Source: an uncultured Propionibacteriaceae bacterium (GTDB lineage Bacteria > Actinomycetota > Actinomycetes > Propionibacteriales > Propionibacteriaceae). From it: a DNA stretch of 40,728 bases. Where the stretch lies: contig CADCUO010000005.1 of assembly GCA_902805915.1 (NCBI GenBank), forward strand, positions 1-40,728, read 5' to 3'. This document shows positions 1-40,728 of the stretch, piece by piece. The notes beneath the pieces were generated by a model. The model did no database searches. It was not told where the DNA came from and saw nothing but the letters and a program-made list of their open reading frames with translations. Positions within the stretch are counted from its first letter, which is position 1. Each line of letters opens with the position of its first letter. The position numbers and the translations under genes were made by a program.

Positions 1-2
1 GC

Positions 3-119
3 GGCCTCATCCAGCACCGAGCCAAAACCAACGCCACCTACCTCAGCCGGCGCAAACTCAACCCCACCAAACGGGCAAAACCCGATGAGTCAACGACCAC
101 CACGACGCGGGCATCTTGA
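3..119 (+). CDS. 3' end of an unidentified gene (cut by window edge)
   Basis: An open frame runs in from the window edge and stops at TGA 117-119. The visible residues read GLIQHRAKTNATYLSRRKLNP and continue as a basic, Thr-rich tail. The third codon positions are strongly G/C only in this frame, which supports real coding, although the stretch is richer in A than the rest of the window. It converges on the ABC-F gene. The tail is too short to assign; a transposase or other accessory protein is possible but unproven. Two copies of ATGAGTCA, at 85-92 and 121-128, flank the stop. Confidence 0.4.
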   Translation, partial: GLIQHRAKTNATYLSRRKLNPTKRAKPDESTTTTTRAS

Positions 120-140
120 CATGAGTCATCAGGATCCCGT

Positions 141-1733
141 TTAGCCGTCCAGAAGGGGATCGGCGACGGCTCCCAGGTCGATCCGGTACGTCAGCCCGAG
201 CTCACTGAGGAAGGCATCGTCGTGGCTGGCGACCAACAAGGCGCCACGGTACTGGGTGAGGGCCTGGGTGAGCTGACGAATGCTGTCCAGGTCGAGGTTG
301 TTGGTCGGCTCGTCCAAGATCAACAGCTGGGGCGGTGGCTCGCTCAGCAGCAGCGCCGCCAGCGTCGCCCGGAACCGCTCCCCGCCGGACAGGGTGCCGA
401 CTGGCCGGGCGATAGTGTCGGCATCCAGTAGGAACCGGGCCAGCTCCGCCCGGAGCTGGTTGTCGTCTGCCGTGGGTGCTAGCCGGCTGACGGCGGCCAG
501 CACCGAGTCGCGGTCGTCCAGCAGCTGTAGCCGCTGCGGCAGCAGCCGGTACGGCACCCGCAGCGACACGGTGCCTGACCGGGGCTCGATCTCGCCGCGG
601 ATGGTGTCGATCAGCGTGGTCTTGCCGGAGCCGTTGGGGCCCACCAGACCGACCCGCTCCGGACCGCGGATGTGCAGGGAGACCACCGCACCGTTGCGGA
701 GGACGAGGTTCTCGGTGACGACGATGTCACGGCCGGGCGGCACACTGGTCCGGCTCAGGTCCACCTCGATCGAGTCGTCGTCGCGGACCCGTTCTTCAGC
801 CTCCTCCAGTCGGCGCCTTGCGTCGGCGACATCGGCCTGGTGGCCCCCGCGGAGCTTGCCGGCCGACACCTCCGCCGTCCCCTTCTTGGCCCCGGCCACG
901 ATCTTGGGCACGTTGCCGGCCTGGCTGCGGGCGAAGCGCTGACGTCGGTCCAGCTTGATCCGCGCCTCGGCCAGCTCGCGCTGCTGTCGCTTCAGGTCTG
1001 ACTCGGCCGCGCGTACGCCACGCGCGGCGGCTTCCTGCTCGACCGCCAACGCGTCGGTGAAGGCGGTGAAGTTGCCACCGAAGAACGTGATGCCGCCGGC
1101 TCGCATCTCTGCCATGTGTTGGACCAGGTCCAGCAGGTCCCGGTCATGGCTCACCACGATGGCCTGCCCCCGCCACGAGGTAAGGGCGGCGTACAGCCTG
1201 GCCCGGGCGCCGCTGTCGAGGTTGTTGGTGGGTTCGTCGAGGAGCAGCAGGTCGGGCTCGGACAGGAACTGCGCCGCGAGGGCCAGCAGGATCACCTCCC
1301 CGCCGGAGAGTGTCCCGATGGGCCGCCGGAGGTCCAGGTCGGCGAAGCCGAACCGGGCCAGCATGGCGATGGACCGGTCGGGCAGGTCCCACTGGTCGCC
1401 CACCACCTCGAAGTCGGCGGGCTGGCCCTGCCCGGCGTCGATGGTGGCCAGGGCTGCGAGTACGGCCTCAATGCCGAGCACGTCGGCGACGGTCCGGTCG
1501 CTCTGCAGGACCAGGTGCTGCGGCAGGTAGCCGACCCGCTCCGGTCTGGACACGGAGCCTCGGGTCGGCATCAGCTCGCCGGCGATGATCTTGAGCAGGG
1601 TGGACTTGCCGACCCCGTTGCGGCCGACCAGGCCCGTGACCTGGTCAGGGAAGGCGCAGGTAAGGCCGGCAATGGCGAGCTCGCCGGACGGCCAGGCGAA
1701 CCACAGGTCAGAACAGACAACGGAGGAAGGCAT
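141..1733 (-). CDS. ABC-F family ATPase (ribosome-associated type)
   Basis: This is a 530-residue soluble protein with two ABC ATPase cassettes and no membrane segments, the hallmark of the ABC-F class. Members act on the ribosome as translation factors or antibiotic-resistance proteins rather than as transporters. Cassette 1 has Walker A GRNGVGKST (37-45), signature LSGGE (142-146) and Walker B LLLLDEPTNNLD (162-173). Cassette 2 has Walker A GPNGSGKTT (365-373), LSGGERFR (448-455) and LILDEPTNNLD (471-481). A basic and acidic helical linker spans about 235-325. The ATG has GGAG about 6 bases upstream. Whether it is a housekeeping EttA-like factor or a resistance protein cannot be told from sequence. 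A short upstream ORF that ends on its start codon hints at translational control. Confidence 0.93.
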   Translation of the reverse strand: MPSSVVCSDLWFAWPSGELAIAGLTCAFPDQVTGLVGRNGVGKSTLLKIIAGELMPTRGSVSRPERVGYLPQHLVLQSDRTVADVLGIEAVLAALATIDAGQGQPADFEVVGDQWDLPDRSIAMLARFGFADLDLRRPIGTLSGGEVILLALAAQFLSEPDLLLLDEPTNNLDSGARARLYAALTSWRGQAIVVSHDRDLLDLVQHMAEMRAGGITFFGGNFTAFTDALAVEQEAAARGVRAAESDLKRQQRELAEARIKLDRRQRFARSQAGNVPKIVAGAKKGTAEVSAGKLRGGHQADVADARRRLEEAEERVRDDDSIEVDLSRTSVPPGRDIVVTENLVLRNGAVVSLHIRGPERVGLVGPNGSGKTTLIDTIRGEIEPRSGTVSLRVPYRLLPQRLQLLDDRDSVLAAVSRLAPTADDNQLRAELARFLLDADTIARPVGTLSGGERFRATLAALLLSEPPPQLLILDEPTNNLDLDSIRQLTQALTQYRGALLVASHDDAFLSELGLTYRIDLGAVADPLLDG

Positions 1734-1768
1734 CAGTGCTCCACGGACATCGACGAGTTGCGCAGCAT
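1733..1768 (-). promoter_or_regulatory. candidate upstream ORF (11 codons) of the ABC-F gene
   Basis: On the minus strand, ATG starts an 11-codon ORF (MLRNSSMSVEH). Its stop overlaps the ABC-F start as TGATG. The ABC-F Shine-Dalgarno GGAG lies inside the uORF, so ribosomes on the uORF would affect initiation. Several resistance ABC-F genes are known to be controlled by leader peptides. No good ribosome-binding site precedes this uORF, so it may be chance. Confidence 0.3.
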
Positions 1769-1863
1769 CGCGGATGCGGCTGCGCGGTGACGATCTCGAT
1801 GTCAGAGCGACACTGGCGTTCCTCGAGTCGGCGGCAGAGACGGGACCACCCTAGGACGAAGGA

Positions 1864-1903
1864 CCTGGCCGGGCAACACCTTTCGGGGTGTCGCCCGGCC
1901 AGG
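1864..1903 (-). terminator. strong hairpin terminator after the epimerase gene
   Basis: The arms CCTGGCCGGGC.ACACC and GGTGTCGCCCGGCCAGG form a 17-position stem with one mismatch (A1875/C1892) and a 6-base loop. It begins 12 bases past the epimerase stop and separates that operon from the ABC-F gene. No U-tract follows on the minus strand, which is common for actinobacterial terminators. Confidence 0.75.
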
Positions 1904-1915
1904 CCGCGACGTCGG

Positions 1916-2770
1916 TCAGGCGTAGTCCCGCCAGCTGTACTCCGGGTTGTAGCCCAACAGCTCCCGGGCCTTGTCAATGGCCAGCAGCGTTTCATGATCA
2001 TCAACTGGGCGCTTCAACTCCAGGCCAGGGAACTGGTCCGCCAGCAGCTCAGCGTTGCTGGCCTTCATGATCGTGTCCGCCGCAGCGATCACGAAGCTGT
2101 GCGCGCCAGGCAGCTCGGCAGTCACCGAGAGCCGGCACGCCTGGCCGACGTCACGGGCGTCCACGTAGCCCCACAGGTTCCAGCGCCGCAAGGCGAAGTC
2201 GTCCTGGTATCCGGCCACCCGCTGGTAGTCGGACTCAAGGTGCACGTTGGACAGCCGGAGGGCGATGAAGCTGCCGCCGGTCCACTCCGCGAAGTGCACC
2301 GCCATGGTCTCCCCCACTACCTTCGACAGGGCGTAGGTGCTGGTCGGCAGCGGGTAGTGGTCCTCGTCGATCGGGGCGTAGCGCGGTGGGGTGTCGAACG
2401 GCAGGCCGAACGTCGTCTCACTGGACGCCCAGACCACCTTGTTGATCCTCAGCAGCTGGGCGGCCGAGAACACGTTGAAGTTCATCGCGGTGTTGTCGGT
2501 GAAGGTGGTGCTGGCCGGGAACAGCCCTGGTGCCGGGATCGCCGCCAGGTGCACGATGGCGTCGACACCCTGCAGCACGTCCACGGTCTGCCCGAAGTCG
2601 GTCAGGTCCGCACGGACCAGCCCGACACCGACATCCTGCGCGAACTCCCCGTACCCGCCCGCGCGCCCGGTGGAGTCAATCGGGACCACCGTGTACCCGT
2701 GTTCCAGGAAGTCGCGGACGACGACCCGCCCGGTCTTTCCGGCTGCTCCGGTGATGGCGACCGTGGCCAC
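1916..2770 (-). CDS. NAD(P)-dependent epimerase/dehydratase (extended SDR)
   Basis: This is a 284-residue Rossmann-fold protein of the extended short-chain dehydrogenase/reductase type. The N-terminal nucleotide-binding motif is TGAAGKTG (7-14), followed by the acidic DLT region and VHLAA. The catalytic YxxxK appears as YALSK, preceded by a serine pair in WASSETTF. It probably acts on a sugar nucleotide or related carbonyl substrate, which cannot be specified. The GTG start lies 3 bases after the stop of the aldo/keto reductase, so the two are probably co-translated as one redox operon. A strong hairpin ends the operon. Confidence 0.85.
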   Translation of the reverse strand: MATVAITGAAGKTGRVVVRDFLEHGYTVVPIDSTGRAGGYGEFAQDVGVGLVRADLTDFGQTVDVLQGVDAIVHLAAIPAPGLFPASTTFTDNTAMNFNVFSAAQLLRINKVVWASSETTFGLPFDTPPRYAPIDEDHYPLPTSTYALSKVVGETMAVHFAEWTGGSFIALRLSNVHLESDYQRVAGYQDDFALRRWNLWGYVDARDVGQACRLSVTAELPGAHSFVIAAADTIMKASNAELLADQFPGLELKRPVDDHETLLAIDKARELLGYNPEYSWRDYA

Positions 2771-2773
2771 GGG

Positions 2774-3796
2774 TCAGCGTCCCCCTTCGATCTTGCGGCT
2801 GCGCTGCGCCTCGCCGGGCTCGCCGTAGGGGTAGTCATCCGGCGTCGGCTTGCCCGCCTCCGAGAGCAGATCCATCTCCTCGTCGCTGAGGTGCACGCCG
2901 GCGGCCGCCAGGTTCTGCTCCAGCTGCTCGTGCGTCCGGGCTCCCATGATCACCGAGGTAACAGCCGGCTGGTCAACCAGCCAGGCCAGCGCGACCTGAG
3001 CCATCGAGTCGCCGCGCTGCTCGGCGACGGAGCGGACCGCGTCAATCACCGCCCAGGTGCGGTCGACGTTGCGGCGGTCGTACGCCTCCATCCCTCGGCT
3101 CGGGTTCTCGCCGAGCCGGGTGGCGCCTGTCGGGGCCACGTCACGCTGGTACTTGCCGGTGAGCCAGCCGCCGCCCAGCGGCGACCACGGCAGCAGACCG
3201 AGACCGTACTCGTCGCAGGCGGGGATGATCTCCAGCTCGATGTCGCGGACGAGCAGGTTGTACTGCGGCTGCAGCGTCACAGGTGCGGTCAGGCCGGTAG
3301 CGCGCTCGGCCGTCTGGGCGATCTGCCATCCGGTGAAGTTCGACAGACCGAAGTAGTGGATCTTTCCAGCCTGCACGGCGTCGTCGATGAAGCGCAGCGT
3401 CTCGTCGATCGGGGTGTACGGGTCCCAGGCATGCATCTGGTACAGGTCGACTGTGTCGACCTGCAGTCGCTTCAGCGACGCGTGCAGAGCATCGCTGAGG
3501 TGACGCCGGGACAGGCCCACCCCGGTGGGGGTGTTGTCCATCGGGAACCGACCCTTGGTGGCGATCACTACCTCGGTACGGCGGCCCGGTCTGGCCTCCA
3601 GCCATCGCCCGATGATCGACTCGGTTTCCCCGGCGTTGTACACATCGGCAGTGTCGATCAGCGTGCCGCCGGCCTCGCAGAACGTGTCGAGCTGGGTGAA
3701 GGCGTCCTTCTCTGGTGTCTCAGCGCCGAAGGTCATGGTGCCCAACGTCAGCGTGGACACCGCGGTCCCGCTGCTGCCCAGTAATCCGTACTCCAT
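2774..3796 (-). CDS. aldo/keto reductase
   Basis: This 340-residue (alpha/beta)8-barrel oxidoreductase uses NADPH to reduce carbonyls. The catalytic tetrad is visible: Asp48 and Tyr53 in DTADVYN, Lys81 in ATKGRF, and His122 in YQMHAWD. The C-terminal cofactor motif is present as VIMGARTHEQLEQNLAA. Its length and motifs fit the family of AKRs related to YajO or potassium-channel beta subunits. The ATG is preceded by GAGGAG at a good distance. It is the first gene of a two-gene unit with the epimerase and is divergent from the sigma factor gene. The substrate is unknown. Confidence 0.92.
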   Translation of the reverse strand: MEYGLLGSSGTAVSTLTLGTMTFGAETPEKDAFTQLDTFCEAGGTLIDTADVYNAGETESIIGRWLEARPGRRTEVVIATKGRFPMDNTPTGVGLSRRHLSDALHASLKRLQVDTVDLYQMHAWDPYTPIDETLRFIDDAVQAGKIHYFGLSNFTGWQIAQTAERATGLTAPVTLQPQYNLLVRDIELEIIPACDEYGLGLLPWSPLGGGWLTGKYQRDVAPTGATRLGENPSRGMEAYDRRNVDRTWAVIDAVRSVAEQRGDSMAQVALAWLVDQPAVTSVIMGARTHEQLEQNLAAAGVHLSDEEMDLLSEAGKPTPDDYPYGEPGEAQRSRKIEGGR

Positions 3797-3846
3797 CTGT
3801 ACCGCTCCTCAAACCTGGATGATGCCGCCGGTTGTCCACGCGGCCT

Positions 3847-3882
3847 TCGGTGATCGTCGGGTTTTCGTACTGTCACCGACGA
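3847..3882. promoter_or_regulatory. two overlapping inverted repeats, possible operator
   Basis: In the 241-base divergent gap between the aldo/keto reductase and the sigma factor, TCGGTGA (3847-3853) pairs with TCACCGA (3873-3879). TCGTCGG (3854-3860) pairs with CCGACGA (3876-3882). The right arms overlap, so the two pairings exclude each other. This could be an operator or an RNA switch of either gene. I see nothing else convincing in the gap. Confidence 0.3.
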
Positions 3883-4037
3883 CTCACCCTATCCAGGCGC
3901 TGCACGGGCTGCGTTCCCGCCTCTGAAGGGATGCAACCAAGCCGGCTCCGCATGCGTAGTCGGTTCATGAGGGATCTCCGAGCCGCCGCCGGCGGTGAAC
4001 GCCTGCGAGCACTCGCCAGCACGCAGCCGAGCCGGCG

Positions 4038-4616
4038 ATGAGCAATGCGACGGTGCGCCAGCGGCCAACGACAGGCAGGATCTCCGCTCGGGGAACTCTG
4101 CTGGCGGCCCCCACGGTGGTGATGGATGAGGAAGCATTCGACGCCTTCTATCAGGACTCGTTCCGTCGGCTGGTCGGACAGATCTATGCCATGTGCGGCA
4201 ATGTGGCCGAGGCGCAGGACTGCGTCCAGGAAGCCTTCGTCCGCGCCTGGGACAAGCGCAGGTCGCTCGACGTCGAGCAGTCCCCGGAAGCTTGGGTACG
4301 GACTGTCGCCTATCGACTGGCAGTGAGTCGCTGGCGCCGGGCTCGGAAGGCCTTCCTGCCGGCCGACCGCGCCCATGAACCGCCGCCACCACAAGAACCT
4401 GACATCACCCGGGTGGCGCTGGCCCGGGCGCTGCAGTCGCTGCCCGCCGACCAACGTCGAGCGATCGTGCTGCACCATCTGTGCGACATGTCGGTTGCCG
4501 ACGTCGCCCTGGAGGTCAACGCACCTATAGGTACCGTCAAGGCGCGGCTCTCCCGCGGCCGTGCCGCCCTCGCCTTGCTGCTTGCCGACGACGCCGAGCA
4601 GGTGCGCCATGGCTGA
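4038..4616 (+). CDS. ECF (SigE-family) RNA polymerase sigma factor
   Basis: The protein has up to 192 residues. Region 2 is visible as LVGQIYAMCGNVAEAQDCVQEAFVRAW, and region 4 as ALQSLPADQRRAIVLHHL followed by the helix-turn-helix VADVALEVNAPIGTVKARLSRGR. It would direct RNA polymerase to a small regulon. Neither candidate start (ATG 4038, or ATG 4122 giving MDEEAFDAFY) has a clear Shine-Dalgarno. The later start matches where the conserved domain begins. The 3' end overlaps the next gene by 8 bases (ATGGCTGA), so the downstream membrane protein is probably its partner or regulator. Confidence 0.9.
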   Translation: MSNATVRQRPTTGRISARGTLLAAPTVVMDEEAFDAFYQDSFRRLVGQIYAMCGNVAEAQDCVQEAFVRAWDKRRSLDVEQSPEAWVRTVAYRLAVSRWRRARKAFLPADRAHEPPPPQEPDITRVALARALQSLPADQRRAIVLHHLCDMSVADVALEVNAPIGTVKARLSRGRAALALLLADDAEQVRHG

Positions 4617-5718
4617 CCGCGACCCGTTCACCCAGCTGTGCGAGCTCGCTCGAGTCGGTGAGCAGCACGCCGAACCGTTAGCTGCCAGCCTGGTCCGCGC
4701 CCGCGGTACGCAACGGCGGCGCCGCCGGCACGCGCTGGTCGCGGCTGCTGTCGCAGTCGTCGCAGTGGTGGCCGGCGGCACTGCCCTGTCTGGTACCGGG
4801 TTGAGCTCGGACGGCCACCCCGCCCCGGTGGCGTCCTCGGGAGTCACTGCCCTGCCTACCGCCACAGACAGCCCTTATGCCGGCACCGGGCGGTCCGTTA
4901 CCGCACCAGCCACCGACGCGCCCAGCGCGGCTGCACAGTCGCGCAGCGCTCCCCCCAGCAAGCCATCTCACAACACCACGGCACGCGCAGGCAAAGCGAC
5001 CGCAAGCAAAGGGACCTCAGGCAAACGGACAACAGGCAAGGCGCCCGCAACCAAGCCGCCGACTACCACCGCACCGTCGACGACCGCGCCACCGCCGGCC
5101 CGCATTCTGTCCCCGACGGATTTGATCGACGCGGCTGAGGTGCCTCTGGGGGCCAACCACGAAGCGGTGGTCGTCTCCGATCCCGATGTCGGCCGGAAGC
5201 CCAACAAACTGTCCGCCTGCCAAGCCGGATCGGCTACCGACCTGGGCGCAACCGAAGCGCTGCCTCGCAACTTTGGACCGGGTCGCCTCGACAGCCCAAC
5301 TGGTCGGTTGCCGGAGATTTACACCCTGACGCTGCAGTTCGACGACGCAACCCAGGCAGCCAAGGCGGAGGCCACCTACACCGGCTGGCTGGTGGACTGC
5401 GCCAGCACGTTGGATGCCGACGGCTATCGGATGCTTCGGCCGAAGGTCGGAGACTCCCTGGCGCCCATCACTGTCAACACCGGCTCCGGACAGGGCCGGG
5501 CGTACGACCTCGTGTACTCCGAACCCGGTGAACCTTCAGAAAGCGGAACCTTCGAAAACGTGGGGCTGCTTGTCGTCGACGACCGGTTGTTGATCATGGT
5601 CCGCGTCGTCCAGGGGCAGGACGACAACGCCTACTACTGGGGTGACAACCCGGTGGAGGGCCTGGGAAAGCATCCCTTCTACGCGATGATGTCAGTCGCC
5701 GCGAAGAAGCTGGCCTAA
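4609..5718 (+). CDS. single-pass membrane protein, candidate partner of the ECF sigma factor
   Basis: This is a 369-residue protein. The ORF track starts 16 codons too early; the ATG overlapping the sigma stop is preferred. The layout is a short basic cytoplasmic segment (1-41), one membrane helix (about 42-60), a long Thr/Ser/Pro/Lys-rich linker (about 66-163) and an external domain of about 200 residues with two cysteines that could form a disulfide. There is no zinc anti-sigma motif (HxxxCxxC), so an anti-sigma role rests on operon context only. It could instead be a cell-surface sensor or a lipid- or wall-binding protein. I do not recognise the external domain. Confidence 0.82.
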   Translation: MADRDPFTQLCELARVGEQHAEPLAASLVRARGTQRRRRRHALVAAAVAVVAVVAGGTALSGTGLSSDGHPAPVASSGVTALPTATDSPYAGTGRSVTAPATDAPSAAAQSRSAPPSKPSHNTTARAGKATASKGTSGKRTTGKAPATKPPTTTAPSTTAPPPARILSPTDLIDAAEVPLGANHEAVVVSDPDVGRKPNKLSACQAGSATDLGATEALPRNFGPGRLDSPTGRLPEIYTLTLQFDDATQAAKAEATYTGWLVDCASTLDADGYRMLRPKVGDSLAPITVNTGSGQGRAYDLVYSEPGEPSESGTFENVGLLVVDDRLLIMVRVVQGQDDNAYYWGDNPVEGLGKHPFYAMMSVAAKKLA

Positions 5719-5728
5719 GACCGAAGGT

Positions 5729-6475
5729 CTACCGGCTGCCCTTGGTCAGTGAGCCGAGCAGATCCCGATTGAGCCGGGAGATGGTTTCGAAGGGGATGCC
5801 CTTCGGGCAGACGGCGGTGCACTCACCGATGTTGGTGCAGCCGCCAAACCCTTCGACGTCGTGCTGCGCAACCATGTTCGCCACCCGGCTGTACCGTTCG
5901 GGCTGGCCTTGGGGCAGCAGGTTGAGGTGGGTGACCTTCGCGGCGGTGAACAGCATCGCCGAGCCGTTCGGGCAGGCCGCGACACAGGCGCCACAGCTGA
6001 TGCAGGTGGCAGCGTCGAAGGCGGCGTCGGCGGCAGCCTTGGGCACCGGGGTGGCATGGGCGTCCGGCGCGGACCCGGTCGGGACGCTGATGTAGCCGCC
6101 GGCCTGGATGATGCGGTCGAATGCTCCACGGTTGACGACGAGGTCCTTGATCACCGGGAACGGCTCGGCGCGCCACGGCTCCACGTCGATCACCGCTCCG
6201 TCGGCGAACGACCGCATGTGGAGCTGGCAGGTTGTGGTCTGCTGCGGACCGTGGGCGGCGCCGTTGATGACGACTCCGCACTGGCCACAGATGCCTTCGC
6301 GACAGTCGTGGTCGAAGGCGATGGGGTCGTCGCCTTCCAGGGTCAGCCGCTCATTCAGTACATCGAGCATCTCCAAAAAGGACATGTCCTCGGAGACGTT
6401 CTCGACGCCGTAGGTGACCATGCGACCCTCGGTTTGTGCGTTCGGCTGCCGCCAGACCCGCAACGTGATGTTCAC
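5729..6475 (-). CDS. sdhB: succinate dehydrogenase iron-sulfur subunit
   Basis: This 248-residue subunit passes electrons from the SdhA flavin to quinone through three clusters. The [2Fe-2S] ligands are Cys58, 63, 66 and 83 ([10 protein letters not shown]...C). The ferredoxin-like part has [12 protein letters not shown] (158-168) and [12 protein letters not shown] (213-223), which together hold the [4Fe-4S] and [3Fe-4S] centres. The start is GTG, 10 bases after the sdhA stop. It is the last gene of sdhCAB and converges with the sigma-partner gene only 10 bases away. The short dyad AGACC-GAA-GGTCT in that gap is too weak to call a terminator. Confidence 0.96.
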
Positions 6476-6485
6476 TTAGGCATCC

Positions 6486-8524
<2,039 letters not shown>

Positions 8525-8525
<1 letters not shown>

Positions 8526-9235
8526 CACTTCACCAGTCCCATCAAGATTGCGAACGGAGGCAATAGAAAGCCGATCGTGACCACCGCAGTTAGCGCGTAG
8601 GCCAGGACGTTGATCCGCCGGCGCGCGGCGGGGCTGGTGTTGGCGCCCAAAGTGGTGAGTGCGCTCCACGTTCCGTGGCGCAGATGGAGTCCCACCGCGA
8701 TCATGGCGATGGTGTAGGCGAGCACCACCCACCAGATCTGGAAGCCGTTGACCACCCGCTCGTACGGGCTTGCTGTGGCACCTCCGTGCGCGATCACGTT
8801 GGCGGTGAGGTGCAGCAGGTGATAGACGACGAACAAGATGATGATGATGCCGCCCCACCGCAGGGTGAAGGACGCGTAGCTTCGTTGCACACCGCGCCTC
8901 GCTTTGGCGCTCTGGTAGCGCTTGGCGCCACCTCGCGCGGCGTTCGCCCGACGCCACAAGACAATGGCCGCGTACATGTGGACGATAACGCTCGCCAGCA
9001 GGACGACCCGGATGATCCAGAGCAGCCCGGTGTGGGGAAGTAGTGGTTCACCGATCTCGCGCAGGTGATGGGCGTACTCGTCAAAAGACGCCTGGCCAGC
9101 GAAGACCTTGAGGTTGCCGTACATATGGGCGATCAGGTAGCCGATCAAGATCAAACCGCTGACCGCCATCAGCGCTTTCAGCGCCACGGTTGACCTCGCT
9201 GCCTGGCGAGCAGGGGTCATAGAGACAGTTGCCAC
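8525..9235 (-). CDS. sdhC: succinate dehydrogenase cytochrome b subunit
   Basis: This 236-residue membrane anchor has five predicted helices and histidines suited to haem b: [25 protein letters not shown] and VGLHLRHG. It fits the single-subunit b558 anchors of Gram-positive SdhCAB complexes, which use menaquinone and have no SdhD. The GTG start (9235) is chosen; an internal ATG five codons later (MTPARQ) is an alternative. The operon promoter must lie in the 120-base gap to trmD. There I see only a half CRP-type site (TTGTGA) and no clear -10/-35 pair. Confidence 0.93.
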
Positions 9236-9355
9236 GCCCCAACATTAGATCCCTTCCTTGACAACCGGTACGCGAGGTGGCACTCCGTGACGAGTATCTC
9301 CTTTTGTCAGTTAGGCGGATCACAATGAAGGCGGCGGAAGGCGCTCGAACTGACG

Positions 9356-10513
9356 TCAACGCAGGGTCTTGGCCATTCTTACGATGGGCACACCTTCGGG
9401 GTCTACATCGCGGCCGGTCTCGACATACCCACGCCTGAAGTAGAAGGAGATGTTCGCGGCGCTGAGGGCGCCGGTGACCAGCCGGCAGTGGGTAGCGTCG
9501 CCAGGGGCCAGGGCTTCGATGGCGTCCATGAGCCGGCCGCCGATGCCTTGGCCGCGCAGGTCGGGCGCAACCATCAGCCGACCCACGTACCAGGATCCGT
9601 CCGCGGTTACCTCGCCACGGACCGAACCCACCAGTCGTCCGTCCCGGCGGGCGGTGAGCACGACGCCTTCATCAAGAGCGGCACGCAGCTGCGGCAGGGT
9701 CTCGGTCAGCGGCGGGATGTCCAGGGACCCGTTCAACCGACCCTCTGGCAGGAAGGCGGCCTGCTGGAGGGTGTACAGCTCCCCGGCGTCCGCCGCGGAT
9801 GCGGTCTGGATCACCAAGTCCCCCCGCATCAGGTCTGGACGACGCTCCCGGGTGGTGGCCAGCGCCTGTTCCCGACGCCAGGCCGCGATCCGTCCGTGGT
9901 TGCCGGAGAACAGGATCTCCGGGACGTCCTGACCTCGCCAGCTCGGCGGCTTGGTGTAGACCGGGTACTCCAGCAGCCCCTGGTGCGCCCCCGAGTGGGA
10001 CTCCTCCGTCAACGAGTTCGGGTTGCCGACCACACCGGGCAGCAGCCGGACGATCGCCTCGATCATGACCAGCGCGGCGGCCTCCCCTCCGTTCAGCACG
10101 TAGTCGCCGATGCTGATCTCGTCCACCCGCATCCGGGTTGCAGCGTGCTCGGAGACGCGGGCGTCAATCCCCTCATAGCGTCCGCAAGCGAAGATCAGGT
10201 GCGGCTCGGTGGCGAGCTCGTCGGCCACTCGCTGGGTGAACTGCCGCCCCGACGGGGTCAGGACGATCAGCCGTGGGTTCTCGCTCTCCCCCACCAGAGT
10301 GTCCAGGGCCTCCCCCCACGGCTCCGGCTTCATCACCATCCCGGCACCGCCCCCGTACGGGGTGTCGTCGACGGTGCGGTGCCGGTCGTCGGTCCACTGC
10401 CGCAGATCGTGGACGACAAGATGGACCAAACCGTTCTCGATCGCCTTGCCCACCAGCGACAGGCGGAGCGGCGCCAGGTACTCCGGGAAGATGGAGACTA
10501 CGTCCAGGCGCAT
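9356..10513 (-). CDS. trmD: tRNA (guanine37-N1)-methyltransferase TrmD fused to a GNAT acetyltransferase domain
   Basis: The protein has 385 residues against about 230-255 for ordinary TrmD. Residues 1-230 are TrmD, which methylates G37 of tRNAs to prevent frameshifting. The SPOUT-knot motifs [11 protein letters not shown] (110-120) and [11 protein letters not shown] (135-144) and the LLPGVVGN segment are intact. The residue aligning with the usual catalytic Asp (EDSF/DDSF in other TrmDs) is Glu171, in TEESHS. Residues from about 233 to 385 form a GNAT domain with the acetyl-CoA loop [17 protein letters not shown] (313-329) and a C-terminal [12 protein letters not shown]. There is no stop between the parts. 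It overlaps rimM by one base (TGATG). The GNAT substrate is unknown. Confidence 0.95.
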
Positions 10514-11040
10514 CAGCCGTCATCCTCGTCGCTGAGCAGTCCAGGGACGTCAGCCAGCCCGAGATAGCCAGCGGCCAGGTCTACCTCAGGGACCAGAGCC
10601 GCCACGAACGGGATCATCCGAGTCCCGTTGGCGGTGTCGATCTCGAGCAGGTCCTGCGCGGGCAGGTGCACGACGGCCCTCACGCTGCCGACGTCGGTAC
10701 GGGCCGCGTCTCGTACCCGGAGCCCGATCAGCTGACGGTCGTAGTAGACGCCCTCTTCGTCCGGTGTCTCGTCGGCAGGGACCTCGACCACCAGCCGGAT
10801 GCCTCGCACCGCCTCCACGGCAGTCCGATCGGCCAACTCTGCGAACTTGACCAACAACCGGCCCGAGTGGTCCCGGGCGGCGGCGACGGTGAAGGTGCGG
10901 CTGCTGTCCTCAGCCCGGAGCACAGCCCCGACACAGAAGCGGACGTCCGGGTCGTCGGTACGGACATCGATGATGACCTCACCCCGGATGCCGTGGGCGC
11001 GCCCGATCACGCCGACCACGGTCTCGACCGTCTGGGTCAT
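10513..11040 (-). CDS. rimM: ribosome maturation factor RimM
   Basis: This 175-residue 30S assembly factor binds S19 and helps mature the 3' domain of 16S rRNA. The N-terminal barrel carries [14 protein letters not shown] (9-22). The C-terminal PRC barrel has [11 protein letters not shown] and [13 protein letters not shown]. The ATG has AGGAG about 6 bases upstream. It sits in the conserved rpsP-khpA-rimM-trmD operon. A 12-bp GC-rich hairpin in the gap to khpA may set its expression relative to rpsP. Confidence 0.95.
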
Positions 11041-11071
11041 CGAAGCTCCTGGGGATCGGTGTGAACAGCGA

Positions 11072-11106
11072 AGCGCCCCGACCGTCCTTGCGGAGGTCGG
11101 GGCGCT
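11072..11106 (-). promoter_or_regulatory. perfect 12-bp intercistronic hairpin between khpA and rimM
   Basis: AGCGCCCCGACC and GGTCGGGGCGCT are exact complements. Inside them TCC/GGA adds three pairs and closes a GCAA tetraloop (GNRA class) when read on the minus strand. No U-run follows. It may act as an mRNA processing or stability element, or as a partial terminator within the operon. Confidence 0.7.
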
Positions 11107-11118
11107 ACCGGGGATGAG

Positions 11119-11394
11119 TCAGCGGCGACCGCGGCCGCCGCCGCCGGTACGAGGTGGCCGCCGGTCGACGTCGACGAAGTCCACCCGGATCTGGTCACGA
11201 CCAGCCAATGCGGCCATCACCGTGCGCAGCGCCGTGGCGGTGCGGCCGGAGCGGCCGATGACCTTGCCGATGTCGTCGGGATGAACCCGCACCTCCAGCA
11301 TCCGGCCACGCCGCAGGTCCTTGTCGGTGACATGGACGGCGTCGGGGTTGCTGACGATGCCGCGGACCAGGTGCTCCAGCGCCTCGGCCAGCAC
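11119..11394 (-). CDS. khpA: KH-domain RNA-binding protein KhpA
   Basis: This 91-residue protein is essentially a single KH domain with the RNA-binding loop IGKVIGRSGRTATALRTVM (42-60) and a basic, Gly/Arg-rich tail (RRPPRTGGGGRGRR). In other Gram-positives KhpA pairs with KhpB to bind mRNAs and influence growth and division. Its place between rpsP and rimM is typical. The GTG start lies 2 bases after the rpsP stop (TGACCGTG), so translation is probably coupled. Confidence 0.92.
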   Translation of the reverse strand: MLAEALEHLVRGIVSNPDAVHVTDKDLRRGRMLEVRVHPDDIGKVIGRSGRTATALRTVMAALAGRDQIRVDFVDVDRRPPRTGGGGRGRR

Positions 11395-11396
11395 GG

Positions 11397-11930
11397 TCAG
11401 ACCTGCTCGCTCGACTCAGCCGCTGCGGGAGCGTCCGCTTCGGCCGGGGCGGAGGCATCAGCTTCAGCCGGGGCAGGAGCATCCGCTTCAGCCGTGGCGG
11501 GAGTGTCGGCTGCGACCGGTGCCTGGGCGGTGCTCTCCTCAGCCTTGGGCTTGTCGGCCCGCCTGGAGATGGCCGCGGTCTGCGGTTCGCTGCCGGCCTC
11601 GGCCAGTGCGGCGTTGAAGAGGTCCAGCTTGCTGCGCTTCCCCTTCTGCGGCTCCACGCCGGAGGGGGTGGTGTCACCGGTGAACTGCTGCCAGTCGCCG
11701 CTCCGCTTGAACAGCGCCACAACGGCCTCGGTCGGCTGGGCGCCAACGGAGAGCCAGTACTGCGCGCGCTCCGAGTTGACCTCGATGAACGACGGGTCGT
11801 TCTTCGGGTGGTACAAACCGATCTCCTCGATCGACCGACCGTCCCGCTTGGTGCGGGCGTCGGCGACGACGATGCGGTAGTGCGGCGACCGGATCTTGCC
11901 CAGTCGCTTCAGTCGAATCTTGACAGCCAC
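11397..11930 (-). CDS. rpsP: 30S ribosomal protein S16 with long acidic tail
   Basis: The true start is GTG at 11930 ([20 protein letters not shown]), with AGGAGT about 10 bases upstream. The ORF track starts 24 codons too early. The 177-residue product has the S16 core up to about residue 85 and then an extension ending in an Ala/Glu/Pro-rich tail encoded by a 24-bp tandem repeat. Extended S16 tails occur in actinobacteria, but the repeat array makes this one long. It leads the operon and is preceded by a structured leader. Confidence 0.96.
11425..11520 (-). repeat. 24-bp tandem repeat in the 3' end of rpsP
   Basis: Four diverged 24-base units (11425-11448, 11449-11472, 11473-11496, 11497-11520) share the pattern GCGGGAGCATCCGCTTCAGC. 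They encode the eight-residue unit PAEADASA and its variants in the S16 tail. Confidence 0.85.
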
Positions 11931-11968
11931 GTGTGTGGTTACTCCTGTACGGGATATGCCTGGGATCG

Positions 11969-12058
11969 TCACCCAGTCATGAAACGGGTGAAATCGCTGC
12001 ACCTAGGGTGGGGAACACCACAGCCAGCGACTTCGGATGGATCCGACCGTGCAGCGAT
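11969..12058 (-). ncRNA. candidate structured mRNA leader of the rpsP operon
   Basis: Upstream of rpsP a perfect 10-bp long-range stem joins ATCGCTGCAC (11993-12002) and GTGCAGCGAT (12049-12058). It encloses two small hairpins: TCGGA/TCCGA (12033-12046) and GGTG/CACC (12007-12019). This gives a three-way-junction shape. One base further downstream is another hairpin, TCACCC/GGGTGA (11969-11991). The linker to the AGGAGT site is then about 28 bases. Autoregulatory r-protein leaders of this shape are known in bacteria, but I do not recognise this one. The structure is read by eye, without covariation. Confidence 0.45.
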
Positions 12059-12091
12059 GAGAGGGCACCACACGGGACAGACGCGCCGACC

Positions 12092-12122
12092 ATTCTGCCA
12101 GAGTTGACCGGCTGAGGGCCAA
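12092..12122 (-). promoter_or_regulatory. candidate sigma-A promoter for the rpsP operon
   Basis: On the minus strand, TTGGCC (12117-12122) and CAGAAT (12092-12097) are separated by 19 bases, with an extended TGG before the -10 element. A start near 12085 would place the whole structured leader in the transcript. The match to consensus is moderate. Confidence 0.3.
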
Positions 12123-12129
12123 CTGAGAC

Positions 12130-12984
12130 TCAGCTGGTGATGTCTTTGCGCAGGAAGTGCCACACCGCCAGCCCGATGAGCACCACCGCGTAGCCGACCG
12201 ACCACAGCGCTCCGGTCACCATGTCGGAGTAGTCCACAGTCGCCGACAGTGCGTCCGCCCAGGCATACGCGTAATGCCCGGGCAGACCTTCCCGGATGCC
12301 GCCGAGCGCGGTGATGGAGTCCAGGATGGCTGACAGGATCATCAGCAGCACCGCCCCGCCGACGGCCGCGAGCGGCGCGTCGGTCCAGACGCCGAGCGCG
12401 AACGCGAACGACGCCACCACCAACAGGCTGACCAGCAGGTAGCCGGTGATGAGCAGGAGCCGCCAGCCGAACTCGGGCCAACCGATCTGCTCGCCGGTGG
12501 GACCGACATACGGGCCCCACCCGTACGCCAGGCCGCCGACCAGCAACGTCCAGGCCGGCAGCAGCACCAGCGCGGCAATGGAGAACAGGCCGGCGACGAT
12601 CAGCTTCTGCCTGAGCAGCCGCTCGCGCGGGACGGGCGCAGCGAGGAGGTATCGCAAACTGGACCAGCTGGCCTCCGAGGGAACGGTGTCGCCGGCGAAC
12701 AGCGCGACCACCACGATCAGCAAGAAGCTGGTGGAGGCGAACAGGGCGAAGACGACCAGGTTGGCACCGCTCTCCTGTGCCAGGTCGACGAAACCGCGGG
12801 CGCCGGAGTCGCTCTCGTCGTCGCCGAGCGCGAAGGCTCCGAGCAAGATCAGCGGCAGGGCCAGCACAACCAGAAAGATGCCCTGGGTGCGGCGTCGCCG
12901 GAGCTGTCGTCTAATCTCAGCCCGCAACGGCAGCGCCTTGGCCGCGGGCCGTGCCGGAGACCGAGCCGCGAAGCGGTCAGGCAT
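12130..12984 (-). CDS. ABC-2 type transporter permease
   Basis: This 284-residue membrane protein has about six helices, for example GIFLVVLALPLILLGAFAL, LVVFALFASTSFLLIVVVALFAG, LIVAGLFSIAALVLLPAWTLLVG and LLLITGYLLVSLLVVASFAFALGV. The SEASWSSLRYLLAAPVPRERLL segment is typical of ABC-2 permeases. The start chosen is the ATG that overlaps the previous gene by 8 bases (ATGCCTGA), 13 codons inside the ORF-track start. It is the membrane partner of the ATPase domain in the upstream fusion protein. The exported substrate is unknown. Confidence 0.88.
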   Translation of the reverse strand: MPDRFAARSPARPAAKALPLRAEIRRQLRRRRTQGIFLVVLALPLILLGAFALGDDESDSGARGFVDLAQESGANLVVFALFASTSFLLIVVVALFAGDTVPSEASWSSLRYLLAAPVPRERLLRQKLIVAGLFSIAALVLLPAWTLLVGGLAYGWGPYVGPTGEQIGWPEFGWRLLLITGYLLVSLLVVASFAFALGVWTDAPLAAVGGAVLLMILSAILDSITALGGIREGLPGHYAYAWADALSATVDYSDMVTGALWSVGYAVVLIGLAVWHFLRKDITS

Positions 12985-15862
12985 GGCTTGGCCCCGCAGC
13001 GGCGCGGTCGAGCTCAGCTGCACTGGGAGCGTCCGTGGCGTCCGTGTCTTGTCCGGGCGGACCTACCAGGGTGAGGAAGACCTCCTCCAGCTGGCGGCGT
13101 CCGTCGACCGACTCGATCGGCTGGCCGGCCTCCACCAGCCGAGCAACCAGATCTGCCCGGGGCACGTTCCCCGTTGCTCGGATGACTCCGTCCTCGACCA
13201 GGGTGTCGACTCCCTGCCGGCGCAGGATTGCCGCAGCGGCCTCCGGGTCCCCGCTGGCCCCCAGCCGGATCAGCGTGACGTCGTCACTGGCGGTCAGCTC
13301 CGCCATCGACCCCGTCAGGATCACGGTGCCCCGGTGCATCACCACCACGTGGCTGCAGGTCTGCTCCACCTCCGACAGCAGGTGGCTGGAGACGACCACG
13401 GTCCGCCCGCTGGCGGCGTACTCGGCCAGCACCGAACGCATCGCCTTGATCTGCGGCGGGTCGAGGCCGTTGGTCGGTTCGTCCAGCAGCAGCAGCGACG
13501 GAAGCCCGAGCATGGCCTGGGCGATGCCGAGCCGCTGCCGCATCCCCTGGCTGTAGCCGCGAACCCGGCGGTGGATCGCCGACCCCAGCCCGGCAATCTC
13601 CAGTGCCTCCTCCAGAAGAGCCTCCTCAGCGGGGCGACCTGTGGCCTGCCAATACGCCTCCAGGTTCGCGTATCCGCTCAGGTGCGGCAGGAAGCCGGGC
13701 CCCTCGATGAACGCCCCCACCGAGCCGAGGACGTCGGCGCCGGGATGGACAAGCTGGCCGTGGACATAGACGGCACCGGAGTCTGGACGGATCAGGCCCA
13801 CGAGCATCCGCATGGTGGTGGTCTTGCCGGCGCCGTTCGGGCCGAGCAGCCCGACCACCTGGCCAGCCGCTGCGGCGAAGGAGACGCCGTCGACAGCGCG
13901 GAACCCGTCACCGTAGGTCTTGGTCAGGTCCTGCACCAGCAACGGGATATCCCGCAGGTCGTCGCGGGGATGGGCGCTACGCCGACGGAGCCACAGGAGC
14001 ACCATCGCACCGATCCCGACCAATAGCAGCGCGGCGACGACCACGACCAGCGGTAGCGGGACGTTCAAAGTGGACGCCGCCAGTGTGGTGCCCGGCAGCC
14101 GCGGCAGCACGAGCTCCCGAGGTCCGGTCAGGTCCACTCGGTACACCCTGGTCGCGGCCGGTACGGCGTAGGCCTGGTCGGTGCTGGACACCACAACCTG
14201 CAGCCGGTGCCCCACCGGAACCTGATGTGCCACCGGCGGGAGCGCGATCCGTACGTTCTGCGGCGTGTTGGGGCGGAGTCCTTCCAGGTACACCGGTGAC
14301 AGCGCCAATCCGGGGAGGACCGCCGTAGCGGGGGCGGCAGGAGCGCCGTCGGTCGCGACGGTGTCCGGACCGAGGTCCCACAGGGAGACGAACACGGAAG
14401 CCTGTCCAGCAGATGAGGTCAGGGTCAGCTCGACGCTGCCGCTGCCGGCCAGGGTGACCGGCTCGGTCACCGGTGCTGTGGTGAACGTGGCCGACTGCCC
14501 TGGCAGCACTCCGAGGGCGTATCCGCCGACGCCGGACACGCCGCCCAGCGCTCCACCGGTGCCCGGCAGGTTGGTCAGCGCGGCCGGTGTCCCACCCGGT
14601 GGGGAGAGCAAGGTCTGCGCCGTCCCGGTCAGCGGATACGTCTGGCTCTGCACCGCCAGCTCCCGGCCGGGATAGCTGGCCGTGGCCAGCACTTGCGGTT
14701 CCTCGTCCCGGTCTCGAGCCACCAGCGATGTCCGTGGCACCGCCACCCGGAAGGAGGTGTCCGGAGCGGAGCCGTCCTTTTTCAGGTACCGGCCGAACCA
14801 CGCCTGCATGTCGGGCAGCAGCGAGTCGAGGTCGATCTCGGTGTCGTGTCCGCCGTCCACCCAGGCCATCGCGGCCGGCGTGGTCTTGGGCAGGCCGCGC
14901 AGGTTGGCGTCCGCGTGGTCGAGCGGGAACAAGGTGTCGTCCTCACCCTGGATCAGCAAGGTCGGTGCTGTGATGGCGGAGAGCAGCCGGTCCGGGTTGG
15001 ACCGGTTCAGCAGCGTGATCAGGGAGGGGTCGGGTCGGCCGGACTCGGCGGTACGGAGGTAGCCGCGGCACAGCTCAGCAGTGAACCGGCCGCAGACGGC
15101 GGGACTGGAGCCGCCGCCTGCAGCTTGGTCCTGGTCTGCTGAGGAGGAGCTGCGACCGCCGGCGCCGAGGAAGAACAGCGACGCCCACCGCTGCTTGAAC
15201 ACCCCGGTCTGCGGCACCGAGCGCACCTCAGCCAGCGAGGCCGGCGGCGCGGTCACCGCGTACTGCGGGAACAGGGCGTGGCTGAGGCGATTCCAGGTGA
15301 AGGCCGGAGCGATGGCGTCGACCCGGGGGTCGAGGCCGGCTGCCAGCAGGGATATGGCGCCACCGTACGAGGCGCCGGCGAAGCCGATCACCGGGTCGCC
15401 GGCCTCCTTGACCACCTCGGCGCGGGCCGCTGCGAGGTCGACCACCCTGCGGGCGTCCGCACCCTCGAACGCCGGGTCGTTGAGGTGGATCCGGCCGCCG
15501 GAGGCACCGAACCCGCGGGCGGTGTAGGTGATCACCGTGTAGCCGTCCCGGGCCAGGGAACGACCGATGGCCGCGCTGTCGATCTTGGTGCCGCCGAAGC
15601 CGTGGGCCAGCACCACCGCCGGTTTCGCGACCGCCGCGTCGGTGGTGAGAAGTGAGACGTCGAGCTGGACCTGTTGGCCGTCCGGCTCCGCGGCGCCGGT
15701 GATCTGTAGCTCCGTCTCGGTGACTGTGAGCTCGTGGTCATCGGCGGCAGCGGCGGAGGGGATCCAGGCGAGCATCACCGCTGCCAGAGCCGCTGCCACC
15801 GCCCGGTGGCAGCGGTTCCGGCGTGGGACCCGGCGGCTCCGGCTAGCCAACGAGGGCGCCAC
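12977..15862 (-). CDS. secreted-type alpha/beta hydrolase fused through a membrane helix to an ABC ATPase
   Basis: This is a 961-residue fusion. Residues 1-40 form a signal peptide or anchor (RRVPRRNR, then an Ala-rich helix, ending SAAAA). Residues 80-360 are an alpha/beta hydrolase of the X-Pro-peptidase/CocE type, with GASYGG nucleophile Ser165, an acid in GEDDTLFP (308-309) and His339 in DGGHD. Residues 370-590 resemble the C-terminal jelly-roll of that family. A membrane helix spans about 602-624 and is followed by RRRSAHPR. Residues 640-940 are an ABC ATPase with Walker A GPNGAGKTTT (674-683), YSQGM (770-774), LLLLDEP (790-796) and SSHLL (825-829). Topology predicts the hydrolase outside and the ATPase inside. 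The GTG overlaps the amidohydrolase by 20 bases; a TTG at 15850 is an alternative. Confidence 0.88.
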   Translation of the reverse strand: MAPSLASRSRRVPRRNRCHRAVAAALAAVMLAWIPSAAAADDHELTVTETELQITGAAEPDGQQVQLDVSLLTTDAAVAKPAVVLAHGFGGTKIDSAAIGRSLARDGYTVITYTARGFGASGGRIHLNDPAFEGADARRVVDLAAARAEVVKEAGDPVIGFAGASYGGAISLLAAGLDPRVDAIAPAFTWNRLSHALFPQYAVTAPPASLAEVRSVPQTGVFKQRWASLFFLGAGGRSSSSADQDQAAGGGSSPAVCGRFTAELCRGYLRTAESGRPDPSLITLLNRSNPDRLLSAITAPTLLIQGEDDTLFPLDHADANLRGLPKTTPAAMAWVDGGHDTEIDLDSLLPDMQAWFGRYLKKDGSAPDTSFRVAVPRTSLVARDRDEEPQVLATASYPGRELAVQSQTYPLTGTAQTLLSPPGGTPAALTNLPGTGGALGGVSGVGGYALGVLPGQSATFTTAPVTEPVTLAGSGSVELTLTSSAGQASVFVSLWDLGPDTVATDGAPAAPATAVLPGLALSPVYLEGLRPNTPQNVRIALPPVAHQVPVGHRLQVVVSSTDQAYAVPAATRVYRVDLTGPRELVLPRLPGTTLAASTLNVPLPLVVVVAALLLVGIGAMVLLWLRRRSAHPRDDLRDIPLLVQDLTKTYGDGFRAVDGVSFAAAAGQVVGLLGPNGAGKTTTMRMLVGLIRPDSGAVYVHGQLVHPGADVLGSVGAFIEGPGFLPHLSGYANLEAYWQATGRPAEEALLEEALEIAGLGSAIHRRVRGYSQGMRQRLGIAQAMLGLPSLLLLDEPTNGLDPPQIKAMRSVLAEYAASGRTVVVSSHLLSEVEQTCSHVVVMHRGTVILTGSMAELTASDDVTLIRLGASGDPEAAAAILRRQGVDTLVEDGVIRATGNVPRADLVARLVEAGQPIESVDGRRQLEEVFLTLVGPPGQDTDATDAPSAAELDRAAAGPSHA

Positions 15863-16958
15863 GGAGGATCACGTGCGACGGCCGGCGGAGGATTCCGAGG
15901 TCGACCCGAGGGTCGCTGCCGAAGACGACCAGGTCTGCCGACACACCATCGCAGAGCGTGTCGGGTTGGCCGAGCCAGCGCCGCGCCCGCCACGACCCGG
16001 CACCAAGGGCGTACTCGGGGGAACAGAACTGTGCCATTGCGGCCATTTCCGACCCAACCAGACCGTGCGGCTGGTATCCGCCGGCGTCGGTGCCTGCGTA
16101 CATCGGTACGCCGGCGTCCAGGGCCTGCCCGAAGCGCTCCAGCCGACCGGCGTACAACGAGCGCATGTGCTTGGCGTACGCCGGGAACTTGGCCTCCCCT
16201 GCGGCTGCGAACGACTCGAAGTTCTCCAGCTGGATCATGGTGGGCACCAGCGCTACCTGTCGGTCCGCCATGGTGGCGATGCTGGCGTCGGTCAGACCGG
16301 TGCCGTGCTCGATCCCGTCGATGCCGGCAGCGACAAGCTCAGCCAACGCCTGCTCACCGAAGACGTGCGCGGTGACCCGCGCCCCGAGCTCGTGCGCGCG
16401 GGTGATGGCGGCCGTGGCCACATGTTGGGGCCACAGCGGAGCGAGGTCCCCGGTGTCTCGGTCGATCCAGTCGCCGACAAGCTTGACCCAGCCGTCACCG
16501 GCGGCGGCCTGACGCTCGACAGCGGTGACCAGCTGGTCTGGCTCCACCTCGTCGCCATAGTGACGGATGTAGCGCCGAGGCCTGGCTATGTGCCGGCCTG
16601 CCCTGATGATCCGGGGCAGGTCCACCCGGTCATCGATCCAGCGGGTGTCGGCCGGCGACCCGGCGTCTCGGAGCAGCAGCGCCCCGGCGTCCCGGTCGGC
16701 CACCGCCTGCGCCTCCGAGGTCTCGTCCGGCACTGCTCCGGCGGCGTCCAGACCCACGTGGCAGTGCGCGTCGACCAGGCCGGGCAGGATGAACCCGTCC
16801 GCGACGATGGTTTCGGCGTCTGCCACCGGCTCCGTCCGGACCACACCGTCCACCACCCAGATGTCTCGGCGCTCGCCGTCGGGCAGCACCGTCCCGCTGA
16901 GATGCAGTCGGGGCAGTTGCCGTCGGGACAGGCGCGATCGGGGCCCGGTCACCGGCAC
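15843..16958 (-). CDS. metal-dependent amidohydrolase (imidazolonepropionase/prolidase-like)
   Basis: This 371-residue TIM-barrel hydrolase has the metal motif DAHCH (His65, His67), a lysine that may be carboxylated (Lys159 in WVKLVGDW), and metal histidines His198 (TAHVFG) and His218 (GIEHGTG). The catalytic Asp is in AGTDAGG. The motifs fit the Xaa-Pro dipeptidase or imidazolonepropionase-like branch. The GTG start lies 9 bases after ffh. With the peptidase-like fusion downstream, a role in hydrolysing peptides or amides is plausible but inferred from context only. Confidence 0.86.
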   Translation of the reverse strand: MPVTGPRSRLSRRQLPRLHLSGTVLPDGERRDIWVVDGVVRTEPVADAETIVADGFILPGLVDAHCHVGLDAAGAVPDETSEAQAVADRDAGALLLRDAGSPADTRWIDDRVDLPRIIRAGRHIARPRRYIRHYGDEVEPDQLVTAVERQAAAGDGWVKLVGDWIDRDTGDLAPLWPQHVATAAITRAHELGARVTAHVFGEQALAELVAAGIDGIEHGTGLTDASIATMADRQVALVPTMIQLENFESFAAAGEAKFPAYAKHMRSLYAGRLERFGQALDAGVPMYAGTDAGGYQPHGLVGSEMAAMAQFCSPEYALGAGSWRARRWLGQPDTLCDGVSADLVVFGSDPRVDLGILRRPSHVILRGALVG

Positions 16959-16967
16959 GAGATCGCG

Positions 16968-18536
16968 TTACTTGCCCGAGTTGCCCAGCATCTTGCGCAG
17001 CTCGGGTGGCAGCTCGAAGTCGCCGATGGCCTGTTCCAGCTCCCGTTGGTCCAAGTCTGCAGCGCCGAATGCCGCGGCAGGGTTGGCGGCGGGGATTGCT
17101 GCCTGGGCTGGTGCGTTCCGCTTCGCCGGGTTGCCGGAGACCTTACGGCCACCCTTTTTCTTCGGCTGCTGCTTGCCCTGGCGGGCCTTGCCCCCACCAC
17201 TCCCGGGAAGTCCGGGCATCCCGGGCATCCGGCCGGAGGCCAGCGAGGTCATCATCTTGCGCGCCTCGAAGAACCGGTTGACCAGGCTGTTGACCTCCGA
17301 CACCTCAACGCCGGCGCCCTTGGCGATCCTGGCCCGGCGTGAGCCGTCGATGATCTTGGGGTTGTCGCGCTCCGTCGGTGTCATGGAGTGGATGATCGCC
17401 TCGATCCGGTCCACGTCACGCTCGTCGATGTTGTTGATCTGCTCCTTCATCTCCCCCATGCCGGGGAGCATGCCGAAGATCTTCGACAACGGACCCATCT
17501 TGCGGACCATCTGCATCTGGGAGAGGAAGTCGGCCAGCCCGAACTCGCCACCCTGACCGGTCAGCTTCGCCGCCGCCTTGGCCGACTGGTCGGCGTCGAA
17601 GCTCTTCTCGGCCTGCTCGATCAGCGTCAGCATGTCGCCCATGCCGAGGATCCGGCTGGCCATCCGGTCCGGGTGGAACAGGTCGAAGTCCTTGAGCTGC
17701 TCACCGTTGGAGGCGAACATGATCGGCCGACCGGTGACGCGGGCGATGGACAGCGCTGCGCCACCGCGAGCGTCGCCGTCAAGCTTGGTCAGCACCACCC
17801 CGTCGAAGCCGACACCCTCGGCGAAGGCCCGGGCGGTGTTCACCGCGTCCTGGCCGATCATCGCGTCGACGACGAACAGCACCTCGTAGGGGTTGACCGC
17901 GTCCCGGATGTCGGCTGCCTGCTGCATCAGGTCGGCGTCGACGCCCAGCCGGCCGGCGGTGTCGACGATGACGACGTCGTACAGCTTGCGCTCGGCTTCC
18001 CGGATGGAGCTGCGCGCCACCGCGACCGGGTCACCGACCCCGTTGCCGGGCTCGGGTGCGTAGACGTGGACGCCGGCCCGGCTTCCCACCACCTGCAGCT
18101 GGGTCACCGCGTTGGGCCGCTGCAGGTCAGAGGCGACCAGCAACGGTGAGTGGCCCTGCTCCTTCAGCCACAGCCCCAGCTTTCCTGCCAAGGTGGTCTT
18201 GCCCGAGCCTTGAAGGCCGGCCAGCATGATCACGGTCGGCGGCCGCTTGGCGTACCTGAGCAGCCGGGTCTCGCCACCGAGGATGGTGACCAGCTCGTCG
18301 TTGACGATCTTGATGATCTGCTGCGCGGGGTTGAGGGCGCCGGACACCTCCGCGCCGCGAGCGCGCTCCTTGACCGCAGCGACGAACTCCTTCACCACAG
18401 CCAGGGCGACATCGGCCTCCAGCAGTGCGATCCGGATCTCCCGACACGTCGCATCGATATCGGCGTCGGAGAGTCGTCCCTTGCCGCGCAGTCCCTTGAA
18501 TGTGGCTGCGAGCCGGTCCTGCAGGGTGTCAAACAC
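16968..18536 (-). CDS. ffh: signal recognition particle protein (SRP54)
   Basis: This 522-residue GTPase binds signal sequences and 4.5S RNA and docks with FtsY. The N domain is followed by G1 GLQGSGKTT (108-116), DTAGRLG, TKLDGDARGG and the M domain (LPGMGEM; SMTPTERDNPKIIDGSRRARIAKGAG). The C-terminus is extended by a Gly/Lys-rich and Ala-rich tail of about 80 residues. The GTG start has AAGGA about 7 bases upstream. It is the first gene of a unit with the amidohydrolase, the hydrolase-ABC fusion and the permease, and is divergent from the VOC gene. The 119-base gap shows no clear promoter. Confidence 0.97.
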   Translation of the reverse strand: MFDTLQDRLAATFKGLRGKGRLSDADIDATCREIRIALLEADVALAVVKEFVAAVKERARGAEVSGALNPAQQIIKIVNDELVTILGGETRLLRYAKRPPTVIMLAGLQGSGKTTLAGKLGLWLKEQGHSPLLVASDLQRPNAVTQLQVVGSRAGVHVYAPEPGNGVGDPVAVARSSIREAERKLYDVVIVDTAGRLGVDADLMQQAADIRDAVNPYEVLFVVDAMIGQDAVNTARAFAEGVGFDGVVLTKLDGDARGGAALSIARVTGRPIMFASNGEQLKDFDLFHPDRMASRILGMGDMLTLIEQAEKSFDADQSAKAAAKLTGQGGEFGLADFLSQMQMVRKMGPLSKIFGMLPGMGEMKEQINNIDERDVDRIEAIIHSMTPTERDNPKIIDGSRRARIAKGAGVEVSEVNSLVNRFFEARKMMTSLASGRMPGMPGLPGSGGGKARQGKQQPKKKGGRKVSGNPAKRNAPAQAAIPAANPAAAFGAADLDQRELEQAIGDFELPPELRKMLGNSGK

Positions 18537-18655
18537 GAGCGAGTCCTTCGGTCATCTCAGCGGGGCGGTAACCCTGCAAGCCTAATCGACCGTCGCGGAT
18601 CCGTTGCCATGGCGGCGAATGCGAGCCCTCGGGTGGTGAGGATTACGGTGACCCG

Positions 18656-19396
18656 GTGAGCTGGATGCATGCGGTTATCGACGTACCGGCCGAGCTGGTG
18701 GCACCTGCTGCGGCTTTCTGGTCACAGGCACTGGGGTGGCGGGCAGGGAGTACCTGGCCGGGGCATCCCGAGCTGCGCAGCTTCGAGCCGGTCGGCGGCC
18801 ACGCGTACGTACACCTGCAGCAGATCGGCGGCCCCGCCCGCACCCATATCGACGTCGAGGTGACCGACCTCGGCCGTGAACGCCGGCGGCTGGTCGAGCT
18901 GGGGGCGACGGTTGGCCAGGCGCAGGACGGATGGCAGCCGATGGCCTCGCCCGGTGCACTCCCCTTCTGCCTGGTCGAGGCCTCCGAGCACGTCGCGCCG
19001 GCTGCGGTGGAGTGGCCCGACGGTCACCGTACCCGGCTGGTCCAGGTCTGCATCGACTCTCCGCCGGGGTTGCACGAGTCCGAGGTGGAGTTCTGGCGGG
19101 CGGCTCTGGGCTGGCGCTGGGTCGGCTCGGACTCTCCGGAGTTCGCCGGAAAGCTGCACGACGACCAGGGGTCCCCGCTCCAGCTGCTGTTCCAGCGGCT
19201 GGACGCCGACGGCGGACCGGTCCGCGCCCATCTTGACCTCGGGTCCAACCAGATCGAGGCGGAGGTCCAGCGGCTGGTAGCGCTGGGCGCGGTCCGGCTC
19301 TGGTCGGGTGACGGCTGGGTGGCGCTGCGGGACCCGGTCGGGATGGTGTTCTGTGTCACCGGCAACTCACCGGATCCCGGCACTGCCCGTGCCTGA
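18656..19396 (+). CDS. tandem VOC (glyoxalase-like) protein
   Basis: This 246-residue protein has two vicinal-oxygen-chelate modules: about 1-115 (FWSQALGW ... THIDVEVTDL) and about 125-240 (FWRAALGWRW ... AHLDLGSNQ ... LRDPVGMVFCVT). VOC proteins include glyoxalases, dioxygenases and antibiotic-binding proteins; the substrate cannot be inferred. The GTG start is chosen because the homology starts right after it. The gene overlaps the following GNAT gene by 8 bases (GTGCCTGA). Confidence 0.85.
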   Translation: MSWMHAVIDVPAELVAPAAAFWSQALGWRAGSTWPGHPELRSFEPVGGHAYVHLQQIGGPARTHIDVEVTDLGRERRRLVELGATVGQAQDGWQPMASPGALPFCLVEASEHVAPAAVEWPDGHRTRLVQVCIDSPPGLHESEVEFWRAALGWRWVGSDSPEFAGKLHDDQGSPLQLLFQRLDADGGPVRAHLDLGSNQIEAEVQRLVALGAVRLWSGDGWVALRDPVGMVFCVTGNSPDPGTARA

Positions 19397-19886
19397 CTCG
19401 CTGTTGCTGCGACAGCTGGGCTATGACCACCCGGATGCCGTCGCCTTGACCGAGGCAGCCCAGGACCACTACGTCCGGCTGTACGGCGGGTCGGACGACA
19501 ATCCGGTCTCTCCCGCCGACTTCGCTGCGCCGAACGGCAGCTTTCTGATCGGGTACTCAGCCGAGGGCGCCGTCGCCATGGGCGGATGGCGCTTCTTCGC
19601 CGGGCCGTCCCCGATCCCAGCCGAGCGGCCGGCCGAGATCCGGCGCATGTTCGTACGCGAGGACGTCCGCGGCCGCGGGTACGCACGCGCCGTGCTGGCG
19701 GCACTGGAGTACTCCGCCGCGGAAGCCAGCGCCGACGTCATCATCCTGGAGACCGGCACGCCCCAGGTCGACGCGATCGGGCTCTACCGCTCAGCCGGGT
19801 ACCTGGACGTGCCGAGGTTCGGGCACTACGCCGACTCCGACCTCGCGGTGCACCTCGGCAAGATCCTCAGTGGCGGTTGTTCGTGA
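19389..19886 (+). CDS. GNAT family N-acetyltransferase
   Basis: The product has 165 residues from the GTG that overlaps the VOC stop; the ORF track begins too early. The acetyl-CoA binding motif is IRRMFVREDVRGRGYARAVLAALE, followed by ETGTPQVDAIGLYRSAGY. This resembles small GNATs that modify small molecules or protein N-termini. It is translationally coupled to the VOC protein, so the pair may act on one compound. Its last 20 bases overlap the 3' end of ftsY on the other strand. Confidence 0.88.
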   Translation: MPDSLLLRQLGYDHPDAVALTEAAQDHYVRLYGGSDDNPVSPADFAAPNGSFLIGYSAEGAVAMGGWRFFAGPSPIPAERPAEIRRMFVREDVRGRGYARAVLAALEYSAAEASADVIILETGTPQVDAIGLYRSAGYLDVPRFGHYADSDLAVHLGKILSGGCS

Positions 19887-21090
19887 TCTCGTGCGAACCG
19901 GTGCCCAGCAGTGCGTCGACGAACACCTCAGGCTCGAACGGCGCCAGGTCGTCGACCCCTTCGCCGAGACCGACGAGCTTGACCGGAACCCCGAGCTCGC
20001 GTTGCACCTGGACCACGATGCCGCCCTTGGCTGACCCGTCGAGCTTGGTCAGCACGATTCCGCTGACGTTGACGACGTCGGCGAAGATCCGGGCCTGGGT
20101 CAGACCGTTCTGACCCGTGGTGGCGTCCAGCACCAGCAGCACCTCGCTAACCGGGGCCTGCCGCTCGATCACCCGCTTCACCTTGCCGAGCTCGTCCATC
20201 AGGCCGGTCTTGGTGTGCAGGCGGCCGGCAGTGTCGATCAGCACCACGTCCACCTCCGCTTCGATCCCGACCTTGACGGCTTCGAAAGCCACACTGGCCG
20301 GGTCCGCGCCTTCGGCACCGCGTACCGTCGGCACGCCCACCCGGCTGCCCCAGGTCTGGAGCTGCTCGGCGGCTGCGGCGCGGAAGGTGTCGGCTGCTCC
20401 GAGCAGTACGTCCCTGTCCTCGGCCACCAGAACCCGGGCCAGCTTGCCGGCGGTGGTGGTCTTGCCGGTGCCGTTGACGCCAACGATCAGCACCACGGCC
20501 GGGGTGTCGGTCCGGGCCGTGTTCAGTGACCGGTCAAGGCTTGGGTCGACCAGCTTCACCAGCTCTTCGCGGAGCACGTTCCGGGCCGCGCCGGAGTCGG
20601 CGAGTCCTTCCACCCGCAGCCGGGAGCGCAACGCAGTCACCAGCTCGGTGGTCGGACCGACCCCCAGATCGGAGGTCAGCAGGGTGTCCTCGAAGTCTTC
20701 CCAGGTGTCCTCGTCGATCCGGTCCCGGGCGATCAGTGCCAGCAGGCCGCGGCTCAGGGCAGTGTTGGTGCCGGCCAGCCGGAGCCGCAGCCGGGCCAGC
20801 CTGCTCTGCAGCGCCTCCGGCCGCTCCAGCATTGGTTCCGGAGCAGTCTCCAGGTCCGGCTGCAGCGAGATAAGAGCGTCGGTGGGCGGCGCCGTACGGT
20901 CGCGTTTGTCGAGGTCGACGCCGCCAGCACCGTCGGATCGGGCAGCCGCCCGCGATGTCGGGCCATCCTCCAGCTCGGCTGCCGACTTCCCACGCTGCAG
21001 TGCTGGCCCACCGCCGGCCACGAAGCCGACGACCACCAGGGCAGCAATCACGACCGCGCCGACAACAAGCCACAGAGTTGTTACATCCAC
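19867..21090 (-). CDS. ftsY: signal recognition particle receptor FtsY
   Basis: This 407-residue GTPase receptor docks SRP-ribosome complexes at the membrane. Residues about 5-27 form a membrane helix (LWLVVGAVVIAALVVVGFVAGGG), as in actinobacterial FtsY. A variable acidic segment follows, then the N domain and the G domain (GVNGTGKTTTAGKLA, DTAGRLHTKTG, TKLDGSAKGG). The start is GTG. It follows a small membrane-protein gene by 41 bases and converges with the GNAT gene, overlapping it by 20 bases. Confidence 0.96.
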   Translation of the reverse strand: MDVTTLWLVVGAVVIAALVVVGFVAGGGPALQRGKSAAELEDGPTSRAAARSDGAGGVDLDKRDRTAPPTDALISLQPDLETAPEPMLERPEALQSRLARLRLRLAGTNTALSRGLLALIARDRIDEDTWEDFEDTLLTSDLGVGPTTELVTALRSRLRVEGLADSGAARNVLREELVKLVDPSLDRSLNTARTDTPAVVLIVGVNGTGKTTTAGKLARVLVAEDRDVLLGAADTFRAAAAEQLQTWGSRVGVPTVRGAEGADPASVAFEAVKVGIEAEVDVVLIDTAGRLHTKTGLMDELGKVKRVIERQAPVSEVLLVLDATTGQNGLTQARIFADVVNVSGIVLTKLDGSAKGGIVVQVQRELGVPVKLVGLGEGVDDLAPFEPEVFVDALLGTGSHEITNNRH

Positions 21091-21131
21091 CGGGTCATCC
21101 TAATGGCGCCGGTGAGCGCGGGCCGGGTCGA

Positions 21132-21353
21132 TTACCGGCGCTTGGACGCCTTTGCGCCGTACCGGTTGAGTATCCGGGTGAACCGCGCCGGCGGTTCGGC
21201 CTCACCGTTGAGGTGTCTGGCCGCCTTGGCGAAACGGTCGGCGAGCAGCGGGGCGCGGGACTTGCCGCGGCCCTCCATGCCGAGGAGGACGACCCCCGCC
21301 GTACCTCCGGCAACAGACAAGATCACGAACATGGCAACGACGATGGACGTCAC
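21132..21353 (-). CDS. small single-pass membrane protein of unknown function
   Basis: This 73-residue product starts at the GTG at 21353, preceded by GAAAGG. The ORF track's earlier start adds a poor N-terminus. One membrane helix (SIVVAMFVILSVAGGTAGVVLLGM) is followed by a basic tail ending in ILNRYGAKASKRR. Third codon positions are strongly G/C, which supports real coding. It lies between smc and ftsY. I do not recognise a family; a role in SRP docking or membrane biogenesis would be only a guess from location. Confidence 0.6.
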   Translation of the reverse strand: MTSIVVAMFVILSVAGGTAGVVLLGMEGRGKSRAPLLADRFAKAARHLNGEAEPPARFTRILNRYGAKASKRR

Positions 21354-21500
21354 GGACGGGCCTTTCACAGCAGCGAACAGGTGCGGGGGTAGGCAGGCCT
21401 TCGTTTGGCCCACACCCGATTGTGACATCCGGCTGGACCAGATCGAAGACCTCGGCCGAGTGGCTCGCTGAGCGGTTGGGTCACAGTTTCGTCACTCGGG

Positions 21501-24500
21501 TCAGGCCACCGACTCCGCCTGCGGCTCCCGTAGCCGCTGGCTGATCACCGCCGACACGCCATCGCCTCGCATGGTGACCCCGTACAGCGCGTCTGCTACC
21601 TCCATCGTCCGTTTCTGATGGGTGATCACCAGCAGCTGGCTGTTGCTGCGGAGCTCCTCATAGATCTCCAGCAGCCGACCCAGGTTCGTGTCGTCCAACG
21701 CCGCCTCCACCTCGTCCAGGATGTAGAAGGGGCTGGGTCGGGCGACGAACAGCGAGACCAGGAACGCCACCGCGACCAGCGACCGCTCCCCGCCGGACAG
21801 CAGGGACAGCCGTTTCACCTTCTTGCCGGGCGGCCGTGCTTCGACGTCCACGCCGGTGCTGAGCCAGTTGCCCGGCTCGGTCAGGATGAGGCGCCCCTCG
21901 CCGCCCGGGAAAAGCCGGGCGAAGACCCGGACGAAGGCCTGCTCGACGTCCGCGTACGCCTCGGCGAACACCTGTTGCACCCGGTGGTCCACCTCGTCGA
22001 TGATCTCCAGCAGGTCCGTGCGGGTCCGCTTCAGGTCGTCGAGCTGCTCGGAGAGGAACCGGTGCCGCTCCTCCATCGCGTCGAACTCCTCCAGGGCCAG
22101 CGGGTTGACCCGGCCGAGCACCCCAAGTGACCGCTCCGCCGCGCGGAGCCTCTTCTGCTGCTCCTCCCGCCGGTACGGGACCGGGTCGGGCTGCTCGTCG
22201 TCCTCGGTCAATGCTGACCCGTCCTCGCGGACCAGCACGGGCACGGCCACGTCTGGCCCGTACTCGGTCCGCAAGGTGTCCGGGTCGAGGCCGAGCTCGG
22301 TCATCGCCTTGTCGGCCAGCGCCTCGACCCGCATCTGCTGCTCGGCCCGCGCCAGCTCGTCGCGGTGTACCGAATCGACCAGGGTCTCGAAGTCGGCGCT
22401 CAAGGCACGGACCCGGGCCCGACAGTGCGACAAGGCTGCGTCGGCCGCTGTCCGGGCGGCTTCGGCCTCGGCACGGACGGCGGCCGCCTGCGCCAGCGAC
22501 TCCTCCACCCTGCGGACCAGATGCCCGCCGGCGGCATACACGGCGACAGCCGTCTCCGCCTCCAGCTTCATCCGCTCCCGTCGCGCCAGCGCCTTGGCTC
22601 GTGCCTGCCGCTCGTTCTCTGCCGCTCGGCGCAACGAGTCGGCGCGACCGGCGACGGCGCGTACTCGCTCCTCCATCGTCCGCAAGGCCAACCGGGCGTC
22701 CATCTCGGCCGCGCGCGCGAGCCGAGCCTGCTCGGCCAGCTCGTCACGGGTGCTGGGGTCTGGGTCGACATCGTCCTCGGTCTGCTCGGCTGCGTCCAGG
22801 CGGCGCTCGAGGTCGGCGAGGCCGTCGACGTTGGCGTCGCGGGCATGTTCGGCGGTGACGATCGCCTGGCTCAGCCGGTCGGCCTCCCCGCGGGCGGACT
22901 TTGCGGTCGAGCTGAGCTGTCCCAGCTCCTCGGCCAGTGCTGCCATTGCGGCGTCGGACTCGTGCAGCCGGGCCAGAGCCGTCTCAACGCGTTGGGCTGC
23001 CCGGCGGTGCTCATCCTCCAGCTGGGTCTGGGCGAAGCGGAGCCGTTCGCAGACATGCTGCGCCTCGGTCAGCCGGCTCTCGGCGTCGTCGATCGCTGCC
23101 TGCACCTCGATCAGGCTCGGCTGAGCCGACGACCCGCCCGAGGCGAAGTAGGTGCTCAGCACGTCGCCGTCCCGAGTTACCGCGACCAGATCGGGCGTCG
23201 CCTCGACCAGCGACTGGGCGGTGAGCAGGTCGTCCACGACTGCAACCTTGTGCAGCACCCGGTGCACTGCCGCACGCAGGTCGTCCCGGCAGTCCACCAC
23301 GTCGACGGCGTACCGGCTCCCGTTGGGCAGCTGAGGCCACCCGGTAGAGGAGTCCACGGCCTGACCGCCACCCAGTAGTAGTCCGGCCCGGCCGAGGTCT
23401 GCCACCTTGAGATGGCTGAAGGCGGCCGCGGCGGCGTCCAGCCCGGTGACCGCGACGGCATCCGCAGCGGCACCAAAGGCGGCTGCGATCGCGGTTTCGT
23501 AGGACGGCTCGACACTGACCAGCGCGGCCACCGACCCGAGCAGCCCGTCAACCTTGTCCGTGGCTGCCAGCAGCGCGGTGGAGGCGTCCTTGCGGTTCAG
23601 CCCGACCTGGAGGGCTTCGACCCGGGCCGCCAGTGCCGCCCGGTCCTGCGCGGCCTGAAGCTCTGCGTGACGCAGCTCGGTCAGCCGGGCGTCCAGGGTG
23701 TCCAGCTCCTGCTGGGCCGTCTCGTACTCCGCATCCAGCCCCAGCTCGCCGTCGTCCAACCCGGCGACCTTGGTCTCCAGTGAGGTGAAGGCCCGAGTCG
23801 CCTGCTCCGCCCGCTCCTCGGCCTCGAGCTGTGCGGCGCTGAGCCGACCGATCTCGGCCTCGGCTGCTTCCGCCCGGCTGCGGAGCGAGTTGACCTGGCC
23901 GGTGAGTCGGGCTAGGCCTTCCCGCCGATCAGCTGCCGCCCGCACCAGCCCAGCCAGCCGGGTCTCCTCGGCCCGGTGCGCGCCTTCGGCACTCTCCCGT
24001 CGAGCGGAGGCGTCGGCCAAGGCCCGCGACTTCTCGCCGACCTCGCTGGCCAGCTCCTGCTCCTGGACCTCTACGGCGACGGCCTCGGCATCGAGCTGGC
24101 CGGGGTCACGGCCGTGACGTAGCTCGCCCGGGTTGTCGTCGGCGTTGCGGATCCGTTCCCGGGCGATGGACACCGTTGTAGCCACCCGCTCCCGGAGCGC
24201 CGCCAGCGCGTACCAGGTCTCCTGTGCGCTGGTCAAACGTGGCGCACCGCCGCGCACCGCCTCCTCGGCTTCAATCTCAGCAGTGCGGGCCTCGGTCAGC
24301 GCGTGCTCCAGCGCGGTCCGGCGTTGCCGCAGCGCCTGCTCGTCGGCGAGCTCGGTCTTCAAGGTCGACATCGCCTGCAGCAGGTCGTCGGCGATCAGCC
24401 GGGCTTTGGAGTCGCGGACCTCCGCTTGGATCACGGCAGCCTTGCGGGCCACCTCGGCCTGGCGGCCCAACGGCTTGAGCTGACGGCGGATCTCGGTGAT

Positions 24501-25085
24501 CAGATCGGAGAGCCGGTTGAGGTTCACCTCGCAGGCGTCGAGCTTGCGGAGTGCCTTGTCCTTGCGTTTGCGGTGCTTCAGCACGCCGGCTGCTTCTTCG
24601 ATGAAGCCGCGGCGGCCCTCAGGGGTTGCCTGCAGGATGCTGTCCAGCTGACCCTGACCCACGATGACGTGCATCTCGCGGCCGATGCCGGAGTCGCTCA
24701 GCAGGTCCTGGACGTCCAGCAGTCTCGCCGCGCTGCCGTTGATGGCGTACTCGGATCCGCCGTTGCGGAACATGGTGCGCGAGATGGTCACCTCGGCGTA
24801 CTCGATCGGCAGCGCCCCGTCGGAGTTGTCGATGGTCAGCACCACCTCGGCCCGGCCCAGCGGCGCCCGGCCGGATGTGCCGGCGAAGATGACGTCCTCC
24901 ATCTTTCCGCCGCGCAGGCTCTTGGCTCCCTGCTCGCCCATCACCCAGCTGAGGGCGTCGACGACGTTGGACTTGCCGGACCCGTTCGGTCCGACGACGC
25001 AGGTGATGCCCGGCTCGAAGTTCAGTGTTGTTGCGGACGCGAAGGACTTGAAGCCGCGCAGCGTCAAGCTCTTGAGGTACAACAC
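21501..25085 (-). CDS. smc: chromosome segregation ATPase SMC
   Basis: The protein is 1194 residues, the usual SMC length. The N-terminal ATPase half has GPNGSGKSN (33-41). Long coiled coils flank a hinge at roughly 505-660 (KVDGLLGSVAALV ... VTRDGDVLS). The C-terminal half has LSLLSGGERSLVAVAFL near 1097 and the Walker B YILDEVEAALDD near 1123. SMC with ScpAB organises and segregates the chromosome. The GTG start is preceded by AAAGG 4 bases away. It sits downstream of gtrA and upstream of the small membrane gene and ftsY. Confidence 0.97.
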   Translation of the reverse strand: MLYLKSLTLRGFKSFASATTLNFEPGITCVVGPNGSGKSNVVDALSWVMGEQGAKSLRGGKMEDVIFAGTSGRAPLGRAEVVLTIDNSDGALPIEYAEVTISRTMFRNGGSEYAINGSAARLLDVQDLLSDSGIGREMHVIVGQGQLDSILQATPEGRRGFIEEAAGVLKHRKRKDKALRKLDACEVNLNRLSDLITEIRRQLKPLGRQAEVARKAAVIQAEVRDSKARLIADDLLQAMSTLKTELADEQALRQRRTALEHALTEARTAEIEAEEAVRGGAPRLTSAQETWYALAALRERVATTVSIARERIRNADDNPGELRHGRDPGQLDAEAVAVEVQEQELASEVGEKSRALADASARRESAEGAHRAEETRLAGLVRAAADRREGLARLTGQVNSLRSRAEAAEAEIGRLSAAQLEAEERAEQATRAFTSLETKVAGLDDGELGLDAEYETAQQELDTLDARLTELRHAELQAAQDRAALAARVEALQVGLNRKDASTALLAATDKVDGLLGSVAALVSVEPSYETAIAAAFGAAADAVAVTGLDAAAAAFSHLKVADLGRAGLLLGGGQAVDSSTGWPQLPNGSRYAVDVVDCRDDLRAAVHRVLHKVAVVDDLLTAQSLVEATPDLVAVTRDGDVLSTYFASGGSSAQPSLIEVQAAIDDAESRLTEAQHVCERLRFAQTQLEDEHRRAAQRVETALARLHESDAAMAALAEELGQLSSTAKSARGEADRLSQAIVTAEHARDANVDGLADLERRLDAAEQTEDDVDPDPSTRDELAEQARLARAAEMDARLALRTMEERVRAVAGRADSLRRAAENERQARAKALARRERMKLEAETAVAVYAAGGHLVRRVEESLAQAAAVRAEAEAARTAADAALSHCRARVRALSADFETLVDSVHRDELARAEQQMRVEALADKAMTELGLDPDTLRTEYGPDVAVPVLVREDGSALTEDDEQPDPVPYRREEQQKRLRAAERSLGVLGRVNPLALEEFDAMEERHRFLSEQLDDLKRTRTDLLEIIDEVDHRVQQVFAEAYADVEQAFVRVFARLFPGGEGRLILTEPGNWLSTGVDVEARPPGKKVKRLSLLSGGERSLVAVAFLVSLFVARPSPFYILDEVEAALDDTNLGRLLEIYEELRSNSQLLVITHQKRTMEVADALYGVTMRGDGVSAVISQRLREPQAESVA

Positions 25086-25155
25086 AAGCCTTTCATCGGT
25101 CGCCTGTGGGAAGGCTTTGCCACTGTAACCGAGGCCGTCGCCGTTCGAGGCAACC

Positions 25156-25749
25156 TCAGGCGGTGCCGGCGGGCGTGTCTTCGGAGGTGCTGTCCGGGGT
25201 CACCCCGAGTGCCGCCATCCGCGTCCGCCCGCGGACCGAGCGGAAGGTCCACAGCTTGTTGAGGACGAAGGAGACCGGTGTAATGACGATGACGGTGATG
25301 AGCTGGGCCCAGTAGAGCCGGGTCCGGAAACCGGTGGTGTCGTTGAAGAAGGCAGGCGACAATGCGATCGGCGAGCCGGGGTGCATCAGGGCGGTGAGGA
25401 TCGCCAGCCCCACCACCTGACCGAGCAGCCCAACGGCCAGGAACGGGAAGTACTCCCGAAACCAACCGGAGTGTGCCGCACTCTTGAAGGTCCACCGTCG
25501 GTTGAGCTGGAAGTTCCACAGGTTCGCGACCAGAAAGGCCATCGTGGAGTAGACGTGGTACCACCGCACGTTGAACTCCGTCAGCGGTAGGTTCCAGAAG
25601 ACACCGTCCTCGTCGGGGCCGAGCTTGTTGGCGACGATGACGGCGAGCAGGTTGACCAGAACGCCGGAGCCGCCCACCAACCCGAACCGGAACAGCAGGA
25701 TCCAGTTCTGCCCATGGCGGACGAAGATGAAGTGTCTGAGGCGGTCCAC
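25156..25749 (-). CDS. GtrA-like membrane protein
   Basis: This 197-residue protein has four predicted helices and the two GtrA sequence repeats NFQLNRRWTFK and VLNKLWTFRS. GtrA-like proteins are thought to flip or help transfer polyprenyl-linked sugars for surface polysaccharides. The start is GTG. It lies between mutM and smc, 70 bases from smc, and has no obvious functional link to either. No glycosyltransferase partner is in the window. Confidence 0.88.
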   Translation of the reverse strand: MDRLRHFIFVRHGQNWILLFRFGLVGGSGVLVNLLAVIVANKLGPDEDGVFWNLPLTEFNVRWYHVYSTMAFLVANLWNFQLNRRWTFKSAAHSGWFREYFPFLAVGLLGQVVGLAILTALMHPGSPIALSPAFFNDTTGFRTRLYWAQLITVIVITPVSFVLNKLWTFRSVRGRTRMAALGVTPDSTSEDTPAGTA

Positions 25750-25789
25750 GATCAGTAGAGACTACCGGCAGCCGCCCTGGTGAGGGCGG

Positions 25790-26644
25790 TCACAGCCGGG
25801 CGTGCCGAGGCACCCGCTGGCAGCGCGGGCAGCGATAGGAGGACCGGTTCATAAAGGCTTCCCGGCGGATCGGCGTACCGCAGCGTGGGCAGGGATGCCC
25901 CTCGCGGCCATAGACCGCAAGGGATCGGTTGAAGTACCCGCTGGACCCGTTGACATTGACGTACAGGGAGTCGAAAGAGGTGCCTCCCTCGGCTAGGGCC
26001 TCCCGCATCACCGCAGCTGCTGCGGTGATGAGCGCCGCCGCCGCCGCGCGAGGCAGCGAATCTGTGGCTCGGGCGTAGTGCAGCCGCGCTCGCCACAGTG
26101 CCTCGTCGGCGTAGATGTTGCCGATCCCCGACACCAGTTGCTGGTCCAGCAGAGCCCGCTTCACACCGGTGCGCTTGGTTCGTAGCTTCGCCACGGCGGC
26201 GCCGAGGTCGAACTGCGGGTCGAAGGGGTCGCGGCCGATGTGGGCAACCTCCGCCGGTAGCTCCGCGCCGTCGGGCGACACCGAGAGTCCGCCGAACATT
26301 CGCTGGTCGACGAACCTCAGCTGCGGGTCACCGTCGCCGAAGGTGAACAGGACCCGGGTATTGGGTGCGATCGCCGCCTCGGCCGCGTCGAGGCGGAACT
26401 GTCCGCTCATTCCCAGATGGGCCAGCAGCGCGTCCCCGTCGGCGAACGGCAGCCACAGGTACTTGCCGCGTCGGCACGGCTCGGTGAAGGTGCGTCCCTG
26501 CAGCTGTGTGGCGAAGTCGTCAGCACCCAGAAGATGACGCCGGACGGGTCGCGGATGCAAGACTTCGACCCGCGCGATCTGGCGCCCGGCGATACCAGCC
26601 GCCAAGCCTCGGCGAACCACCTCCACCTCGGGCAGCTCAGGCAT
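25790..26644 (-). CDS. mutM: formamidopyrimidine-DNA glycosylase
   Basis: This 284-residue repair enzyme removes 8-oxoguanine and nicks the DNA. The N-terminal catalytic PELPEVE (Pro2, Glu3) is intact. The conserved lysine is in CRRGKYLWL. The C-terminal zinc finger has CPRCG...YRCPRCQR. The YADEALW helix is also present. The ATG start is clear. It follows rnc by 31 bases, in the rnc-mutM-smc order common in actinobacteria. Confidence 0.97.
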
Positions 26645-26675
26645 GGCGGCTCAGCATCTCAGCAGATCGGCCGGA

Positions 26676-27413
26676 CTACCCGCTGAGCGGGGTTCGACGG
26701 GTGTTGCGCTGATCCAGCGCAGTCGAAAGCGCACTGAACGCCTCAGCCGCGGCGTTCTGCTCGGCTTCCTTCTTGTTCGATCCTGCACCCGGTCCGTAGC
26801 TCTGCCCGTCGATCCGGACCATGGCCTCGAATGTCTTGGCATGGTCGGGACCGGACTCGTCCACCTCGTACACGGGGACGCCCAGGCCGGAGAGGGACGC
26901 GATCTCCTGCAGACTCGTCTTCCAGTCCAGGCCGGCGCCGCGGGTTGCCACATCGGCCATCAGCGGGTCGAAAAGATGATGCACCAGGACCCGAGCGGAG
27001 TCGATGCCGTGCTGCACGAACACCGCCCCGATCACGGCTTCCATCGTGTCAGCCAGGATGGATGACTTGTCCCTACCGCCCGTCGCCTCTTCACCGCGAC
27101 CGAGCTTGACGACCGCCCCGAGGTCGAGGCCGCGCGCCACGTCAGCGAGAGCGCGCGAGTTCACCACCGCTGCCCGGAACTTGGCCAGCTGGCCCTCCGA
27201 GAGATCCGGGAACGACACGAACAGGTGCTCCGTCACCACCAGACCGAGCACGGAGTCCCCCAGGAACTCCAGTCGCTCGTTGGTCGGCAACCCGCCTTGC
27301 TCGTACGCGAACGAACGGTGAGTAAGGGCACGCTCCAAGAGGTCGGGGTCAAGAGAGAGCCCGAGCTCGGTGAGGAGCGCTTCCACGGTGATACCGGAAG
27401 CCGCTTTCGACAT
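26676..27413 (-). CDS. rnc: ribonuclease III
   Basis: The protein has 245 residues from ATG at 27413; the ORF track's 312-residue start reads through rpmF. The catalytic signature [15 protein letters not shown] (45-59) is followed by the second acidic site in [18 protein letters not shown] double-stranded RNA-binding domain fills the C-terminus ([25 protein letters not shown] ... [15 protein letters not shown]). It matures rRNA and degrades structured RNA. The start is 2 bases after the rpmF stop (TGACCATG), so translation is coupled. Confidence 0.97.
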
Positions 27414-27415
27414 GG

Positions 27416-27607
27416 TCAGGAGGCGAGCACCTGTCGACGGGCCGCGCGGGGGCCGTACTGACCGCAGGATGGGCACGCGGTGTGCGGCAGGTGCTTCTCG
27501 CGGCAGGCAGGATTGGCGCAGGTCACCAGGACAGGTGCGGTTGCCTTCCACTGCGCGCGGCGGTGCCGCGTGTTGCTGCGTGACATCTTCCTCTTCGGAA
27601 CGGCCAC
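27416..27607 (-). CDS. rpmF: 50S ribosomal protein L32
   Basis: This 63-residue protein starts [19 protein letters not shown] and has four cysteines (CANPAC ... CPSC), so it is the zinc-binding form. The GTG is preceded by AAGGAG. Its partner order, DUF177-rpmF-rnc, is widely conserved. A small 6-bp hairpin lies just upstream of its Shine-Dalgarno. Confidence 0.96.
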
Positions 27608-27623
27608 GGTTCACTCCTTGCTG

Positions 27624-27640
27624 CTCCAGTGTGTCTGGAG
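27624..27640 (-). other. small hairpin before rpmF
   Basis: CTCCAG and CTGGAG flank a 5-base loop in the 41-base gap between DUF177 and rpmF. It is close to the rpmF ribosome-binding site and could tune translation or mark an mRNA cleavage point. Confidence 0.3.
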
Positions 27641-27648
27641 ACGTTCAT

Positions 27649-28257
27649 CTATCCCTGGGCGGATTCTGCGTTGTCGGATCTATAGGCGCTGCTGGAACTA
27701 ACGGCACTGCTGGATCTGTCGTCTGCGAGAGCAGCGAGCTTGCCCCAACGGGGATCGATCGGCTGCTCATGCGTGTGTTCTGGGTCGCCATTGAGGTCGG
27801 CACCACACAGGATGCACAGCCCTTGGCAGTCGTCTCGGCACAGCGGTTGAAACGGCAGGTCGAGCACCACTCCGTCGCGGAGCAAGGGCTCGAGGTCGAC
27901 CAGGTCGCCCTCCAGCCTGCTGGCCTCGTCTTCGGTCGCCTCGCTCCCGGGATAGACGAACAGCTCCTGCACATCGACCTCCATCTCGCCGGAGATCTCC
28001 GTCAGGCACCGTACGCACTCACCCGCGAGAGTGACGCTCGCGACACCGGTGACCAGCACTCCCTCGACCACGGACTCGAGCCGAAGATCCAGCTCGATCG
28101 GAGATCCGGGTGGTACCCCGATCACTGCAATCCCGAGGTCCGCCGGAGCATCGACGGACGTCTGAATCTGCTTCATAGCGCCCGCGCGACGTCCCAGCTC
28201 GTGGGTGTCCAGGACCAGTCCGGAGCGGCGGTCCAGCGGGCGATGCGGCGAACTCAT
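27649..28257 (-). CDS. DUF177 (YceD-like) protein
   Basis: This 202-residue protein starts at ATG 28257, with GGAAGGA 6 bases upstream. The ORF track starts 10 codons earlier. The domain has CVRC and CRDDCQGLCILCG cysteine groups that could bind zinc, plus a Ser-rich C-terminal tail. In plants and bacteria DUF177 proteins are linked to 23S rRNA accumulation, and the gene is nearly always beside rpmF. The protein is probably a 50S assembly factor. Confidence 0.9.
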   Translation of the reverse strand: MSSPHRPLDRRSGLVLDTHELGRRAGAMKQIQTSVDAPADLGIAVIGVPPGSPIELDLRLESVVEGVLVTGVASVTLAGECVRCLTEISGEMEVDVQELFVYPGSEATEDEASRLEGDLVDLEPLLRDGVVLDLPFQPLCRDDCQGLCILCGADLNGDPEHTHEQPIDPRWGKLAALADDRSSSAVSSSSAYRSDNAESAQG

Positions 28258-28305
28258 CGCAATCCTTCCATGCCAGCGGCCCGACACTGCCGTGACCGAC
28301 GCACC

Positions 28306-28334
28306 ACTTTACCGGTGCACCAGATATCGACCAA
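28306..28334 (-). promoter_or_regulatory. candidate promoter of the DUF177-rpmF-rnc-mutM unit
   Basis: On the minus strand, TTGGTC (28329-28334) and TAAAGT (28306-28311) are separated by exactly 17 bases. They lie about 50 bases before the DUF177 start in a 168-base gap. The -10 matches 4 of 6 consensus bases, the -35 only 3 of 6. The upstream part of the gap is purine-rich, with GGGCTAAAGGG and GGGCTAAGGGG, and carries no gene. Confidence 0.4.
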
Positions 28335-28425
28335 ACCGGCTTATCCCCGGGCGTCGGGCTAAAGGGCGGAAGGGCCAAGCGGGCGAAGGGCTAAGGGGAG
28401 GGAATGGAAGCCGGACCGGATGTCA

Positions 28426-28905
28426 TCATGTCATCGCCTGGTCGAGGCCGCTGCGCTCGGCCAGTCGACCGCGTGCAGTCTTGACCTGGCTGGAGGTCTT
28501 GTGCAGGACCGACTCGAAGCTGGCCATCCGCGAGTCGATGAAGACATCCGTCTCTCGCCGGAGTGCGGCGGCATCCGCCTCGGCGTCTGCTCTGATCTTC
28601 GCCGCCACCTCCTCGGCCACCCGGACGATCTCGCTGCTGTGGGCCAGCTCGGCGGCGTGCTCTTGAGCCTCGCGCAGGATACGGCCTGCCTCGGTCGCCC
28701 CCTCGGCGATCTTTGACTCGCTCCGGTCGATGATCGCCTGTGCGTCCGCGATCTCGTCCGGCAACCCCTGGATCGCGTCGTCGATCACGGCTAGTACCTC
28801 CCCGCGGTTGATCACGCAGGAGGCTGACATCGGCATCGCCCGAGCGTTCGCGATCAGCTCCCGCAGCTGAGCGAGCTTTCGTTCTGCCGTTTCACGCTCC
28901 GCCAT
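28426..28905 (-). CDS. coiled-coil protein, SepIVA/DivIVA-like
   Basis: This 159-residue protein is mostly helical, with long alanine- and charge-rich heptads (EGATEAGRILREAQEHAAELAHSSEIVRVAEEVAAKIRADAEADAA). No enzyme motif is visible. In mycobacteria the gene between DUF177 and coaD/rsmD-type genes encodes SepIVA, a DivIVA-like septation factor (Rv2927c), and the synteny here is the same. That makes a cell-division role likely, though the protein is shorter than SepIVA. It is sometimes annotated as an ATP-synthase b-like protein. Confidence 0.8.
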   Translation of the reverse strand: MAERETAERKLAQLRELIANARAMPMSASCVINRGEVLAVIDDAIQGLPDEIADAQAIIDRSESKIAEGATEAGRILREAQEHAAELAHSSEIVRVAEEVAAKIRADAEADAAALRRETDVFIDSRMASFESVLHKTSSQVKTARGRLAERSGLDQAMT

Positions 28906-28961
28906 GGCATGAAATGTAACGCCTCCCCGACCGGACTCAAATCTCGCAGCGACTCCGCCGC

Positions 28962-29483
28962 TCAGCCGGTCTCGGCGGCGCGCTGTCGGACCCGTTCAGC
29001 GGTCCGGGCAGCGACCTGCGGCGGCAGGAACTGGTCGACATCACCGCCCAGGGTGGCCACCTCCCGGACGAGGCTGGAGGAGACGTACGACCACTGCGCG
29101 GCGGTCGGCATGAATACGGTGTCGATTCCGGACAGCTGCTTGTTCATCTGCGCCATCTGCAGCTCGTAGTCGAAGTCGGAGACGAAGCGGAGCCCTTTGA
29201 CGATGGCAGCGATGTCGTGGGCAGCGCAGAACTCCACCAGCAACCCGCTGAACAACCTCACCTCGACGCCCGGCCAGGGTCGACAAGCCTCCACCAGCAT
29301 CTCCACCCGCTCCTGCGGGGCGAACAGGGCGTTCTTGCTCATATTCGTGCCTACCGCTACCACCACCGTGTCGAACAGGTACGCGCTCCGCTCGATGATG
29401 TCGAGGTGGCCAGATGTCACCGGGTCGAACGAGCCGGGGCACACCGCACGACGGCCGGAGAGCCCTCGCTGCTCCGTTGACAT
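28962..29483 (-). CDS. coaD: phosphopantetheine adenylyltransferase
   Basis: This enzyme makes dephospho-CoA from phosphopantetheine and ATP. It has 173 residues from the ATG at 29483, which has GGAG 7 bases upstream. The nucleotidyltransferase motif is CPGSFDPVTSGHLDII (15-30, SGH at 24-26), and the second motif is YVSSSLVREVATLGGDV. An upstream ATG at 29519 lies in the same 18-bp repeat array and would add 12 residues. The ORF track's 273-residue frame extends into rsmD and is not the start. It follows rsmD by 49 bases (or 13 with the upstream ATG). Confidence 0.95.
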   Translation of the reverse strand: MSTEQRGLSGRRAVCPGSFDPVTSGHLDIIERSAYLFDTVVVAVGTNMSKNALFAPQERVEMLVEACRPWPGVEVRLFSGLLVEFCAAHDIAAIVKGLRFVSDFDYELQMAQMNKQLSGIDTVFMPTAAQWSYVSSSLVREVATLGGDVDQFLPPQVAARTAERVRQRAAETG

Positions 29484-29519
29484 GGGCCGCTCCGTTGACT
29501 CGGACTGCTCCGTTGACAT
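29466..29519 (-). repeat. three 18-bp tandem repeats at the coaD start
   Basis: Units ATGTCAACGGAGCAGTCC, GAGTCAACGGAGCGGCCC and ATGTCAACGGAGCAGCGA are adjacent. Each contains GTCAACGGAGC, so the Shine-Dalgarno-like ACGGAG is repeated, and ATG occurs in units 1 and 3. Confidence 0.9.
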
Positions 29520-29532
29520 GGGAGCGACGGTA

Positions 29533-30111
29533 TCAGCGAGCCAGGAACAGCAGCCGGGTCTCTCCGTACCGGCGAACCCAGGCTTCGCTGAAGGCGGGCG
29601 GCGTGGTCGGGTCGGCGGAACGCCTGGACCGCTCCAGCACGACCAGACCGTTGGTCGCGACCCAGCCGTGTTCGACCAGGTCGCTGAGCATCCGCTCGAT
29701 CGCCTCGGTAGCAAGCTCGTACGGCGGGTCGGCGAACACGATGTCGTAGGCGACCCCGGCAGGCTGACCGACCAGCTGCTCAACCCGTGCTGTTCGTACC
29801 TCAGCGGTGAGGCCCAACGCGCGTACGTTCCCCACGATCAGCCGGGCGGTCCGCTGCGCCGCCTCCACCAGCAGCACCGGTCCAGCGCCGCGGCTGGCCG
29901 CCTCCAAGCCGACCCCGCCGGAGCCGGCGTACAGGTCACAGAACGCGAGGCCGCGCAGGGCTTCCGCCACCGGCAGGGCGGACGTACCGGACCAGGATGC
30001 CAGTGCGGAGAACAGCGCCTCACGGACCCGGTCGGTCGTCGGTCGGGTCCGGTCCCCGGGGGGCGTGGCGATCCGGCGGCCACCGTGGGAGCCGGCGATG
30101 ATCCGGCTCAT
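29533..30111 (-). CDS. rsmD: 16S rRNA (guanine966-N2)-methyltransferase
   Basis: This 192-residue enzyme starts at the ATG overlapping the recG stop by 4 bases (ATGA). The SAM-binding motif is CDLYAGSGGVGLEAASRGA, and the catalytic motif is FADPPYEL, the DPPY form. It begins MSRIIAGSHGGRRI, as RsmD proteins do. It methylates G966 of 16S rRNA in the small subunit. It is in the recG-rsmD-coaD order common in Gram-positives. Confidence 0.96.
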   Translation of the reverse strand: MSRIIAGSHGGRRIATPPGDRTRPTTDRVREALFSALASWSGTSALPVAEALRGLAFCDLYAGSGGVGLEAASRGAGPVLLVEAAQRTARLIVGNVRALGLTAEVRTARVEQLVGQPAGVAYDIVFADPPYELATEAIERMLSDLVEHGWVATNGLVVLERSRRSADPTTPPAFSEAWVRRYGETRLLFLAR

Positions 30112-32399
30112 GTGCGATCCAGCCACTCGCCGGCGGCCTGCAGCTCGATCTGCGCTACTGCGTCGGCCAGGCCGGGGGTGGCAAGCTCCGGGTCGTCGGC
30201 GATGCACTTCTCGGCGATGGTGCGCGCCTGGAGGATGACGTCGGCATCCGTCAGCACCCTGAGCAGGCGCAGGCTGGAGCGGTGCCCGGACTGGCTGGCG
30301 CCGAGCACGTCGCCTTCCCGACGCTGCTCCAGGTCGACGTCGGCGAGGGCGAAGCCGTCCCGGGTGCCGGCGACCGCGGACAGCCGCTCGCGCGCCATGC
30401 TGTCTTCGGCGGCGGTGGTCAGCAGCAGGCACACCCCGGGATGCTCGCCTCGACCGATCCGGCCGCGAAGCTGGTGCAGCTGGGAGATACCGAAGCGGTC
30501 GGCATCACAGATCACCATCACCGAGGCATTGGGTACGTCCACACCAACCTCGACCACTGTGGTTGCGACCAGGACGTCGCTCTCCCCCGCGGCGAAGCGG
30601 CTCATCACCGCGTCTTTGTCCTCACTGGGGAGCTGGCCGTGCAGGAGATCCAGCCGCAGATCCTTGAGCTGGCCGCTGGACAGCTCGGCGAACAGGTCCT
30701 CAGCCGCAGCCGCCGGAGCAGGTCCGTCCGAACCGTCAGGCACGGCCAGCACCTCGTCGTCGGCCACCGGACCGGCTGTGGTGTCGGAGCTGGAGATACG
30801 GGCACAGATGATGTAGGCCTGGCGACCAGCGGACACGTCCTCCCGAATCCGCTGCCAGGCCCGGTCGACCCAGCCGGGGTGTCGTCGGGTGTCGACCACC
30901 ACCGTGTGGACGTCGGCCCGTCCGGCCGGGATCTGCCGCAGAGTCGACACCTCCAGGTCGCCGAACACCGTCATCGCCACCGACCGTGGAATCGGTGTCG
31001 CGGTCATCACCAGGACGTGGGGGCGGCTGGCTGCCTTGGCGTTGAGGGCCGCGCGCTGCTCCACCCCGAACCGGTGCTGCTCGTCGACCACCACCAGACC
31101 GAGCTCGGCGAAGTGGACGTCTGCGCCCAGCAGAGCATGAGTGCCGATCACGATGCCGGCCTCGCCGGAGGCCGCGCGAAGCAGCGCCTCGCGTTTCTGC
31201 GCGGCATTCATGGACCCGGTCAGCAGCACCACCCTGGTGGCGTGCTCGGCGGCTCCCAGCATGCCGCCCTCCGCCAGGTCGCCGAGCAGCCGGGTGAGGG
31301 TGGCGAGGTGCTGCCCGGCCAGCACCTCTGTCGGGGCCAGCAGCGCCGCCTGCCCGCCCGCGTCGATGACCGCCAGCATCGCCCGGACCGCGACCAGGGT
31401 CTTGCCCGAGCCGACCTCGCCCTGCAGCAACCGTTGCATCGGCTGCGGTCGGGCCAGCTCGGCCATGATCTCCTCGCTCACCTCCACCTGGCCTTCGGTC
31501 AGCGTGAAGGGCAGCCGGGCGTCGAACGCGTCGAGCAGCCCTCCGGGGCGACGTGGCCGGGGTACCGCGCCGTGCGCCGCCGCATCCGCACGTCGGTGCG
31601 CCATGGTCAGCTGCATGGCGAAGGCCTCGTCGAAGCGCAGCCGTTTTGTGCCCTGCTCGGTCGCCGATCTGGTCTCCGGCTGGTGGACCGAGCGGAAGGC
31701 CGTCTCCAGGTCCACCACGTCTGCCGCCGCACGGACCTCGGCTGGGAGTGGGTCCTCGATCCCAGCTAGAAAGTCCAGCGCCAGCGCGGCGCTCTGAGCG
31801 ATGGTCCAGGTCCGCAACTTCGCCGACGCCGGATAGAGGCCGACCAGCGGCAGCCGGCTGACCAGCGCCATCTCCTCGTTGCGCTTGGCCCCGCCGACGA
31901 TCTGGCCGTCGGCACCCACGATCACGAAGTCCGGATGGGCCAGCTGCAGCTGGTGGTTGAACTCCTTCACCTTCCCGGCGAAGATGCCGCGGGCGCCAGG
32001 GGAGAGCTGGCCTTGCCAGTACCTGATCATGTGCAGCTGACCGAAGAAGGCCAGCGAGAGCATCCCGTTGTGGTCGGTCACCCGTACCTCCAGCCGGGGC
32101 TTCCCGCCGGTGGACCGGAAGCTACGACCGCCGGAGGCTGTCTCTCCCGGCAGGTTGAAAGCGCGGCACTCGACCACCTCGGCTAGCACCGCCACCTCCG
32201 CGCCGGGTTGGAGCGTGGACAGGTCACTCAGCTCGGTCCCGGAGAAGTAGCGGCGGGGCAGGTGGTGCATCAGGTCACCGACCGTGTGGATATTGAGCGC
32301 CGTGAACTGCTTGGCCGTCTTGGCACCCACGACGACGTCCAGCTTGGTGCCCAGCCGCCGGTACGCGTCCGTCCGCCAGCCGCGGGGTGGCGTACTCAT
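30108..32399 (-). CDS. recG: ATP-dependent DNA helicase RecG
   Basis: This 763-residue enzyme regresses stalled forks and processes branched DNA. An OB-fold wedge domain (about 60-160) precedes the helicase core. Motif I is GEVGSGKTLVAVRA near 330, DEQH is in VVVDEQHRFGVEQR near 440, and TATPIPRSVAMT follows. The C-terminal half has QLRGRIGRGEHPGVCLLL and the terminal arginine-containing region. The ATG overlaps the FakA-like gene by 4 bases. A weakly conserved insertion of about 25 residues (SDTTAGPVADDEVLAVPDG...) lies in the helicase core. Confidence 0.97.
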   Translation of the reverse strand: MSTPPRGWRTDAYRRLGTKLDVVVGAKTAKQFTALNIHTVGDLMHHLPRRYFSGTELSDLSTLQPGAEVAVLAEVVECRAFNLPGETASGGRSFRSTGGKPRLEVRVTDHNGMLSLAFFGQLHMIRYWQGQLSPGARGIFAGKVKEFNHQLQLAHPDFVIVGADGQIVGGAKRNEEMALVSRLPLVGLYPASAKLRTWTIAQSAALALDFLAGIEDPLPAEVRAAADVVDLETAFRSVHQPETRSATEQGTKRLRFDEAFAMQLTMAHRRADAAAHGAVPRPRRPGGLLDAFDARLPFTLTEGQVEVSEEIMAELARPQPMQRLLQGEVGSGKTLVAVRAMLAVIDAGGQAALLAPTEVLAGQHLATLTRLLGDLAEGGMLGAAEHATRVVLLTGSMNAAQKREALLRAASGEAGIVIGTHALLGADVHFAELGLVVVDEQHRFGVEQRAALNAKAASRPHVLVMTATPIPRSVAMTVFGDLEVSTLRQIPAGRADVHTVVVDTRRHPGWVDRAWQRIREDVSAGRQAYIICARISSSDTTAGPVADDEVLAVPDGSDGPAPAAAAEDLFAELSSGQLKDLRLDLLHGQLPSEDKDAVMSRFAAGESDVLVATTVVEVGVDVPNASVMVICDADRFGISQLHQLRGRIGRGEHPGVCLLLTTAAEDSMARERLSAVAGTRDGFALADVDLEQRREGDVLGASQSGHRSSLRLLRVLTDADVILQARTIAEKCIADDPELATPGLADAVAQIELQAAGEWLDRT

Positions 32400-34009
32400 T
32401 CCACCCCCACCAGCAGGAGGTAGCGGGGCTGACCGCCGAAGACCCGCTCCACATCGACTCCCGGGGCGGCGGCCCGGGTACGGCGCTCGAGGTCCTCCAG
32501 CACAGCCTCGTCACAGCCCGCGCCGGCGACCAGCGTCAGCAGCTCCCCGCCGGAGGCGAGCAACCGGGTGACCACCCGCCATCCCACCTCCGGCACCGAG
32601 TCGCCGATCTCGACGAAGTCGCCCGCGACGACGCCGAGCACGTCGCCGACACGACACCGGCCGGCCATGGTGATGGCAGGGCTTTCCGCGACTGTCACGG
32701 CTCCGTGCCGGGTATGCCCAGCAGCCGTACTCATCGCCACCACGGCAGCATCGAAGTCCGCAGTCGGCTCGTGTACGGCGATGGCGGCCAGTCCTTGCAC
32801 CTGCACCACGGTGGGTATCACCGCCGCCCGTCGGTACGCCGACTTGGCGGCTGTGGCGACGCGGCGAGCAACCCTGAGGCTCTCCTTGTCGTTGGGCAGC
32901 AGGATGAGGTCGCCGCAGGTCCGCTGCACGACCGCGTCCAGCGCCTCGGCCAGCCCGGCGGTTGGCGTGGCTTGCACCGCCACCCCATCCAGCGCCTCCA
33001 CAGCAGCGGCGATCCCGGATCCGGTGACCATCGCCACCACCGTCCGCACTGAGGAGGAGGCGGGTGCTATCTCGTCCAGAGCGGTGATCTTGATCTGGCT
33101 CAGCCGTCCGCGATCGAGCCCGGCCTCCACTGCCGGACCTGGCTCTGCGAGGTGCACATGCACCTGTGCGACCGACTCGTCCCCCACGATCACCACGCTA
33201 TGTCCGAGCTCTGACAGTGCGGAACGCAATCGATCGAGCGACTCCGCGGAGGCGCCACGCAGGGCGTACATCACCTCGTACTCGGGCGGTCGCGCAGCTG
33301 TGGCCGGCGGCCTGGTCGGGCGGTTCGGTGGTGCCAGATCCAGCAGCGGCTCAGCGCGCGCACCGCCCAGCACCTCGACCAGGCAGTCGAGCAGCAGCAG
33401 GAACCCCTGTCCCCCTGCATCCACCACCCCGGCCTGCTCCAGCACCTCAAGCTGGTCCGGTGTCCGCTGCAGTGCCGCCGCGGCGCCGTCCCGGGCGGCC
33501 TGCGCCACTCCTAACGCGTCTGCGGCGGTGCCCGCGGCGGCGGCTTCTGCGGCATCGGCGGCCTCGTCTGCAACCGTCAGGATGGTGCCGGCCACGGGCC
33601 GGGCCACCGCCCTGGTGGCCGCGGCGGCGACCGTACGGAGCAGCGTCGCGACCAGGGAACCCGGCGCCACCTGGTGCAGTTGGTCGCAGTGGTGCTGCAC
33701 CCACCGGCAGGCACTGGCGAACATCTCCGCGACGATCGCTCCGGAGTTGCCGTGTGCCGACACAATCGCCGCCTGCACCAGCGCATCCAGATTGGCCCGC
33801 CGAAACTCCGGTACGGCGCTGGCGATGCCACGCAGGGTCAGTTTCAGGTTGGACCCGGTGTCGGCATCTGGGACCGGGAAGACGTTCATTGCGTTCAAGG
33901 AGCCGGCTGACGCCGCGATGACCTCCTCCGCGCGGCGCAGCCAGGCGCCGCCCAGGGCCCACAGATCGCAGCGGGGAGGCGACGCCGCTGCCGCTGGTAC
34001 CAAGGCCAT
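32396..34009 (-). CDS. DAK2/FakA-like protein (fatty acid kinase family)
   Basis: This 537-residue protein has an N-terminal DAK2 nucleotide-binding domain: LNAMNVFPVPDADTGSNLKLTL, SAHGNSGAIVAEM and VVDAGGQGF. A central linker domain and a C-terminal FakB-binding-type region follow (VVIPTVVQVQGLAAIAVHEP; GGELLTLVAGAG). In Firmicutes such proteins phosphorylate FakB-bound fatty acids. No FakB (DegV) gene is in the window, so the activity is inferred from the family. The Asp-rich magnesium motif is intact. It is divergent from rpmB across 168 bases that contain only a weak AGCGGT/ACCGCT hairpin (34068-34096). Confidence 0.88.
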   Translation of the reverse strand: MALVPAAAASPPRCDLWALGGAWLRRAEEVIAASAGSLNAMNVFPVPDADTGSNLKLTLRGIASAVPEFRRANLDALVQAAIVSAHGNSGAIVAEMFASACRWVQHHCDQLHQVAPGSLVATLLRTVAAAATRAVARPVAGTILTVADEAADAAEAAAAGTAADALGVAQAARDGAAAALQRTPDQLEVLEQAGVVDAGGQGFLLLLDCLVEVLGGARAEPLLDLAPPNRPTRPPATAARPPEYEVMYALRGASAESLDRLRSALSELGHSVVIVGDESVAQVHVHLAEPGPAVEAGLDRGRLSQIKITALDEIAPASSSVRTVVAMVTGSGIAAAVEALDGVAVQATPTAGLAEALDAVVQRTCGDLILLPNDKESLRVARRVATAAKSAYRRAAVIPTVVQVQGLAAIAVHEPTADFDAAVVAMSTAAGHTRHGAVTVAESPAITMAGRCRVGDVLGVVAGDFVEIGDSVPEVGWRVVTRLLASGGELLTLVAGAGCDEAVLEDLERRTRAAAPGVDVERVFGGQPRYLLLVGVE

Positions 34010-34177
34010 CTCCGAACCCTATCGAGTACATCGGTCCCAACGCTGTCGCGCACGCTCGGTTGCGGGGAGCGGTGCTGGTTCGATTCGCCAACCGCTGAGG
34101 TCGTCCGGTACGCTCTTCCGGTTGCTCAATCGGGCGAACACCAGACCTGTCGTTAGAAGTATGGGAAGTGAACTCCA

Positions 34178-34363
34178 GTGGCTGCCGTATGTGACATTTG
34201 CGCCAAGGGACCGGGTTTCGGCCACAACGTTCCTTGGTCGAAGAAGAAGACCAACCGTCGCTGGAACCCCAACATCCAGCGGGTCCGGGCAACGATCGGT
34301 GGCACCCCGAAGCGGGTCAACGTGTGCACCTCGTGCCTCAAGGCGGGCAAAGTCAGCCGCTGA
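34178..34363 (+). CDS. rpmB: 50S ribosomal protein L28
   Basis: This 61-residue protein has CDIC and CTSC pairs, the zinc-ribbon form. The start is GTG, with GGAAG upstream. It is one of few plus-strand genes here. The sequence FGHNVPWSKKKTNRRWNPNIQRVRA is characteristic of L28. A strong intrinsic terminator follows 29 bases after the stop. Confidence 0.96.
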   Translation: MAAVCDICAKGPGFGHNVPWSKKKTNRRWNPNIQRVRATIGGTPKRVNVCTSCLKAGKVSR

Positions 34364-34392
34364 GCGCTGAGTCTCCTCCTTCCTCGACCACT

Positions 34393-34423
34393 AAGGACCT
34401 GCCGATTCCGGCGGGTCCTTTTT
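34393..34423 (+). terminator. intrinsic terminator of rpmB
   Basis: AAGGACCTGCCG and CGGCGGGTCCTT form a 12-bp stem (one G-T pair) with an ATTC loop, followed by a run of T on the plus strand. It separates rpmB from the convergent rnj gene. Confidence 0.93.
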
Positions 34424-34439
34424 CCTTGCCTCGACTCTG

Positions 34440-36125
34440 CTACGCCTCTACTACGACCGGGACGATCATCGGCCGCCGACGGTAGGTGTCGCTGACCCAC
34501 TTGCCGAGCTGGCGGCGGATCAGCTGCTGCAGCCCGTACGAGTCGTCCACACCGTCAGCCAAGGCCGTCTCAAGGGCGGTAGTGAGCTGCGGCCGGATGG
34601 TGTCGAAGGCGGAGTCGTCCTCGACGAACCCCCGAGCATGCACGTCCGGGCCGCTGATGATGCGTTGCGAGCGGATGTCGACCACGGCGATCACCGAGAT
34701 GAAGCCCTCCTCCCCCAGGATGCGACGGTCCTTCAGCGACGCCTCGGAGATGTCGCCGACAGTCGTACCGTCGACGAAGATATAGCCGGCATCGACCTTG
34801 CCGACCACCTCGGCCCGGCCCCGGTGCAGGTCGACGACGACGCCGTCCTCGGCCACGATGACCTTGTCGGCGTCAACGCCGGTAGCGCGGGCGAGGTCGC
34901 CGTTGGCGATCAGGTGCCGGACCTCGCCGTGTACCGGCATCACGTGCTTCGGCTTGACGATGTTGTAGCAGTAGAGCAGCTCGCCGGCGCTGGCGTGGCC
35001 GGACACGTGCACCATCGCGTTCCCCTTGTGCACGACATGGGCGCCGAGCCGGGCCAGACCGTTGATCACCCGGTAGACGGCGTTCTCGTTGCCGGGGATG
35101 AGCGAGCTGGCCAGGACCACGGTGTCGCCCGACTTCAGCTGGATGACCGGGTGCTCACGGTTTGCCATCCTGGACAGCGCCGACAGCGGCTCTCCCTGGG
35201 AGCCGGTGGAGATGATCACCACCTCCTCCGGTTTGTAGTTGTCGATGTCGCGAAGCTCGATCAGGGTGTTCGCCGGTATATGCAGATAGCCGAGGTCGCG
35301 GGCCACCCCCATGTTCCGCAGCATGGAACGGCCGACGTAGACAACTTTCCGCCCATCAGCCACCGCGGCGTCGAGCACCTGCTGGACCCGGTGCACGTGG
35401 GAGGCGAAGCACGCCACGATCACCCGCTGGGTGCTGCGGGCGAAGACACGCTCCAGCGCCGGCGCAATGTCCTTCTCCGGCGTGGTGAACCCGGGCACCT
35501 CGGCGTTGGTGGAGTCCACCAGGAACAGGTCCACCCCCTCCTCCCCCACCCGGGCGAAGGCGCGCAGGTCGGTGAGCCGGCCGTCCAGCGGGAGCTGGTC
35601 CATCTTGAAGTCACCGGTGTGCAGGATCGTGCCCGCCGAGGTCCGTACCACCACCGCCAGCGCATCCGGGATGGAGTGGTTGACAGCGATGAACGCGAGG
35701 TCGAACGGGCCGACGGTGACCCGGTCGTTGTCCTCGACCTGCCGCCGGACCGCGTCCTTGATCCGGTGCTCGCGGATCTTCTCGTTGACCAGCGCCAAGG
35801 TGAGCCGTGAGCCGATCAGCGGGATGTCGTTGCGCTGACGCAGCAGGTACGGGACGGCGCCGATGTGGTCCTCGTGACCGTGGGTGAGGATCAGACCAAC
35901 GACGTCGTCCAGCCGGTCGGCGATGGCCTCGAACCCGGGAAGGATCAGGTCCACACCGGGATGGTCGTCCTCGGGAAACAGCACCCCGCAGTCGATCAGC
36001 AGCAGCTTGTCGTCGAGCTCCAGGACCGCCATGTTCCGCCCGACATCGCCCAGCCCGCCAAGCGCGATGATGCGGAGTACGCCGCTGCGAAGCTTGGGGG
36101 GTGTGTGAAGACTGCTGGCTGCCAT
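34440..36125 (-). CDS. rnj: ribonuclease J
   Basis: The protein has 561 residues from the ATG at 36125 (MAASSLHTPPKLRSGVLRI). The ORF track start is 31 codons too far upstream. The metallo-beta-lactamase motif is THGHEDHIG (81-89), followed by HTGDFKMDQ and the beta-CASP part (VACFASHVHRVQQ, STGSQGEPLSAL, VSGHASAGEL). The enzyme is both a 5' exonuclease and an endonuclease in mRNA decay and rRNA maturation. dapA often lies upstream in actinobacteria, but here the gap holds a hairpin, a CRP-like dyad and an MMPL remnant. Confidence 0.96.
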   Translation of the reverse strand: MAASSLHTPPKLRSGVLRIIALGGLGDVGRNMAVLELDDKLLLIDCGVLFPEDDHPGVDLILPGFEAIADRLDDVVGLILTHGHEDHIGAVPYLLRQRNDIPLIGSRLTLALVNEKIREHRIKDAVRRQVEDNDRVTVGPFDLAFIAVNHSIPDALAVVVRTSAGTILHTGDFKMDQLPLDGRLTDLRAFARVGEEGVDLFLVDSTNAEVPGFTTPEKDIAPALERVFARSTQRVIVACFASHVHRVQQVLDAAVADGRKVVYVGRSMLRNMGVARDLGYLHIPANTLIELRDIDNYKPEEVVIISTGSQGEPLSALSRMANREHPVIQLKSGDTVVLASSLIPGNENAVYRVINGLARLGAHVVHKGNAMVHVSGHASAGELLYCYNIVKPKHVMPVHGEVRHLIANGDLARATGVDADKVIVAEDGVVVDLHRGRAEVVGKVDAGYIFVDGTTVGDISEASLKDRRILGEEGFISVIAVVDIRSQRIISGPDVHARGFVEDDSAFDTIRPQLTTALETALADGVDDSYGLQQLIRRQLGKWVSDTYRRRPMIVPVVVEA

Positions 36126-36165
36126 TCCGAAGAGATTACAAGATGGGTCTGGCTGGACACAGAGA

Positions 36166-36207
36166 AGTCCGTGGTCGCCTGCTCGGGGGTTCAGGTAACC
36201 ACGGACT
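36166..36207 (-). promoter_or_regulatory. long hairpin 41 bases upstream of rnj
   Basis: AGTCCGTGGT and ACCACGGACT pair perfectly, and after a two-base mismatch zone CCTG pairs with CAGG around a 10-base loop. On the minus strand this would fold in the 5' untranslated region of rnj, where ribonuclease genes are sometimes self-regulated. No U-tract follows on either strand. It could also be a leftover terminator. Confidence 0.5.
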
Positions 36208-36252
36208 CGCCTAGACATCGCTAAGGTTGGGCCCGATGTTACGCGGCAGGAC

Positions 36253-36268
36253 AGTGACCTGCATCACA
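36253..36268. promoter_or_regulatory. CRP/GlxR-type dyad
   Basis: AGTGACCTGCATCACA has a perfect GTGA-N6-TCAC core, and 9 of 10 bases match the TGTGA-N6-TCACA consensus of CRP-family regulators. It is about 130 bases upstream of rnj and just before the MMPL remnant. Regulation of either side is an inference. Confidence 0.35.
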
Positions 36269-36328
36269 GCGCCAATCCAAAGTGTTGGCTGACCGCTCCC
36301 GAGACGCTCACGCTCGGGCGAACGTTGG

Positions 36329-36576
36329 GCGATCACTACCAGAGCTGGGGTCCTGGCCGGGACGTTGGCACTCGTGGCGGTCATCGCGCTGACCGCCTTC
36401 CAGCCGAGGGCCTTCCCCACGGCGTCGGTATGCTCATAGGCACCCTGGCGGTGCGCATGGTGTTCGCCCCAGCGGTACTGACCCTCCTTGGCCCCGCAGC
36501 GAGCTGGCCGAGCCACCGCATCACCACGGGTGAAGGACACATGACTGAGACTGCGACCACAGGTGATCATGACTGA
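36329..36576 (+). pseudogene. decayed C-terminal fragment of an MMPL-family transporter
   Basis: Frame 1 reads AITTRAGVLAGTLALVAVIALTAFQPRAFP until about 36418 and then hits TAG at 36437-36439. A frame shifted by one base continues the same helix pattern as VGMLIGTLAVRMVFAPAVLTLLGPAASWPS and ends at TGA 36574-36576. The combined sequence matches the typical end of MMPL transporters (a VLIDTxVVRxxxxPAxxxLLGxxxWWP-like pattern). No start or N-terminal 600 or more residues are present, so this is a remnant. Its end overlaps the DUF2993 gene by 8 bases. Positions 36226-36328 show nothing else. Confidence 0.7.
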
Positions 36577-37279
36577 CCACACCGAGTCCCCGCTCCGGCG
36601 GCGCCGGCAGCGGGTAGCCATCATCGCCCTGGGAATCGTGGTGGTGCTGTGGGGCGTCGACACACTGGCTCGGATCGGCGCCGAGTTCCTGGTCGCTCGC
36701 GAGATCCAGAACACCGCCGGCCTGATCGACCGCCCTGACGTAGACGTTCGTGGCCTGGTATTTCTGCCCCAGGTCATCCGCGGCAGCTACGGCCGGGTGG
36801 ATATCACTACCCGTGGCATCACCCAGGGCCCGGTTCCGGTGGACCGTCTGGAGTCGCAGCTGTTCGACGTTCGGGTGCCGTTCCGCGACGTACTGGCTCG
36901 CGACGTACGTCGGGTGGCGATCGCCAGGTCGGTCGAACGAGCCACGCTGGGCTACCCGGCGCTCAACGCCTACCTCGAGGAGAGTGGCCGGTCGCTGCAA
37001 CTGGGTCCGGCCAACGATGGTGGGCTCGAGCTGACCGGGTCGGTGGACGTGGCCGGCCAGCCGATAGCGGTCCGTACCAACGCGACCCTGTCCGTCACCG
37101 ACGGAGGCGTCTCGGTCACGCCCGGCCAGAACGGTGGCGGGGCGAATCTCGGGCAGCTGCTGGCCTTCACGGTGCCGGTGGGGGAACTGCCGTTCGGGCA
37201 CCAGCTGAGGAACGCGACCCCGAAGGAGTCCGGGATCGAGCTCGAGGCCCAGGCTGAAGGTGTCGTGCTGCAGTCCTGA
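36569..37279 (+). CDS. DUF2993 (LmeA-like) membrane-anchored protein
   Basis: This 236-residue protein has a basic N-terminus and a membrane helix (RVAIIALGIVVVLWGVDTL), followed by the DUF2993 domain (VDVRGLVFLPQVIRGSYGRVDI ... DVRVPFRDVLARD). In mycobacteria LmeA, of the same family, binds lipids and supports lipomannan assembly. The ATG at 36569 is preferred over the ORF-track GTG because it makes an 8-base overlap (ATGACTGA) with the MMPL remnant. It converges with dapB, with a 2-base gap. Confidence 0.82.
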   Translation: MTDHTESPLRRRRQRVAIIALGIVVVLWGVDTLARIGAEFLVAREIQNTAGLIDRPDVDVRGLVFLPQVIRGSYGRVDITTRGITQGPVPVDRLESQLFDVRVPFRDVLARDVRRVAIARSVERATLGYPALNAYLEESGRSLQLGPANDGGLELTGSVDVAGQPIAVRTNATLSVTDGGVSVTPGQNGGGANLGQLLAFTVPVGELPFGHQLRNATPKESGIELEAQAEGVVLQS

Positions 37280-37281
37280 GT

Positions 37282-38094
<813 letters not shown>

Positions 38095-39405
38095 TCAACG
38101 TGGCCAGTCTGTCAGGACCTTCTCCAGGCCCCGTCGGGCCACCCGCGGACCGACCACGGCGAACACGGGCGGAAACCCGAACAGCTCAGCGGCTTCGCGC
38201 TGGATATCGGCCTCGGTGACTGCGTCGTAGTGGTGGAGCAAATCCTTGATAGTGCGCTTGTCACCGATCAGCTCGTTGACCCCCAACCGGCCCATCCGAG
38301 AGTACGGACCTTCGTACGACAGCGCCGTCTGCCCGCGCATCTGTCCCTTCGCCCGGGCAAGCTCGTCAGCGGTGACGCCGTGTGCGGCGACACCGGCCAG
38401 CGCGTTGCGGGTGATCGCGAGAATCTCCGTCAACTTGTCCGGAGCACATTGCCAGTCCACGCTCCACAACCCGGCGTCGGAGTAGGCGGTCTCCCCGGCG
38501 TCGATGCCGTACGTGAGGCCGCGGCGCTCGCGTACCTCCACGAAGAGCCGGGAGGCCATCCCCCCGCCCACAATCAGTGACAGCAGCCCGAGCGGGTACC
38601 GGCGATCGTCGAAGACGCCGGGGCTGGGGAAGGTCAACGTTGCGGTGCACTGCTCCAGCGGCCGGGTGGTGGTCAGCACGGCCGGCGAGGAGCTGACCGT
38701 GGTCGCCGGCGTCCGCCGCGCCCTGGTGGGCGCCGTCCCGTCGCCGGTCAGCGGAGCGAGCTGGTCCAGCAGCTCGTCATGGTCGACCTGGCCGGTAGCC
38801 ACCACCACCATGTTGGCGGCGGTGTAGTGCCTGCGCCAGTAGCGAACGATCTGTTGCCGACTCAGCTCAGTGATCGACCTCTCCGACCCGATCACCGGCA
38901 TCCCCAGGGTGGCGTTGCCGAACACGTGCGCGGCGACCAGCTCCTGCGCCACCTCACCCGGATCGTCGGCGTGCATGGCGATCTCCTCCAAGATCACCGC
39001 CCGCTCGGCGTCGACCTCGTGGCCGAGGATCAACGAAGAGGTCATCATGTCGCAGAGCACGTCAGTGGCAAGGTCGGAATCGGCGGCCAGCACCCGAGCG
39101 TAGAAACAGGTGTGCTCCTTGGCGGTGTAGGCGTTGATGTCCCCACCCACCGACTCGATGGCTTGCGCGATCTCCTCGGGCCGGCGTCGTGCGGTTCCCT
39201 TGAACAAGACGTGCTCCAGGAAGTGCGCGGCACCGTGCAGGCTCGGTGTCTCGTGGCGGGACCCCACACCGACGAAGATTCCGAGGTTGAACGTCTGGCT
39301 GCCCCGCATCTTCTCGGTGACCACGCGCAAACCGCCCGGGAGCACACTCCGGCGGACTTCTCCGCCACGGTGCGCCCGAGCGGCTGCACGGGATGTTCTA
39401 GCCAT
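38095..39405 (-). CDS. M16 family zinc peptidase (processing-peptidase-like)
   Basis: This 436-residue protein has the inverted zinc motif HFLEH (His61, Glu64, His65) and the distal glutamate in ERAVILEEIAMHADDP. The C-terminal M16 half shows SRLFVEVRERRGLTYGIDAGETAY. It resembles the single-chain M16 peptidases found just downstream of pnp in many Gram-positive bacteria. The substrate is unknown. The start is ATG, 18 bases after the pnp stop, so the two are probably co-transcribed; dapB is 72 bases further on, with no notable element between. Confidence 0.93.
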   Translation of the reverse strand: MARTSRAAARAHRGGEVRRSVLPGGLRVVTEKMRGSQTFNLGIFVGVGSRHETPSLHGAAHFLEHVLFKGTARRRPEEIAQAIESVGGDINAYTAKEHTCFYARVLAADSDLATDVLCDMMTSSLILGHEVDAERAVILEEIAMHADDPGEVAQELVAAHVFGNATLGMPVIGSERSITELSRQQIVRYWRRHYTAANMVVVATGQVDHDELLDQLAPLTGDGTAPTRARRTPATTVSSSPAVLTTTRPLEQCTATLTFPSPGVFDDRRYPLGLLSLIVGGGMASRLFVEVRERRGLTYGIDAGETAYSDAGLWSVDWQCAPDKLTEILAITRNALAGVAAHGVTADELARAKGQMRGQTALSYEGPYSRMGRLGVNELIGDKRTIKDLLHHYDAVTEADIQREAAELFGFPPVFAVVGPRVARRGLEKVLTDWPR

Positions 39406-39423
39406 CCGGCTGTCGTGCTCTAG

Positions 39424-40728
39424 CTAGACCGAGGCTTCTTCCTCGACCACCGGGATCAGCGAAAGCTTGCCCCGGTCGTCGATCTCGTTGATCTCCACCT
39501 GGATCTTCTGACCGACACTGACCACGTCCTCGACGCTCTCCACCCGGTTGCCCCCGGCGAGCGGGCGCAACTTGGAGATGTGCAGCAGACCGTCCTTGCC
39601 CGGCAGCAGCGACACGAACGCGCCGAAGGCGGTGATCTTGACGACGGTACCGAGGTACCGCTCGCCCTTCTCCGGCATGGTCGGGTTCGCGATGGCGTTG
39701 ATCAGCGCCCGGGCAGCCTCGGCGGCTTCGCCGTTGTCCGCTCCCACGTAGATCGTGCCGTCGTCCTCGATCGAGATGTCAGCGCCGGTGTCGTCCTGGA
39801 TCTGGTTGATGACCTTGCCCTTGGGCCCGATCACCTCGCCGATCTTGTCGACCGGGATCTTGATGGTGATGATCCGCGGCGCGTACAGGCTCATCTCGTC
39901 CGGTGCGTCGATTGCCTCGTTCATCACGTCGAGGATCGTGTTGCGGGCATCCTTGGCCTGGGTCAGGGCACCAGCCAACACGGAGGCGGGGATGCCGTCG
40001 AGCTTGGTGTCCAGCTGCAGCGCGGTGATGAAGTCCCGGGTCCCGGCGACCTTGAAGTCCATGTCACCGTAGGCGTCCTCGGCACCGAGGATGTCGGTCA
40101 GCGCCACGTACCGGGTCTCGCCGTCGACGGTGTCACTCATCAGGCCCATGGCGATGCCCGCTACCGGAGCGCGCAGCGGCACACCAGCGTTGAGCAGGGC
40201 CAACGTCGAGGCGCAGACCGAGCCCATCGAGGTCGAGCCGTTGGAACCCAGCGCCTCCGACACCTGACGGATGGCGTAGGGGAACTCCTCGCGGGTGGGC
40301 AGCACCGGCAGCAGGGCCCGCTCGGCCAGCGCGCCGTGGCCGATCTCGCGGCGCTTCGGCGACCCGACCCGACCGGTCTCACCGGTGGAGTAGGGCGGGA
40401 AGTTGTAGTTGTGCATGTAGCGCTTGGAGGTCTCGGCAGCCAGGGTGTCGAGCTTCTGCTCCATCCCGAGCATGTTCAGCGTGGTGATGCCCAGGATCTG
40501 GGTCTCCCCGCGCTCGAACAGCGCCGAGCCGTGGACCCGCGGGATCACGCCGACCTCGGCCGACAGCGTGCGGATGTCGGTCAGGCCACGGCCGTCGATC
40601 CGCACCTTGTCGGTGAGGATCTTCTGCCGGACAAGCTTCTTGGTCAGCGCGCGGTAAGCCCCGCTGATCTCCTTCTCGCGACCGGCGAACTGCTCGGACA
40701 GGGACGAGACCGTCTTGCCCTTGAGGCC
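39424..40728 (-). CDS. pnp: polyribonucleotide nucleotidyltransferase (3' part)
   Basis: This is the C-terminal 434 residues of PNPase, cut by the window edge. The frame runs open to 40728 (first visible residues [18 protein letters not shown]), beyond the ORF-track start. The second RNase PH domain has [16 protein letters not shown] and [20 protein letters not shown] domain ([20 protein letters not shown]) and an S1 domain ([28 protein letters not shown]) follow. It degrades RNA 3' to 5' with phosphate and partners with RNase J in mRNA decay; both genes are in this window. Confidence 0.97.

Follow-up and report, generated by a model that had tools for sequence, protein, structure and literature searches.

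An mmpL tail and an intact lmeA-like gene stand where related genomes carry a resident lmeA and a GNAT gene in the dapB-rnj interval of an uncultured Propionibacteriaceae bacterium

The window analyzed here, i.e., the whole stretch of 40,728 nucleotides, contains between dapB and rnj the tail of an mmpL transporter gene followed by an intact lmeA-like (DUF2993) gene. Together they occupy the place that a GNAT gene and a different, resident lmeA hold in related genomes. It is likely, with a probability of roughly 0.85, that the lmeA of the window came from an mmpL-lmeA pair that is kept at other places in relatives, and that it displaced the resident lmeA and the GNAT gene. Of the two neighbors, mmpL is most simply read as a dead scar and lmeA as a gene that is kept.

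The mmpL remnant

The remnant consists of two pieces on the forward strand. The first, at positions 36329 to 36415, was identified by tblastn and alignment; it comprises 29 codons, reads AITTRAGVLAGTLALVAVIALTAFQPRAF and aligns with residues 669-697 of the MMPL protein (750 residues) encoded by a genome of the same genus, G003. The second, at positions 36424 to 36516, was identified by the Pfam MMPL family and by tblastn and comprises 31 codons in the next frame, reading VGMLIGTLAVRMVFAPAVLTLLGPAASWPSH. They are separated by a frameshift spacer of 8 bases (positions 36416 to 36423), where the aligned relatives have 9, which by this alignment represents the loss of one base. When the whole window was searched with the MMPLs of relatives using tblastn, both pieces were matched jointly, in the correct order and spacing and at the extreme C-terminus of the MMPLs, with E-values of 8e-10 to 3e-6, and chance is therefore excluded as an explanation. 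Only the second piece matched the Pfam MMPL profile (PF03176) above the cut-off of 20.5 bits (22.8 bits, E 5e-5, profile positions 277-311 of 333); this piece was also recovered independently by a genome-wide Pfam search with the MMPL family. Positions 36329-36415 and 36424-36516 together encode the final ~60 residues of an MMPL transporter, compared with ~750 residues, organized in two transmembrane bundles and extracytoplasmic loops, in the full-length relatives.

These results bear out the preliminary description of the region, made from the letters alone, which had read it as the end of an MMPL protein split by a one-base shift, with no N-terminus left. Further parts of mmpL were sought in the window with the MMPLs of relatives and nothing above noise was found. 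The alternative that correction of a sequencing error would yield a longer open reading frame did not hold up: a stop codon at 36290-36292 closes this frame upstream of the first piece, so that it would be open for less than 100 codons even without the one-base shift.

The tail is considerably diverged. It is 57-62% identical to the MMPLs of four relatives, compared with 80-88% among these four themselves, and 16 of the 45 residues that are invariant in the four are altered in the tail, including an exchange of Asp to Gly in GLLLDT. The tail does not retain the full set of conserved residues of the C-terminal membrane segment. With one base and many conserved residues lost, the remnant is shown, on the level of its sequence, not to encode a working transporter. 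A search of the draft genome of origin with the MMPL of a relative revealed no second copy of the subfamily of the tail; the matches were the tail itself and other MMPL-like genes (C144, 32% identity; C14). The MMPL of C144 was considered as a nearer relative of the tail and rejected, since its match is far weaker (E 0.055 vs. 1e-8 to 1e-12).

Downstream of the second piece its frame stays open up to the start of lmeA. This last, unconserved part of the mmpL frame (positions 36517 to 36576) ends with a TGA stop codon at 36574-36576, which overlaps the start of lmeA as ATGACTGA at positions 36569-36576. Both this overlap and the extent of the remnant had been given exactly in the preliminary description.

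The lmeA gene of the window and mmpL-lmeA pairs in relatives

The lmeA-like gene (DUF2993, PF11209) extends from position 36569 to 37279 on the forward strand and is intact, its protein matching the Pfam LmeA profile over the full length (91.5 bits, profile positions 2-217 of 217). Its start codon, an ATG at 36569, is preceded by the ribosome-binding sequence AGGTGATC, and by eye the N-terminus of the protein shows an arginine-rich start followed by a hydrophobic stretch, VAIIALGIVVVLWGV. Mycobacterial LmeA (Rv0817c and M. smegmatis LmeA), which belongs to the same DUF2993/LmeA family, is a lipid-binding protein of the TULIP type acting outside the cytoplasmic membrane (PMC6791001, PMC7643837). 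However, the protein of the window is not an LmeA proper by the NCBIfam model NF038021 (36.7 bits, below the cut-off of 325), and its gene neighbors an mmpL tail instead of the thioredoxin gene found next to mycobacterial lmeA (PMC7643837). A scan of the protein against named genomes gave no match.

An mmpL gene lies directly upstream of a DUF2993/LmeA-like gene in four relatives, namely G003, Microlunatus kandeliicorticis (G002) and G005, which belong to the same genus as the window genome, and G040 from a sister genus. The intact upstream mmpL that was to be expected in relatives is thus present in G003, G002 and G040, and in G005 it is cut off by the end of the contig. The mmpL stop and lmeA start overlap by 8 bases in G003 and G002 (GTGGCTGA and GTGCCTGA, respectively), just as in the window, and by 4 bases in G005. 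A more distant pair was found in G116. Overall, the distribution of this MMPL is patchy, with matches at E below 1e-60 in 5 of 118 genomes sampled from the family, three of these matches being only 39-40% identical. Among the open-access papers searched, none treating MMPL together with DUF2993 was found. Directly upstream of mmpL, G003 and M. kandeliicorticis carry a small gene of 178-210 residues (L024:5416-5949 and L025:9929-10558), which has no Pfam match above cut-off and, to judge from its sequence, a possible membrane segment. This gene, of which the window shows nothing above noise, may be part of the mmpL-lmeA unit.

In the phylogenetic tree, the LmeA of the window falls into a clade with the mmpL-linked LmeAs of G003, M. 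kandeliicorticis, G005 and G040 (support 100/100) and apart from the LmeAs encoded next to dapB in the same genus as the window. With 35-45% identity to the mmpL-linked LmeAs, which share 39-57% with each other, its divergence is about that found among the other members of this clade. Close to its C-terminus, 8 residues present in the four mmpL-linked relatives are absent, which could indicate early decay. The 19 further genomes of the genus each have one or two LmeA genes, while the window genome has one. The lmeA of the window is the sole LmeA gene found in the available sequence, an 84%-complete draft in 250 contigs, whose uncovered portion could still contain a second lmeA or the remainder of mmpL.

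The pair of the M. kandeliicorticis type is one of the closest known systems, sharing with the window the MMPL subfamily of the tail, the LmeA clade, the adjacency of the genes and, in three of the four genomes (G002, G003, G005), the stop/start overlap. It differs in that mmpL is full-length (apart from the contig-cut gene of G005) and located outside the dapB-rnj interval, whereas the window has the tail alone, inside this interval.

The dapB-rnj interval and the replaced segment

The usual gene order in the genus is pnp, M16 peptidase, dapB, lmeA, GNAT (on the other strand) and rnj, and the resident dapB-lmeA-GNAT-rnj order is found in most of its genomes. Among these is G016, whose locus is nearest to that of the window (88% protein identity for dapB and 86% for rnj) and in which the two genes of the interval were confirmed as members of the LmeA and GNAT families. 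Both native flanks of the window, rnj, encoding RNase J (positions 34440 to 36125, reverse strand, assigned by Pfam and relatives), and dapB (positions 37282 to 38022, reverse strand, assigned by relatives and colinearity), are colinear with G016 at ~82-85% DNA identity. Colinearity stops at 36208, at a hairpin of the rnj leader, and restarts exactly at 37282, at the stop codon of dapB. A CRP/GlxR-like palindrome, AGTGACCTGCATCACA, lies at positions 36253 to 36268. Six relatives likewise have a palindrome of the form GTGA-N6-TCAC in front of rnj, and the native sequence upstream of rnj therefore extends to at least 36268. Taken together with the match to G016 from 37282 onward, this means that the foreign piece starts within positions 36269 to 36328, the zone between the end of the palindrome and the beginning of MMPL homology, and ends by 37281, the right junction being placed at positions 37280 to 37281 just before the dapB stop codon. 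Neither junction showed a recognizable signature of a mobile element, and no remnant of the GNAT gene was found above noise in the window.

The lmeA of the window is oriented opposite to the resident lmeA, which runs in the direction of dapB. That it represents the resident gene merely inverted was ruled out by the tree and by the attached mmpL tail. Another close counterpart is the LmeA-like gene linked to dapB in genomes of the genus such as G016, which shares the Pfam family and the genomic interval with the gene of the window but differs in clade, in direction and in the additional presence of GNAT. The preliminary description had further suggested that an intact mmpL-DUF2993 operon existed here and decayed by deletion. 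Such a pair does exist in relatives; however, in G003, M. kandeliicorticis and G005 it sits away from dapB and rnj, and their dapB-rnj interval carries the different, resident lmeA and a GNAT gene. The pair of the window is therefore foreign or relocated rather than a native operon that decayed in place.

The hairpin of the rnj leader (positions 36166 to 36208, reverse strand) belongs to the native flank outside the foreign segment and is supported by colinearity with G016 and by covariation. It has an invariant core, CUGAACCCCCGAGCAG, and a strongly covarying stem with changes on both sides in 14 of 17 pairs; its covariation score was 0.64, whereas shuffles gave 0.19 and slid controls no more than 0.15. 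A search against Rfam yielded no match. With a model of the hairpin, strong copies were found in 18 of 20 genomes of the genus, with one to a dozen per genome and often several, also upstream of other genes; those elsewhere in the window genome include G000:C22:20702-20759, G000:C67:60024-60081 and G000:C192:13495-13552. One copy was found in large genomes of another family of the same class, which resemble Streptomyces in size and gene order, between thyX-like and dapA genes and ahead of rnj; a targeted term search of Streptomyces RNase papers gave no mention of the hairpin. It is a possible candidate for a cis-acting RNA controlling RNase J, and this side finding is possibly of greater interest than the mmpL scar. 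Additionally, two genomes of the genus contain a second, diverged rnj copy, L067 (G000:C175:2623-4281) and L068 (G010:C1:1932939-1934600), which are 56% and 64% identical to the RNase J of the window, respectively. In the single-contig genome G011, rnj is split over two frames near codon 254 (L061, G011:C1:1323361-1325041), by either a frameshift or a sequencing error.

Proposed history and implications

Comparison with G016 and with the other genomes of the genus indicates that the dapB-rnj interval received part of an mmpL-lmeA pair, inverted, and that the resident lmeA and GNAT were lost to it. This fragment may have come by transfer from a different species or by relocation inside the genome. 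Only the final ~60 codons of mmpL arrived or survived, the truncation having occurred either on arrival or by later deletion. A somewhat less than even chance is given to the more specific course that a complete mmpL-lmeA operon was inserted and that mmpL was shortened to a remnant at this site afterwards, which sets the history of the preliminary description one step later. The tail and lmeA retain the operon junction with its stop/start overlap, and the tail carries mutations from after its arrival, as this course would have it; yet neither another piece of mmpL nor a trace of the small upstream membrane gene is present, and the tail starts at most 60 bp from native rnj upstream sequence. 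Given these absent remains and this nearness, a full-length stage is neither needed nor excluded.

That the tail was kept for a purpose, the open frame 36325-36576 being translated as a leader which couples ribosomes to lmeA or as a small membrane peptide, is improbable. Such a role could be read into the frame of the second piece, open as it is to the overlap with lmeA, and into an in-frame ATG at 36541 preceded by GAAGGA, but the alteration of more than a third of the residues invariant in relatives and the ribosome-binding sequence that lmeA has of its own speak against it. Even less credence is given to an assembly artefact, in which the binning and assembly of a metagenome misjoined a piece from another organism into the dapB-rnj interval. 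The arrangement was indeed seen in this single assembly only, a draft in 250 contigs (84% complete); however, two false joins would be needed, on either side of a ~1-kb piece and exactly at homologous gene borders, and the codon-position GC contents of lmeA (0.75/0.47/0.84) are similar to those of dapB (0.77/0.52/0.80).

Following the displacement, the incoming lmeA stayed intact, and since it is the only LmeA found, it has probably assumed the envelope-lipid role of the displaced copy outside the membrane. For its transcription the gene probably relies on the promoter region common to it and the divergent rnj, a region that formerly served GNAT, and its translation probably starts from its own ribosome-binding site, perhaps aided by ribosomes terminating on the overlapping mmpL frame. 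Replacement of a gene at its own locus by a distant homolog is known as xenologous or paralogous in situ displacement. The window likewise has a distant homolog at the locus of a lost resident gene; unlike in a plain case, the newcomer is inverted, GNAT was removed as well and a scar of the former operon partner is visible.

The truncated neighbor gene thereby records the provenance of an intact one, a clear and ordinary example of genome history. Tentatively, and with considerable doubt, it can be proposed that LmeA function is required in the genus and that mmpL-linked and dapB-linked LmeAs are interchangeable, such that a transporter-linked LmeA replaced the housekeeping copy and then lost its transporter. 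If this interchangeability is true, the mmpL-lmeA pair would be linked to the lipid pathway that the housekeeping LmeA serves. More generally, the finding points to a pairing of MMPL and LmeA-like proteins outside mycobacteria, which suggests that the lipid moved by an MMPL transporter may be passed on to its LmeA-like partner or supplied by it.
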